Assembly (NCBI RefSeq): GCF_023264855.1
Contig: NZ_JAHFUW010000033.1
Coordinates: 1 to 52,215, forward strand
DNA length: 52,215 bases
Source of the DNA: Herbiconiux sp.
GTDB lineage: Bacteria > Actinomycetota > Actinomycetes > Actinomycetales > Microbacteriaceae
Reading direction: 5' to 3'
The position numbers were made by a program, and so were the translations under genes. This document shows, in pieces, positions 1-52,215 of this stretch. Position 1 is the stretch's first letter; each line of letters begins with the position of its first letter. The notes beneath the pieces were generated by a model, which was not told the DNA's origin, did not search any database, and saw nothing but the letters and a program-made list of their open reading frames with translations.

Positions 1-1
1 G

Positions 2-2416
2 TCGCCCTCGGGGCTGACTGCGGCCGAGGTCGCCGAGCGCGTCGCGGCCGGCCGCACGAACGCGTTCGTGCAAGACACCAGCCGTAGCGTGTGGAGCATC
101 GTGCGCGCGAACGTGCTCACGCTGTTCAACGGCATCATCCTGGCCTGCTTCCTGGTGCTGCTGGCGATCGGCCGGTGGCAGGATGCGCTGTTCGGCTTCT
201 CCGCCGTGGCCAACGCGGTGATCGGCAGCGTGCAGGAGTACCGCGCCAAGCGCGCCCTCGACAAGCTGGCCCTGCTGAACGCCCCGCACGCGCGGGTGCT
301 CCGCGACGGCGCGGAGGCGGAGGTCGACGTGGCTGCCGTGGTGGTGGACGACATGCTCGTGCTGCGCGCCGGCGACCAGGTTCCCGCCGACGCGCTCGTG
401 CAGGCCTCGCGCGGCCTGCAGCTGGACGAGTCGATGCTCACCGGCGAGTCCGACCCGGTGGAGAAGGCGCCCGGCGACCGGGTGCTCTCCGGTTCGGTAG
501 TGGTGGGCGGCGAGGGCACCGCCGTGGTCGACCGGGTGGGCGCCGACTCGTTCGCCAACTCGCTCGCCGCCGAGGCCAAGCGGTTCTCGCTCGTGGCCTC
601 CGAACTGCGCTCCTCGATCAACCGGGTGCTGAAGTGGGTGGCCTGGATCATCGGCCCCGTCGCGCTGCTGGTGCTGAACGCGCAGATGATCGCGCAGGGC
701 GGCTGGGTGCAGGCCTGGGAGAGCGGAGCCTGGCGCGACGCGGCCGTCGCCACCATCGCCTCGGTCGTCGCCATGGTGCCGCTCGGCCTCGTGCTCATGA
801 CGAGCATCACCTTCGCCGTCGGCGCCGTGAAGCTCGCCCGTCAGCAGGTGCTGGTGCAGGAGCTCCCCGCGGTGGAGGGGCTCGCTCGGGTCGACCTGAT
901 CTGCCTCGACAAGACCGGCACGCTCACGCAGGGCGACATCGTGTTCGACGCCGCGCATCCGCTCGCCGAGGTGCCCGGCTGGGAGGGTGTGCTGGCCTGG
1001 TACGGCGTGCAGAACGACGCCAACGCGACGGCGCGCAGCCTCGCCGAGCCGTTCCCGGCGGTGCGAACGGATGCCCCGGTCGACCGTGTGCCGTTCTCGT
1101 CGGCCCGCAAATGGAGCGCCGTGATGTTCGGCGACGGGATGTGGATTCTGGGCGGGCCCGAGATGGTGTTTCCCGGCGCATCCGCTGACCCGATGCGCCG
1201 GAAGCTCGCCGAGCGCGCCGCCGAGCTGGCCGCGACCGGCCGCCGCACGCTCGTGCTCGCGCACGGCACGCCCACCGGCGACGAGACCGTGCCGGCCGAC
1301 GCCGTGCCGGTGGTGCTGCTGACCTTCCGCGAGAACATCCGCCCGGATGCCGCCGAGACGCTCGCCTACTTCGCCGCGCAAGACGTGGGGGTGCGCATCA
1401 TCTCGGGCGACAACCCGCAGACCGTGGCCGCCATCGCCCGCGAGGTGGGGCTGGACGCCCCGCACGGCTTCGACGCCCGCGAGCTGCCCGACGACGCGGA
1501 CGAGCTGCTGCGGGTGCTCGACGAGAACCTCGTGTTCGGCCGGGTGACGCCCGACCAGAAGAAGCGGATCGTCGTGGCGCTGAAAGCGGCCGGACACACC
1601 GTGGCGATGACCGGGGACGGCGTGAACGACGCCCTGGCCATCAAGGAGGCCGACATCGGCGTGGCCATGAACTCCGGCGCGGCGGCCACCAAGGCCGTGG
1701 CGCGGCTGGTGCTGCTCGACGGCAAGTTCTCGCACCTGCCGAGCGTCGTCGCCGAGGGTCGGCAGGTGATCGCGAACATCGAGCGCGTGTCGATGCTCTT
1801 CCTCACCAAGACCGCCTACGCGACCTTCCTGGCGATCACGTTCGGCATCCTGCTGCTGCCCTTCCCCTTCCTGCCCCGCCAGCTGTCGGTGACGGATGGC
1901 CTCACCATCGGCATTCCGGCGTTCTTCCTGGCACTGCTGCCCAACGCGCAGCGGTACGTACCCGGATTCCTGCGCCGTTCGCTCACCTTCGCGGTGCCCG
2001 CCGGCGTCGCCGTGACGCTCGGCATCGCCGCGTTCGCCCGCCTGGCCGCGAACGCGCAGATCCCCGAGGCCGAGATCCGCACCGGGTCGACGCTCATCCT
2101 GACCATCATCGGGCTGTGGATCCTGGTGGTGCTCTCGCGCCCGGTCACCCGGTTCAAGGGGCTCGTGATCGGCGCCATGATGATCGGACTGGTGCTGGTG
2201 TACACGGTGCCGATCGTGCGCGACTTCCTGCAGCTGGTCGACCCGTCGCTCACCACCGCGCTGCTCGTGCTCGGCACCTCGCTGCTGTCGATCGCGCTGA
2301 TCGAGATCGTGCGCTTCGCCCACCGCCGGATCGCGCGACGCGACGCCGAGACGGCCGGGCTCGCGCGGAGCGCTACCGGCGCGCGCGGCGCACGAAGATC
2401 TGCCGGACGACCCTGA
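2..2416 (+). CDS. ctpE: Cation-transporting P-type ATPase, CtpE-like (5' end outside window)
   Basis: A membrane cation pump that is open at the left edge: the reading frame is already running at base 2 and gives GLTAAEVAERV, the usual N-terminal actuator start of the CtpE group, so the true start lies upstream. Visible motifs in order are the actuator LTGES (near base 440), the phosphorylation site DKTGTLT (near 907) and the hinge GDGVND (near 1616), with membrane helices on both sides and a hydrophobic C-terminal block. Overall layout matches mycobacterial CtpE, a calcium-uptake ATPase. Odd point: the M4 motif that normally reads PEGL reads PLGL here (near 782), removing a glutamate that is an ion ligand in related pumps, so substrate and activity are uncertain. 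The 3' end overlaps the convergent AarF-like gene by 44 bases. Confidence 0.88.
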   Translation, partial: SPSGLTAAEVAERVAAGRTNAFVQDTSRSVWSIVRANVLTLFNGIILACFLVLLAIGRWQDALFGFSAVANAVIGSVQEYRAKRALDKLALLNAPHARVLRDGAEAEVDVAAVVVDDMLVLRAGDQVPADALVQASRGLQLDESMLTGESDPVEKAPGDRVLSGSVVVGGEGTAVVDRVGADSFANSLAAEAKRFSLVASELRSSINRVLKWVAWIIGPVALLVLNAQMIAQGGWVQAWESGAWRDAAVATIASVVAMVPLGLVLMTSITFAVGAVKLARQQVLVQELPAVEGLARVDLICLDKTGTLTQGDIVFDAAHPLAEVPGWEGVLAWYGVQNDANATARSLAEPFPAVRTDAPVDRVPFSSARKWSAVMFGDGMWILGGPEMVFPGASADPMRRKLAERAAELAATGRRTLVLAHGTPTGDETVPADAVPVVLLTFRENIRPDAAETLAYFAAQDVGVRIISGDNPQTVAAIAREVGLDAPHGFDARELPDDADELLRVLDENLVFGRVTPDQKKRIVVALKAAGHTVAMTGDGVNDALAIKEADIGVAMNSGAAATKAVARLVLLDGKFSHLPSVVAEGRQVIANIERVSMLFLTKTAYATFLAITFGILLLPFPFLPRQLSVTDGLTIGIPAFFLALLPNAQRYVPGFLRRSLTFAVPAGVAVTLGIAAFARLAANAQIPEAEIRTGSTLILTIIGLWILVVLSRPVTRFKGLVIGAMMIGLVLVYTVPIVRDFLQLVDPSLTTALLVLGTSLLSIALIEIVRFAHRRIARRDAETAGLARSATGARGARRSAGRP

Positions 2417-4382
2417 GCAGGCCGAGGAACCCGAAGAACCCGATCAGCGCTCCGAGCAGGTCGAACAGGCGCAGCCCGCTGGCGAGCTGCGGGCTCGAGT
2501 CGGTCACCAGCAGCACCACCGCCAGCACCACGGCCGCGATCGAGATGAGGGTGCCGACGATCTCCGAGGTGATGGTGCGGGCGAAGCGCTGATCGGCCTC
2601 GTCGGTGAACGCTCGCAGCTTGATGCCGACGGATCCGCGCTCCAGCCCCGAGAGCAGCGTGTCGAGGCGGCGCGGCAGCCCCCGCACCAGCGCGGCCGTC
2701 ACGGCGGCCTGCGCCTGGGCGCCGGTGGCGAACTGCCTGAGCTTGACCATGTGCCGCAGCACCCGGGGCACCACGGGGATGGCCCGCTGCACCAGGTCGA
2801 AATCGGGAACGATCACTTTGAGGCACCCCTCGAGGGTGGCGAAGCTGCGGAACGCCGAGGCCAGATCGGCGGGCAGGGCGATGCGGTGCTGGCGGATGAC
2901 GTCGACCACCCGGGTGAAGATCGATCCGTCGCCGGGCGGCAGGTGACGCTGCGAGGTCAGCACCACGCCGATGTCGTGACGGAAGGCGTCGAGGTCGACG
3001 TCATCCGGAACGTCGACGATGAGCAGAAGCGCATCCGTGGCCCCCACGTCGTCTTCGCTGGTCGCCGCGAGCATCAGCGCGGCGAGGTGCTGCCGCCGGC
3101 TGCGCTCCACGATGCCCACGGCTCCGAAGTCGATCAGGCCCAGCGAGCCGTCCTCGCGCAGGATGACGTTGCCCGGGTGCAGGTCGGCGTGGAAGACGCC
3201 GTGCACGAGGATCTGCTCGATCACGGCCGTCATCAGCGACACGGCGAGGGCCTCGCGCGCCTCCTCCGTCAGTTCGGCCAAGCGTGCCCCGGCCCGGCTG
3301 AGCGGCACCCCGTCCACCAGGTCCATCGTCAGCATCCGCGCGCCGGAGGCCTGCGGATGGATGCGGGGCACCGCGATCGGAACGTCGCGCCCGTGGTCGT
3401 CGGCCGCGATCAGCGCGAGCGTGCTGCGGATCATCTCGGTGTTGGAGGCCTCGATGCCGTAGTCCAGCTCGTCCAGCAGTGTGCTGGTGAAGCCCCTGGC
3501 CACCGATTCCAGGCGGAGGTCGCGTCCCATCCGGGTGTGCGTCTCGGCCCGCTGGGCCAGGCGCAGGATGATGTCGACGTCGGCCTCCACCTGGGCCCGA
3601 GCCGCCGGACGCTGCACCTTGACCACGACCGGAGTGCCGTCGAGCAGCTCGGCCCGGTGCACCTGGGCCACGGATGCCGCCGCCAGCGGTTCGGGGTCGA
3701 CCGACGCGAACACGGTGTCGAGCGGGCCCCCGATCCCCTCTTCGATCAGCGGGCGGATCGTCTCCCAGGGCAGCGTGGTGGCGCCGGACTGCAGGGAGGC
3801 CAGCGCGCTCAGATACGGCTCCGGAACGAGGTCGCGCCGGGTGGAGAGCACCTGCCCGAGTTTCACGAACGTGACACCCGACTCGTTGATCGTGTCGACG
3901 ATCGCCTGGGCCCGCTGCGCGCTCGTGGTGAGCTCATGATCGGTGGATGCGCGCGGGTGGAAGAGCCAGCCGGCCCCGTGCCGCGAGGCGATGGCGAGGA
4001 TCTGCAGGTACCGCTTCGACCGGCGCCGCTGCCGGAGCGCCGCCCGCACCGCGTCGACCGGGTTCGGCAGCGCGCGCGTCGGCACGATCGCCTCCAGAGC
4101 GACCAGCACCGCGATACCCAACGCGAACACCCAGGCGAGGGCGAGCACCACCACGGCCAGCACGACCAGCGCGTGCCGGGCATCCTGCACCTGGCCGTCC
4201 GGCTGCAGGCCGGTGCCGTCGAGCACCCACGAGGCGAAGGGCAGGCCTGCCGCGAACACCAGCAGCCCCACCACGATGCTGCGCGGCCAGCCCACCGGGG
4301 TGTCCAGGATGCGCCGGGCCACGAAGCCCACCAGCACCGCCGAGACGATCGCGAGAAGAACGGTCACCACATCGGCCAGCAT
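2373..4382 (-). CDS. AarF/UbiB (ABC1) kinase-like membrane protein
   Basis: 669 residues. The N-terminal 100 residues hold about three hydrophobic helices. The ABC1 domain follows with its hallmark KLGQ motif (in FVKLGQVLSTR), an alanine-rich loop (AAASVAQVH) ahead of VVVKVQRP, the catalytic-loop HADLHPGN and the metal-binding LIDFGAVG. Two more helices close the C-terminus. Proteins of this family are atypical kinases/ATPases linked to isoprenoid-quinone or lipid metabolism; the exact role in actinobacteria is not settled. The start ATG has the Shine-Dalgarno-like AAAGGGG upstream. The gene is convergent with the P-type ATPase and lies 71 bases beyond the asp operon on the same strand; that gap contains three copies of CCGGCGCC. 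Confidence 0.9.
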   Translation of the reverse strand: MLADVVTVLLAIVSAVLVGFVARRILDTPVGWPRSIVVGLLVFAAGLPFASWVLDGTGLQPDGQVQDARHALVVLAVVVLALAWVFALGIAVLVALEAIVPTRALPNPVDAVRAALRQRRRSKRYLQILAIASRHGAGWLFHPRASTDHELTTSAQRAQAIVDTINESGVTFVKLGQVLSTRRDLVPEPYLSALASLQSGATTLPWETIRPLIEEGIGGPLDTVFASVDPEPLAAASVAQVHRAELLDGTPVVVKVQRPAARAQVEADVDIILRLAQRAETHTRMGRDLRLESVARGFTSTLLDELDYGIEASNTEMIRSTLALIAADDHGRDVPIAVPRIHPQASGARMLTMDLVDGVPLSRAGARLAELTEEAREALAVSLMTAVIEQILVHGVFHADLHPGNVILREDGSLGLIDFGAVGIVERSRRQHLAALMLAATSEDDVGATDALLLIVDVPDDVDLDAFRHDIGVVLTSQRHLPPGDGSIFTRVVDVIRQHRIALPADLASAFRSFATLEGCLKVIVPDFDLVQRAIPVVPRVLRHMVKLRQFATGAQAQAAVTAALVRGLPRRLDTLLSGLERGSVGIKLRAFTDEADQRFARTITSEIVGTLISIAAVVLAVVLLVTDSSPQLASGLRLFDLLGALIGFFGFLGLLRVVRQIFVRRARR

Positions 4383-4453
4383 GCGCAGCCCCTTTCGTCC
4401 ATTCCGGCGCCTTCGTCGTTCCCGGCGCCGATGGTCGGTGCCGGCGCCGCAGG

Positions 4454-6517
4454 TCAGTCCCGGCGGAGCATGTCCAGGCCCGCGCCGGCGAACTGCCGCA
4501 GCGTGGCATCCGGCAGGAACGCCCGGGTGAGCGCCGCACCGATGCGGGTGAGGTCGCCCTCGTCGCGGTAGAGCAGGTAGATCGGCTCCGAGCGCGGGTT
4601 GAACTTCTGCTTGAACCGGTGCAGTGACGAGAAGCCGTACACCGGCTCGAGGATGGCGCTCAACTGCCCGAGCAGGTGCGCGATCCGCCCCTCGTCCTCA
4701 CCCGCATGGTGGGCGAGCGGTGCGCCGGAGAGCGAGAGGATCTGCGCCCCCTCCTCGGCGAAGGCGCGGGCCGAGGAGCCGATCAGGTACTCCATCACCG
4801 AGCCGAACCCGTCGTCGCGGCGCCGCATCAGGTCGAGCGTCCAGCCGTGGTGCTCTCCGCCCGGGCCGAACACGGGCAGCCAGCTGAGGAAACCGTCCAC
4901 GTCGCCCTGCGGCGAGAGGGCGAGCGCGAGCCGCACCTCGGGGTCGTCGGCCTCCTGGAGCGTGCCGAGCGTGAACCGCATCTCGGGCAGCTCCTTGTCA
5001 CCCACCCACCCCTCGGAGATGGCCCGCAGCTGCTGGCGCACCCCCCACGGTTCATCCGCGAGGCGCGTGAGGCGGAAGGTCATCCCCTCCCGCTCGGCCT
5101 TGTTCAACGCGGTGCGGATGTTCGCCCAGGCCTTGCCCGTGAACGCCAGCCCCGGCAGATCGACGATCGTGTCGTCGGCGATGATGAGATCGCGCCATCC
5201 CTCGGGCATCGCGTCGCGCGTCGCCTGGCTGGAGCTGAAGAAGCACGGCACGAGGGAGTCGCGCTCGGCCGCCCGCACGAACTCGTCGACGCTCGCCGCG
5301 ACCGACTCCGACGGGCCCAGCGGATCGGCCAGCACGATCGCCACGCCCAGGTGCTTCTGGTACGGCACCAGCCCGGCCGTGGTGCGGAAGTACTCCATGC
5401 CCTCCCAGGTGGCCATCCAGGACAGCGTGCCTCCCCCGTCGGCCTTGATGATCGCGCGCGCGTCGTCGGCCGTGGGCAGCTCACGGTGCTCGCGCTTGCG
5501 CGGCACCCCGAGCGGGCGGCGACGGTGCGAGGCGAACGCGCGACGGGTGGCGACGAGGTAGATCAGGAACGCGAGCCAGAGCACGGAGGTCGCGATGGCC
5601 ACATCCGCGTCGCCCCAGTCCAGCTGCAGGTCGACCGGGTCCAATACCGACAGCGCGATGTAGAGCACCGCGACGAGCACGTTCACGACCGCCCAGATCA
5701 CCGTCAGAACCCAGGCCCACCGCCGGCCGAGCCGCAGCCCGTTGGCGACGAGCAGGATGACGGCCGCGTCGATCAGCACCTCGACCCACGGTCCGTCCGC
5801 CGCCGCGGTGGGCCCGAACGGACCGTTCGTCGGCAGCAGCAGGGTCAGGATCTGCACCACGCCCAGCGCGAGGCCCGCCGCGAACGCGAGCAGCCGCCGC
5901 TCCCGTACGCTCGCGCGCTGGATGCGGAACGACCGGTCGACCACGAGCACGAACACCACGGCGAAGGCGTGCTCGAGATCGGCGAGGGTGCCGAGAAAGA
6001 GCAGTCCGATCGCGGTGTAGCCCACCACGATGATCCAGCCGCGCTGCCGCCACGGCGAGGCGAAGAGCGAGACACAGGCGGCGAAGCAGGCCATGGTGCC
6101 GCCCGAGGGGCCCACGTCGAGCATGCCGGCGAGGGTGATCGCCCACGGCCACGGCAGCATGCTCGCCAGCCAGAGGAAGGCGGCGGTCGCCAGCACGGCC
6201 ACCAGCTGGCCGGCGCCGAAGTAGAGAAGAGCTCGTCGCCATCCGCGCTGCCACTCCAGAAGCCCCATCCAGAAGAAGCCGAGCACCGCGAAGAGGTAGC
6301 CCCAGGGCTCCGCCACGAAGAACGTGCCGGTGACGGGAGTCCACCATCGGCCGTCCTGCAAGGCGGGAACACCGAACGCCACCGATTCCCACCACGGCTG
6401 CTGCGCGGTGGGCGACCACAGACCCTGACCGGCGACGCCGACGATCAGCACCACGGCGACCAGCGCGAGGGTGGCGGGGATGCGGGTGACGATGTCGCGC
6501 AAGGAAGGTGGTCTCAT
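4454..6517 (-). CDS. Rhomboid-like membrane protein fused to DUF2156 (MprF-like aminoacyl-lipid transferase) domain
   Basis: 687 residues. The N-terminal half has several membrane helices with a rhomboid flavour: RWWTPVTGTFF resembles the rhomboid WR motif, GPSGG matches the GxSG serine motif, and DLEHAFA supplies a later histidine. A second group of helices follows. The C-terminal 330 residues form the DUF2156 double GNAT-like domain found in MprF and alanyl- or lysyl-phosphatidylglycerol synthases, with a typical end block (YGFSSLHRFKQKFNPRSEP). These enzymes use aminoacyl-tRNA to modify membrane lipids; the amino acid here is unknown. The start ATG overlaps the aspD stop as ATGA, so it is the last gene of a four-gene operon and probably translationally coupled. 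Context suggests alanine or aspartate as donor (inference). A start at 6535 is possible but less likely. Confidence 0.85.
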   Translation of the reverse strand: MRPPSLRDIVTRIPATLALVAVVLIVGVAGQGLWSPTAQQPWWESVAFGVPALQDGRWWTPVTGTFFVAEPWGYLFAVLGFFWMGLLEWQRGWRRALLYFGAGQLVAVLATAAFLWLASMLPWPWAITLAGMLDVGPSGGTMACFAACVSLFASPWRQRGWIIVVGYTAIGLLFLGTLADLEHAFAVVFVLVVDRSFRIQRASVRERRLLAFAAGLALGVVQILTLLLPTNGPFGPTAAADGPWVEVLIDAAVILLVANGLRLGRRWAWVLTVIWAVVNVLVAVLYIALSVLDPVDLQLDWGDADVAIATSVLWLAFLIYLVATRRAFASHRRRPLGVPRKREHRELPTADDARAIIKADGGGTLSWMATWEGMEYFRTTAGLVPYQKHLGVAIVLADPLGPSESVAASVDEFVRAAERDSLVPCFFSSSQATRDAMPEGWRDLIIADDTIVDLPGLAFTGKAWANIRTALNKAEREGMTFRLTRLADEPWGVRQQLRAISEGWVGDKELPEMRFTLGTLQEADDPEVRLALALSPQGDVDGFLSWLPVFGPGGEHHGWTLDLMRRRDDGFGSVMEYLIGSSARAFAEEGAQILSLSGAPLAHHAGEDEGRIAHLLGQLSAILEPVYGFSSLHRFKQKFNPRSEPIYLLYRDEGDLTRIGAALTRAFLPDATLRQFAGAGLDMLRRD

Positions 6518-8145
6518 GATCGGCTCGCCTGCCATTCTTTTACGTACTCCAGGGCGACGGAGCGCAGACTCTCCCCGATCCGGGCATACTGCACATCGCG
6601 CAGGTTGGCGAGCGAGACCCGGATCGACCACGCCGGCCCCTCGAAGCCGCCGCCGTTCAGCAGGATGATGCCGGTCTGCTCGGCCAGGCGGAAGAGGATG
6701 TCGGTGGGTTCGTACGTGCGCTCCAGGTATTCGGCGAACTCCGGATCCCAGTGGCGCCGGGCGTAGGCGAGCAGGTCGAGCTCGACGTAGTAGCCCACGC
6801 GGTACGGGTCGTCCGGAAACCGCACGGCCATCCCCTCGGTGAGCATGTCCATCCGGCGCCGGATGAGCGCCTGCACGGCGTGACGGTAGTGATCGTCGCT
6901 GTCGAGCAGGCAGGAGGCCGAGAACAGCAGCATCATGCACTGCTGCGGCAGCGAGAGGCCCGCGGTGTGGTTGAGCGCCACCGAGCGGCTGTCGGCCACG
7001 AGCCGGTCGATGAAGCGGATGCGGCGCGGGGCGAGCGAGAGCGAGCCGTAGCGGGCGTCGAGCTCGGCCAGGTCGTTCTCGCCGAGCGCGGCGATCTTCT
7101 CGTCGAACACGTTGTCGCGGCTGAGCGCGATGGCGCCCAGCCGCCATCCGGTGGCCCCGAAGTACTTCGAGTACGAGTAGACGCCGATGGTGTTGCGGGG
7201 CAGTTCGGCCAGCAGCGAGCGGAACCCGTCGATGAAGGTGCAGTACACGTCGTCGGTGATGATCGTCAGCCCGGGATTGTGCTCGCGGACGGTCTCGGAG
7301 ATCAGCCGGATGGTCTCGTCGGCGATGCGTACCGAGGGCGGGTTGGAGGGGTTCACCACGAACAGCGCCGCGATCGAGGGATCGCGCAGCCGCTCGATCT
7401 CCGCCGCCGGGTACTGCCAGAGATTCACCCCGCGGTCGTCGACCTCGCTGGCCGCGAGATGCACCACGTCGAAGTCGTAGTCGGACAGGCGCGGGATCTC
7501 CAGGTACGGCGTGAAGATCGGCGTCATGATCGCGATCCGGTCCCCGCGGTGCAGCACCTTGTTCTTCAGCAGCGAGTCGAAGATGTAGCACATCGCCGCC
7601 GTTCCGCCCTCGACCGCGAACAGGTCGAACGGCACCTCGGGCTCGACGCCGGCACAGAGCTCCTGCACCAGGTACCGGTGGGTGATCGCCTCGGCGTGGT
7701 GCAGCATCCGGTCGGGCTCGGGATAGTGGTCGCCGATCACGGAGTCGGCGAGTTCCCACACGAAGGAGTCGGCGTCGAAGCCGAGTTCGTCGAGGCCGAG
7801 CGCCAGCACGCGGCGCAGCAGACCGGTTCCCGCCTCGCCGTCGTTCTCGTCGAGCCAGCGCGTGAACCGGTCCGCGATGCCGTCCTTCTCCGGCACGCCG
7901 ATGAGTTCCGGATCCCACTCCCGGTTCTCACGGCAGACGGTCAGCGCGAACCGCCCGAGGGCGAAGAAGGCCTCGCGCGGCGCCGAGGCGATGAAATTGG
8001 GGTTGCCGCGGCCGGCGTTCAGCATCTGGAAGGCGGTACGCGCCTCGTGCTCGCCGGCGAGGCGCTGCAGTTCGGACTTCAGCTCGAACGGCGACAGCGT
8101 CTGCAGCCGGGCGATGCGCTCGCGGGTGATGCTGGGGTGCGGCAC
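6514..8145 (-). CDS. aspD: Bifunctional aspartate aminotransferase / aspartate 4-decarboxylase
   Basis: 543 residues, the family's usual length and clearly longer than ordinary class I aminotransferases. PLP-dependent conversion of L-aspartate to L-alanine plus CO2 in the cytoplasm. The PLP lysine lies in SYSKYFGATGWRLG (about residue 325), with FVVNPSNPPS and DDVY upstream as cofactor-contacting elements, and the N-terminal helical extension (SPFELKSELQRLA) typical of AspD. Start is GTG at 8145 preceded by AAGGAG with five bases between, an excellent ribosome binding site. The gene follows aspT by 28 bases and overlaps the DUF2156 gene by four. Together with AspT it would form an electrogenic aspartate-in/alanine-out cycle that consumes a proton and so generates proton-motive force. 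Confidence 0.93.
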   Translation of the reverse strand: MPHPSITRERIARLQTLSPFELKSELQRLAGEHEARTAFQMLNAGRGNPNFIASAPREAFFALGRFALTVCRENREWDPELIGVPEKDGIADRFTRWLDENDGEAGTGLLRRVLALGLDELGFDADSFVWELADSVIGDHYPEPDRMLHHAEAITHRYLVQELCAGVEPEVPFDLFAVEGGTAAMCYIFDSLLKNKVLHRGDRIAIMTPIFTPYLEIPRLSDYDFDVVHLAASEVDDRGVNLWQYPAAEIERLRDPSIAALFVVNPSNPPSVRIADETIRLISETVREHNPGLTIITDDVYCTFIDGFRSLLAELPRNTIGVYSYSKYFGATGWRLGAIALSRDNVFDEKIAALGENDLAELDARYGSLSLAPRRIRFIDRLVADSRSVALNHTAGLSLPQQCMMLLFSASCLLDSDDHYRHAVQALIRRRMDMLTEGMAVRFPDDPYRVGYYVELDLLAYARRHWDPEFAEYLERTYEPTDILFRLAEQTGIILLNGGGFEGPAWSIRVSLANLRDVQYARIGESLRSVALEYVKEWQASRS

Positions 8146-8173
8146 GGGGTCTCCTTAGGACGGCTGCGAGGGA

Positions 8174-9895
8174 TCAGAGGGCCACGAGGGCGATGACGGC
8201 TACTACCAGTGCGCCGCCCAGGGTCAGGACGATGTTGCCGACGGCGTACGGGATGGTGAACCCGAGCAGCGGGACGCTGCTGCGTGCCCGTTCGCGCAGG
8301 GCCCCGACCGCGGCGGTGGTGGTGAGCGAGCCGGCCAGCATGCCGAGGATCACCACCGGTTCGGTCTTGCGCATCAGGAAGCGGCCGACGACGGTCATCA
8401 CCAGCAGGGGCACGAGCGTCACCACCACGCCGGCGAGGAAGAGGCCGGCGCCGTAGTCGATCAGGCCCTCCACGAACCCCGGGCCCGAGTCGATGCCCAC
8501 GATCGCCACGAACATCGCCAGGCCCACGGTCTCGAAGAACCACTGCGCGCCCGGCGGGATGCGCCCGAACGTCGGCCGCTTCGCGCGCCGCCAGCCCAGC
8601 ACGAGCCCGACGAGCAGCACACCGACGCTCGAGGTGAGCGAGAGCGGAACGTCTCCGACGAGCAGGCTGGGCACGCCGATCAGGGCGCCGAGGGCGATGC
8701 CGAAACCGATCGTGACGATGTCGGTCTTCGGATCGGTGCGTTCGGCCCGGCCCACCGCCTGAATGCCCTGCTCGAGCAGATCCGTCGGCCCCTGCACGCG
8801 CAGTTCGTCGCCCGCCTGCAGCACGGTGTGCCCGGTGACGGCGATCGGCCGGCCCGCCCGCAGCAGCCGGGTGGCGAAAATGCGGCGCGAGCGCGGGTCG
8901 TTCCGCATCTCGGCGATTGTGCGCCCGACGGCCGACTTGTTCGTCACCACGATGTCCAGCGCCTCCAGCGGGAAGTCGAGCAACTCGCGATCGGCGATCT
9001 CCGTTCCGGCGTTCTCCAGCTGCCGGGCGATCAGTGCCGGCGTGGTTCCGGCGACGACGATCTCGTCTCCGGGCGCGAGCGCGTCGTCGGGCCCGGGATC
9101 CACGATGCCCGAGCTTCGGCGCACCCGGGCGACGTAGAGGTGGGACCCGGCGATCTCCGCGGCCTCCGACTCGAACGCGCGCACGGTACGGGCCGCGAAG
9201 TCGGGGCCGAGCCGGTAGGCCCGCCGGGCGATCAGCGGATACGCGCTGGACACATCCGGGGCCTCCTCGTGGAACCCGAGGCGCTGCTCGAGCTCGCGCG
9301 AGGCGGCGGGCAGATCCCGGATGCCCAGCAGCCTCGGTGCGAGCAGCGAGATGTAGAGGGCGGCACCGAGGGTGCCGAAGATGTAGGTCACGGCGTAGGC
9401 GACCGGCACGAGATCGCTCCAGGCCTGGGCGGTCGACCCGTCCACCGGCAGTCCCGCGATGGCATCCTGCGCCACCCCGATGATCGCCGACTGGGTGAGG
9501 CCGCCGCCCGCCAGACCCGCCGCGATGCCCGGGTTGTAGCCGAGGATCACGCTCACCCCGATCGTGACGGCGAAGCCGACCACGGCCGTCGCCAGCGCGA
9601 AGCCGGCCTGCGGCAGCCCCGAGCGCCGTAGCCCGGCGAAGAACTGCGGCCCCAGCTTGTAGCCGAGCGAGAACAGGAAGAGCAGGAAGAAGGTCTGCTT
9701 CATCACGGGCGCCACCTGCAGGTCGCTGCCGATCACCGCCCCGAACACCACGCCCACCAGCAGCGTCGAGGTGACCGTCCCCAGGCCGATGCCCCGCACG
9801 CTCACCCGCCCGAGCAGGAACCCCAGACCGAGCGTCGCGAACACCACGATCTCGGGGTGGGCCACCAGCACGTCGTGGAGCCACGGGACGATCAT
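8174..9895 (-). CDS. aspT: Aspartate:alanine antiporter, AspT/YidE family
   Basis: 573 residues, slightly above the family norm. Layout is that of AspT-type exchangers: an N-terminal set of about five helices with the glycine-rich GLAGGGLTQSA motif, a long cytoplasmic centre (about residues 200-370) containing two RCK_C/TrkA_C-like modules (for example PGDEIVVAG and AGDELRVQG), and a second helical set at the C-terminus with a related GLVAG-like repeat (GMLAGSLTTTAA). The start ATG overlaps the upstream stop codon as ATGA. Being next to aspD makes the substrate assignment (aspartate uptake in exchange for alanine) much firmer than sequence family alone. Confidence 0.9.
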   Translation of the reverse strand: MIVPWLHDVLVAHPEIVVFATLGLGFLLGRVSVRGIGLGTVTSTLLVGVVFGAVIGSDLQVAPVMKQTFFLLFLFSLGYKLGPQFFAGLRRSGLPQAGFALATAVVGFAVTIGVSVILGYNPGIAAGLAGGGLTQSAIIGVAQDAIAGLPVDGSTAQAWSDLVPVAYAVTYIFGTLGAALYISLLAPRLLGIRDLPAASRELEQRLGFHEEAPDVSSAYPLIARRAYRLGPDFAARTVRAFESEAAEIAGSHLYVARVRRSSGIVDPGPDDALAPGDEIVVAGTTPALIARQLENAGTEIADRELLDFPLEALDIVVTNKSAVGRTIAEMRNDPRSRRIFATRLLRAGRPIAVTGHTVLQAGDELRVQGPTDLLEQGIQAVGRAERTDPKTDIVTIGFGIALGALIGVPSLLVGDVPLSLTSSVGVLLVGLVLGWRRAKRPTFGRIPPGAQWFFETVGLAMFVAIVGIDSGPGFVEGLIDYGAGLFLAGVVVTLVPLLVMTVVGRFLMRKTEPVVILGMLAGSLTTTAAVGALRERARSSVPLLGFTIPYAVGNIVLTLGGALVVAVIALVAL

Positions 9896-10653
9896 CGGCC
9901 CACCGCTTCCCGAACGGCGGCCGGCAGGTGCTCGATCCGCCGGCGGTCACGGATGGCGACGATCCCCACGCAGAACACCCAGATCAGCCAGGGGAAGGTC
10001 GCCAGAAGCACGGTGGCGCCGCCCGCCGCCGCGAAGAACGCGTCGGGGTTCGTGCCGCCGAACATCGTCGGCACGGCCAGCAGGTTGAGGCCGGCCACGG
10101 CGTAGGCCAGGTACCCCGTCCAGGCCGGCAACGCGGCCGAGGCGATGATGACGTACGCGGCGGATGCAGCGACCAGCGCCGTGAGGGTGCAGCCGACCGA
10201 CCCGAAGAGCAGCGTGTGACCCTCCACGAGGGTTCGGAGCGACGAGGGATCCGGCCGCAGATCCATCGTGTCCAGCGCGGTGGCACCCTGCAGCGCATCG
10301 CCGACCAGGGTGCACAGCACGAGCAGCAGACCCGATCCGAACAGGATGCCGGTCACCCACTGCAGATCGGGCCGGGCCTGCGTGATGAGCTGGCGGAAGC
10401 CCGAGACGAACACCACGATCGCGGCGAGCAGGAAGGTGTCGAAGAGCACGTTCACCAGCGTCAGGTCGGCGGTCGCCGAGGCGTACCGCACGAGAGCGTC
10501 TGCGTCGTCCAGAGACGGGGCGGGCACGAACAGCACGAGCTGCAGCACGAACTCCGCCAGGGTGAGCGTTCCGACCGCGATGGCCGCGATGCCCGTCCAG
10601 AGCCGCACATCGGGGTTGAGGCGGCCGTTCTTCACTACGGTCATCGTGCTCAC
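9892..10653 (-). CDS. Membrane protein of unknown function, first gene of asp operon
   Basis: 253 residues with about six or seven predicted membrane helices and no soluble domain; the last 20 residues are basic and probably cytoplasmic. The layout resembles DUF4386-like proteins, but I do not recognise the family with certainty. The start is GTG at 10653 with AGGGGG four bases upstream; an ATG nine bases further in is the alternative. Its stop overlaps the aspT start as ATGA, so it is translated together with the aspartate/alanine system and may be an accessory membrane subunit. No function is assigned. Confidence 0.75.
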   Translation of the reverse strand: MSTMTVVKNGRLNPDVRLWTGIAAIAVGTLTLAEFVLQLVLFVPAPSLDDADALVRYASATADLTLVNVLFDTFLLAAIVVFVSGFRQLITQARPDLQWVTGILFGSGLLLVLCTLVGDALQGATALDTMDLRPDPSSLRTLVEGHTLLFGSVGCTLTALVAASAAYVIIASAALPAWTGYLAYAVAGLNLLAVPTMFGGTNPDAFFAAAGGATVLLATFPWLIWVFCVGIVAIRDRRRIEHLPAAVREAVGR

Positions 10654-10692
10654 GAGACCCCCTGCCGGTCGGATCAGCCGTTGTTGGAGATG

Positions 10693-10698
10693 ACCCTA
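10693..10698 (-). promoter_or_regulatory. Putative -10 element of the asp operon
   Basis: On the minus strand this reads TAGGGT, matching the TAnnnT actinobacterial -10 pattern, about 40 bases before the GTG start of the operon. It leaves a short leader that carries the AGGGGG ribosome binding site. No clear -35 is visible. Confidence 0.4.
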
Positions 10699-10806
10699 GC
10701 GCGGGCGCGGGCGGCCCGCCCCGGTTGATTTGATCCGGTCTGCGGGATGGGCGAAGATGGCCGCATGGCGGGCCGCTGATCGCCCGCCCACGACGGAGGC
10801 GGCGTG

Positions 10807-12096
10807 ATGCGGCGAACGGCCAGGCGGGTGATCTCCCTGCTGGCGGCCGGCATCGTCGCCGTGGTCGCCGTGGCGCTCGGCCCGGGCCACGAGCGGGTCG
10901 AGCCCGATCCCGACATCGCCACCTTGCTGAGCCTGCCCGACGACCAGGTCGACGACTACCTGGCCGATCGGCCGGGGCTCGCGCTGAAGGCCCTGAACAC
11001 CCGGCCCGACGTGGTGGCCGAGTGGTGGTCGGAGCAGTCCCCCGAAGACCGGGCTGAGATGGTGGAGTCGGCGCCGGAGACGATCGGCAACCTCGGCGGC
11101 ATCGACTACGCCTCGCGCGACACCGCGAACCGCGCCCAGCTCGCCGAACGCCTCGACGCCGCGGGCAAGGCGGTGGCGGCCGATCCCTCCGACGCCGAGG
11201 CCGCGAGCCGGTTCGCCGCCCTCAGCGCCATCCACGGCGCCTCGAAGGGAAAGCACGAACCGGCCCGCTACCTGGTCGAGCTCACCGACGACCAGCCTCC
11301 GCTCGCGGCCGTGGCCGTCGGCGACCCCGACACGGCGCGGCAGGTGACGTATTCCGTTCCCGGCATGGGCACCTACACCGACGACATGCAGCTGTGGACG
11401 ACGGGGGCCGAGAACATCCATCGTGCCCAGGGCCGGGCGGGCGCGCCGGCCGCGCGTTCCGTCATCGCATGGATCGGGTACGTCCCCCCACCCCCGGGCA
11501 TCGACGCCACCGCGGGTGCGTACGCCGCTCGTGGCGCGCCCCTGCTGAGTGCCGACATCCGGGCCCTCACCGCGGCTCGCGACGGAACCGGGCTCGACAC
11601 GGTGAGCGTGATCGCGCACTCCTACGGCACCACGACGGCGGCGGATGCGCTGGCCGACGACGATCTCGGCCTCTACGCCTTCGTGATGCTCGGCTCGGCC
11701 GGGATCGAATACCGGATCGGCCGTGCCGCCGCGCTGAGCGCCGAGCAGGTGTTCGCGGGCGAGGCCGTCGCCGACCTGGAGGCGGGGCTCGGCCGGATCG
11801 AGCGGATCGATCCGCGCGCGCCCGCCTTCGGCGCCACCGTCATCGGCGCCGACGGCGATCCCGCGCGCGGGCTCGTGGGCGTCACCGGGCACGCCCCGAT
11901 CCTGCACTCCCCCTACAACGACGACCCCACCTCGGGGGCCTGGACGAAGTACGCCGACCCCGCCGAACGCGACCGCCTGTACGCCCAGCACATGCGGGAG
12001 TTCGGCTACCTGGATACCGGCACCGACTCGCTCGAGAACGCGGCCCGCGCCTCCACCGACCCCTCGGCGACGACCTTTCAGACGCCCGCGAAGTAG
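10807..12096 (+). CDS. DUF1023-type alpha/beta hydrolase, exported or membrane-anchored
   Basis: 429 residues. A basic N-terminus (MRRTARR) followed by a single hydrophobic helix suggests a signal anchor, so the enzyme probably acts at the outer face of the membrane. A helical region of about 150 residues precedes the alpha/beta hydrolase fold, which has YVPPPPGIDATAGAY and the nucleophile elbow AHSYGT, both typical of the DUF1023 family common in actinobacteria. Substrate is unknown. GGAGG lies seven bases before the ATG at 10807 and four before a GTG at 10804, so I chose the ATG. The 3' end overlaps the convergent small membrane protein by 19 bases. Confidence 0.85.
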   Translation: MRRTARRVISLLAAGIVAVVAVALGPGHERVEPDPDIATLLSLPDDQVDDYLADRPGLALKALNTRPDVVAEWWSEQSPEDRAEMVESAPETIGNLGGIDYASRDTANRAQLAERLDAAGKAVAADPSDAEAASRFAALSAIHGASKGKHEPARYLVELTDDQPPLAAVAVGDPDTARQVTYSVPGMGTYTDDMQLWTTGAENIHRAQGRAGAPAARSVIAWIGYVPPPPGIDATAGAYAARGAPLLSADIRALTAARDGTGLDTVSVIAHSYGTTTAADALADDDLGLYAFVMLGSAGIEYRIGRAAALSAEQVFAGEAVADLEAGLGRIERIDPRAPAFGATVIGADGDPARGLVGVTGHAPILHSPYNDDPTSGAWTKYADPAERDRLYAQHMREFGYLDTGTDSLENAARASTDPSATTFQTPAK

Positions 12097-12488
12097 CGCC
12101 GTCCCGGCCCCGTCCACAGCGGGACGATCACCGCGGCCGCCACCACCAGCTGCACGGCCACGCCCGACCAGTCGCCGTCTCCCGCCACCACCAGGTCGAG
12201 CACGGCGAGCAGCAGCGCCAGCAGCATCACCACGGTCGCGCCGATCCGCGACGCCCGGCTCCCCCGGGCCACGCCCGAGGCCAGGGCGATCACGAACAGG
12301 CCGAACAGGATCATCGCGACGCCCAGCAGCGTCACCGTGAGCGCGACGCCGCCTTCGGAGGCCTCGGGCACGTACCGCAGGAAGATGGCCAGGATGCCCA
12401 GGGCGATCTGGGCGATGCCGCCGATGTACATCAGCACCACGGCGAACGTCACGGATCCGGGCCGGCGCCGGGAGGCAGTCTTCGTCAT
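12078..12488 (-). CDS. Small four-helix membrane protein
   Basis: 136 residues, nearly all in four hydrophobic helices after a short basic N-terminus (TKTASRRRPGS). It resembles the DUF7144/YbaN-like small actinobacterial membrane proteins, but the family is not certain and no function can be given. Two in-frame ATGs exist (12497 and 12488). I prefer 12488 because TTCGAT lies seven bases upstream of it, the spacing seen for other apparently leaderless genes in this window. Confidence 0.7.
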   Translation of the reverse strand: MTKTASRRRPGSVTFAVVLMYIGGIAQIALGILAIFLRYVPEASEGGVALTVTLLGVAMILFGLFVIALASGVARGSRASRIGATVVMLLALLLAVLDLVVAGDGDWSGVAVQLVVAAAVIVPLWTGPGRRYFAGV

Positions 12489-12538
12489 GCCGCCCATCGA
12501 ACCACGGATGACGCGCGTCGGAGGGGCATCATGGAGTC

Positions 12539-12922
12539 ATGTCGCCGATTCCGCCGTCCGACCGAGCCGTGCCGAACCTGCCGTCGCGGGACTTCGACAC
12601 CACGGAGGCCTTCTACGGAGCCTTCGGCTTCACGCACGTGTTCCGCGACGAGGGCTGGCTGATCCTCGTGCGCGGCGGGCTGCAGCTGGAGTTCTTTCCG
12701 CTGCCGGCCCTCGACCCGTTCGCCAGCGACTTCATGTGCTCGGTGCGGGTGACGGATGCCGACGAGCTCTACGACGCGATCCGCCGCTCCGGAGTGCCCG
12801 AGAGCACGAGCGGGATGCCCCGGCTGCATCCGATCCGCCTGCAGGAGTGGGGGCTGCGCGCAGGCTACCTGATCGATCCCGACGGCACACAGCTGGCGCT
12901 GATCGAGCAGCCGGCGGCCTGA
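12539..12922 (+). CDS. VOC-superfamily protein, bleomycin-resistance-like
   Basis: 127 residues with the vicinal-oxygen-chelate fold: PNLPSRDFDTTEAFYGAFGF at the start of the first beta-alpha-beta-beta-beta module, LQLEFFPLP in the middle and YLIDPDGTQLALIE at the end. The pattern is closest to bleomycin-binding/resistance proteins and related dioxygenase-like proteins; most members are of unknown substrate. CATCAT lies six bases before the ATG, a weak match to the leaderless pattern. It stands just before the glycosyltransferase/TetR/monooxygenase cluster, which also looks like drug inactivation, but no shared operon is visible. Confidence 0.82.
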   Translation: MSPIPPSDRAVPNLPSRDFDTTEAFYGAFGFTHVFRDEGWLILVRGGLQLEFFPLPALDPFASDFMCSVRVTDADELYDAIRRSGVPESTSGMPRLHPIRLQEWGLRAGYLIDPDGTQLALIEQPAA

Positions 12923-12965
12923 GGCCGACCCGCCTCGACCCGCTCCCCTCGCCCAGCGGTCCCTT

Positions 12966-14279
12966 TCAGTACCAGCGCGGCCAGGCGGCCACGGCCGACT
13001 CCAGCTCGGCCTCGATCAGCGCCAGGGTGTCGTACCCGGCGGCCTCGGCCGCCATCCGCCCGGCCCGTTCGCGGTAGGAGGGGTCGTCGAGCACCCTCTG
13101 CACCGCAGTACGCAGGGCGTCGGGCGATGGGGTGCCGGTGCGCAGGTTCACGCCGGTGCCCGACCACGCCACGCGCGCGGCCACCTCGGGCTTGTCCTCC
13201 GTGTCGCCGGCCACCACCATCGGCACTCCCGCACCGAGTGCGTGCTGCACGCCGCCGTAACCGCCGTTCGTGACGTACACCGCGGTGCGCGGCAGCAGCT
13301 CGTCGTAGGGCAGATACGAGGCGACCCGGGCGTTCGGCGGGAGGTCCGTGGCGGCGAGGGCGGCGAGGGGCCGTCCTCCGAGCGACACCACGACAGTCAC
13401 GTCCAGCCCGCGCAGCGCGGCCAGGGTGGGACGGATCAGCCGGTCGAGGTCGTGGTTGTCGATCGTGCCCTGCGTGACGTGCACGATCGGCCGGCCGTCG
13501 TCGAGGTCGCCCCACCACTCGGGCAGCGCGGCGCCCGCCGATCCGCCGCTCGATCCGCCCGGCGGCATCGCCCCGACGAACACGGTGTTCGGCGCGATGT
13601 CGCTGCGCGGGTATTCGAACCCGGCCGGGCAGAGCTGCAGAAAGCGGTCGAAGGCGCCGGAGAGATCCATCACGAACAGGTCGAGCCGGTCGACGCCGAG
13701 GTCGGCGAAGAGCCCCTGCGCGAGCGTCTGGGTGCGCCGGAAGAGCACGCGGCGGGCGAGCACCCCGAGCAGGCGGTTCCGGATGCGGCCCGCCGCCGTC
13801 GCCGACGGCGGCAGCCCGGTTCCCGCCGGGGCCACGTCGCGGCTGCTCTGCGTGAGCGGTGTCACCCCGAGCGCCAGCACCGGAGGTCGCGGGCCCGTGC
13901 GCAGCAGCAGCGGCGCCACACCGGCGAACGCCCCGTCGACGAGCACCGCATCCGGCTTCTCGGCCTCGAGGATCGCCGACACGGCACGGTACTGGTCGGG
14001 GATGGTCTTCACGAAGATGTTCTGGATGTCGTACTGCGCCTGGGCGAGGCCGCGGTAGCGATCCCGGTCGGGCAGGTACGACGACACATCCCGGTCGTCG
14101 AAGTCGGCCCGGCCGCCGAGCGGGCGGAACTCGGCGCCGATCTCGCGCACCCGGCCGGCGAAGCGCGCGCCGGTGAGCACGATCACCCGATGCCCCCGCT
14201 GCACGAGATGGCGTGCCGCCGTGAGCATGGGCACAGCATGCCCGTGGATCGGCGAGCTGCAGACGAGGTAGGTCGACAT
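12966..14279 (-). CDS. MGT-family glycosyltransferase (macrolide/UGT type, GT1)
   Basis: 437 residues. The N-terminal Rossmann half begins TYLVCSSPIHGHAVPML, the standard acceptor-side start of GT1 enzymes. The C-terminal half has VHVTQGTIDNHD and a nucleotide-sugar-binding region (VYVTNGGYGGVQHAL followed by GVPMVVAGDTEDKPEVA) corresponding to the donor-site signature. Such enzymes glycosylate small molecules including macrolides and rifamycins. It is divergent from the TetR gene across only 63 bases and is therefore a likely TetR target. The ATG at 14279 is chosen over an upstream in-frame codon because it gives the conserved N-terminus and lies six bases after a TACAAC -10-like sequence. 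Confidence 0.87.
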   Translation of the reverse strand: MSTYLVCSSPIHGHAVPMLTAARHLVQRGHRVIVLTGARFAGRVREIGAEFRPLGGRADFDDRDVSSYLPDRDRYRGLAQAQYDIQNIFVKTIPDQYRAVSAILEAEKPDAVLVDGAFAGVAPLLLRTGPRPPVLALGVTPLTQSSRDVAPAGTGLPPSATAAGRIRNRLLGVLARRVLFRRTQTLAQGLFADLGVDRLDLFVMDLSGAFDRFLQLCPAGFEYPRSDIAPNTVFVGAMPPGGSSGGSAGAALPEWWGDLDDGRPIVHVTQGTIDNHDLDRLIRPTLAALRGLDVTVVVSLGGRPLAALAATDLPPNARVASYLPYDELLPRTAVYVTNGGYGGVQHALGAGVPMVVAGDTEDKPEVAARVAWSGTGVNLRTGTPSPDALRTAVQRVLDDPSYRERAGRMAAEAAGYDTLALIEAELESAVAAWPRWY

Positions 14280-14342
14280 GGGTCTGTTGTAGCACACATC
14301 TATTCATTGACGGATGACTACAGCAAATATTAGGATCGCGGC
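14280..14342. promoter_or_regulatory. Divergent promoter/operator region, glycosyltransferase and TetR
   Basis: A 63-base AT-richer spacer between two divergent genes. Rightward: TTGACG (14307-14312), an 18-base spacer, TAGGAT (14331-14336), then the TetR ATG six bases later, so the mRNA would be leaderless. Leftward: TACAAC lies six bases before the glycosyltransferase ATG. CTGTTGTAG (14284-14292) and CTACAGCAA (14318-14326) form an imperfect inverted repeat (7 of 9) that flanks both promoters and could be the TetR operator. Confidence 0.55.
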
Positions 14343-14981
14343 ATGGCACCTCGGCCTTACACCTCGTCGATCCGGCAGGAGTCGTCGGCACAGACCCGAC
14401 GGCGCATCGTGGAGGCGGCGACCGACTTGTTCGCCCGCGACGGCTACGCGGGCACCACGATGCCCGCGATCGCCGCACACGCGGGCGTCTCGGTGCAGAG
14501 CGTGCACCTCGCCGGGCCCAAGAGCGCCCTGTTGATGGCGGCGTTCGAGGTGGCGCTGGCCGGCGACGAGGGCACCCATCCGCTGCACGAACGACCTGCG
14601 CTGGCCTCGATCATGCAGCTGCCGCCCGGCGAGGCGCTGCCCGCCTACGTGCACTTCCTCGCCGAGGCGAACGCGCGCACGGCCGGCGTCGACCGCGCGC
14701 TCTCCGTGGCGGCCGAGTCCGACGAGAGGGTGGCCGCTCTGGTGGCCGACCTGAACATCCGCCGGCACGCCGACATCGGGATGGCCATCACCTGGTGTGA
14801 GGCCCACGGACTGCTGCACGGCGACGTCGATGCCGAGGAGCGCACCGAGACCCTCACCTACCTCGTGGCGCCCGAGACCTACCGCTTCTTCACCCGCGAA
14901 CGCGGCTGGAGCGACGAGCACTACGAGACCTGGCTCGCCGACGCGATCGATCGCCTCGTGCTGCGCCGGCCGGAAGGGTAG
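14343..14981 (+). CDS. TetR/AcrR-family transcriptional regulator
   Basis: 212 residues. The N-terminal 60 residues carry the TetR helix-turn-helix (RRRIVEAATDLFARDGYAGT, then MPAIAAHAGVSVQSVH). The C-terminal ligand-binding part is variable, as usual. The ATG lies six bases after a TAGGAT -10 element, so the transcript is probably leaderless. The gene is followed by the monooxygenase after six bases, forming an operon, and is divergent from the glycosyltransferase. By analogy with other TetR proteins it most likely represses both sides until an inducing compound binds. Confidence 0.9.
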   Translation: MAPRPYTSSIRQESSAQTRRRIVEAATDLFARDGYAGTTMPAIAAHAGVSVQSVHLAGPKSALLMAAFEVALAGDEGTHPLHERPALASIMQLPPGEALPAYVHFLAEANARTAGVDRALSVAAESDERVAALVADLNIRRHADIGMAITWCEAHGLLHGDVDAEERTETLTYLVAPETYRFFTRERGWSDEHYETWLADAIDRLVLRRPEG

Positions 14982-14987
14982 CGCCCC

Positions 14988-16451
14988 ATGTACGACGTGA
15001 TCATCAGCGGCGGTGGCCCCACGGGCATGATGCTCGCCGCCGAGCTGAGGCTGCAGGGCGTCGAGGTGCTCGTCGTGGAGCGCGACCTCCAGCCGAACCC
15101 GGCGGTGCGCTCGCTCGGACTGCATCCCCGCAGCATCGAGATCCTCGATCAGCGCGGCCTGCTCGAGCGGTTCCTCGAGGCCGGAACACCGTATCCGGGA
15201 GCCGCCGGGCACTTCGCCGGCATCGTCCCCGCGCGGCCGCCCCGGCTCGACACCACGCACGACTACATCCTCGGCATCCCCCAGCCCGTCACCGATCGGC
15301 TGCTCGCCGACCACGCCGTCGAGCGGGGTGCCGTGCTGCGGCGCGGCGCCGAGGTCGTCGGCTTCCGCCCCGACGACGACGGGGTCGACGTCGACCTCTC
15401 CGACGGCACCACGCTGCGATCGCGCTGGCTGGTGGGGTGCGACGGCGGGCGGAGCCTGGTGCGACGGATGCTGGGCGTCGGCTTCCCGGGCGAGCCCGCC
15501 ACGACCGAGTGGCTGCTCGGCGAGGTGGCGCTCACGGCCGATGCCGAGGAGGTGGCCGTGGTGTCGGCGCGGGCGCGCGAGACCCATCGCGGATTCGGGA
15601 TCGGCCCGGCCGGCGACGGGCTGTTCCGCGCGGTGGTGCCCGCCGCATCCGTCGCCGACGACCGAACGACACCGCCGAGCCTCGAGGAGTTCCGCACGCA
15701 GCTGCGGGCCTACGCGGGCACCGACTTCGGCGTGCACTCTGCGCGCTCGCTGACCCGCTTCGGCGACGCCACGCGACTGGCCGAGCAGTACCGGGTGGGC
15801 CGGGTGCTGCTGGCCGGCGATGCCGCGCATGTGCATCCCCCGCTCGGCGGGCAGGGGCTGAACCTCGGCATCCAGGACGCCTTCAACCTCGGCTGGAAGC
15901 TCGCCGCCACCGTGCGGGGCTGGGCGCCTCCCGGGCTGCTCGACAGCTACTTCAGCGAGCGGCACCCGGTGGCCGAGCAGGTGCTCGCGCTCACCCGGGC
16001 GCAGAGCGAGCTGCTGTCACCCGAAGCCGGGCCCCAGGCCGTGCGGCAGCTGCTCACCGAGCTGATGAACCTCGAGGAGGTGAGCCGGCTGCTGGCCGAA
16101 CGCGTCACCGGACTCGGTATCCGCTACGACGTGGGTGAGGAGGCGACGGGCGCCGAGGCATCCGTTCTGCTCGGACGACGGATGCCGGATCTCGCGGTTC
16201 CGCCCGGCCCGCGCCTCTTCGAGCGGATGCACACGGGCCACGGCCTGCTGCTGGACTCCACCGGCGCTCTCGCCCTCACCGGCTGGGCCGACCGCGTCGA
16301 CCGTGTCGACCTCGTCGCGACCGGGAGCGCCGATCTCGGGGCTGCCGCAGTGCTGCTGCGGCCCGACGGGCACGTCGTCTGGGCCGGCGACGATCCCGCC
16401 AGGCTCGCGCATCGACTGCGGGCGTGGTTCGGGGAGCCCTCCACCCGGTAG
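14988..16451 (+). CDS. rox: Rifampicin-monooxygenase (Rox)-like FAD-dependent monooxygenase
   Basis: 487 residues, the size of Rox enzymes. Class A flavin monooxygenase fold: dinucleotide motif GGGPTG at residues 8-13, the FAD/NADPH DG motif in GCDGGRS (about residue 150) and the GD motif in LLAGDAAHVHPPLGGQGLN (about 275), followed by a thioredoxin-like C-terminal domain without an obvious cysteine pair. From memory, similarity to Streptomyces/Nocardia rifampicin monooxygenases runs through the whole length, including LRAYAGTDFGVHS and AVLLRPDGHV, and is stronger than to general aromatic hydroxylases. The family hydroxylates and thereby opens the ansa ring of rifamycins. It follows the TetR gene by six bases. 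A different polyketide or phenolic substrate remains possible. Confidence 0.85.
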   Translation: MYDVIISGGGPTGMMLAAELRLQGVEVLVVERDLQPNPAVRSLGLHPRSIEILDQRGLLERFLEAGTPYPGAAGHFAGIVPARPPRLDTTHDYILGIPQPVTDRLLADHAVERGAVLRRGAEVVGFRPDDDGVDVDLSDGTTLRSRWLVGCDGGRSLVRRMLGVGFPGEPATTEWLLGEVALTADAEEVAVVSARARETHRGFGIGPAGDGLFRAVVPAASVADDRTTPPSLEEFRTQLRAYAGTDFGVHSARSLTRFGDATRLAEQYRVGRVLLAGDAAHVHPPLGGQGLNLGIQDAFNLGWKLAATVRGWAPPGLLDSYFSERHPVAEQVLALTRAQSELLSPEAGPQAVRQLLTELMNLEEVSRLLAERVTGLGIRYDVGEEATGAEASVLLGRRMPDLAVPPGPRLFERMHTGHGLLLDSTGALALTGWADRVDRVDLVATGSADLGAAAVLLRPDGHVVWAGDDPARLAHRLRAWFGEPSTR

Positions 16452-16454
16452 ATT
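16449..16454 (+). promoter_or_regulatory. Putative -10 of pgi
   Basis: TAGATT, the first three bases of which are the rox stop codon. It would give a leader of about 55 bases ending in GGAGAG before the pgi ATG. Confidence 0.4.
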
Positions 16455-16514
16455 TCACCGTGAGCGCAGCACGGCGGCATCGTCGGCTGCGAGGCACGAG
16501 ATCTGGAGAGAACA

Positions 16515-18257
16515 ATGGCCGAATCGGCTCCTATCGACCCGACCGCAACCGAGGCATGGGAGGCGCTCGAGCAGATCGCCGACGGTTTCTCGCCCGACCT
16601 GCGCGCCTGGTTCGCCTCCGACGAGGGCCGCGCTTCGACCTACACGTTCCAGGCCGCCGACCTCACCGTCGACCTGTCGAAGAACCTGGTGACCGAGGAG
16701 ATCCTCGGCCACCTGCTGCAGCTGGCGGAGGATGCCGGGGTCGCCCGGCGCTACCAGGCCATGATCGCGGGCGAGCACATCAACGTCACCGAAGACCGCG
16801 CGGTGCTGCACACCGCTCTCCGCCGCCCGGCCGCCGGCACGCCCGGAGCCGACACGCTCGACCCGGCCGCCGGCTTCGTGGTCGACGGCGCCGACATCGA
16901 CGCCGAGGTGCACGCCACCCTCGACAAGGTCTACGCCTTCGCCGACCGCGTGCGATCCGGCGAGTGGACGGGCGTCACCGGCAAGCGCATCGAGACCGTC
17001 GTGAACATCGGCATCGGCGGCTCCGACCTCGGCCCCGTGATGGTGTACGAAGCCCTCAAGCCGTACGTGCAGGAGGGCCTGGAGGCCCGCTTCGTCTCGA
17101 ACATCGACCCCTCCGACATCTATGAGAAGACGGCCGGCCTCGACCCGGAGACCACCCTGTTCATCGTCGCGTCGAAGACCTTCGGCACGCTCGAGACGCT
17201 CACCAACGCCCGCCTGGCCCGCCAGTGGCTGTGGGACGGACTCGTCGCATCCGGAGCCATCGCCGACGACGACGGGGCGCGCACCGGCGCCGTGGCGAAG
17301 CACTTCGTGGCCGTCTCGACCGCGCTCGACAAGGTGGCCGCGTTCGGCATCGACCCCGAGAACGCCTTCGGGTTCTGGGACTGGGTGGGCGGCCGCTACT
17401 CGGTCGACTCGGCCATCGGAACCTCGGTGGCGATCGCGATCGGACCCGACGGGTTCCGCGAGTTCCTAGCCGGCTTCCACGCCCTCGACGAGCACATGCG
17501 CACCACCCCGCTGGAGCGGAACGTGCCCGTGCTGATGGGGCTGCTGAACGTCTGGTACTCGAACTTCCTGGGGTCGCAGAGCCACGCGGTGCTGCCGTAC
17601 GCCCAGTACCTGCACCGCTTCCCGGCCTACCTGCAGCAGCTCACGATGGAGTCCAACGGCAAGAGCGTGCGCTGGGACGGCTCCCCCGTCACCACCGACA
17701 CCGGCGAGATCTTCTGGGGCGAGCCGGGCACCAACGGGCAGCACGCGTTCTACCAACTGATCCACCAGGGCACCCGCCTCATCCCGGCCGACTTCATCGC
17801 GGTGGCCAACCCGGCGCATCCGCTGAAGGACGCCACGGGCGACGGGGCCGCGGTTCAGCCCGGCGCCGACGTGCACGCGCTGTACCTGGCGAACTTCTTC
17901 GCGCAGACCAAGGCGCTCGCCTTCGGCAAGACCGCCGACGAGGTGCGTGCCGAGGGAACCGCCGAGGCGGTGGTGCCGGCCCGCGTGTTCTCGGGCAACC
18001 GGCCCACCACGTCCATCCTCGCGCCGGCCCTCACGCCGTCGGTCGTCGGTCAGCTGATCGCGCTCTACGAGCACATCGTGTTCACCGAGGGCACCATCTG
18101 GGGCATCGACTCGTTCGACCAGTGGGGCGTCGAGCTCGGCAAGCAGCTGGCGCTGCAGATCGCCCCCGCGGTCGACGGCGATGCCGCCGCCCTCGCCACC
18201 CAGGACTCCTCCACGAAGTCCCTCATCGCCAAGTACCTCGAACTCCGCGGCGAGTAG
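16515..18257 (+). CDS. pgi: Glucose-6-phosphate isomerase
   Basis: 580 residues, a little longer than the usual 550. Cytoplasmic interconversion of glucose 6-phosphate and fructose 6-phosphate. Clear family motifs: [31 protein letters not shown] (phosphate-binding serine/threonine loop), [16 protein letters not shown] (PGI signature 1), the catalytic-site [30 protein letters not shown], and the C-terminal [13 protein letters not shown] (signature 2). The ATG has GGAGAG upstream. It is a housekeeping gene and does not look functionally tied to the resistance-like cluster before it. A perfect palindrome directly after the stop is a likely terminator. Confidence 0.97.
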
Positions 18258-18261
18258 GCCG

Positions 18262-18277
18262 GCGACCCCGGGGTCGC
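18262..18277 (+). terminator. Palindromic terminator after pgi
   Basis: A perfect 16-base palindrome (GCGACCCCGGGGTCGC) beginning five bases after the pgi stop codon. There is no clear U-tract, which is common for actinobacterial terminators. Confidence 0.55.
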
Positions 18278-18429
18278 GTTCACGTCGGCGAGTCTCAGGC
18301 GAACCTCGGCCATAGTGCGCGAACTCGCGCTGAAACTCGCTGGAGTGAACGGCGCTCGGCCCTTGCGGAATCGGCGCGGGGGCGTAGAAGGGTGGGTGGG
18401 GTTTCTAGACCGGAGAGTGCGGGTACCAC

Positions 18430-19302
18430 GTGGCGCATCACCTGACGACACTGCCCTCGGGCGACGAGGTGGGGTTCTCGGCGACCGGGGATCCGCTGGC
18501 CCAGCGGCTGGTGCTGCTGTGCCTGCCGACGCCCGGGGCCGGGATGTTCGACCCCGACCCGGTGGTCACGAACCGCTGGGGCGTGCACGTCGTCGCGCTC
18601 GACCGGCCGGGATACGGCGCCACGCCGCCGGGATCCGGATCGGGTCAGGGCACGGGCGAGGGAGAGGGCGGCCGGAGCCGGGGCTCGATCCAGGATCGCG
18701 CCGACGACCTCGCCGCGTGGCTGCGCTCCTCGCAGGGCGACGCCCGGCAGTCCGGCGCGACCGTCTTCGGCGCCGCCGGCGTGGTGGGCTGGGGCACCGG
18801 CGGCATGGTGGCCCTCGCGCTCGCGGCCCGGCATCCGGATCTCGTCGACCGGGTCGCCGCCTTCCAGACCGCCGCACCGCACGGCCTCAGCTTCGACCCC
18901 TCGCTGCAAGCTGTAGCGCCGTTCGGCCCCGAAGCGCTCGGCATCCCCGCCGACGACCCGCTGCTGGAGCGGCCGGGCCTGCGCAACCGCCTCGACCGGA
19001 TGCTGGAGGAAGCCGGTCTGCAGGGCAGCGCCGGCGTCGAACTCGATCGCCAGGCGCTCGCCGATCACTCCTGGGCCCGCGAACTCGGGGCGATCCGCGC
19101 CGAGGTGCGACTGATCTACGCCGACGACCTGAGTCAGGTCGACCGCTACGACGGCCACTGGTACCGCCGTCGCATCCGCTCCTCGAAGGTGGTGCGGGTG
19201 TCCTCGGGCGGTGCGCTGGCGATCGCGACGGAGTGGGACCGCATCCTGTCGTTCGTGGCTCCCGACCACGGCGGACTCTCGGAGCAGACGCGGCTCGGCT
19301 GA
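18430..19302 (+). CDS. Alpha/beta hydrolase-fold protein lacking the nucleophile serine
   Basis: 290 residues with the ordinary alpha/beta hydrolase layout: LVLLCLPTPGAGMF (oxyanion-hole region), VVALDRPGYGATPPG, and the strand-elbow-helix segment VVGWGTGGMVALALAARHPDLVDRV. In that segment the usual GHSMGG reads GWGTGG, so the nucleophile serine is a glycine and serine-hydrolase chemistry is not expected. The C-terminal acid/histidine region is also not recognisable. The start is GTG at 18430 with no good ribosome binding site, so the start is less sure than the gene. It may bind ligand without catalysis, or use another mechanism. Confidence 0.78.
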   Translation: MAHHLTTLPSGDEVGFSATGDPLAQRLVLLCLPTPGAGMFDPDPVVTNRWGVHVVALDRPGYGATPPGSGSGQGTGEGEGGRSRGSIQDRADDLAAWLRSSQGDARQSGATVFGAAGVVGWGTGGMVALALAARHPDLVDRVAAFQTAAPHGLSFDPSLQAVAPFGPEALGIPADDPLLERPGLRNRLDRMLEEAGLQGSAGVELDRQALADHSWARELGAIRAEVRLIYADDLSQVDRYDGHWYRRRIRSSKVVRVSSGGALAIATEWDRILSFVAPDHGGLSEQTRLG

Positions 19303-19353
19303 ACCTTTGCCGTGGCGGGGTGCCGGATGGGGTGCGGGGCTAGTGTCGCGAAC

Positions 19354-19605
19354 ATGAGCGATGACAGCACGGATGACCGCACTCCGGACGAAAGCCATGA
19401 CGAGACCCAGGACGAGCCGATCATGCACGGATCGGACGAGGCCACCGACGACGAGAAGGCCGCCGGCCGCGACGCGCAGGAGCGTGCCGACGCGGAGTTC
19501 TACAAGGACAAGGACGCGACGAACGCGAACCAGTCCGATGCCGAGCCGAAACGCTCGACGTACGTGAACCCCTCGAGCAGCGAGTTCACGCACCAGGAGG
19601 AGTGA
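19354..19605 (+). CDS. Small acidic, probably disordered protein
   Basis: 83 residues, rich in Asp, Glu, Lys and Gln with almost no hydrophobic stretches, so intrinsically disordered. It is related to the 73-residue protein at 22465: both contain TQDEP, then I or V, then M, and a following pattern D(E/D)AT..EK..GR..Q...DA. Start chosen at the ATG seven bases after TAGTGT, the leaderless pattern used by its paralogue too. The last 20 bases overlap the convergent HAAS gene. Function unknown; the family looks lineage-specific. Confidence 0.72.
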   Translation: MSDDSTDDRTPDESHDETQDEPIMHGSDEATDDEKAAGRDAQERADAEFYKDKDATNANQSDAEPKRSTYVNPSSSEFTHQEE

Positions 19606-20140
19606 GCCCCCACCGCTCGCGGATGTAGGAGTCGACGAAGATGTTGGCGATCAGCGGGACGACCAGGAAGGCCACCAGGCCGATCGGCCAGACCTCGGTT
19701 CCGCGGAACACCAGCAGGGCGAGAATCGCGACCACACCGGCGATGATCGAGGCCAGGATCGCCCGGCGCTTGACGGCGGAAGACCAGTGCGCGCCGACCC
19801 CGATCATGACGAGACCGCCGATCCAGCCCAGCACCGGCGCCACATACCAGCCGGCGGTGAGGATGACCGCGGCGACGGTCGGGTAGGTTTTGGTGGGCGG
19901 CGGCGCCACGGCGACGGTGACGGCTTCGCGGCTGCCGGCGGTCGCATCGGCGGCGATGACCAGCGGATCGCCCAGTTCGGCGATCCTGGCCCGGGTCTCG
20001 GCGTCGCTGAGTCCGCTGAGCTCGTCGGCGATGTCGGCGACCATCTCGGTGCGGATACCGGCGGGCGCCGTGGCGAGAGCGGCGTCCAGCTCGGCGAGGT
20101 AGCTCCGGGCGATGGCGTTCGGGGAGTCGGGCGTGGTCAT
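19586..20140 (-). CDS. HAAS (DUF1700-like) domain membrane protein
   Basis: 184 residues. The N-terminal 60 residues match the HAAS signalling domain (AIARSYLAELDAAL, then MVADIADELSG, ARIAELGDP), a module usually paired with PadR regulators. Three or four membrane helices follow. Its ATG shares one base with the stop of the PadR gene (TGATG), giving strict translational coupling. HAAS proteins are thought to link PadR regulators to membrane signals; the signal here is unknown. Confidence 0.87.
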   Translation of the reverse strand: MTTPDSPNAIARSYLAELDAALATAPAGIRTEMVADIADELSGLSDAETRARIAELGDPLVIAADATAGSREAVTVAVAPPPTKTYPTVAAVILTAGWYVAPVLGWIGGLVMIGVGAHWSSAVKRRAILASIIAGVVAILALLVFRGTEVWPIGLVAFLVVPLIANIFVDSYIRERWGLTPPGA

Positions 20141-20562
20141 CAGACCGTTCCTTCCACTGGGGAGTGCTCGGCGGTGTCGGCGACAGCGTCGGTGTCGGTG
20201 TCGGTGTCGGTGGTGATCGCGTCGGGGTCGGTGGTGATGGCGTCGGTGGTGATGGCGTCGACGGCGGCGGCGAAGGGCTGCCACTGCGCGCGGAACTGCC
20301 GCAGCTGCATCCGCCCGTCGTCGGTGAGTGTGTAGTACTTGCGAGGCCGCGCGGAATCCGACTCGTCGGCGTGCGCCACGATGAGGCCCTGCGCCCGAAG
20401 ACGGGCGAGCAGCGGATACAGCGTGCCGATGCTGCCGATCAGCCCGAGGTCGACGAGCCGCTCGGAGATCTTCCAGCCGTACGCCGGCGCCTGCTGCAGA
20501 AGGCCGAGCACGCAGTACTCCACCACTCCCTTGCGCAGCTGGGCGCCGACGTCACTTATCAT
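20140..20562 (-). CDS. PadR-family transcriptional regulator with repetitive acidic tail
   Basis: 140 residues. The N-terminal 85 residues are a standard PadR winged helix (LRKGVVEYCVLGLLQQAPAY, GTLYPLLARLRAQGLI, RKYYTLTDDGR). The C-terminal 35 residues are unusual: repeats of DAITT and TD encoded by perfect DNA repeats. The start at 20562 is chosen because it gives the family N-terminus and lies seven bases after TATGTT, consistent with a leaderless transcript; two further ATGs lie upstream (20574, 20583). Two TATGCAnnATA-like sites overlap the promoter and suggest autoregulation. Operon with the HAAS gene. Confidence 0.87.
   Translation of the reverse strand: MISDVGAQLRKGVVEYCVLGLLQQAPAYGWKISERLVDLGLIGSIGTLYPLLARLRAQGLIVAHADESDSARPRKYYTLTDDGRMQLRQFRAQWQPFAAAVDAITTDAITTDPDAITTDTDTDTDAVADTAEHSPVEGTV
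20188..20256. repeat. Tandem repeats coding the PadR tail
   Basis: Four copies of GTCGGT (20188-20211) and, after a degenerate unit, two perfect 15-base copies of GTCGGTGGTGATGGC (20227-20256). Repeat units are multiples of three, so slippage would change tail length but keep frame. Confidence 0.85.
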
Positions 20563-20584
20563 GCATAACAACATATGCTGCATA
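20557..20584. promoter_or_regulatory. Putative PadR operator and promoter
   Basis: Two related AT-rich 11-mers, TATCATGCATA (20557-20567) and TATGCTGCATA (20574-20584, a perfect palindrome around its centre), are spaced 17 bases centre to centre. On the minus strand the -10 TATGTT (20575-20570) lies between them, so binding would block transcription of padR. The spot stands out as AT-rich against its surroundings. Confidence 0.55.
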
Positions 20585-20681
20585 GCCAGGTATGGCAAGC
20601 GGGACGCACCCGGCGTCTGCTGCGAGCGGATGCGCGTCGGATGCGGCCACCGGTGTCGGCGGCGCGACGTACTCTCGTGCC

Positions 20682-21434
20682 ATGACCTCCCCCACGCAGC
20701 TGATCTTCGTGCACGGCGCCCTGGTTCGCGACGGCGCCTGGTGGTGGCAGAACACCGCCACCCTGCTGGCCGCGCGCACGGGCATCCGGAGCCGGTCCCT
20801 CGCTCTGCCCTCCTGCAGCGAGACGGCAGAGGGCGAGCCGGCCGGCGATCAGAGCGGCGACCAGGCCGGCGGGCTGGTGGCGGATGCCGCGGCACTGCGC
20901 CGCGCGCTCGACGACGCGCTCACGGCTGGCGGCGAGAGCTCGGCGATCGTCGTCGGCCACTCCTACGGCGGCACGGTCATCGCGGAGGCGGGGCGGCATC
21001 CGGCGGTGGGGCACCTGCTGTTCGTGTCATCGTATCTGCCCGAGGCCGGGCTGGCGCAGGGCGCGATCATGAGCGGTGAGCCCGATCCGGTCTCGATCGG
21101 CGACAACGGCGACGGCACGCTGAGCGTGGCAGGGTACGACGCCGCCTCGTTCGCGGCACGTTTTCTGCACGATGCCGACGAGACCACGCAACAGGAGGCC
21201 TGGCGGCGGGTCACCTCGCAGTCGGCGGCGGCCTTCATGACCCCGACCACGGCCGCCGGCTGGGAGGGCGTCGACTCCACCTACCTGGTCTGCACCGACG
21301 ACCGCAGTACCTCCCTCGCGCTGCAGCGCGCCCATGCGGCCCGCGCCACGCGCTCGGTCGATCTGCCGACCGGGCACCATCCGTTCATCACCCGCTCCGA
21401 CCTCGTCGTCGAGCAGCTCGAGGCGCTGCTGTAG
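20682..21434 (+). CDS. Alpha/beta hydrolase
   Basis: 250 residues. Starts with LIFVHGALVRDGAWWW, carries the nucleophile elbow VVGHSYGGTVIAEAG and ends with a histidine-containing LPTGHHPFITRSDLV, so a complete Ser-Asp-His triad is plausible. It belongs to the group of small hydrolases related to plant methylesterases/salicylate-binding proteins. Substrate unknown. The ATG at 20682 is six bases after TACTCT, so the mRNA is probably leaderless; an upstream in-frame extension has no promoter or conserved sequence. Divergent from padR. Confidence 0.85.
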   Translation: MTSPTQLIFVHGALVRDGAWWWQNTATLLAARTGIRSRSLALPSCSETAEGEPAGDQSGDQAGGLVADAAALRRALDDALTAGGESSAIVVGHSYGGTVIAEAGRHPAVGHLLFVSSYLPEAGLAQGAIMSGEPDPVSIGDNGDGTLSVAGYDAASFAARFLHDADETTQQEAWRRVTSQSAAAFMTPTTAAGWEGVDSTYLVCTDDRSTSLALQRAHAARATRSVDLPTGHHPFITRSDLVVEQLEALL

Positions 21435-21524
21435 CACTGCCGGTATGCGCTCGTGCTCCGCGATCCTGTCTGCTGTGAGCGGAACCCTCTGCCGGCACCG
21501 CGCCACGGGCGATTGGATGGGGTC

Positions 21525-21935
21525 ATGACTGAGACGCGCCCCGACCAGAGTCCCGCCCGGCCGAGCGGAGCTCCGCGGCCCGAACAGCTCCGGCCCGAGC
21601 GGCCCAAGTCCGAACAGCTCCGGCCCGAGCGGCCCAAGTCCGAACAGCTCTGGCGCGTGCTCGTCGGCGAGCAGCTGCGCGAGATCCGGATCGGCCGCGG
21701 GGAGTCGCTGCGCGGGGTCGCGGGACGCGCACGCGTGTCACCGCAGTACCTCTCCGAGATCGAGCGCGGCTTCAAGGAGCCCTCCAGCGAGATCCTCGCG
21801 GCGATCGGCGCCTCGCTCGACACCACGCTGCTCGAGCTCACCAGCGGGGTGGCCGAGCGCCTGCACGAGTCGGCGGCACCGGCCGCCCCGGCAATCACCT
21901 CGGGCACCGCGGCAGCGTTCGCCCTCGCGGCCTGA
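21525..21935 (+). CDS. XRE-family regulator, ClgR-like, with repeated N-terminal linker
   Basis: 136 residues. The helix-turn-helix in the middle (LRGVAGRARVSPQYLSEIER, then GFKEPSSEILAAIGASL) resembles ClgR-type regulators of Clp protease genes. The first 45 residues are a Pro/Arg/Glu-rich linker with a perfectly repeated EQLRPERPKS unit coded by a 30-base tandem repeat. An alanine-rich tail of about 35 residues follows. Start ATG at 21525, with TTGGAT six bases upstream as a possible -10. The targets are not evident from the neighbours. Confidence 0.83.
   Translation: MTETRPDQSPARPSGAPRPEQLRPERPKSEQLRPERPKSEQLWRVLVGEQLREIRIGRGESLRGVAGRARVSPQYLSEIERGFKEPSSEILAAIGASLDTTLLELTSGVAERLHESAAPAAPAITSGTAAAFALAA
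21581..21650. repeat. 30-base tandem repeat within the XRE gene
   Basis: Two identical 30-base units (21581-21610 and 21611-21640) followed by a third partial copy of 10 bases. The unit starts CGAACAGCTC and encodes EQLRPERPKS in frame. Confidence 0.93.
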
Positions 21936-21980
21936 CGACCTAGGCTTGGGGCGAGAGCGCACCGAGAACGGAGGCACGCG

Positions 21981-22373
21981 ATGGCGTCCTGGGAGAGCAC
22001 ACGTCCCTACTTCGAGCGGGCCGCGGTCGCCCACGTGGCGACGCTGATGCCCGACGGCTCACCGCACTCCGTTCCCGTCTGGGTCGGGGTCGAGGGTGAC
22101 GAGCTGGCGATCTTCATGGTCTCCGGGTCGCGCAAAGACCGCAATCTGCAACGGGATCCGCGGCTCGCGATCTCGGTGACCCGGCCGGATGAGCCGCTCG
22201 ACATGGCGACCGTGCGTGGAGTCGCCGTGCGGCGGATCGACGGCGCCGAGGCGATGCCCATCGTCGACCGCATCGCCCAGAAGTACACCGGCGGCCCCTA
22301 CGAGCTGCGAGACGGCCTGACGGTGTTCCTCGTGCGCCCCGACACCTCCTGGTCGAACGACTACACCGCCTGA
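21981..22373 (+). CDS. PPOX-class F420/FMN-dependent oxidoreductase
   Basis: 130 residues with the split-barrel fold of the pyridoxamine-phosphate-oxidase-like family: AHVATLMPDGSPHSVPVWVGVEGDEL, then SRKDRNLQRDPRLAISV, typical of the TIGR03618/Rv1155 group that binds F420 in actinobacteria. Reaction and substrate are not determined by sequence. The ATG has GGAGG about eight bases upstream; TAGGCT around 21941 is a likely -10. Confidence 0.87.
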   Translation: MASWESTRPYFERAAVAHVATLMPDGSPHSVPVWVGVEGDELAIFMVSGSRKDRNLQRDPRLAISVTRPDEPLDMATVRGVAVRRIDGAEAMPIVDRIAQKYTGGPYELRDGLTVFLVRPDTSWSNDYTA

Positions 22374-22464
22374 TCCGCCCGGCCCCTGGCCCGCGTCGAA
22401 TCCGCGCCTGGCAAGTCCCCGCCGCTCACGAGCCGGAACGCGGCTTCCGCCGTACGGTGCAGGT

Positions 22465-22686
22465 ATGAGTACAGACGACACGACACCAGACGAGAACCCT
22501 CCCGAGGGCACCCAGGACGAGCCCGTGATGGCCGGCGCCGACGACGCCACCGAGCAGGAGAAGCGCGACGGGCGGCAGGAACAGGCCGAGGCCGACGCGA
22601 AGCGCGACGCCGCGCTCGACGACAGCGTGCGCAGCGTGCGCGCGGTCGGCGAGAACCTCGCGGGAGACGGTGGCCGCCATGAGTGA
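22465..22686 (+). CDS. Small acidic, probably disordered protein (paralogue of 19354-19605)
   Basis: 73 residues, charged and hydrophilic. Shares with the protein at 19354 the block TQDEPVM followed by G(A/S)D(D/E)AT..EK..GR..Q...ADA. TACGGT lies six bases before the ATG, again the leaderless layout. Its stop overlaps the start of the next small ORF by eight bases. Function unknown. Confidence 0.7.
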   Translation: MSTDDTTPDENPPEGTQDEPVMAGADDATEQEKRDGRQEQAEADAKRDAALDDSVRSVRAVGENLAGDGGRHE

Positions 22687-22810
22687 CCCCCGCCCGCACG
22701 ACCCCCGGCCCTCCGCGCCGCGCCCCGAGCACACCCCGAAGCCCGACGAGATCGACCCGATCGAGGGCACGGAGCCCGACGGCACCCCGGTGGAGAACCC
22801 CTCAGGCTGA
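22679..22810 (+). CDS. Tiny proline-rich protein
   Basis: 43 residues: a Pro/Arg/His-rich first half followed by KPDEIDPIEGTEPDGTPVEN. Too short for most gene finders. Support comes from the eight-base overlap with the acidic-protein gene just upstream (translational coupling) and from its coherent acidic/Pro composition in the same style. The overlapping +1 frame running to 22997 looks like a shadow. Function unknown. Confidence 0.55.
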   Translation: MSDPRPHDPRPSAPRPEHTPKPDEIDPIEGTEPDGTPVENPSG

Positions 22811-22972
22811 GCCGGCCGGAACCACCGTGAGGCGCACACGAGGGCGGCCATCGGGCTCGCCCTCGTGCGTCTCCACGGCATCGAGCGTCACCGTGATCGC
22901 CACACGCGGCGCGAGGCTCGGCGCGAGCAGGCCTGTCGCGGGAGCGGGCATGACGGTCGCGGGAGCGGGCAT
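22802..22972 (-). CDS. Possible small protein, uncertain
   Basis: A 56-codon minus-strand frame that starts with two copies of MPAPAT(V/G) and then reads LLAPSLAPRVAITVTLDAVE and RPRVRLTVVPAGSA, which looks more protein-like than a typical shadow. There is no clear ribosome binding site or promoter, and it overlaps the tiny plus-strand ORF by nine bases. It may be a gene remnant. Confidence 0.25.
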   Translation of the reverse strand: MPAPATVMPAPATGLLAPSLAPRVAITVTLDAVETHEGEPDGRPRVRLTVVPAGSA

Positions 22973-22976
22973 GACG
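22935..22976. repeat. 21-base tandem repeat
   Basis: Two perfect copies of a 21-base unit starting GTCGCGGGAGCGGGCATG, back to back, in the 232-base gap between the tiny ORF and the ABC ATPase gene. Confidence 0.9.
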
Positions 22977-23042
22977 GATGTCACGGCCGGTTCGTGACGG
23001 GCGGACCGGGGCCGTCGCTGCCGCAGCCGTGATGCTGGAGCC

Positions 23043-23981
23043 ATGGAAACCAGTGCCCTCCCCCGTTCCACGCCTCCCGCCTCGCCGGGCGCACGGCCCG
23101 CGGTCGCCGCCACCGGGCTCGTCAAGAGCTTCGGCGCGGTGCGCGCCGTCGACGGCGTCGACCTGACCGTCGCCCAGGGCGAGATCGTCGCCTTCCTCGG
23201 CCCCAACGGTGCCGGCAAGACCAGCACCATCGACATGCTGCTCGGCCTCGCCACCCCCGACTCCGGATCCGTTCAGGTCTTCGGCGAGTCGCCGCGCGCC
23301 GCCATCGCCCACGGGCTCGTCTCGGCCGTGCTGCAGACCGGTGGGCTGCTGAAAGACGTCACGGTGCGCGAGACGCTCGATCTCACCGCCAGCCTGTTCG
23401 CCGACACCCGCCCCGTCGACGAGGTGCTCCAGCGCGCGGGCATCGCCGAGATCGCCGAGCGGCGGGTCGGACTGTGCTCGGGCGGCCAGCAGCAGCGCCT
23501 GCGCTTCGCGATGGCCCTGCTCTCCGACCCGGGACTGCTCATCCTCGACGAACCCACCACCGGGATGGACGTCGAGGGGCGCCGATCGTTCTGGAGCGCC
23601 ATCCGTGCCGACGCCGCCCGCGGGCGCACCGTGCTGTTCGCCACGCACTACCTCGAGGAGGCCGACGAGTACGCCGACCGCATCGTGCTGATGAGCCGCG
23701 GCCGCATCGTCGCCGACGGCACGACGACCGAGATCAAGAACCTCGTCTCGGGGCGGATCGTGCACGCCACCCTGCCCGGCGCCGATCCGGTCGCCCTCGC
23801 CGCCCAGCTGGGCGTCGACGAGGTGCAGGTGCAGGGCGAGCGGATCACCATCGGCACCAAGGACTCCGACGCCGTCGCCCGGTACCTGCTCACGCAGACC
23901 CCGGCCCGCGACGTGGAGATCACCCCGCAGAACCTCGAGAGCGTCTTCCTCGCCCTCACCTCGGACGGAGCATCCGCATGA
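23043..23981 (+). CDS. ABC transporter ATP-binding protein (drug/lipid exporter type)
   Basis: 312 residues. Walker A GPNGAGKT, Q-loop in SAVLQTGG, signature CSGGQQQRL (first residue Cys instead of Leu), Walker B LLILDEPTTGMD and switch histidine in ATHYLEEADEYADRI. The C-terminal 80 residues are the usual accessory domain of DrrA/CcmA-like ATPases. It forms the energy-coupling half of an exporter with the next gene, whose ATG overlaps this stop as ATGA. Together with the following kinase and regulator it makes a four-gene sensor-exporter cassette like yvfRSTU-type or DesKR-linked systems. Confidence 0.93.
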   Translation: METSALPRSTPPASPGARPAVAATGLVKSFGAVRAVDGVDLTVAQGEIVAFLGPNGAGKTSTIDMLLGLATPDSGSVQVFGESPRAAIAHGLVSAVLQTGGLLKDVTVRETLDLTASLFADTRPVDEVLQRAGIAEIAERRVGLCSGGQQQRLRFAMALLSDPGLLILDEPTTGMDVEGRRSFWSAIRADAARGRTVLFATHYLEEADEYADRIVLMSRGRIVADGTTTEIKNLVSGRIVHATLPGADPVALAAQLGVDEVQVQGERITIGTKDSDAVARYLLTQTPARDVEITPQNLESVFLALTSDGASA

Positions 23982-24820
23982 CCAGCACGACCTCGACCAC
24001 GACGGCCGCCGGGCGCGCCCTCACCGACCGCGTCGACCTCCAGCGCCGGGTCCCCCCGTTCGGCGGCTTCAACCTCACCTACCTCGGCATCGAGCTGAAG
24101 CGCCGGCTGCGCAACCGCCGCACGCTGATCTTCACGATCGCGTTCCCGGTGGTGATGTTCGTCATCATCGGCCTCCCGCTCGGCGACCAGCCGTTGACCG
24201 GTACGCCGATCGCCGACGGCGGCCCTTCGGTCGCCGCCTACATCATGGTGTCGATGGCGATGTACGGCGCCATGATGTCGGCCACCCAGACCGGCGCCGC
24301 CGTGGGCGTCGAGCGCGCCCAGGGCTGGAGCCGGCAGCTGCGGCTGACCCCGCTGAACCCGCTGGTGAACGTGGTCACCAAGATGATCGCCGGGATGGCC
24401 CTGGGCCTCCTCGCCGTCGTGGCGACCTTCGCGGCCGGTGCGATCAGCGGCGTGCAGCTCTCGGCGGCGGAGTGGATCGGCTCCGGTCTGTCCGGCTGGA
24501 TCCTCGCCGGCGCGGTCTTCACCGCCCTCGGCCTGCTGGTCGGCTACCTCGTGCCCGGCGAGAACGCCGCGCAGATCACGAGCCTCGCGATCGTGCTGCT
24601 CGCCTTCCTCGGCGGACTGTTCTACCCGGTGAGCTCGATGCCCGACTTCATGCAGACGATCGCGGCCTTCACGCCCGTGTACGGCATCAGCCAGATCGCC
24701 CGGGCGCCGCTGACCGGCGAGGGGCTCGATCTGCTCTGGGTGATCAACGCCCTCGCCTGGCTCGTCGTCTTCGTCGCCGGCACCGTGTGGGCGTTCCGTC
24801 GCGACACGAAGCGGGTGTGA
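23978..24820 (+). CDS. ABC-2 type transporter permease
   Basis: 280 residues with six predicted helices and the ABC-2 layout: a long cytoplasmic N-terminus, RNRRTLIFTIAFPVVMFVII as the first helix, then VGVERAQGWSRQLRLTPL (the coupling segment) and the conserved LFYPVSSMPDFMQTIAAFTP near the end. It works with the ATPase encoded just upstream (ATGA overlap). The exported compound cannot be told; the linked two-component system suggests response to an envelope-active compound or membrane state. Confidence 0.92.
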   Translation: MTSTTSTTTAAGRALTDRVDLQRRVPPFGGFNLTYLGIELKRRLRNRRTLIFTIAFPVVMFVIIGLPLGDQPLTGTPIADGGPSVAAYIMVSMAMYGAMMSATQTGAAVGVERAQGWSRQLRLTPLNPLVNVVTKMIAGMALGLLAVVATFAAGAISGVQLSAAEWIGSGLSGWILAGAVFTALGLLVGYLVPGENAAQITSLAIVLLAFLGGLFYPVSSMPDFMQTIAAFTPVYGISQIARAPLTGEGLDLLWVINALAWLVVFVAGTVWAFRRDTKRV

Positions 24821-24878
24821 GACCGGTGCGGGCCCTGCCGGTGCAGGCCGCTGTCCTCGCCGCTCTAGGGTGATGCAC

Positions 24879-26045
24879 GTGGATGTCTCCGAAGCCCCCC
24901 GGCACGACCGCCCCGTCGGGCCGGACTGGCCCATCCGGTCGGCGTCCGGCGGGGGCGGCCCGGTGCGGTCGATCATCTTCTCCCGTCGCGCCGCCAGCTG
25001 GTATTTCGGTGCCTCGATCGCCCTGATCTGGCTGATCAGCGTCGGCCAGGAGATCGTGCTGCAGTCCGGATCGGCGCTGGCGATGGCCGCCGGCCTCGCG
25101 CTGCTGGTCGTGTTCGCGATCGCGTTCCTCACCGGAGCACCCCTGGCCTGGTCGCTCCCGGCCGAACGACGGCTGCTCGTCTGCGCCGGACTGCTCGCGC
25201 TCTCGTTCGCGCTCTTCCCCTGGATCGGCTGGGGCGTGGTGGGCACCTGGACCTACGTCGGGGTCCTGGTCGGTGTCAGCGTGCTGAGCTGGCGCATCAC
25301 CTGGCCGGTCATCCTCGGGCTGGGTGCGGTGGCCCTGCTCGCGGCCGGCCTCTCCGACGGCTGGTCGGAGGACATCCTGTGGCTGCCCGCGATCATCGTG
25401 TCGATCTCGCTGATGATGGCCGCCTTCGGGCGCACCACGGCGGCGATGAACCGGCTGCGCGACACCCAGGCGCAGCTCGAGGTGCTCGCCGTCGAACGCG
25501 AGCGCAATCGGGTGGGCCGCGATCTGCACGACATCCTGGGCCACTCCCTGACGGTCATCACGGTGAAGGCCGAGCTGGCCGGCCGCCTGATGGAGGCCGA
25601 TCCGGTGCGGGCGCGGAGCGAGATCGCCGAGGTCGAGGCGCTGGCCCGCGGTGCCCTGGTCGACGTGCGGGCCACCGTCGCGGGCTTTCGCGGGGTCAAC
25701 GTGAGCGGCGAGCTCGCTGCCGCACGCTCGGCGCTGGACGCGGCCGGGATCGACGCCGAGGTTCCCTCCTCGACCGAGTCCGTGCCGGCGGAGCGGCGGG
25801 AGCTGGCCGGCTGGATCGTGCGCGAGGGCGTCACCAACGTCATCCGTCATTCCGGTGCAGCGCACTGCCGGATCGTGCTGCGGGCCGATGAGATCGAGGT
25901 GGCCGACGACGGATGCGGCCCCGTCGCCGCCTCGGCGTCGTCGTCGGGCCTCGCGGGCCTGCGCGAGCGGGTCGAGTCGGCGGGCGCCCGGATGAGCGTG
26001 GGCCGCAGCGACCTCGGCGGCTTCAGCCTGCGGGTGCTGCTGTGA
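24879..26045 (+). CDS. Sensor histidine kinase, HisKA_3 (NarL-type) family
   Basis: About 388 residues. After a hydrophilic N-terminus come five or six membrane helices, then a short coiled segment and the dimerisation domain with the phospho-acceptor in VGRDLHDILGHSLTVITVK, and a HATPase_c domain (VREGVTNVIRHS as N-box, VADDGCGP and GLAGLRERV as G-boxes). I chose GTG at 24879 because TAGGGT lies seven bases upstream, implying a separate leaderless promoter after the exporter genes; GTG 24870 or ATG 24873 are alternatives. It is translationally coupled to the response regulator by a GTGA overlap. Confidence 0.9.
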   Translation: MDVSEAPRHDRPVGPDWPIRSASGGGGPVRSIIFSRRAASWYFGASIALIWLISVGQEIVLQSGSALAMAAGLALLVVFAIAFLTGAPLAWSLPAERRLLVCAGLLALSFALFPWIGWGVVGTWTYVGVLVGVSVLSWRITWPVILGLGAVALLAAGLSDGWSEDILWLPAIIVSISLMMAAFGRTTAAMNRLRDTQAQLEVLAVERERNRVGRDLHDILGHSLTVITVKAELAGRLMEADPVRARSEIAEVEALARGALVDVRATVAGFRGVNVSGELAAARSALDAAGIDAEVPSSTESVPAERRELAGWIVREGVTNVIRHSGAAHCRIVLRADEIEVADDGCGPVAASASSSGLAGLRERVESAGARMSVGRSDLGGFSLRVLL

Positions 26046-26698
26046 ACCCCGCGGGTGACGCGGTGAGCGCGGCAGCTGGGGCGGCGGGTGCGCCGATCCG
26101 CTTGCTCATCGCCGACGACCAGGCGCTCGTGCGCGGTGCGCTCTCGGCCCTGCTCGGGCTCGAGGCCGACATCGAGGTGGTGGCCGAGGTGGGGCGCGGC
26201 GACGAGGTCGTCGACGCCGCCGCGGCGTCCCGCCCCGACGTGGCCATGCTCGACATCGAGATGCCCGGGATCGATGGGATCGAGGCGGCCGCCGCGCTGC
26301 GCACCGCCCTCCCGTCGTGCGCGGTGATCATCGTCACGACCTTCGGCCGGCCCGGTTACCTGAAGCGGGCCATGCGGGCCGGGGCATCCGGATTCGTGGT
26401 GAAGGACACGCCCGCGGCCCAGCTCGCCGACGCCGTACGGCGGGTGCGGCAAGGGCTGCGGGTCGTCGATCCGACGCTCGCCGCGGAGTCGCTCGCGCAG
26501 GGCGACTCCCCGCTCACCGAACGGGAGACCGATGTGCTGGAGGCGGCCAGAACCGGCGGGTCGATCGCCGACATCGCGCGGATGGTGCACCTCTCCGAGG
26601 GCACGGTGCGCAACCACCTCTCCAGCGCGATCGGCAAGACCGCCGGCCGCAACCGCGCCGACGCCGCCCGCATCGCCGAGCAGAACGGCTGGCTCTAG
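26042..26698 (+). CDS. NarL/LuxR-family response regulator
   Basis: 218 residues. Receiver domain with acidic pocket IADDQ, phospho-acceptor Asp in VAMLDIEMPGIDG, Thr in IIVTTFG and Lys in VVKDTP. LuxR-type helix-turn-helix at the C-terminus (PLTERETDVLEAARTG, then IADIARMVHLSEGTVRNHLS). The start GTG overlaps the kinase stop as GTGA. Partner of the kinase and probable activator of the upstream exporter genes; DesR-like proteins show the same layout. Confidence 0.94.
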   Translation: MNPAGDAVSAAAGAAGAPIRLLIADDQALVRGALSALLGLEADIEVVAEVGRGDEVVDAAAASRPDVAMLDIEMPGIDGIEAAAALRTALPSCAVIIVTTFGRPGYLKRAMRAGASGFVVKDTPAAQLADAVRRVRQGLRVVDPTLAAESLAQGDSPLTERETDVLEAARTGGSIADIARMVHLSEGTVRNHLSSAIGKTAGRNRADAARIAEQNGWL

Positions 26699-26716
26699 GC
26701 GCTGATCGACCCGCAC

Positions 26717-27298
26717 CTAGGTCATGTCGCCCGTCGCCGGGATCTCGCCCGTCGGCCCGTAGCGCAGCAGCAGCGCGCCGTTCGCGGTGCTCGCGGCCGG
26801 TTCGAGCAGCCGCAGGCTCGCGGGCGGCCCGTCATCGGGGAACAGCCGCTTGCCGGCGCCCAGCACGATCGGGTACACCCAGAGGTTCAGCTGATCGAAG
26901 AGCCCCTCGGCCACCAGGGTGCGGGCGAAGTCGACACTGCCGATCACGTGCACCTCGCGGTGCCGGTCGCGCAGTGCAGCGATCTCGGCGGCCAGGTCGG
27001 GGCCGAGCAGCTGCGAGCCGTTCCAGCTCAGCTCGGGCCGGCCACGGGAGGCCACGTACTTCGGAACGGCGTTGAGGGTGCGGGCGATCGCGGTGTCGGG
27101 CCCGTCGCCCTGGTCTTGCAGAGGCCAGTACCCGGCGAAGATGTCGTAGGTGCGCCGGCCGAGCAGCAGGGCGTCCATCCGCCCGATGCCCGCCATCACC
27201 TGAGCACCCACGGCCTCGTCCATCACCGGCGCCTGCCAGCCCCCGAACGCGAAACCGCCCGAGGTGTCCTCCTCGGGCCCTCCCGGCGCCTGCATCAC
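26717..27298 (-). CDS. Dihydrofolate-reductase/RibD C-terminal family protein with anomalous 5' end
   Basis: 193 residues from the first GTG/ATG. The RibD_C/DHFR-like fold is clear: VMQAPGGPEED, LLLGRRTYDIFAGYWP, VASRGRPELSW, VHVIGSVDFARTL and YPIVLGAGKRLF. The family's N-terminal strand is missing from this ORF but is encoded directly upstream in the same frame as GRIEIDLFSTLDG with no stop codon. At the place where initiation is expected (27343-27341), six bases after GAAGGA, the codon is AGG, one base from ATG. Either the start was lost, or a rare start is used, or there is a base-call error. As drawn, the protein would lack its first beta strand. Confidence 0.8.
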   Translation of the reverse strand: MMQAPGGPEEDTSGGFAFGGWQAPVMDEAVGAQVMAGIGRMDALLLGRRTYDIFAGYWPLQDQGDGPDTAIARTLNAVPKYVASRGRPELSWNGSQLLGPDLAAEIAALRDRHREVHVIGSVDFARTLVAEGLFDQLNLWVYPIVLGAGKRLFPDDGPPASLRLLEPAASTANGALLLRYGPTGEIPATGDMT

Positions 27299-27429
27299 CC
27301 CGTCGAGGGTGCTGAACAGATCGATCTCGATACGACCCGGCCTGAGCTGTCCTTCCGTCGCGCGGCACCGCGTGACGCCAGGGTCGCAAGGAACCGCTCG
27401 CCCGGCAACGCCCGGCCACTATCCTGGAC

Positions 27430-27450
27430 CCGCGGCCACGGCGGCCGCGG
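27430..27450 (+). other. Hairpin in the leader of the Pr6Pr gene
   Basis: CCGCGGCC (27430-27437) and GGCCGCGG (27443-27450) form a perfect 8-bp stem with a 5-base loop, downstream of the -10-like TATCCT (27420-27425) and 15 bases before the ATG. It could affect translation or be a binding site. Confidence 0.4.
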
Positions 27451-27465
27451 ACACGGGGGTGGGTC

Positions 27466-28215
27466 ATGGTGCAGACGGATGCGCGCACGAGCGGCGCCGA
27501 CGGCCGGGTGAGCGGCGCACGAGCGCGCGCGGCCCGCATCTGGTTCGGCGGCATCGCCGTGGTGGTGGGCACCGCCCTGGTCATCCAGCTGGTGCTCGTG
27601 TTCACCGGTGGGCAAGACGTCAACTCGTTCCAGCCCACGAATGACCAGAGCCTCGGCGAACGCCTGTTCAACCTGTTCAGTTACTTCACCATCCAGAGCA
27701 ACCTGTTCGTGCTCGGCACCTCGATCGCCCTCGCCCTCAGCATCCACCGCGACGGCCGGTTGTGGCGCATCCTGAGGCTGGACGCGATGCTCGGCATCAT
27801 CATCACCGGTCTCGTCTACGACTTCGTGCTGGCCGCCCTCGTGCACCCCACCGGCTGGGCGCTGGCCGCCACCATCGGCTTCCACTACATCTCGCCCTGG
27901 GCCACGCTGATCGGCTGGCTCGTGTTCGGCCCGCGGCCCCGGATGGGCTGGCGCGTGATGGCGCTCGCCTTCATCTGGCCGGTCGCCTGGCTGGTGGGCA
28001 CCTTCATCCGCGGGGCCCTCACGGGGTGGTACCCGTATCCCTTCCTCGACGTCGACCTGATCGGGTTCGGCGACTCGGTGCGCAACTCCGCCGTCATCCT
28101 GGTGATCGCGATCGGCATCGCCGCCCTGCTCACCGTGCTCGACAAGCGGCTGCCGGCGCTCGTGCGGGAGGCCCCGGATGCTCCTCCCACACCGCGCCGA
28201 CGCGCTCAGCGGTAG
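27466..28215 (+). CDS. Pr6Pr family membrane protein
   Basis: 249 residues with six membrane helices, the defining number for this family. Motifs seen in Pr6Pr proteins are present: FSYFTIQSNLFVL in the second helix region, YDFVLAALVHPTGW in the middle and WPVAWLVGTFIRGALTGWYP followed by YPFLDVD. The first 25 residues are hydrophilic and the C-terminus is basic. The biochemical function of the family is unknown. TATCCT about 40 bases upstream may be the -10. Convergent with the CWB2 gene. Confidence 0.87.
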   Translation: MVQTDARTSGADGRVSGARARAARIWFGGIAVVVGTALVIQLVLVFTGGQDVNSFQPTNDQSLGERLFNLFSYFTIQSNLFVLGTSIALALSIHRDGRLWRILRLDAMLGIIITGLVYDFVLAALVHPTGWALAATIGFHYISPWATLIGWLVFGPRPRMGWRVMALAFIWPVAWLVGTFIRGALTGWYPYPFLDVDLIGFGDSVRNSAVILVIAIGIAALLTVLDKRLPALVREAPDAPPTPRRRAQR

Positions 28216-28237
28216 CGCTTACGGTCAGCGGTAGAGC

Positions 28238-29419
28238 TCAGCAGTAGCGCGGAGCCGTCACGAATCCGTTGTCGATGGTGTTCGTGCCGCCCATGATCAC
28301 GAGGTTCTCGAGGTCGTACGCCGTCGAGAAGATCGCGTCGGCCGTGGGCGCCGGGTAGCAGTCCGAGCGCACCAGGAACAGCGGGGCGCCGTACGCGGCC
28401 GCGGCCGGACCGGCCGAGAGCGCATCCGGGAACACCGCTCCCGACGCGATGAACACGGTGCTCGTCTCGGGCGGGAAGAAGCTGTTGTTCAGGTTCGCCG
28501 CCACCTCGAACCGGTCGGCTCCGTCGTAGCGTGCGGCGAACGAGACGGTGGCCCGCAGGTCGTTCTCGATCTCTTGGCTGACCGAGTTCACGCCGCCCGC
28601 GATGCTCGCGGCCTCGGCCCCCACCCGGCCGAGCAGCGCGCGGGTCGGGTCGTCGAGGCTCGTTGCGCCGCCGTTCACGAGCAGCACGCCGGAGCCGAAG
28701 CGGGCGGCCGCGGGCCCGGCGGCGAGGGCGTCGGGGAAGTTGCCGCCGGTGGCCACGAAGACGTCGGCGAAGCCGCCGCCCGGGCACGACGCCGGATCCG
28801 TCGCCCCGCCGGGCACGATGTCGCAGAAGGCGTAGTCGATGATGTTGCGCGAGACCTCGTAGCGGTCGGCGCCGGCGATGCGCAGGATGTTCGACTGGAG
28901 GGCCGCGAGCTCGTTGTACACGGCGTCGGAGATCGTGTCGACGCCCCCGACCACGACCAGCTTCTGCGGCTGCAGGCCGACGATGGTGGTGCGGGTGGCC
29001 GCCGGGATCGAGTCGTGCGACACCAGCAGCAGCCCGCCGTCCTGCTTCGCGGCGGCGGGCCCTGCGCTCAGGGCGTCGGGGAAGGTCTCGCCGCTCGCGA
29101 TGTACAGAACGGGCACCCCGGTGTCGAACGTGTCGGCGGTGATGTTCGCAGCCACCTCGTAGCGGCTGGCTCCGCCGAAGCGGTAGATGAAATAGCTGCC
29201 GTCGTCGGCCAGGAAAGAGGCGTCGCCCTGCCCGGCCTCGGCCGGCGAGGCGGGCAGCGATCCCAGGGCGCCTCCCGACAGTGGCTCCGGTGCGACGCCG
29301 GACGCGTTCGCGGCGAGCGGCGACGCCACCAGGGCCGCCGCGGCGACGACGGCCGCGAAACCGATCGTGAGAGAGCGCAGCGCAGCGCGCGGATGCGAGG
29401 ACATGGAACGGATGTGCAT
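28238..29419 (-). CDS. Secreted cell-wall-binding repeat (CWB2) protein
   Basis: 393 residues. N-terminal signal peptide (basic start, then about 20 hydrophobic residues ending near ANASG). The rest is three CWB2 repeats (PF04122 type), each with an RYEVA/RFEVAAN start, a (I/V)ASG..FPDALSAGPAAA-type core and a VVGG..TI or IAGG..SV turn. No catalytic domain is attached, so this is a stand-alone wall-binding protein. The start at 29419 is chosen because GGGGGACC precedes it closely; 29404 is an alternative. On the minus strand TTGCAT and TAGGCT about 19 bases apart form a candidate promoter near 29475-29505. Confidence 0.87.
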   Translation of the reverse strand: MHIRSMSSHPRAALRSLTIGFAAVVAAAALVASPLAANASGVAPEPLSGGALGSLPASPAEAGQGDASFLADDGSYFIYRFGGASRYEVAANITADTFDTGVPVLYIASGETFPDALSAGPAAAKQDGGLLLVSHDSIPAATRTTIVGLQPQKLVVVGGVDTISDAVYNELAALQSNILRIAGADRYEVSRNIIDYAFCDIVPGGATDPASCPGGGFADVFVATGGNFPDALAAGPAAARFGSGVLLVNGGATSLDDPTRALLGRVGAEAASIAGGVNSVSQEIENDLRATVSFAARYDGADRFEVAANLNNSFFPPETSTVFIASGAVFPDALSAGPAAAAYGAPLFLVRSDCYPAPTADAIFSTAYDLENLVIMGGTNTIDNGFVTAPRYC

Positions 29420-29504
29420 GGGGTCCCCCGGTTCTCGTCGGGGCGCACGGCCTCGACAACTGTGGCGTTCGACGAGCCTACGACATCCGCCGAGCGGGAA
29501 TGCA

Positions 29505-29518
29505 ACCCGCCGGCGGGT
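29505..29518. promoter_or_regulatory. Perfect 14-base palindrome between divergent genes
   Basis: ACCCGCCGGCGGGT lies 15 bases before the quinone oxidoreductase ATG and just upstream of the leftward CWB2 promoter. It could be an operator for an unlinked regulator. Confidence 0.4.
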
Positions 29519-29533
29519 GCGTTGGACTGACGT

Positions 29534-30559
29534 ATGAGATCGATCGTGTACTCCGAAACAGGCCCCTCCGATGTGCTCCGGCTCGAGGAACGGGCGGTGC
29601 CCGAGCCTGCGGCGGGCGAGGTGCGCGTGCGGGTGGCCGTTTCGGCGGTCAACCCGACCGACTGGAAGAACCGCTCCGGCGGGGGCGTTTCGGTCGACGG
29701 GCAGGCCGAGATCACGCCGAATCAGGATGGCGCGGGGGTGGTGGATGCCGTGGGCTCCGGCGTCACGGCCTTCGCTCCCGGTGACCGGGTCTGGCTGTTC
29801 CTCTCCGCCTACCAGAGGCCGACGGGCACCGCGCAGGAGTACACGGTGGTGCCCGCGGAGCGCGCCGTGAAGCTGCCCGACGCGGCATCCTTCGATCAGG
29901 GCGCCTCGATGGGCGTGCCCGCTATGACGGCCCATCGCGCGCTGACGGTGCACGAGGGCGGGCCGGCACGACTCGCACGCGGCACGCTGACCGGCCGCAC
30001 CGTGCTCGTCGCCGGTGGCGCCGGAGCGGTGGGGCACGCCGCCATCCAGCTCGCGCACTGGGCGGGCGCGACCGTGATCACGACGATCTCCTCACCCGCG
30101 AAGGCCGCGCTCGCGAAGGCGGCCGGTGCCGACGTGATCGTGAACTACCGCGAGGAGGACGCGGCCGCCCGCATCCGCGAGGCCGCGCCCGACGGGGTCG
30201 ACCTCGTGGTCGAGGTCTCCCCCGCCGCGAACGCCGAGCTGAACGCCGCCGTGCTCGCCAACCACGGCAGTGTGGCGGTGTACGCCACCGACGGCGGCGC
30301 TCACGTCACGCTCGACGTACGCCACCACTTCGCCCTGAACGTGCGCTACCAGTTCCTGCTGCTCTACACGGTGGGTCCGGATGCCCTGTCCGCCGCCGCG
30401 GAGGACATCACCGCCGCGCTGGCCGACGGAGCCCTCGGGGTCGGCGAAGACGCGGGCCTGCCGCTGACCCGGTTCCCGCTCGCCGAGACAGCCGCGGCGC
30501 ACGATGCGGTGGAGTCGGGCGTGGTGGGCAAGGTGCTGATCGACGTCGCGGATCAGTAG
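29534..30559 (+). CDS. NADPH:quinone oxidoreductase (zinc-independent MDR family)
   Basis: 341 residues. GroES-like N-terminal domain (VRVAVSAVNPTDWKNR, DGAGVVDAVGSGV, PGDRV) followed by a Rossmann domain with VLVAGGAGAVGHAAIQLA. The cysteine/histidine zinc ligands of alcohol dehydrogenases are absent, which places it in the zeta-crystallin/QOR group that reduces quinones or enones with NADPH. Ribosome binding site and promoter are weak. It is divergent from the CWB2 gene; no functional link to neighbours is apparent. Confidence 0.88.
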   Translation: MRSIVYSETGPSDVLRLEERAVPEPAAGEVRVRVAVSAVNPTDWKNRSGGGVSVDGQAEITPNQDGAGVVDAVGSGVTAFAPGDRVWLFLSAYQRPTGTAQEYTVVPAERAVKLPDAASFDQGASMGVPAMTAHRALTVHEGGPARLARGTLTGRTVLVAGGAGAVGHAAIQLAHWAGATVITTISSPAKAALAKAAGADVIVNYREEDAAARIREAAPDGVDLVVEVSPAANAELNAAVLANHGSVAVYATDGGAHVTLDVRHHFALNVRYQFLLLYTVGPDALSAAAEDITAALADGALGVGEDAGLPLTRFPLAETAAAHDAVESGVVGKVLIDVADQ

Positions 30560-30586
30560 ACCGGCGGGCACGGTAGGTTCGTCGGC

Positions 30587-30943
30587 ATGGAACGTGTACT
30601 GGGCATCGGCGGCTACTTCGTGCGGGCGCGGGATCCCGAAGCCCTGACCGCCTGGTACCGCGACGCCCTCGGGCTGGGCCTCGACGAGAACGGACTGTGG
30701 CATCCGGATGCCGGGCCCACCGTGTTCGCGGCGTTCGAGGCGGACACCGACTACTTCGGGCCGTCGGGGCAGGGCACCATGCTGAACTTCCGGGTGCGCG
30801 ACCTCGACGCGATGCTCGCCCAGCTCCGCGAGAGCGGGGCCAAGGTCGACGAGCAAACCCAGGACTACGAGGGCATCGGCCGCTTCGGCTGGGTGACCGA
30901 CCCGGAGGGCAACCGTATCGAGCTCTGGCAGCCCGCGGCGTGA
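30587..30943 (+). CDS. VOC-family (glyoxalase-like) protein
   Basis: 118 residues. Typical start VLGIGGYFVRARDPEALTAW, WYRDALGLGL, and the closing FGWVTDPEGNRIELWQP with the metal-ligand glutamate. Members bind small ligands or act as lyases/dioxygenases; substrate unknown. TAGGTT lies seven bases before the ATG, giving a leaderless mRNA. The stop overlaps the next start as GTGA, so it is co-translated with the alpha/beta hydrolase. Confidence 0.88.
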   Translation: MERVLGIGGYFVRARDPEALTAWYRDALGLGLDENGLWHPDAGPTVFAAFEADTDYFGPSGQGTMLNFRVRDLDAMLAQLRESGAKVDEQTQDYEGIGRFGWVTDPEGNRIELWQPAA

Positions 30944-31758
30944 GCGTCGTGCGGATCGGCGGCGTCGACCTGTATTCGGAGGTCGCCGGCCCGGAGCACG
31001 GCGAGCCCGTGCTGCTGCTGCACGGCGGGTTCTGCTCCCTCGAGTCGATGCGCCCGCAGGCCGAGGCGCTCGCCGGCTCGCACCGCGTGTTCGCGTTCGA
31101 GCGGCCCGGCCACGGGCGCTCGGCCGACATCGACGAAGAGTACTCGTACGCGCGGAGTCTGAGCGACACCCTCGGCTACCTCGATGCCCACGGCCTCGGC
31201 GCGGTGCACGTGGTCGGCTACAGCGACGGCGCCATCCTCGGCCTGCTGCTGGCGATGCGGCATCCGGAACGCGTGCGCTCATTGGTGGCCATCAGCGCGA
31301 ACCTCGACCCCTCGGCGTTCACCTTCTCCGACTCGGCCGACCCGGAGACCGCGGTCATGCTCGCCCCGGCGCGCGAAAGGGCCCCGGAGGCGACGGAGGC
31401 GCCCCGCACGGTGGTCGGCGACGACCCCTCGCCCGATCCGCAGCCCGACGCCGAGCGGATGCTGTACGAGCGTCTCTCCCCCGACGGCCCCGCGCACGCC
31501 GACGTCGTGCTGGCCAAGCTCATCCGCCTCTGGACCACCGAACCGCACATCGCCCCCGCCGAGCTCGAGGCCATCGCGGCCCCCACCCTCGTCATGGCCG
31601 GCGACCGCGACACCATCCGCCCCGACCACACCCTCCGCATCGCGGCCTCGATCCCCGGCGCCCAGCTCTGCCTCGTACCCGGCACCACCCACTCCCTGAT
31701 CGCCGAGCGCCCCGCCCTCGTAACCACCCTCTTGCAGGGCTTCCTGAGCACCCCCTGA
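30940..31758 (+). CDS. Alpha/beta hydrolase
   Basis: 272 residues. LLLHGGFCSLESM forms the oxyanion region, HVVGYSDGAILGLLLAMRHP the nucleophile elbow (GYSDG), VMAGDRDTIRPDH the acid and TTHSLIAERP the histidine, so the triad is complete. The GYSDGA elbow is seen in esterase-like members. GTG start at 30940 overlapping the VOC gene's stop; longer frames upstream are shadows of the VOC gene. The pair may act on one substrate, but this is inference. Confidence 0.87.
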   Translation: MSVVRIGGVDLYSEVAGPEHGEPVLLLHGGFCSLESMRPQAEALAGSHRVFAFERPGHGRSADIDEEYSYARSLSDTLGYLDAHGLGAVHVVGYSDGAILGLLLAMRHPERVRSLVAISANLDPSAFTFSDSADPETAVMLAPARERAPEATEAPRTVVGDDPSPDPQPDAERMLYERLSPDGPAHADVVLAKLIRLWTTEPHIAPAELEAIAAPTLVMAGDRDTIRPDHTLRIAASIPGAQLCLVPGTTHSLIAERPALVTTLLQGFLSTP

Positions 31759-31909
31759 CCAGGACCGCCGATCCCCGACTCGCGGCACGAACGCACCACC
31801 GAGGTAGTCACCGGTCTCAGGCCGTACTCGACGACCCAGGGTGAGCGCGTGGCCGCGAAGCGACCGCACGCGAACACGTCGCCTCGCGCCGGGCAGGGAC
31901 CGGCGCGAC

Positions 31910-31948
31910 CGCGAGAGGCCCCTCGCCGAAGGCGAGAGGTCTCTCGCG
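31910..31948. terminator. Strong bidirectional hairpin terminator
   Basis: Two 18-base arms (31910-31927 and 31931-31948) pair with one mismatch and one G-T pair around a 3-base loop. It lies nine bases beyond the stop of the leftward siderophore operon and downstream of the rightward hydrolase. No U-tract. A perfect palindrome AAGAGCTAGCTCTT (31953-31966) spans the operon's stop codon next to it. Confidence 0.75.
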
Positions 31949-31957
31949 CAGTAAGAG

Positions 31958-34063
31958 CTAGCTCTTGCGGAGCAGCCAGACGAAATAGGGGGCGCCGACG
32001 AGGGCCATCATCAGGCCGGCGGGGATCTGGGCGGGGGCGATGAGGGTGCGGCCCAGGATGTCGGCGACGCACACGAGCAGGGCGCCGAGCAGCATCGCCA
32101 CCGGCACCGAACGGCTGTGACGAGAACCGACGAGTGAGCGCGCCATGTGCGGCGCGACGAGCCCGACGAAGCCGATCACGCCCACCGCCACCACACTGAC
32201 GGCCGCGAGCACGGCGGCGATCGTGAGCAGGCCCAGCCGGGCGCGATCTCGCCGCACGCCGAAGATGCGCGGAGTGTCCTCGTCGATGGCGAGTAGATCG
32301 AGCTGACGGCTCAGGCCCAGCACCACCGGCGTCGCCACCAGCAGCACCACGGCGACCGGCAGCACATCGGGCAGCACGCGTCCGTACGTCGTGCCCGAGA
32401 GCCAGGTCAGGATGCGCGGCGTGTTCCACGGGTCGGAGCGCAGCAGCAGGAACGTCGTCACCGCGCTCAGGCTGTAGCCGCAGCCGATGCCGATCAGCAG
32501 GAAGCGGTCGGGCAGGAACCCGCCCTTCCGCGACAGCAGAGCGATCAGCGCGAACGTCCCGAGGCCCAGCCCCACGGCGGCGGCGATCAGCAGCGGGCGG
32601 CCTCCCGCAAGCCCCGAGGTCACGATGATCACCGCCCCGAGTCCCGCCCCGGCCGTGATGCCCAGGATGCCGGGCTCCGCGAGCGGGTTGCGCACGGTGC
32701 CCTGCACCACCGATCCGGCCAGCGCGAGCGCCGCACCGGCCAGGATCGCCGCGGCCACGCGCGGGGTGCGCTCGTCGAAGGCCCGCGCCACGAGGTCGGG
32801 GGCCGCGCTCTGCAGCCACAGCACGATGTCGCCCATCCGGAGCCAGAGGCTGCCCGCGAGCAGTCCCGTCACCGCCGCCGCGATCAGCAGCACCACCGTG
32901 ATGCCCACCACGAGCAGGAACCGCCGCCGCGACCGGGAGCGGAAACCGCCCTGCGGCGCATCCCGGGCCGCCCCCGACTCGCGCAGCCGGCGGGCCAGCA
33001 CGACGATCACCACACCGCCGAGCAGCGCGGTCGTCACGCCCGTGGGGATCGAGGTGGCGCTCTCGGCACCGAGCAGGCCGCGCACCACGGCGTCGGCGAG
33101 CAACACGAGCAGCGCCCCGAGCAGCCCGCTGGCGGGGATGAAGAGCAGGTGCCGGTTGAGCGGACGGATGCGCCCGGCCAGCAGGCGCGCGGCCACCGGC
33201 GCGGCGAGCCCCACGAACGCGATCGGCCCGGCGAGCGTCACCGAGATGCTGGTCAGCAGCGCCGCGAAGACCACAGCCAGAAGACGGGTCGAACGGATCG
33301 GCACACCCAGCGACACCGCGGTCTCGTCGCCCAGCCGCAGCACGTCCAGCCGCCGGGCCATCAGCAGCGACGCGATCAGCACCGCGACGATCACGGGCAC
33401 GGCACGCAGGCCCGCGTCGATGTTGAGTTGCGACAGCGATCCGCTGCCCCAGGCGAACAGGCCCGTCGTGTTCTCCTTGAACACGATCAGCAGCATCGCC
33501 GTGGCGGCGTCGAGCGCCATCGCGATCGCCGACCCGGCCAGGATCAGCCGGGTGGAGGCGGTGCCCGCGGCGCTGCCGGAGAGCGCGAGCACCAGGGCGG
33601 CGCAGGCGAGACCGCCGATGAAGGCGACGCCGCTGGAGGCCCAGAGCGGCACGGAGAGGCCGAAGGCGGCCACCAGAGTGAGGGCGAAGTACGAGCCCGA
33701 GGTGACGGCGAGGGTGTCGGGAGAGGCGAGCGAGTTGCGGGTGACCGACTGCAGCAGGGCGCCGGCCACGCCCAGGGCGAAGCCGACGGCGACGCCGGCG
33801 AGCAGGCGCGGCAGGCGCGACCCGGTGAGGACGTCGGACACGGGCACACCGTTCACCGACTCGCGCGCGCCGAACACAGAGCGCAGCAGGGCGTCGACGC
33901 CGACACCGGAGGTGCCCTGCGTGAGATGCCAGAGACCGACGCCGACGACCGCGGCGAGAAGCACGACCAGCACGGCCACGCCGGACCCGGGCCGGCGCCC
34001 CGACGGCGCCGTGCCCGAGCCCTGCGGCGGCGCGATGCCGCCCGCCTCGCGGAGGCCGGTCAC
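31958..34063 (-). CDS. Siderophore ABC transporter permease, fused FecCD-FecCD (FhuB-like)
   Basis: 701 residues, twice the length of a single FecCD permease, with two homologous halves of about ten helices. Each half has the family marks: SRLPRLLAGVAVGFALGVAG with LQSVTRNSLASPD in the first, and TPRVAAAILAGAALALAGSV with VQGTVRNPLAEPGILG in the second; the coupling motifs AGPIAFVGLAAP and GVIGFVGLVAPH appear in turn. This fused layout is that of FhuB, so one polypeptide forms the whole channel. Start GTG at 34063, seven bases after the binding-protein stop. Last gene of an iron-regulated operon. Confidence 0.93.
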   Translation of the reverse strand: MTGLREAGGIAPPQGSGTAPSGRRPGSGVAVLVVLLAAVVGVGLWHLTQGTSGVGVDALLRSVFGARESVNGVPVSDVLTGSRLPRLLAGVAVGFALGVAGALLQSVTRNSLASPDTLAVTSGSYFALTLVAAFGLSVPLWASSGVAFIGGLACAALVLALSGSAAGTASTRLILAGSAIAMALDAATAMLLIVFKENTTGLFAWGSGSLSQLNIDAGLRAVPVIVAVLIASLLMARRLDVLRLGDETAVSLGVPIRSTRLLAVVFAALLTSISVTLAGPIAFVGLAAPVAARLLAGRIRPLNRHLLFIPASGLLGALLVLLADAVVRGLLGAESATSIPTGVTTALLGGVVIVVLARRLRESGAARDAPQGGFRSRSRRRFLLVVGITVVLLIAAAVTGLLAGSLWLRMGDIVLWLQSAAPDLVARAFDERTPRVAAAILAGAALALAGSVVQGTVRNPLAEPGILGITAGAGLGAVIIVTSGLAGGRPLLIAAAVGLGLGTFALIALLSRKGGFLPDRFLLIGIGCGYSLSAVTTFLLLRSDPWNTPRILTWLSGTTYGRVLPDVLPVAVVLLVATPVVLGLSRQLDLLAIDEDTPRIFGVRRDRARLGLLTIAAVLAAVSVVAVGVIGFVGLVAPHMARSLVGSRHSRSVPVAMLLGALLVCVADILGRTLIAPAQIPAGLMMALVGAPYFVWLLRKS

Positions 34064-34070
34064 TCCCGGA

Positions 34071-35128
34071 TCAGCCCTCGGTCAGCGCGGCGACGTAGGC
34101 GTCGATGGCCAGCTCGTTGGAGATCGGTCCACCCGCGCCCCACACTCCCGACGGGAACGGGTGCGCTCGATCCTGCTGCACGGCGGGGAGCGAGGTCCAG
34201 ATCGTGCTCTTCTCGAGCTCGGTCACGTAGCTGTCGGCCGTGTCGTCGTTCGAGAAGAACAGGTTCGCCTCGCCGACCGCGGTGAGACCCTCGATGTCGG
34301 TCTGGGCGAGGCCGTAGGCCGGGTCGACGCCGCCGTTGCCGTAGGCCGAGTCGATCTCGTCGGTCCAGGCCGAGGTCAGGCCGAGCTGCTCGCCCAGTGC
34401 GGTGAACAGCGCGCCCTTGCCGTACGGACGGATGACGACGTTGCCGCCCTCGATCCAGCCGTCGAAGAACAGGAAGTCGGTCGTCGGCAGCTCGACGGTC
34501 GAGACGGTGGCCTTCGCCTCGGCGAGGTGCTCGTCGAACTCGGTCAGCACCTGCTCGGCGCGGTCGGTGCGTCCGGTCGCCTCGGCGATCATCTCGAAGA
34601 CGCCCTTCATGTTCCCGATCGGGTCGGCGGCGTCCGCACCGATGGTGGCGAGCACGGGCACGCCGCGGCCTTCCAGCTGGGCGATCAGCTCGTCGTCGGC
34701 GCTGTAGGACTCGACGATGATCAGGTCGGGGTTGCTGCCGTAGAGCGCGTCCAGGTCGGGCTCTCCGCGGGTGCCCACATCCGTCACGCCCTCAGGGAGC
34801 GTCTCCGCCTTCACATAGGTGGCGTAGCCGGCCGCGTCGGAGACGGCCACGGGGGTGACGCACAGCGTGAGGGCATCCTCGATCTGCTGCCACTCGAGCA
34901 CGGCGATCCGTTCGGCCGGCTTGTCGAGCTCGACCGTGCGGCCGAGGCCGTCGGTGAGTGACACCGGGCCGGTCGCCGTCGTGGTCGTGTCGGCGCTGCA
35001 GCTGTCGGAGGTGGGTGCGGCGACGGAGCCGGATGCGGGGTCCGCGACGGCGGTCGTCCCGCAGGCGGTGAGGGTGAGTGCGGCCGCGACGAGCGTGGCG
35101 GTCACCGCGGCGAAGCGGGGAGCGGTGG

Positions 35129-35132
<4 letters not shown>
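34071..35132 (-). CDS. Siderophore-binding lipoprotein of ABC transporter
   Basis: 353 residues. Lipoprotein signal peptide ending in the lipobox LTAC (Cys about residue 24), then a low-complexity Ser/Thr linker and the FecB/FhuD-type binding fold (GRTVELDKPAERIAVLEWQQ, DLDALYGSNPDLIIVESYS, LFFDGWIEGG). It captures a ferric siderophore at the outer face and delivers it to the fused permease. The ATG overlaps the ATPase stop as ATGA. The ligand type (hydroxamate or catecholate) cannot be told from sequence. Confidence 0.93.
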
Positions 35133-35974
<842 letters not shown>

Positions 35975-36005
35975 CGAGACGTCATTCGGCTAGGCGACCT
36001 TGCAG

Positions 36006-36024
36006 TAAGGATTGCCTTACCTAA
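36006..36024 (-). promoter_or_regulatory. DtxR/IdeR-type iron box
   Basis: On the minus strand TTAGGTAAGGCAATCCTTA, matching 15 of 19 positions of the DtxR/IdeR consensus (TTAGGTTAGGCTAACCTAA). Its position just upstream of the siderophore operon supports repression by an iron-loaded DtxR-family protein encoded elsewhere. Confidence 0.8.
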
Positions 36025-36093
36025 ACCAGGTTAACGCGGCAGCGCGCTGGCTGCAATCCGGAACGGTGGACAGAGCATCCACGATTCCGGACA

Positions 36094-36933
36094 TCACGGC
36101 TGATCGGCGTACGCCCCGGGTGTGGTGCCCATCACCCGGCGGAAGGCCGCGATGAAGGTGCTCGGATGCCCGTACCCGAGTTGGTCCGACACGGCGTGCA
36201 CCTCCAGACCCTCGGCCAGCATCGCCAGACCGCGGTGGATGCGCAGCGCCTGGCGCCAGTGCGCGAACGAGAGGCCGGTCGAGCTGCGGAAAGCCCGGGT
36301 GATGGTGCGCTCGCTGATCCGGAGCTCCCCCGCCCAGGCCTCGAGATCGCGGTCGTCGCCCGGATCGGCGAGCAGCGCTTCGGCGATGGCGTCGATCCGC
36401 GGGTCGCCGGGCAGCTGCAGGGCGAGCTACCGCGCCGAGGGCTCGATCACGTCGAACACGACCGCTTCGGCGCGGGCGCGGGCGGCGCGATCCAGGTCGG
36501 CTCTCGCGAGGTGCAGCAGCACCGACTCGAGCACCGCCGTCATCGCGAGCACCGTGGGTGCCGGGAACGCGATCGGCGTGAGAGCCGGGTCGAAGAACGC
36601 CGTATGGAAGGCCCGTCCCGCGGGCAGCCTGCCGGCATGCACGACACCGGCGGGAATCCACAGGCCGCCTCCGTCGGACACCGTGAACACCCTGTCCTGC
36701 ACGCGCGCGGTCAGCGCCCCGCCGCGCACCCAGACCAGCTCGTGCGCCGGGTGCGTGTGCGGAGACCACTCGACCGGCGCCGCGGGCGTCTCCGACTCGG
36801 CGACGATGGCGAACCCCTCGCGCAGTTCGGCCGGTGACGCGGCCCCGGGCCGCACCTCGGTTCCCGGCTCCCGCGGCCACGCACCCGACCCCGGCACTCC
36901 GGCCGCAGGTCCCCCTGCTCGCGCCGCGGTCAT
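36094..36933 (-). pseudogene. AraC-family regulator interrupted by an in-frame TAG
   Basis: Reading in one frame from ATG 36933 gives a cupin-type sensor domain (SPHTHPAHELVWVRGGAL, GLWIPAGVVHAGRLP) up to FDVIEPSAR, then a TAG stop at 36429-36427. The same frame continues without shift as LALQLPGDPRIDAIAEALLA and a complete AraC double helix-turn-helix (LRISERTITRAFRSSTG, LGYGHPSTFIAAFRRVMGTTPGAY) to TGA at 36094. A tyrosine codon changed by one base would explain it. The expressed product would be a 168-residue cupin half without DNA binding, unless TAG is read through or is a sequencing error. It lies upstream of, and in the same orientation as, the siderophore operon, so it may once have regulated it. 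Confidence 0.85.
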
Positions 36934-36965
36934 GCCGACGAGTCTATGACGGAGCGAGCCGCGCG

Positions 36966-37316
36966 TCAGGAGCGCAGGATGGAGGTCATCTTCTTACCAC
37001 GGGCGACCTCGTCGACGAGCAGGTCGAGGTAGCGCACCTTCTGCATCAGCGGGTCGTCGATCTCCTCGACCCGGATGCCGCAGATGCGGCCCTTGATCAG
37101 CTCGGCGTTGGGATTGAAGGCGGGAGCATCCGCGAAGAAGTCCTCGAACGTGACTTCGTCGGCCAGCACCTTCGCCAGGCCGGCATCGTCGTAGCCGGTG
37201 AGCCAGCGGGTCACCTCGTCGACCTCGGCCTTGGTGTGGCCCTTGCGCTCGGCCTTGGCGAGGTAGTGCGGGTAGACGGCCGCCACGGGCGTTCCGAAGA
37301 TCCGATGTCCTGCCAT
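36966..37316 (-). CDS. DUF2200 family protein
   Basis: 116 residues, the usual family length. Begins AGHRIFGTPVAAVYPHYLAK and includes KGHTKAEVDEVTRWLTGYD, then FNPNAELIKGRICGIRVEEI and DPLMQKVRYLDLLVDEVARG, the conserved core of DUF2200. Function unknown; small, soluble, probably cytoplasmic. The ATG at 37316 gives the conserved N-terminus, four codons inside the longest frame. Divergent from the MarR gene. Confidence 0.87.
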   Translation of the reverse strand: MAGHRIFGTPVAAVYPHYLAKAERKGHTKAEVDEVTRWLTGYDDAGLAKVLADEVTFEDFFADAPAFNPNAELIKGRICGIRVEEIDDPLMQKVRYLDLLVDEVARGKKMTSILRS

Positions 37317-37385
37317 CCGACGCCTCACTCCCAGTCGCGGTTCGTGTCTCTAGGATATCAAGTCGCCTCACTTCGAACATTGACA

Positions 37386-37408
37386 GTTAGATGTCTAACG
37401 ATTAGAGT
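37386..37408 (+). promoter_or_regulatory. MarR operator and promoter
   Basis: GTTAGATGTCTAAC (37386-37399) has perfect 6-base arms and sits directly upstream of the -10 TAGAGT (37403-37408), which in turn is seven bases before the marR ATG. A bound MarR dimer would cover the -35 region, the typical autorepression layout. Confidence 0.7.
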
Positions 37409-37415
37409 TCTGAAC

Positions 37416-37853
37416 ATGAAAGAACCGGACTTCACCACCTCCCTCGAACTGCTGCGCTGGATCGGCTGGGCGCAGCGCAAGGCGGGCGAAGACTGGATCC
37501 GGGAGCGCGACCTCAGCCACGAGCAGAGCTTCGTGCTCGGCTACCTGACCCAGAACCCCGGCGCGATCCAGCGCGACATCGCCGCGATGACCCGCACGAG
37601 CGCGGCCAGCGTCTCGAGCCTCCTGCAGGGGCTCGAGCGGCGGGGCCTGGTCGAACGGCGAGCGGATGGCGAGAGCGCGCGCATCAAACGCGTCTACGCC
37701 ACCCGGGCCGGCGTCGAGCTCATCTCCGGGTTCGACACCGCGATGGCCGGCACCGAGGAGGTCATCCTCGCACCGCTCAGCCCCGAGGAGCGGGCCACCC
37801 TGCACGACCTGCTGACCAAGATCACGAGCGTCATGCCGCGACCGACCCGGTAA
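37416..37853 (+). CDS. MarR-family transcriptional regulator
   Basis: 145 residues. Winged helix with LSHEQSFVLGYLTQNPGAIQ, IAAMTRTSAASVSSLLQGLE and RRGLVERRADGESARIKRVY. Helices at both ends form the dimer interface. Leaderless start after TAGAGT. The MATE efflux gene follows by 99 bases on the same strand, so this is probably its ligand-responsive repressor. The longer frame beginning at 36834 is not supported. Confidence 0.92.
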   Translation: MKEPDFTTSLELLRWIGWAQRKAGEDWIRERDLSHEQSFVLGYLTQNPGAIQRDIAAMTRTSAASVSSLLQGLERRGLVERRADGESARIKRVYATRAGVELISGFDTAMAGTEEVILAPLSPEERATLHDLLTKITSVMPRPTR

Positions 37854-37952
37854 CCGGGCACCCCGCCCCTCTCCCCCGAGATCGCGTTCTCCACCCCTCG
37901 CCGTGCCGGCGCTCGCCGGCGCGCGCTCGAGCCTGCCCGGAAAGGAGCAGTC

Positions 37953-39401
37953 ATGAGCACCACGAACCCCGAAACCTCCGGTACCGACACCCCGGGTACC
38001 AACCGCTGGTACCTCTCCGCCGCCCCGATCGTGCGGGCCCTCGTGCACCTGTGCGTGCCGATGGCCGCCGCCATGATCGTGGGCGCCGTCTACAACGTCA
38101 TCAACGCCGGCTTCATCGGCTCGCTGCACGATTCCACCCTGCTCGCCGCGATCACCTTCGGCACTCCGCTGCTCGGTCTCGTGATGGCGGTCGGCGGGGT
38201 GTTCGGCGTCGGTGGCGGAGCGCTCATCTCGCGCCTGCTCGGCGCCTCCGAGCACGAACCCGCCCAGGCCGCTGAGATCAAGCGCGTCTCCTCGTTCGCG
38301 CTCTGGGGGTCGATCATCACGGGGGCGATCCTCGGTGCACTGGGACTGCTGTTCCTGCATCCGCTCGTCGCCCTGCTGGGAGCGGATGCGGCCGCCGTGC
38401 CGGCGACCGGCGCCTACGTGGGCGTGATGCTCGCCTTCGTGCCGGTGCTCGCCGCCGCGTTCTGCCTCGAGCAGATCGTGCGGGCCGAGGGCGCGGCCCG
38501 CCAGGTGATGATCGGGCTGATCGCCTCCACGGTCGCGAACGTCGTGTTCGACGTGCTGTTCATCCTGGTGCTGCACTGGGGGGTGGCCGGTGCGGCCCTG
38601 GCCCTGGGCCTGGCGAACCTCGGCGTGGTGCTCTACTTCGCCGTGTGGCTGCACCGGCACAGCGAGCACGTGAGCCTCGCGCCGCGCTGGTTCACCCTGT
38701 CGCCCGCCGTGCTGAAGCCCGTCTTCGGTGTCGGCTCGGGCGAACTGCTGCAGGCATCCTTCCTGATCGTGACCTCGCTCGTGCTGAACAACCTGGCGGC
38801 GGCCTACGGCGACGCCGCGCTGGCCGCCATGGGCGTGGCGGTGCGGATCGCCCAGGTTCCCGAGTTCCTCGTGATGGGGGTGACCCTCGGCATCCTGCCC
38901 CTGCTCGCCTACTCGTACGGCAAGGGCGACCGCGCCCGGCTGTACTCGGCGGTGCGGGTGTCGGCGATCACGGTGGGCGGGATCGTGCTGATCTCGGCCG
39001 GCGCCGTGTTCGCCTTCCGCGACCAGGTGTTCTCGGCCTTCGTGGCCGACCCCTCGGTGCTGGCGATCGGCGTGACCATCCTCACCGCGCAGCTCGTGGC
39101 GATGATCGTGAACGGCTTCGCCGGCCTCCTCACCTCGTTCTTCCAGGCCACCGGCCGCGCGGTGCCGGCGATCGTGATGTCGATGGCGCAGGGCGTGCTG
39201 TTCATCCCGATCGTGCTGCTCGGCAACCTCTGGTTCGGCCTCGCCGGAATCATCTGGTCGCTGACGGTCTCGGAGACCCTCGTCTTCGTCGTCGGCCTCG
39301 CGATCTGGTTCGCCACCCGCCGCGCCATCGACCGCGGCCTCGCCGAGGGCACCGCCGAGCGTGCCGAGGCCGCCCTCGCGGAGGCACCCGCCCCTGCCTG
39401 A
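37953..39401 (+). CDS. MATE-family multidrug efflux transporter
   Basis: 482 residues with twelve predicted helices in two six-helix halves, as for MATE (MatE-MatE) proteins. N-terminal half has VHLCVPMAAAMIVGAVYNVI and GGGALISRLLGA; the second half has LLQASFLIVTSLVLNNLAAA and LLTSFFQATGRAVPAIVMS. The layout is closest to the DinF/MepA-like group that uses sodium or proton gradients. A strong GGAAAGGAG ribosome binding site precedes the ATG. It is preceded by a MarR gene and likely regulated by it. Substrates unknown, probably cationic or amphipathic drugs. Confidence 0.92.
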   Translation: MSTTNPETSGTDTPGTNRWYLSAAPIVRALVHLCVPMAAAMIVGAVYNVINAGFIGSLHDSTLLAAITFGTPLLGLVMAVGGVFGVGGGALISRLLGASEHEPAQAAEIKRVSSFALWGSIITGAILGALGLLFLHPLVALLGADAAAVPATGAYVGVMLAFVPVLAAAFCLEQIVRAEGAARQVMIGLIASTVANVVFDVLFILVLHWGVAGAALALGLANLGVVLYFAVWLHRHSEHVSLAPRWFTLSPAVLKPVFGVGSGELLQASFLIVTSLVLNNLAAAYGDAALAAMGVAVRIAQVPEFLVMGVTLGILPLLAYSYGKGDRARLYSAVRVSAITVGGIVLISAGAVFAFRDQVFSAFVADPSVLAIGVTILTAQLVAMIVNGFAGLLTSFFQATGRAVPAIVMSMAQGVLFIPIVLLGNLWFGLAGIIWSLTVSETLVFVVGLAIWFATRRAIDRGLAEGTAERAEAALAEAPAPA

Positions 39402-39485
39402 CGCCCACCCGCCCTGGCTGCCGGGTAGCGCGATCACGTGGACATCCCGCTCTTCGCACGCCATCGGCGACCTGGATGCTCGCAT

Positions 39486-39516
39486 TCCCCGAGCGGCATG
39501 CGCTCGGGGATAGCGT
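39486..39516 (+). promoter_or_regulatory. Inverted repeat over the RraA-like gene promoter
   Basis: TCCCCGAGCG (39486-39495) and CGCTCGGGGA (39501-39510) are perfect 10-base arms around GCATG. TAGCGT (39511-39516), a -10 candidate, begins at the next base. Position fits an operator better than a terminator of the MATE gene, whose stop is 84 bases earlier, but both readings are possible. Confidence 0.6.
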
Positions 39517-39552
39517 GAGCGCACGATTCGGCACGAGCAGGAGGGAGCCCCT

Positions 39553-40257
39553 ATGGATGCGCTCGAGATCACGCGACAGTACCTCGACCTGAGCAGCCCG
39601 CATGTGGCGGATGCGCTGGTGCGGCTGGGCGTGCCGGTGCGGGTGGGTCCGCCGCAGGTGCGTGCGGTCACCGCCGGTACCCACCTGGTCGGCCGCGCTC
39701 GGCCGGCGCGGCACTACGGCAGTGTCGACGTGTTCCTCGAAGCGCTCGAACGGTCGGCTCCGGGCGAGGTGCTCGTCGTCGACAACGGCGGGCGCACCGA
39801 CGAGGCCTGCGTCGGCGACCTCATCACGCTCGAGGTGCAGCAGGCGGGGCTCGCCGGCATCGTGATCGACGGACTGCACCGGGACACCCCCGAGCTGCGC
39901 CGCATCGGGCTGCCCGTGTTCAGTTCGGGAACGTGCCCGGCGGGGCCTCAGCGGCTCGATGCCCAAGATGCCGACGCGCTCGTCTCCGCGCGGATCGGCG
40001 AGCACCTGGTCACCGAAGACGACCTCGTGATCGGCGACGACGACGGCGTGATCGTCGTTCCGCTGGCGCGCGCCGTGGAGGTGGCCGCGCTGGCCGCCGC
40101 CATCCGCGACACCGAGCGGCTGCAGGCCGCGCAGCAGCTGCAGGGTACCGGCCTGCGCGAGCAGCTGCGGTTCAGCGACTTCCTGCGGCTGCGCGAGACC
40201 GAGGGCACGACGTTCCGGCAGCATCTGCGTGCGCTCGGCGGTGCGATCGAGGAGTGA
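39553..40257 (+). CDS. RraA-like protein (HMG aldolase / oxaloacetate decarboxylase fold)
   Basis: 234 residues. The RraA/MenG-like core is clear: [13 protein letters not shown] at the start, [20 protein letters not shown], then the substrate/metal site [23 protein letters not shown] (Arg-Asp pair) and [16 protein letters not shown] near the end. Many members are 4-hydroxy-4-methyl-2-oxoglutarate aldolases or oxaloacetate decarboxylases rather than RNase E inhibitors; the Arg-Asp pair supports an enzyme. GGAGGG lies upstream of the ATG. No pathway neighbours are present. Confidence 0.85.
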
Positions 40258-40266
40258 CCGGCTCGC

Positions 40267-40899
40267 TCAGATCACGGGAGCCGGCACGATCGAAGCGGCC
40301 GCGCGCCGCTTCGCGCGGCGGCGCCGCACGGCGAGCAGCACGCCGAGCACCGGCAGCCCCAGCAGGTAGACCCAGAACACGACGATTCCGGCGACCCGCA
40401 CGCCCGACGCCACGGCCAGACCGCTCTCGGCCGACTGCACGGTCTGCTCGGTGACCTCCGCCACGCTGCCCACCGGACCGTGGGCCACCGCGTGCGGCGG
40501 GTCGTCGAGCACGATCAGGAACGACAGCTCGGCCGGGTGATCCTCCGACGGCGGAAAGCCCCAGTGCTCGTCGCCGCCGACGGTGACGATCTCGCCGGCG
40601 CCGCCCGCGGCATCCGGGACCGTCACCTCGTACTGCCCGGTGTTCACCGGCAGGCCCGCGTTGGTCTCCACGCCCACGAACTCTCCGGTGAGCACGACGC
40701 TGCGCCCCACCGCGTTCTGCTGGAACGCCAGGCTCTCGGCCGCGTCGTCCTCCGCCCCCGCGAAGAGCGTGAGCGACAACAGCGCCGGCACGAACAGCAC
40801 CCCGAAGATCAGCCACACCGGCCACGAGCGAGGCGGCAGACGGCGGGCGTCCGCACGTCCGACGGCGGAGACCTGGGCGGGGAGAGGTGGCAGGGACAC
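40267..40899 (-). CDS. Membrane protein with two helices and an extracytoplasmic domain
   Basis: About 210 residues: a Pro-rich N-terminus, a helix (WPVWLIFGVLFVPALLSLTL), an acidic domain of about 110 residues probably outside the membrane (GEFVGVETNAGLPVNTGQYE and GGDEHWGFPPSEDHP), a second helix (VVFWVYLLGLPVLGVLLAV) and a basic tail (RRRRAKRRAA). The layout resembles DUF3592-type proteins but I do not recognise the family. GTG at 40899 is preferred since TTGGAG lies eight bases upstream; ATG 40935 would add 12 residues. Confidence 0.68.
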   Translation of the reverse strand: MSLPPLPAQVSAVGRADARRLPPRSWPVWLIFGVLFVPALLSLTLFAGAEDDAAESLAFQQNAVGRSVVLTGEFVGVETNAGLPVNTGQYEVTVPDAAGGAGEIVTVGGDEHWGFPPSEDHPAELSFLIVLDDPPHAVAHGPVGSVAEVTEQTVQSAESGLAVASGVRVAGIVVFWVYLLGLPVLGVLLAVRRRRAKRRAAASIVPAPVI

Positions 40900-41034
40900 G
40901 GTATCGACTCCAAGCAGAGCATCACGGCAGAGCATCCCGGCGGCGCGGTGCTCCGATCCCAGACTAGGTCGATCCACCCGAATCGGTGGTTCCCCGCGAA
41001 CGGATGCGGCCGGCGGCCTCGCTACCGTCGACGC

Positions 41035-41544
41035 ATGAGCGCAGATCCGAGCCTTTCCCCCGTCTCCCGTCGCGCCGTCCTGCGAACCGCCGCCTGGGCG
41101 GCACCGGTCGTGGCACTGGCCGCAGCGGCTCCCGCGGCAGCAGCCAGTGGGGCGACCACCTTCGCGCTCGCCCTGGGGCAGAATCCGCTCGTGATCCCGG
41201 CGCCGGCTCCGGTCTCCACCACCACCCTGAGCGTGCAGAACATCGGCGCGAGCACGGCATCCGGGCCCGTCGACGTCGTCATCTCGGGCATGGCTCCCGA
41301 CGGCTTCACGGTCGGCGCCGTCCCCGGCAGCGGCTGGAGCAATACCGGCGGCACCAGCGACGACGAGCTCTCCTTCACCTGGAACGGCACCCTCGATCCG
41401 GGTGGGTCCAACGCGTTCTTCCTGGTCATCCAGTACCACGGCTCGAGCCCCCGTCCGGTCAGCGGGTCCCTGCTCATCACCCCGACCGATCCCGGCATCG
41501 ACGCCGTCCTCCTGCAGATCCAGATGCCCGCCGACGCGACCTGA
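41035..41544 (+). CDS. Tat-exported protein with a beta-sandwich-like domain
   Basis: 169 residues. The N-terminus has a twin-arginine signal (SRRAVLRTAAW, then APVVALAAAAPAAAAS), so it should be exported folded. The mature part (STTTLSVQNIGASTASGPVD and LSFTWNGTLDPGGSNAFFLV) has the alternating pattern of an immunoglobulin-like/CARDB-type beta sandwich. Function unknown. TACCGT lies six bases before the ATG (leaderless pattern). Its stop codon overlaps the first operator half-site of the next gene. Confidence 0.8.
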   Translation: MSADPSLSPVSRRAVLRTAAWAAPVVALAAAAPAAAASGATTFALALGQNPLVIPAPAPVSTTTLSVQNIGASTASGPVDVVISGMAPDGFTVGAVPGSGWSNTGGTSDDELSFTWNGTLDPGGSNAFFLVIQYHGSSPRPVSGSLLITPTDPGIDAVLLQIQMPADAT

Positions 41545-41592
41545 CACCATAGAGGCTTGACGTGACACCACAGTGGTGTCACACTGGTGTCA
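41542..41592 (+). promoter_or_regulatory. Four-half-site operator over the RHH gene promoter
   Basis: TGACACCA occurs at 41542-41549 and 41563-41570; its complement TGGTGTCA at 41574-41581 and 41585-41592. The middle two form a perfect palindrome (41562-41582, 10-base arms, 1-base centre). Half-site starts are 21, 11 and 11 bases apart. TTGACG (41557-41562) and CACACT (41580-41585) make a 17-base-spaced promoter inside the array, six bases before the ATG; the last half-site touches the start codon. Strong sign of autoregulation by the ribbon-helix-helix product. Confidence 0.8.
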
Positions 41593-42083
41593 TGGACATC
41601 GGACAGTACGCCACCGAGCTGCAGCGCCAGCTGCTCGACTCGGCGGAACACGGATCGGCCGACACCCGCGCGGTGGCCGAGCGACTCGCGGCCGGCCTGG
41701 ATGCGGCGACCCGGCTCGTGCTGCTCGACGCCCTGGCCGCCGCCGCCGGCGAGATCACCCGGGAGCTCGCTCCCGGGTCGGTCGAACTTCGGCTGCGCGG
41801 CCGGCGCGAGGTCGACTTCGCGATCGCCCTGCCGGCCGTCGAGGCCGAAGGTGACGACCGCGCTGCCGTCCCCGCCGAGCTCGACGACACCAGCACCTCA
41901 CGCACGACCCTCCGTCTGCCCGACGCCCTCAAGGCGCGGGTCGACGAGGCGGCAGCCGCCGACGGGCTGTCGGTCAACACCTGGCTCGTGCGGGCGGTCT
42001 CCTCCGCCCTCCAACCCAAGCAGCGCCGCTCGGCGCAACGCTCCCTCCGCACCGGCGACGACTTCGCCGGCTGGGCACGCTAG
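41592..42083 (+). CDS. Ribbon-helix-helix (HicB/ParD-like) regulator
   Basis: 163 residues. The C-terminal part (TLRLPDALKARVDEAAAADG, then LSVNTWLVRAVSSAL) is a classic ribbon-helix-helix motif. The N-terminal 90 residues are a separate helical/beta domain rich in Ala and Glu. No toxin gene is adjacent; instead it leads into DUF4097 and an ABC exporter on the same strand, which suggests a transcriptional regulator of that unit rather than an antitoxin. Leaderless start inside a four-half-site operator. Confidence 0.87.
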   Translation: MDIGQYATELQRQLLDSAEHGSADTRAVAERLAAGLDAATRLVLLDALAAAAGEITRELAPGSVELRLRGRREVDFAIALPAVEAEGDDRAAVPAELDDTSTSRTTLRLPDALKARVDEAAAADGLSVNTWLVRAVSSALQPKQRRSAQRSLRTGDDFAGWAR

Positions 42084-42099
42084 CCGGCCACCCGGCCGG
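42084..42099 (+). terminator. Hairpin directly after the RHH gene
   Basis: CCGGCC-ACCC-GGCCGG forms a 6-bp stem starting at the base after the stop codon. No U-tract; it may be a terminator or attenuate read-through into the DUF4097 gene. Confidence 0.4.
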
Positions 42100-42247
42100 G
42101 GCACCCGCCTCACTCCCCCATCCGCTCTCCGCACCGCGACCGCGCGGCGGGTCACGAGCGCGCCTTCGAACAGCTCTGGCCGCCGCATCCGTTCCCGCAG
42201 CACTCCGCGCACCATTCACCCCAGCACTCCGAAAGGGAGGCGTCAGC

Positions 42248-43111
42248 ATGCCCGAATACAGCACCCCCGAACCGATCGACCTGGCCGTCAACCTCCAGGT
42301 CGGCGCCCTCGACATCATCGCGAGCGACCGCCCCGACACGGTCGTCACGGTCGCTCCCACCAACCCGGGCAAGGCCGTCGACCGCCGCGGGGCCGAGGAG
42401 ACGAAGGTCGAGTTCGACGGCCGGCGCCTCACCGTCACGGGTCCGAAGCCCCGGCTCAGCTGGATCGGCCCCACCGAGTCGGTCGACCTGCGCATCGAGT
42501 TGCCGGCCGGCTCGCGCCTCACCGCCGAGATCGCGGTCGGCGCCGTGCGCTCCACCGGGCGTCTCGGCGCCACCCGTATCAAAGCCTCGATGGGCCCGGT
42601 CGAACTCGAGGCCACGGGCGACCTCTGGCTGCGCGCCGGCCACGGCAACGCCTCGGTCGACACCATCGCAGGTGGCGCCGAGATCACCGCCGACCACGGC
42701 CAGCTCCGGATCGGCGCACTCGCGGGCGACGCGCTGCTCAAGGCCTCGCACGGCTCCATCCAGCTCGGCGAGACCGGCGGCGAGGTCGAGGCGAAGCTCT
42801 CCTACGGCGACCTCGAGATCACCCGGGCACTCGGCTCCGTCACGGCGAAGACCGCCTACGGCAGCATCCAACTGCGCGAGGTGTCGAGCGGATCGGTGCA
42901 GCTGGAGAGCGGATTCGGCCAGGTCACCGTCGGCATCCGCCCCGGCGTGCCGGCCTGGCTCGACCTGTCGTCGAAGGAGGGCCACGTGCGCAACGAGCTC
43001 GACGGCGACACCGCCGCTCCCGCTCCCACCGAGGAGACGGTCGCCGTGCGCGCCCGCACCCAGTACGGCGACATCACCGTGCGCCGCGCCCCGGCCCGCG
43101 CGCAGCTCTGA
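42248..43111 (+). CDS. DUF4097 family beta-helix protein
   Basis: 287 residues, built of repeated short strands typical of DUF4097/DUF2807 adhesin-like beta helices (NLQVGALDIIASDRPD, ATRIKASMGPVELEATGD, VDTIAGGAEITADHG, KASHGSIQLGETGG, KTAYGSIQLREVSSG). It has no signal peptide, so it is probably cytoplasmic. In several Firmicutes and actinobacteria such proteins sit next to envelope-stress regulators and exporters. GGGAGG precedes the ATG. It lies between the RHH regulator and the ABC genes, all on one strand. Confidence 0.87.
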   Translation: MPEYSTPEPIDLAVNLQVGALDIIASDRPDTVVTVAPTNPGKAVDRRGAEETKVEFDGRRLTVTGPKPRLSWIGPTESVDLRIELPAGSRLTAEIAVGAVRSTGRLGATRIKASMGPVELEATGDLWLRAGHGNASVDTIAGGAEITADHGQLRIGALAGDALLKASHGSIQLGETGGEVEAKLSYGDLEITRALGSVTAKTAYGSIQLREVSSGSVQLESGFGQVTVGIRPGVPAWLDLSSKEGHVRNELDGDTAAPAPTEETVAVRARTQYGDITVRRAPARAQL

Positions 43112-43212
43112 CGCGCCCGCCCCGACACCCGCCTGAACATGCCCGCCCGCCCGTCCGCCCGACGCCTGACGCCCGACCGACCGACGACGACCCGCCTGAG
43201 AAGGGACACACC

Positions 43213-44187
43213 ATGACCACCCCGGCCATCCGCCTCGACCGCATCCGCAAGTCGTACGGCACGCAGCTCGTGCTCGACGACGTCGACCTCACCGTGCCCG
43301 CCGGCACCGTGACCGCCCTGCTCGGCCCCAACGGGGCGGGCAAGACCACCACCGTGCACATCCTCTCCACCCTGGTGCGAGCGGATGCCGGCTCCGCATC
43401 CGTAGCCGGCTGCGACGTGGCGCACGACCCCGAGGGCGTGCGCGCCGCGATCGGGCTCACCGGACAGTTCTCGGCCGTCGACACACTGCTCACCGGCGAG
43501 GAGAACCTGCTGCTGATGGCGCGGCTGCGGCACCTCGGCGCCCGGCGCGCGAAGGCCAGGGCGGCCGGGCTGCTCGAGCAGTTCGACCTCGCCGATGCCG
43601 CCAAGAAGCCGCTCTCGACCTACTCGGGCGGCATGCGCCGCCGCCTCGACCTCGCCATGACGCTGGTCACGGCGCCCCGCGTCATCTTCCTCGACGAGCC
43701 CACCACGGGCCTGGATCCGCGCAGCCGTCACACCATGTGGGAGATCGTGCGCGGTCTCGTGGCCGAGGGAACGACCGTGCTGCTCACCACGCAGTACCTC
43801 GACGAGGCCGACGAGCTCGCCGACCGCATCGCCGTGCTCGACGGCGGCCGCATCGTGGCCGAGGGCACCCCCGACGAACTCAAGCGCCGCATCCCCGGCG
43901 GTCACCTCGAACTGCGATTCGCGGATGCCGCACTGCTCGACGCCGGAGCCCGCCTGCTCGAGACGGCCGGCCGCGACGACACCGCGCTCGCGCTGACCGT
44001 GCCCTCCGACGGCGGCGTCGCCGGTCTGCGCGGCGTGCTCAACCGCCTCGCCGACGCCGACGTCGCCGTGCTCGACGTCAGCATCCACACGCCCGATCTC
44101 GACGACGTGTTCTTCGCGCTCACCGGCAGCACGGCCACCGCAGGCCGAGCCGGCTCCCCCGACGACCAGGAAGGAACCGCATCATGA
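43213..44187 (+). CDS. ABC exporter ATP-binding protein, DrrA-like
   Basis: 324 residues. Walker A GPNGAGKTT, Q-loop in IGLTGQFSAVD, signature YSGGMRRRLDLA, Walker B VIFLDEPTTGLDPRSR, switch region LLTTQYLDEADELADRI and the DrrA-type accessory domain (IPGGHLELRF, then VSIHTPDLDDVFFALTG). The whole pattern is that of daunorubicin-resistance DrrA ATPases. It is preceded by a 100-base C-rich spacer and a GAAGGGA ribosome binding site, and overlaps the permease start as ATGA. Confidence 0.93.
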   Translation: MTTPAIRLDRIRKSYGTQLVLDDVDLTVPAGTVTALLGPNGAGKTTTVHILSTLVRADAGSASVAGCDVAHDPEGVRAAIGLTGQFSAVDTLLTGEENLLLMARLRHLGARRAKARAAGLLEQFDLADAAKKPLSTYSGGMRRRLDLAMTLVTAPRVIFLDEPTTGLDPRSRHTMWEIVRGLVAEGTTVLLTTQYLDEADELADRIAVLDGGRIVAEGTPDELKRRIPGGHLELRFADAALLDAGARLLETAGRDDTALALTVPSDGGVAGLRGVLNRLADADVAVLDVSIHTPDLDDVFFALTGSTATAGRAGSPDDQEGTAS

Positions 44188-45041
44188 CCGCTCTCACCGA
44201 CACCCGACCTCCAGCCCCCGGCCCGGCACCGATCCCACCGGGCGGGCCGCACTCCTCGCACGTGCTGGCCGACTCGGCCACCATGCTGCGGCGCAACCTG
44301 CTGCACCTCATCCGCTACCCCGGGCTCTCGGTGTTCACGATCCTCGGCCCGGTGGTGATGCTGCTGCTGTTCGTGTTCGTATTCGGCGGCACGCTCGGCG
44401 CCGGACTGCCCGGGGGCGGGCCGTCCGACGGGCGCGAGGCCTATCTCGCCTACGTGATGCCCGGCATCCTCGCCATCACGATCGCCGGCAGCGCCGGCGG
44501 CATCGCCACCACGGTGGCCATGGACATGACCGAGGGCATCACGGCCCGGTTCCGCTCCATGGCCATCTCGCGGGCGGCCGTGCTGGCCGGCCATGTGCTC
44601 GGCAACACCATCCAGGCGCTGATCGCCGTGGTGCTCGTGCTGGGCGTCGGCCTGGCCATCGGATTCCGGCCGACCGCCGGACCGGCCGAGTGGCTCGCCG
44701 CCGCCGGCATCCTGACCCTGATCGCCTTCGCGATCAGCTGGCTGGGTGTGGCGATGGGCATGCAGGCCCGGTCGGTGGAGACGGCCAGCAATCTCCCCCT
44801 GGTGCTGCTGTTCCTGCCGTTCCTCGGCAGCGGCTTCGTGCCGACCGACTCGATGCCCGGATGGCTGCAGGGCTTCGCGCAGTATCAGCCGTTCACGCCG
44901 TTCATCGAGACGATCCGCGCGCTGCTGCTCGGCACGCCGCTCGGCTCGAGCGCCCTCTGGGCGATCGGCTGGTGCGTGGTGCTGATCGTCGTCGGCTACG
45001 CCTGGGCCCGCGCCCTGTACGAGCGCCGCTCGGTGCGCTGA
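44184..45041 (+). CDS. ABC exporter permease, DrrB-like
   Basis: 285 residues with six helices and the ABC-2/DrrB pattern: MLRRNLLHLIRYPGLSVFTI entering the membrane, YLAYVMPGILAITIAG, TARFRSMAISRAAVLAGHVL (coupling segment) and SGFVPTDSMPGWLQGFAQYQ near the end. Forms an exporter with the DrrA-like ATPase. Substrate unknown; drug or lipid export is typical. Its start overlaps the ATPase stop by four bases. Confidence 0.92.
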   Translation: MTALTDTRPPAPGPAPIPPGGPHSSHVLADSATMLRRNLLHLIRYPGLSVFTILGPVVMLLLFVFVFGGTLGAGLPGGGPSDGREAYLAYVMPGILAITIAGSAGGIATTVAMDMTEGITARFRSMAISRAAVLAGHVLGNTIQALIAVVLVLGVGLAIGFRPTAGPAEWLAAAGILTLIAFAISWLGVAMGMQARSVETASNLPLVLLFLPFLGSGFVPTDSMPGWLQGFAQYQPFTPFIETIRALLLGTPLGSSALWAIGWCVVLIVVGYAWARALYERRSVR

Positions 45042-45062
45042 TCCGGGCTTCCCCGGGTCGGT

Positions 45063-45770
45063 TCAGCCGGCGCGACCGGCCAGTGCCGGGTACAGGGCCT
45101 CGAGCGGTCCGGAGAGGGCGCTCTTCACGTCGCGGCTCACCTGATCGGCGAGCACCTCGTGGTCGCCGGCCGCCACCGCGTCCCAGATGGTCGCCACGAT
45201 GAGGGCGGGGTCGTTCTTCTCGGTGTCGAGGTGCGCGATCATCGGGGTGTCGGTGTAGCCGAGGTGGGCGCCGACCACGAGCGTGCCCTGCGGCGCCAGC
45301 TCGAGCCGCAGCGAGTTGGTGATCGACCACAGCGCCGCCTTCGACGCCGAATACCCGCCCGCCAGGGCGAGCCAGCTGAGCACCGAGTGCACGTCCACCA
45401 GCGCCCCGCCGCCGTTCGCGGCCAGCGCGGGTGCGAAGGCCTTGGCCACGCGCAGGGCACCGAAGACGTTGGTCGCGAAGACGGCTTCCACCTCCTCGAC
45501 CGGGGTGGCGAGCAGAGCGCCCGATCCCCCGACCCCGGCGTTGTTGACGACGACCGAGACGTCGCCGGCCGCAGTCACCGCCGCCCGCACGCTCGCCTCG
45601 CTGGTCACGTCCAGCACCAGCGGAACCACTCGCGCATCCGTCCACTCCCGCGGGCTGCGAGCACTGGCGTACACCTTCGCCGCGCCGCGCTCGAGCGCCT
45701 GGCGCACGAACTCGCCGCCGAGTCCCCCGTTCGCTCCGGTGACGAGAACCGTACTGCCGTCGATCTGCAT
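45063..45770 (-). CDS. Short-chain dehydrogenase/reductase
   Basis: 235 residues, classical SDR. Cofactor motif TGANGGLGGEF, VVNNAGVGG, and the catalytic Ser in HSVLSW with YSASK as the Tyr-x-x-x-Lys pair. The C-terminal third is acidic and short. Substrate unknown. It is divergent from an HxlR regulator with a 105-base spacer. In that spacer TAGGTT (45834-45829, minus strand) is a plausible -10. Regulation by the HxlR product is likely. Confidence 0.9.
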   Translation of the reverse strand: MQIDGSTVLVTGANGGLGGEFVRQALERGAAKVYASARSPREWTDARVVPLVLDVTSEASVRAAVTAAGDVSVVVNNAGVGGSGALLATPVEEVEAVFATNVFGALRVAKAFAPALAANGGGALVDVHSVLSWLALAGGYSASKAALWSITNSLRLELAPQGTLVVGAHLGYTDTPMIAHLDTEKNDPALIVATIWDAVAAGDHEVLADQVSRDVKSALSGPLEALYPALAGRAG

Positions 45771-45811
45771 GGCGTCTCCTGGTGAGTCGTGGCCCGCTGC
45801 TCGGCGGACCT

Positions 45812-45869
45812 ACTGAATTCGTGTTCCGAACCTAGCATGCTGGATCTAAGAACTGAACTCAGGTACGAT
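45812..45869. promoter_or_regulatory. Divergent SDR/HxlR promoter region
   Basis: ACTGAATTC (45812-45820) and ACTGAACTC (45852-45860) are near-identical direct repeats 40 bases apart, flanking both -10 candidates: TAGGTT on the minus strand and TACGAT (45864-45869) on the plus strand six bases before the hxlR ATG. Candidate HxlR binding sites. Confidence 0.45.
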
Positions 45870-45875
45870 CAACGG

Positions 45876-46334
45876 ATGCTCGGCATCCTCGGCGGCGACG
45901 ACCGCTGCCCCATCGCCCGTTCCCTCGACGTGCTCGGCGAGAAGTGGAGCCTGATGATCGTGCGCGACTGCCTGGCCGGATCGACGCGGTTCAGCCGCCT
46001 GCAGTCGTCGCTCGGCATCCCGCGCGAGGTGCTCACGGCGAGGCTGGCGTCGCTGGTCGAAGGCGGAGTGCTCGAACGGCACACCTACAAGCCCGAGTCG
46101 GGCCGATCCCGCGAGGAGTACCTGCTCACCGAAGCCGGCCGCGACCTGGCCGTGGTGCTCCTGGCGCTCGGCGGCTGGGCAGACCGGCATCGGCCGTCGA
46201 CGCGCGAGCCTCTGCTGCGGTTCGTCGACGACACCGACGGCGAGACGATCGGGGCCGCGGCCGTGCACCGCGACGGCCGCATCGTTCCCCGAGATCGCAT
46301 CCGGGCTGAGCTCGTGCCCGCTGCGTCCGCCTGA
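45876..46334 (+). CDS. HxlR-family transcriptional regulator
   Basis: 152 residues. The winged helix shows the family pattern CPIARSLDVLGEKWSLMIVR, TRFSRLQSSLGIPREVLTAR and LASLVEGGVLERHTY, with a short C-terminal extension. HxlR proteins often sense electrophiles or disulfide stress through an N-terminal cysteine, and one is present at residue 11. The ATG is six bases after TACGAT (leaderless). Divergent from the SDR gene, its probable target. Confidence 0.9.
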   Translation: MLGILGGDDRCPIARSLDVLGEKWSLMIVRDCLAGSTRFSRLQSSLGIPREVLTARLASLVEGGVLERHTYKPESGRSREEYLLTEAGRDLAVVLLALGGWADRHRPSTREPLLRFVDDTDGETIGAAAVHRDGRIVPRDRIRAELVPAASA

Positions 46335-46367
46335 CGCGAAAACGGCGCCGCCGCGTCCGTGCGGGCT

Positions 46368-46429
46368 CGTCAGGGCCACCCCATCAGCGCTTCCGCGTCA
46401 GGGCCACCCCATCAGCGCTTCCGCGTCAG
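46368..46429. repeat. 28-base tandem duplication at the 3' end of the GH3 gene
   Basis: Two perfect 28-base copies (46368-46395 and 46396-46423) beginning CGTCAGGGCCACCCC, followed by the first six bases of a third, which include the GH3 stop codon. Each copy carries a TGA in the GH3 orientation. Confidence 0.92.
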
Positions 46430-49113
46430 TGCCGCCGGCCGATCTGGGCGAGTCGATTCATCCAGCGGAGCAACCGCCGGGTGCCGCGCCGGCCGACCAG
46501 GCCCTCGCTCACCGTGGGGAACATCCGGAACGTCAGCTGCGCCACCACGTCGCCCGCGGCCGCGTCGACCTCATCACCCGCGGGCGCCCCGATGGTCTTC
46601 ACGGCCTGCTTGCGGATGTAGGCGAACAGGATGCGGCCCACGGCCGAGCGCTGCATCTCGCTGATCGCCGTGTCCAGCGTGTAGGCCCCCGGAACCGCGG
46701 CCAGGTTCGGCGGAAGCGCCCGCCCGAGCAGCCGCGCGAAGTCGTCGGCAGGAAACCCCCGCTCGACCGAAGGCGAGACGTAGGCTGCTATCCCGCCACC
46801 GGCCTGCATAGCGGCGGCCGCGTTCGACGCATCCGCCGGCGAGTTCGTCGCCGCATCCGTCTCACCCGCACCGGCGCCGGCACCGGCGCCGGTGTCCACC
46901 GCCTCCAGGGTGATCGATCGCCGCCAGAGGATGTCCCGGGACGACCTGCCGAGACGCAGCTCGAACGCCCCGGGCTCGAACTCCCACCCGTGCGTGGCGG
47001 TGTTCCAGAACGAGAAGTCCCGCGGTGTCAGCTGCAGCACCACGTCACCGGAGCCGCCGGCTTCGAGCGTCACCTTGGCGAACCCGCGCAGTTCCTGTTC
47101 GGGTCGGAACACCGAGCTGACCGGGTCGTGCACGTACAGCTGCACCACCTCCGATCCACCCCGATCGCCCGTGTTGGTGACCGTCAGCCGCACCTCGATC
47201 CCCGCCGAGTCGTCGCTCACGACCGTCGGCTCCGACCAGGAGAAGCTCGTGTACGACAGTCCATGCCCGAACGGGAAGGCAACCCGCTCCCCCACCGAAT
47301 CGAAGTAGCGGTACCCCACGTAGACGCTCTCGCGGTACTCCGCGGTCGCCGGTCCGTTGTGCAGCCGGGAGGCCGGATGCTCGGCGTAGAGCGCGGGGAA
47401 GGTCTCGGCCAGCCGGCCCCCCGGTTCCGTCCCGCCGAGCAGCACCTCCGCCATCGCACTGCCGCCCGCCTGACCGCCCAGGTACCCCTCCACGATGGCC
47501 GGAACGCGTTCCCGCCAGGGCAGCTCGACGGGCGAGCCGTTCTGCAGCACCACCACGGTGTTCGGGTTGACGGCCACGACGGCGTCGACCAGCCGATCGT
47601 GCGCTTCGGGCAACCTCAGGTGTTCCCGGTCCACCCCCTCGGTCTCGAACGTCTCCGGCAGCCCCACCACCACGATCGCGACCTCCGCGCCCCGGGCGAG
47701 CGCGACGGCCTCGGCGAGCTGCTCCGCGGTCGAGTCGTGCCGGGTGCGGTCGTAGCCGGGCGCATAGCCGACCATCGGCTCGCCCGACGGCACATCACCC
47801 GCGCCCAGAGCATCCGCAGCACCCGCGACCGCCCCGCCCGCAGCGGCCCCGCCCGCACCCGCGTCATCCGCCACCACACCGCCGGCACCCGCCACCGCAC
47901 CACCGGCACCCGTGCCATCCGCCACCACACCGCCGCCACCCGCGTCATCCGCACCGGGCCTACCCACACTCGCCGGCAGCGCCGCGCGCAACGCATCGAG
48001 CAGCGTGTCCACGCGCGTCGGCACCACGTGCGAGCTGCCCGCGCCCTGGAACCGCGGCTCCTCGGCGAGGGCCCCGATCAGCGCCACGCGGGCGCCCACC
48101 CCCGGTACGCTCACCCCCGGCACGGAGAGGGGCAGCACACCCCCGTCGTTCTTCAGCAGCACCGTGCCGCCCGCCGCGGCTCGCCGGGCCAGCCGATGGT
48201 GCTCGGCGTGATCCGGTTGCTCCGCACCGCCGGCCGCCGCCGCCCCGTGCCGGTGCACCAGCTCGACGATTCGTCGCGCCGACTCCTCGAGCGCCTCCCT
48301 CGGAAGCCGCCCCGACCGCGTGGCCTCGAGCACGTAGCGGTCGTCGCCGCGCCCGAGCCCGGGCATCGCGAGGTCGCTGCCCGCCGGGATCGACACCGTG
48401 CGGTCCCAGGTGGCGCCCCAGTCCGACACCACCACGCCGTCGAAGCCCCACTCCTCCCTCAGCACGCCGTTCAGCAGCCAGGGATTCTCGCTGCAGTGCT
48501 CACCGTTCAGCCGGTTGTAGGCGGCCATCACGGTCGCCGGATGCTCGTTCCGCACGATCGGCTCGAAGCTCGCCAGGTACAGCTCCCGCAAGGCCCGCTC
48601 GTCCACGATCGCGTCGATCCCGTAGCGCCGGGACTCGGTGTTGTTGGCGGCCAGGTGCTTGAGCGAGGCGCCGACCCCGGTGCTCTGCACGCCCCGCACC
48701 CAGGCGGCGCCCATCCGCGACGAGACGGCGGGGTCTTCGGAGAAGTACTCGAAGTTACGGCCGCCGATGGGCGTGCGCTTCAGATTCACGCCGGGCCCGA
48801 GCAACACCGCGACGCCGTGAGCGGCCGCCTCCCGCCCGAGAGCGACGCCGATCTCGCGCACGAGCTCCGGATCCCAGCTCGCACCGAGCGCTGCGGCTGT
48901 GGGGAAGCAGGTGGCCGGATGCGAGTCGAACATCGACATGCCCGAGCCGTCGTGCGGCTTGCGTACCCCGTGCGGTCCGTCGCCGAGCCGGATCGAGGGG
49001 ATGCCGAGCCGCGGCACGGCGGTGGTCGTCCAGGCGTCCGCCCCGGCGGTGAGCGCCACCTTCTCGGCGTCGCTCAGCCGCGCGACGAGTTCGGCGGGGG
49101 TCATCTCGGTCAT
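46426..49113 (-). CDS. Glycoside hydrolase family 3 (beta-glucosidase type)
   Basis: 895 residues. N-terminal GH3 barrel: RLGDGPHGVRKP, GPGVNLKRTPIGGRNFEYFS, KHLAANNTE and the nucleophile Asp in VVVSDWGATWD (about residue 231). C-terminal sandwich: GTVLLKNDGGVLPL, EGVDREHLRLPEAHD, TFPALYAEHPA, then a fibronectin-III-like domain (VRLTVTNTGDRGGSEVVQLY). A 100-residue helical extension ends the protein. No signal peptide, so cytoplasmic action on imported oligosaccharides is likely. Between about residues 370 and 440 a Gly/Ala/Asp-rich low-complexity stretch is inserted. Start ATG at 49113, eight bases after TACGAT. Confidence 0.92.
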   Translation of the reverse strand: MTEMTPAELVARLSDAEKVALTAGADAWTTTAVPRLGIPSIRLGDGPHGVRKPHDGSGMSMFDSHPATCFPTAAALGASWDPELVREIGVALGREAAAHGVAVLLGPGVNLKRTPIGGRNFEYFSEDPAVSSRMGAAWVRGVQSTGVGASLKHLAANNTESRRYGIDAIVDERALRELYLASFEPIVRNEHPATVMAAYNRLNGEHCSENPWLLNGVLREEWGFDGVVVSDWGATWDRTVSIPAGSDLAMPGLGRGDDRYVLEATRSGRLPREALEESARRIVELVHRHGAAAAGGAEQPDHAEHHRLARRAAAGGTVLLKNDGGVLPLSVPGVSVPGVGARVALIGALAEEPRFQGAGSSHVVPTRVDTLLDALRAALPASVGRPGADDAGGGGVVADGTGAGGAVAGAGGVVADDAGAGGAAAGGAVAGAADALGAGDVPSGEPMVGYAPGYDRTRHDSTAEQLAEAVALARGAEVAIVVVGLPETFETEGVDREHLRLPEAHDRLVDAVVAVNPNTVVVLQNGSPVELPWRERVPAIVEGYLGGQAGGSAMAEVLLGGTEPGGRLAETFPALYAEHPASRLHNGPATAEYRESVYVGYRYFDSVGERVAFPFGHGLSYTSFSWSEPTVVSDDSAGIEVRLTVTNTGDRGGSEVVQLYVHDPVSSVFRPEQELRGFAKVTLEAGGSGDVVLQLTPRDFSFWNTATHGWEFEPGAFELRLGRSSRDILWRRSITLEAVDTGAGAGAGAGETDAATNSPADASNAAAAMQAGGGIAAYVSPSVERGFPADDFARLLGRALPPNLAAVPGAYTLDTAISEMQRSAVGRILFAYIRKQAVKTIGAPAGDEVDAAAGDVVAQLTFRMFPTVSEGLVGRRGTRRLLRWMNRLAQIGRRH
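47790..48000. repeat. Low-complexity insertion coding region within the GH3 gene
   Basis: Degenerate repeats of CCGCCACC, GCACCCGC and CATCCGCCACCAC-type words coding Gly-Ala-Gly, Val-Val-Ala-Asp and Ala-Gly runs on the minus strand. They interrupt the second GH3 domain after VDTLLDALRAALPASVG and before VGYAPGYDRT. Confidence 0.75.
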
Positions 49114-49254
49114 GTCCGTCCATCGTAGAACTCCCACGCTCTGCCAGACTGACGGTATCGATCGCGCCGCACCGCATCATCCGCGGCCGTCGCCGTTGCC
49201 CCACCGATACCGACCCGAACCGACTCCGCCCACCCAGAGCCGAAGGACGCCGCC

Positions 49255-50121
49255 GTGACCGACTCCCCCACTCCTCCCACCGTCTCGATCGTCATCCCCG
49301 CCTACAACGAAGAGGCCGGCATCCGGCACTGCCTGGTGGCCGCGATCGAGCAGACGGTGGCCGCCCACGAGATCATCGTGGTCGACAACAAGTCCACTGA
49401 CGGCACGCGTGCGGCCGTCGAGGCGATGCAGGCGGCGTTCCCGGACGCGAACATCCGCATCGTGGTGCAGGATGCCGAGCAGGGCATCACCCCCACCCGC
49501 AACGCGGGCTTCGACGCGGCGACCGGCACGGTGATCGGCCGCATCGACGCCGACTCGGCGCTGTCGGCGAACTGGGTCGAACAGGTGCAGCTCGCGTTCG
49601 CCACGGGCGACTTCGTGGCCGCCAGCGGCCCGGTCGAGTACTACGACATGCCGATGCGCGCCTTCGGCCACCACGCCGACGACACCTTCCGCAAGCTGCA
49701 GGTGAAGCTGGCCGGCAAGTACGTCTTCCTGTTCGGCACCAACATGGCCATCACCAAGGAGGCCTGGCTGGCCGTGCGCGACGACGTCTGCCCCGACCGC
49801 GAAGACCTGATGCACGAAGACATCGACCTCGCCGTGCACCTCGCCCTGAAGGGCCTGAAGATCGGCTACGTCTCGGCGATGGTGGTCGGCATGTCGGCCC
49901 GGCGCCTCGACTCCGCGCCGAAGGACTACCTCTACTACGTCGAGCGCTTCAAGCGCACCTACGACGCCCACGGCATCCGGGATCTGCGCCTGCTCGCCCC
50001 CATGGCGGTGTTCCTCGGCATCTACCCCGCCCTGCACGCCGGCCGCCGCCTCACCGAGCGCCGCACCGCCCAGCAGTGGGGCGGCGTGCCGAAGTCGGTC
50101 GCGGCCGCCGACGCCGACTGA
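49255..50121 (+). CDS. Family 2 glycosyltransferase
   Basis: 288 residues. GT-A fold: VSIVIPAYNEEAGIRHCL, VVDNKSTDGTRA, the DxD-type metal site in IGRIDADSAL, and an acid-containing HEDIDLAVHLALKG as the catalytic-base region (ED motif). There is one hydrophobic segment near the C-terminus (LLAPMAVFLGIYPALHAGR), so membrane association is possible. Start GTG with AAGGA nine bases upstream. The leader contains CGGTATCG (49153-49160) and CGATACCG (49205-49212), a perfect 8-base inverted repeat. The acceptor is unknown; cell-envelope glycan or glycolipid is typical. Confidence 0.9.
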   Translation: MTDSPTPPTVSIVIPAYNEEAGIRHCLVAAIEQTVAAHEIIVVDNKSTDGTRAAVEAMQAAFPDANIRIVVQDAEQGITPTRNAGFDAATGTVIGRIDADSALSANWVEQVQLAFATGDFVAASGPVEYYDMPMRAFGHHADDTFRKLQVKLAGKYVFLFGTNMAITKEAWLAVRDDVCPDREDLMHEDIDLAVHLALKGLKIGYVSAMVVGMSARRLDSAPKDYLYYVERFKRTYDAHGIRDLRLLAPMAVFLGIYPALHAGRRLTERRTAQQWGGVPKSVAAADAD

Positions 50122-50150
50122 TCGGCCACCGGGGGTCGCTTGCACAGGCG

Positions 50151-50171
50151 CGCCCGTTGCGCAAGCGGGCG
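50151..50171 (+). terminator. Hairpin after the GT2 gene
   Basis: CGCCCG (50151-50156) pairs with CGGGCG (50166-50171) around TTGCGCAAG, whose centre is itself self-complementary. It begins 29 bases after the stop. No U-tract. Confidence 0.5.
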
Positions 50172-50226
50172 GCGGATGCCGTGGTCGGGTCCAGGCTGTG
50201 AGTCGGGTCATCGAGGGGACAGCCGT

Positions 50227-51000
50227 ATGCACAGCGATCGCCGCATCCTCTCGCGCGGCCGGGCGTTCCGGGCGATCAGCTCGGTGCTCCCAGATGCGCC
50301 CGTGGTGGTGCTGCTGCACGGCATCGGCGCCTCGCACCGTTATCTGAGCCATCTGCACGCCGAGCTGACGCGCACGTGCACCGTCCACTCCGTCGATCTG
50401 CCCGGCTTCGGCGGCCTGCCCAAGTCCGCCCAGGCTCCGGATGTGCCCGACATGGCCGGCGCCCTCGCCCGCGTGCTCGACCGCCTCGGCGCACGGGACG
50501 CGGTCGTCGTCGGCCACTCGATGGGTGCTCAGTGGGTGGTGGAGACCGCCGTGCAGCGCCCGGATCTCGCCCGGGCGGTCGTCGCGATCGGGCCGGTCTC
50601 CGATCGCGAGCACCGGTCGCTGCGGGCGCAGGGGGCCGCTCTAGCCCTGGACATCCTCGGCGAGCCGCCCCGTGTGAACACCGTCGTCTTCGCGGACTAC
50701 CTGCGCTGCGGGCCGGTGTACTTCCTGCGTGAGGCGCGCCCGATGATCCGCTATCCGATCGAAGACCGCATCCGCGAGCTCGCCGCGCCGTTGCTGGTCA
50801 TCCGGGGCGGCGACGACCCGATCGCCGGCCCCGCTTGGTGCGCACTGCTGAGCGAACGGGCCGTGCGGGGCACGCTCGTCGAGGTGCCCGGTCACCGGCA
50901 CGTCGTGCAGCACACGGCTCCGCGCGAGGTCGCGGCCGCCGTCCGCACGCTGATGTCCACGATCCCCGCCGCATCCACCCCACCGAGGAGCGCACGATGA
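50227..51000 (+). CDS. Alpha/beta hydrolase
   Basis: 257 residues. VVVLLHGIGASHRYLSHLH gives the oxyanion region, VDLPGFGGLPKSA the following loop, VVVGHSMGAQWVVETAVQRP the nucleophile elbow, LLVIRGGDDPIAG the acid and VPGHRHVVQHTAP the histidine. Complete triad. GAGGGG lies before the ATG. The stop overlaps the PPK2 start as ATGA, so the two proteins are co-produced; why a hydrolase should be tied to polyphosphate kinase is not clear. Substrate unknown. Confidence 0.88.
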   Translation: MHSDRRILSRGRAFRAISSVLPDAPVVVLLHGIGASHRYLSHLHAELTRTCTVHSVDLPGFGGLPKSAQAPDVPDMAGALARVLDRLGARDAVVVGHSMGAQWVVETAVQRPDLARAVVAIGPVSDREHRSLRAQGAALALDILGEPPRVNTVVFADYLRCGPVYFLREARPMIRYPIEDRIRELAAPLLVIRGGDDPIAGPAWCALLSERAVRGTLVEVPGHRHVVQHTAPREVAAAVRTLMSTIPAASTPPRSAR

Positions 51001-51845
51001 GCCACGAGAAGAACTCCGGCAAGAAGAAGTACCGTGACGCGAACGCACATCCGCGCCCCCGGATGCCCAAGCGCGCCTACGAGAAAGAACTCCGCCGCCT
51101 GCAGATCGAGCTGGTGAGCCTGCAGCAGTGGGTGACGGCATCCGGTGCCCGGGTGCTGATCATCTTCGAGGGTCGCGATGCGGCGGGGAAGGGCGGGGCG
51201 ATCAAGCGGATCATGCAGTACCTCAACCCGCGGACCGCGCGAGTCGTCGCCCTGCCGCAGCCGAGCGAGCGGGAGAAGGGGCAGTGGTATTTCCAGCGCT
51301 ACATCGAGCGTCTGCCGGCCGCCGGCGAGATCGTGCTGATGGATCGCTCCTGGTACAACCGGGCCGGTGTCGAGCGGGTGATGGGCTACTGCACCGACGA
51401 GCAGTACGAGCGTTTCCTGCGGCAGGTTCCGGTGGTCGAGCGGATGCTGGTCGACGACGGCATCATCGTGCTGAAGTACTGGTATTCGGTGAGCGACACC
51501 GAGCAGGAGAAGCGCTTCCGCCGTCGCCTGAACGACCCGATGCGCCGCTGGAAGCTCTCCTCCACCGACCTGCTGTCGATCACCCGATGGGAGGACTACT
51601 CCCGGGCGAAAGACGCCATGTTCGAGCGCACCGACATCGACGAGGCCCCCTGGTGGACGATCGAGAGCGACGACAAGCGCTCCTCCCGCATCAACACCAT
51701 CCATCACCTGCTCAGCCGCATCCCCTACGACCACCTCGACCCCGAGCCCGTCGACTTCCCGGATCGCCCCGGTGCCGTCGACGCCGACCGCCCGCCGCAG
51801 AACGGCCACCGCTTCGTCCCCGATCACGCCGCCGCCGTGGCCTGA
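50997..51845 (+). CDS. ppk2: Polyphosphate kinase 2
   Basis: 282 residues, single PPK2 domain. Walker A in IIFEGRDAAGKGGAIKRI, the Walker B Asp with the arginine lid in VLMDRSWYNRAGVERVMGYC, and downstream KYWYSVSDTEQEKRFRRRLN and WKLSSTDLLSITRWEDYSRA, all typical of the PPK2 family. Enzymes of this type phosphorylate nucleoside mono- or diphosphates from polyphosphate (or make polyphosphate from NTP). The single-domain length and sequence fit class I (NDP-preferring), but class cannot be fixed without an alignment. Basic lysine-rich N-terminus may help bind polyphosphate. Confidence 0.95.
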   Translation: MSHEKNSGKKKYRDANAHPRPRMPKRAYEKELRRLQIELVSLQQWVTASGARVLIIFEGRDAAGKGGAIKRIMQYLNPRTARVVALPQPSEREKGQWYFQRYIERLPAAGEIVLMDRSWYNRAGVERVMGYCTDEQYERFLRQVPVVERMLVDDGIIVLKYWYSVSDTEQEKRFRRRLNDPMRRWKLSSTDLLSITRWEDYSRAKDAMFERTDIDEAPWWTIESDDKRSSRINTIHHLLSRIPYDHLDPEPVDFPDRPGAVDADRPPQNGHRFVPDHAAAVA

Positions 51846-51881
51846 ATCCCGATGTCGGTGGGTGCTGATTGACTTATTCTC

Positions 51882-52215
51882 ATGAAGCAGTCGAGGGTGG
51901 TGTTCACCGAAACAGGCGAACGGTCACCGCATCCCGCTCCCGCCCGGGGCCCGCGCCCGGTCGCGCCTGCCTCCAGATCCAGGGTGTCGGGGTTCGGGTC
52001 GGTGTTCGCGCACCCATCCCTGCGGGACCGGCTCGACGAGCTTCTCCGGATGCTCCAGGACGACGAGCGGGACATCGCCGCGATAGAGGCTCGGCGGGCC
52101 CGGCACCTCGCCGAAGCCGCCGCGATCGCGGATCAGATCGCGTTGGCCGAACCCGGCGACGACGTCGACGGAGCACCCCCACCCCCGGTACGGGCCAGTC
52201 TCGGGCGGGACTCGT
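51882..52215 (+). CDS. DUF222/HNH endonuclease family protein (13E12-type), 3' end outside window
   Basis: An open frame of 111 codons runs from ATG 51882 to the right edge. The translation begins with a Pro/Arg-rich linker, then FAHPSLRDRLDELLRMLQDD and IAAIEARRARHLAEAAAIAD, the N-terminal helical start of the DUF222 proteins that carry a C-terminal HNH nuclease and occur in many copies in Microbacteriaceae. The HNH part is not in the window. TATTCT ends one base before this ATG, so transcription might begin inside and the true start could be one of the GTG codons at 51897 or 51900. Confidence 0.65.
   Translation, partial: MKQSRVVFTETGERSPHPAPARGPRPVAPASRSRVSGFGSVFAHPSLRDRLDELLRMLQDDERDIAAIEARRARHLAEAAAIADQIALAEPGDDVDGAPPPPVRASLGRDS

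Follow-up and report, generated by a model that had tools for sequence, protein, structure and literature searches.

The window analysed here, a 52,215-nucleotide stretch from Herbiconiux sp. (Microbacteriaceae; assembly GCF_023264855.1, contig NZ_JAHFUW010000033.1, positions 1-52,215), harbors a minus-strand gene run that we interpret, with a probability of roughly one half, as a stress operon. It would pair the decarboxylation of aspartate to alanine with tRNA-dependent alanylation of membrane lipids, with charging by a short alanyl-tRNA synthetase (AlaRS2) and reversal by an esterase.

We hypothesize that the antiporter AspT would swap aspartate for alanine, while AspD would convert aspartate to alanine by decarboxylation, consuming a proton. 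Part of that alanine may be handed over to AlaRS2, encoded on another contig, which would charge tRNA(Ala); the DUF2156 membrane protein would then move alanine from Ala-tRNA(Ala) onto a membrane lipid (diacylglycerol or phosphatidylglycerol) as an ester, and an esterase from the DUF2156/AlaRS2 neighbourhoods would take it off again. The rhomboid-like half of the DUF2156 protein would serve as its membrane anchor and may retain its own Ser-His chemistry. The trigger is probably acid or energy stress; by analogy with known families, the operon would yield energy, alter surface charge and serve under stress. Metabolic coupling of AspD to lipid alanylation is plausible. The stronger version, a self-contained aspartate-to-lipid route with AspT/AspD alanine, a dedicated editing-free AlaRS paralogue, a rhomboid-fused transferase and a reversing esterase, is put forward only tentatively. 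If true, it would tie a free-standing AlaRS paralogue to a lipid transferase, and the AspT/AspD link would make acid and aspartate conditions worth examining.

The gene run and its first three products

All four genes of the original prediction are in place on the minus strand: ORF1, a predicted membrane protein of 253 aa and first gene of the run (9892..10653), an AspT-type aspartate:alanine antiporter (8174..9895), the PLP enzyme AspD, an aspartate 4-decarboxylase (6514..8145), and the DUF2156/LPG_synthase_C membrane protein (4454..6517). ATGA overlaps join ORF1 to AspT and AspD to the DUF2156 gene, and the 28 bases between the AspT stop and the AspD start contain an AAGGAG box. An ABC1/UbiB-like kinase gene (2373..4382, minus strand; PF03109, E 4.2e-58) sits 71 bases past the DUF2156 gene. 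The run may extend into it as a candidate for co-transcription; no relative of the kinase was found at 11 other loci compared. Judged from the gene map, the likely place of the promoter is 10654..10803, the gap separating the operon from a divergent alpha/beta hydrolase gene (Abhydrolase_8; 10804..12096, plus strand; PF06259, E 1e-21) that is common to the Agreia locus (63% to L004:5311-6678). A consensus scan of 4300-10900 gave no sigma-70-like promoter. The same region holds three terminator-like sites over both strands (1.6, sd 1.4, in shuffles), the sole minus-strand one lying within the DUF2156 gene.

Profile matches bear out the claim that tightly packed genes encode AspT, AspD and an MprF-like transferase domain. 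AspD scores 735.7 bits against TIGR03801 (equivalog cut-off 435.1) and matches the solved L-aspartate beta-decarboxylase 2zy5 at E 5.6e-142, with an identical SKYFGATGWR stretch. The antiporter matches PF06826 above its cut-off (213.7 bits) as well as TrkA_C, and aligns with TIGR03802 over its full length (5-567, E 1.8e-156) at 522.1 bits, under the equivalog cut-off of 546.95; with a full-length match and AspD adjoining, we file it as AspT-like. It is 77% identical to its counterpart in Agreia and 70% to that in Plantibacter. The AspT/AspD aspartate-alanine cycle is known from Tetragenococcus and others. The window resembles it in that AspT adjoins AspD and AspD is near solved L-aspartate beta-decarboxylases, and differs in having a DUF2156 gene directly after (seen, among the loci examined, at three that belong to one AspD clade) and, in the window only, ORF1 in front.

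ORF1 had been counted as a member of the functional unit, and this part of the original prediction is not upheld. Neither Pfam nor NCBIfam matches it at E<=0.01; its predicted structure has six long helices (pLDDT 75), and a fold search with that model against the PDB returned nothing at E<=0.001. A paralogue (69%) lies elsewhere at G000:C21, the ten other genomes of this genus in the family sample have one match apiece, and none occurs across 80 AspD loci. Its orthologues are placed elsewhere and it stands beside AspTD only in the window, so we reject it as part of a conserved module, and the four-gene unit as such is not conserved.

A transferase domain behind a rhomboid-like half

The DUF2156 protein comprises a rhomboid-like region (residues ~1-235), further helices to ~330 and, at 355-650, a putative GNAT-type aminoacyl-tRNA:lipid transferase domain (PF09924, 213.6 bits against a cut-off of 27.5). 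The best matches of its AlphaFold model (pLDDT 84.7) are MprF (7duw), L-PGS (4v36; TMt 0.82) and A-PGS (4v34/4v35). The likeness to MprF/LpiA lysyl-phosphatidylglycerol synthases is in the fold of the transferase domain; the difference is in the N-terminal half, where no MprF flippase is recognisable. Against the bifunctional MprF profile NF033480 the protein scores 154.1 bits (cut-off 600) and covers only positions 434-837 of 841. It stops after the transferase domain, with no fused C-terminal LysRS of the LysX kind.

The rhomboid assignment rests on mixed signals. PF01694 and PF20401 do not match the window protein at E<=1, while at that limit they match 5 of 30 (best 1.8e-5) and 9 of 30 (best 1e-4) family members, respectively; among DUF2156-bearing frames in eight genomes, four exceed the PF01694 cut-off and one falls under it. 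The window protein has residues matching the catalytic rhomboid pair, Ser138 (in GxSG) and His183. Both are kept in 29 of 33 proteins, both are missing in three and one has the Ser only. In a profile alignment built on 25 of the 33 rows, GPSGG falls on the GASGA of true rhomboids and the His on theirs (E 0.056, probability ~1%); a profile made from eight true rhomboids missed the window protein at E<=10. This half may function as an intramembrane serine enzyme in its own right, tying lipid alanylation to proteolysis or deacylation. In the available portions of the literature on rhomboids and MprF, a fusion of the two was not found; a search for DUF2156 together with rhomboid likewise found nothing, which does not establish absence from print.

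Two partners of the DUF2156 gene

The AspT-AspD-DUF2156 order, for which a neighbourhood search in actinobacteria had been suggested, is shared by two further genera of the family, Agreia and Plantibacter, and is absent from Curtobacterium; the DUF2156 gene directly follows AspD in three of the four closest loci. The order is not general: within the DNA fetched, a DUF2156 domain was present in only 3 of 80 AspD loci, several of the other 77 being cut by contig ends. AspD itself scores above its cut-off in 1 of 16 genomes of the genus and 6 of 398 of the family, and this rarity makes the AspTD-DUF2156 unit look acquired. The AspD genes of window, Agreia and Plantibacter form one clade (96/94), whereas their DUF2156 genes do not (p-AU 7.8e-92). 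A single inherited operon without exchange is therefore rejected, and AspTD has joined, or re-paired with, different DUF2156 lineages more than once.

Could these genes simply have travelled together on a mobile island, with no common function? The rarity of AspD and the shuffling of neighbour genes among the loci compared would suit such hitch-hiking. However, the repeated placement of DUF2156 genes of different lineages directly after AspD, and the overlapping genes of the window, make chance association quite improbable. Plasmids were considered as a source and rejected: eight plasmid records matched the DUF2156 protein at E<=1e-60, at no more than 44% identity, and 68 matched AspD at E<=1e-100, all below 60%. 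The two full-length plasmid DUF2156 records list neither AspTD nor AlaRS within ~6 kb in their incomplete annotation.

The other partner is AlaRS2, a protein of ~477 aa lacking the editing and C-terminal domains. It matches PF01411 only, with NCBIfam scores under cut-off, while the normal AlaRS of the genome adds SAD and DHHA1. AlaRS2 adjoins window-type DUF2156 genes in 11 family genomes. The adjacency spans four genera and takes two forms: the genes converge in Plantibacter, Agreia and G335, and share a strand with 7 bases between them in G101 and L168. The window DUF2156 clade (100/99) has ten rows: eight adjoin AlaRS2 with no AspTD beside (five of these being near-identical Plantibacter rows), the ninth, from Agreia, adjoins both, and the tenth is the window, whose genome carries AlaRS2 on another contig (L180), not beside the DUF2156 gene. 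The AspTD-linked DUF2156 gene of Plantibacter comes from a clade without adjacent AlaRS2.

Across the 398 family genomes, AlaRS2 is present in 38 and a DUF2156 protein match (1e-85 limit) in 60. Leaving out ten genus-mates, 27 of 28 AlaRS2 genomes have a DUF2156 match (the exception is G040; Fisher p 2.9e-7, counted by genus). The association is not exclusive. All ten genus-mates in the sample keep AlaRS2 with no DUF2156 match at that limit, which indicates that AlaRS2 is independent of the DUF2156 gene, and 33 of the 60 DUF2156 genomes are without AlaRS2. Around non-adjacent AlaRS2 genes (L180-L189, L191, L193, L215-L218) the stretches fetched contain no DUF2156 domain, G386 excepted. In two further families of the order, AlaRS2 lies near genes that by eye resemble ribonucleotide reductase.

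Conserved in all twelve aligned AlaRS2 rows are the arginine of motif 2, the Asn that precedes VFM(Q/E), the motif 3 Asp, and the Asn and Asp that we take to read G3:U70. The motif 3 Glu is Ala in four of the twelve, the window's not among these, and the Trp of EIWN is missing from all. No tRNA(Ala) gene was found nearby in the eight sources scanned.

Esterase EstC25 recurs in these surroundings: beside AlaRS2 in G339 and G655, beside a DUF2156 gene at G000 C10, near one in G386, and ahead of AspT in Agreia. In keeping with a link between these genes and AspTD, G339 retains a remnant of AspD near AlaRS2 and the esterase, matching the window at 82% across 51 residues and Agreia at 91% across 46.

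Donor amino acid and competing explanations

The AlaRS2 links point to alanine, not aspartate, as the donor: the nearest DUF2156 relatives adjoin a spare alanine-charging enzyme, which suggests attachment of alanine to membrane lipids. The original prediction had left both amino acids open; alanine has gained independent support from AlaRS2, and aspartate none: across 59 loci with 939 called genes, a LysRS-type query, expected to pick up AspRS as well but lacking a positive control, returned no gene of this type.

It is possible that proton-consuming AspTD and the aminoacyl-lipid transferase are co-expressed simply because both help at low pH, with no AspD alanine entering lipid. At a Nocardioides locus (L007), a LysX-like DUF2156+LysRS gene, a transporter-like gene and then AspTD lie on one strand, the LysX-like gene 1.6 kb upstream; a lysine-type enzyme in this position argues for shared stress use over alanine supply. 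PDB relatives of the DUF2156 protein carry the names "Protein regulated by acid pH" and "Low pH-inducible protein LpiA", and lpiA, acid tolerance and lysyl-phosphatidylglycerol co-occur as terms in the literature, as far as its available portions go. A shared stress response alone would leave the AlaRS2 link of window-type DUF2156 genes unexplained.

A different donor for the DUF2156 enzyme (lysine, aspartate or a wide choice of amino acids), with AlaRS2 unrelated, appears unlikely. By sequence, the lysyl-PG synthase 4v36 (E 3e-24) outranks the alanyl enzyme 4v34 (E 4.2e-15), the domain alone cannot reveal the donor, and AlaRS2 is found apart from DUF2156 both in many genomes and in the two other families. 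Against this reading stand the adjacency in four genera and two layouts, the genome co-occurrence and the empty LysRS/AspRS search of 59 loci, which had no positive control.

Known systems offer partial parallels to the proposed lipid alanylation by the DUF2156 protein. Corynebacterial AlaDAGS, described in the available text of PMC10580965 as making Ala-DAG, is likewise a membrane protein of actinobacteria, one half of which is a GNAT-type aminoacyl-lipid transferase; unlike it, window-type DUF2156 is linked to AspTD or a short AlaRS. The C. glutamicum host strain in that text had pesT deleted along with alaDAGS, a likeness by description to the esterase genes of the neighbourhoods compared here. 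According to the same text, alaDAGS deletion in C. pseudotuberculosis brought no significant change in resistance to the antimicrobials tested, which counts against the surface-charge idea. LysX, in which DUF2156 is fused to LysRS, and the fungal AspRS-DUF2156 fusion ErdS, as far as described in the portions available, also combine a transferase with its own synthetase; here the genes are separate, the synthetase is of the alanine type and the membrane half is rhomboid-like. Searches for AspT with MprF and for aspartate 4-decarboxylase with phosphatidylglycerol found neither pair together, nor did the available literature on AlaRS paralogues and lipid aminoacylation contain anything of the AlaRS2-DUF2156 kind; absence from print is not thereby established.

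The ascamycin proteins AcmD/AcmE/AcmF are alike in combining an extra AlaRS, a truncated AlaRS-like protein and a hydrolase acting with Ala-tRNA, and differ in their small-molecule product, DUF2156 transferases being unmentioned in the available text. There, AcmF is a truncated AlaRS with aminoacylation and tRNA-recognition domains only, and an alpha/beta hydrolase of the cluster removes alanine (PMC12945691). That AlaRS2 is itself such a transferase, modifying a small molecule with Ala-tRNA, is very improbable: AcmF is reported to lack most ATP- and alanine-binding residues and to carry the changes N219Q and D232E (PMC12945691, available text), whereas the aligned AlaRS2 rows keep the motif-region Asn and Asp, which may or may not equal N219/D232, and the DUF2156 gene already provides a transferase.

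Gene organization and distribution of the operon

The four minus-strand genes lie where the original prediction placed them: ORF1, encoding a membrane protein (9892-10653), aspT (8174-9895), aspD (6514-8145) and a gene for a DUF2156 membrane protein (4454-6517). ATGA overlaps join the genes at both end junctions and a 28-base gap separates the middle pair; the operon is real and well observed. An ABC1/UbiB-type kinase gene, 71 bases past the DUF2156 gene, may be part of its transcript. AspD scores above its equivalog cut-off; AspT matches over its full length but scores slightly under its own, and the LPG_synthase_C (DUF2156) domain occupies residues 355-650 of the last product. ORF1 matches no family at E ≤ 0.01. 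It is a second copy in this 4.37 Mb genome, of which the window is contig C83, the other copy being on contig C21 (10815-11561); the 10 other genomes of the genus in the family sample have a single ORF1-type membrane protein each, and in the stretches read such genes elsewhere adjoin a different gene set.

AspD was found above cut-off in 1 of 16 genus genomes and 6 of 398 family genomes; therefore, this genome seems to have acquired the unit. The gene order is partly conserved in relatives: Agreia and Plantibacter carry AspT-AspD-DUF2156 as in the window, whereas Curtobacterium has AspT-AspD (AspTD) without DUF2156. The other three genomes with AspD in the family sample (G215, G259 and G318) encode a more distant AspD (45-47% identity), and the stretches examined, two of which are short contigs, contain no DUF2156 domain. 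Among the best 80 of 450 AspD loci, the DUF2156 profile finds the domain in three, from Agreia, Plantibacter and Nocardioides. The Nocardioides lianchengensis locus (L007, 3273-11632) has all genes on one strand: upstream, a LysX-like gene (DUF2156 plus LysRS) overlapping the gene for a 487-aa protein that, by eye, looks like an amino-acid transporter, then AspT and AspD.

AspD from the window, Agreia and Plantibacter forms one clade (96/94), sister to Curtobacterium, in a tree of 24 rows, of which 20 come from the 80 loci. For DUF2156, the same trio, fixed beforehand from gene order, is not monophyletic among 33 proteins (p-AU 7.8e-92), nor are the window and Agreia alone, a pair picked after the tree was seen (p-AU 2.2e-61). 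AspTD has therefore been joined to, or re-paired with, different DUF2156 lineages. A use for the AspTD-DUF2156 pair accounts for this better than chance does, though an old DUF2156 partner may equally well have given way to a resident gene.

A linked alanyl-tRNA synthetase paralogue and the proposed lipid alanylation

The predicted lipid modification gained unexpected support from the linkage of an alanyl-tRNA synthetase (AlaRS) paralogue; coupling to the aspartate-alanine energy cycle is still hypothetical. We read the neighbourhoods of 31 DUF2156 genes of the window type (the window, loci L004 and L005, and 28 further loci) and of two paralogues in the window genome. In 11 genomes, a gene for an AlaRS-related protein of ~477 aa (AlaRS2) adjoins the window-type DUF2156 gene: convergently, 13-114 bases apart, in Plantibacter, Agreia and G335, and 7 bases away on the same strand in G101. 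Agreia (G351) has AspT-AspD-DUF2156 end to end with AlaRS2 and an esterase gene directly before AspT; in G386, DUF2156, esterase and AlaRS2 all fall within ~9.5 kb. By eye, the esterase (PF00756) has hydrophobic stretches at its N terminus; it also lies beside AlaRS2 in G339 and G655.

The two proteins tend to occur together across the family. AlaRS2 is present in 38 of 398 genomes (E ≤ 1e-90) and a DUF2156 protein match in 60 (E ≤ 1e-85), five of which (G109, G133, G170, G341 and G368), all without AlaRS2, are partial or of low identity. Both occur in 27 of the 38, and 33 of the 60 lack AlaRS2. The 10 sampled genus-mates all have AlaRS2, and none has a DUF2156 match at that threshold; with them dropped, 27 of 28 AlaRS2 genomes carry DUF2156 too, the exception being G040. 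Fisher p is 7.8e-24 without genus-mates and 6.6e-17 with them, counting as independent genomes that are not; by genus (10 of 11 AlaRS2 genera) it is 2.9e-7, with the same caveat for genera. By coordinates, AlaRS2 lies away from any DUF2156 match in 16 of the 28 genomes, the window genome included, and 15 of these still carry both; therefore, the co-occurrence is not just an effect of linkage. The window genome's AlaRS2, on contig C43, is 89% identical to that of Agreia, with no DUF2156 gene nearby. At order level AlaRS2 appears in 8 of 327 genomes; in the two from outside the family, G446 and G548, which represent two other families of the order, its surroundings include genes that by eye resemble ribonucleotide reductase (L215, 7736-9154; L216, 7495-9105). 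The stretches examined around AlaRS2 in these two, and in family genome G655, contain no DUF2156 domain.

AlaRS2 matches PF01411 over 5-463 and no other family at E ≤ 0.001; the window genome encodes its normal AlaRS separately, as an 888-aa protein that also has SAD and DHHA1 domains. Aligned with normal AlaRS, all 12 AlaRS2 rows retain the motif 2 arginine, the Asn preceding VFM(Q/E) and the motif 3 Asp, together with an Asn and an Asp that we take to be the readers of G3:U70. The motif 3 Glu is Ala in four rows, the window's not among them, and the Trp of EIWN is missing from all 12. AcmF, a relative of AlaRS2, is reported to have lost activation residues and become a transferase (PMC12945691).

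AspT imports aspartate and exports alanine, and AspD uses up one proton per turn; judged by their families, the proteins encoded here would do the same. By analogy with solved relatives, the DUF2156 domain would transfer an amino acid from aminoacyl-tRNA to a lipid, with diacylglycerol (DAG) or phosphatidylglycerol (PG) as putative acceptor. We put the probability that the donated residue is alanine at roughly 70%. Alanine made by AspD may feed lipid alanylation. Alternatively, AspTD and the lipid enzyme may merely serve the same stress with no hand-over of alanine, a reading favoured by the Nocardioides locus with its LysX-like gene. Corynebacterial AlaDAGS has been linked to Ala-DAG and Ala-PG, and deleting it had no significant effect on resistance to the antimicrobials assayed (PMC10580965).

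A dispersed island

Locus L187 in G339 looks like a decayed AspTD locus: a short ORF (4908-5114) retains nothing of AspD but its C-terminal end, which matches the window at 82% over 51 residues and Agreia at 91% over 46. Next to this ORF are a phosphoesterase-family gene, AlaRS2 and the esterase. The locus also carries a P-type ATPase and a DUF7144-like membrane protein, with window counterparts at 2-2416 (about 80%) and 12078-12497 (49% over 78 residues). The window, Agreia and G339 thus have parts of one island in common, arranged in different orders. Two further DUF2156 genes exist in the window genome (contig C78, 21782-22693, L125; contig C10, 43833-44741, L126), and the esterase adjoins the latter, 113 bases upstream.

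A rhomboid-like membrane half

The DUF2156 protein's N-terminal half was not recognised as an MprF flippase and appears rhomboid-like, though it is not a proven protease. At E ≤ 1, Pfam Rhomboid matches 5 of 30 family members and Rhomboid_2 nine, neither matching the window protein; in eight genomes searched, five weak Rhomboid matches, four of them above cut-off, fall in frames that also have the DUF2156 domain. Of 33 proteins, 29 carry both Ser138 (in GPSGG) and His183, one has Ser alone and three have neither (Fisher p 7e-4, over related rows, five nearly identical); both paralogues L125 and L126 lack the pair. A profile from 25 of the 33 rows, excluding eight that include all three lacking the pair, aligns with real rhomboids with Ser and His in register, weakly (E 0.056, probability about 1%), and a rhomboid profile fails to pick up the window protein. 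The 50 matches listed by the fold search are transferases of the MprF/L-PGS/A-PGS type or with other GNAT or related folds; none of these 50 is a rhomboid. A DedA-like VTT domain matches 5 of the 30 members scanned (E ≤ 1), and at L163 (7097-9865) and L168 (6966-9632) it forms an additional N-terminal part of proteins of about 890-920 aa, ahead of the rhomboid-like and LPG_synthase_C domains.
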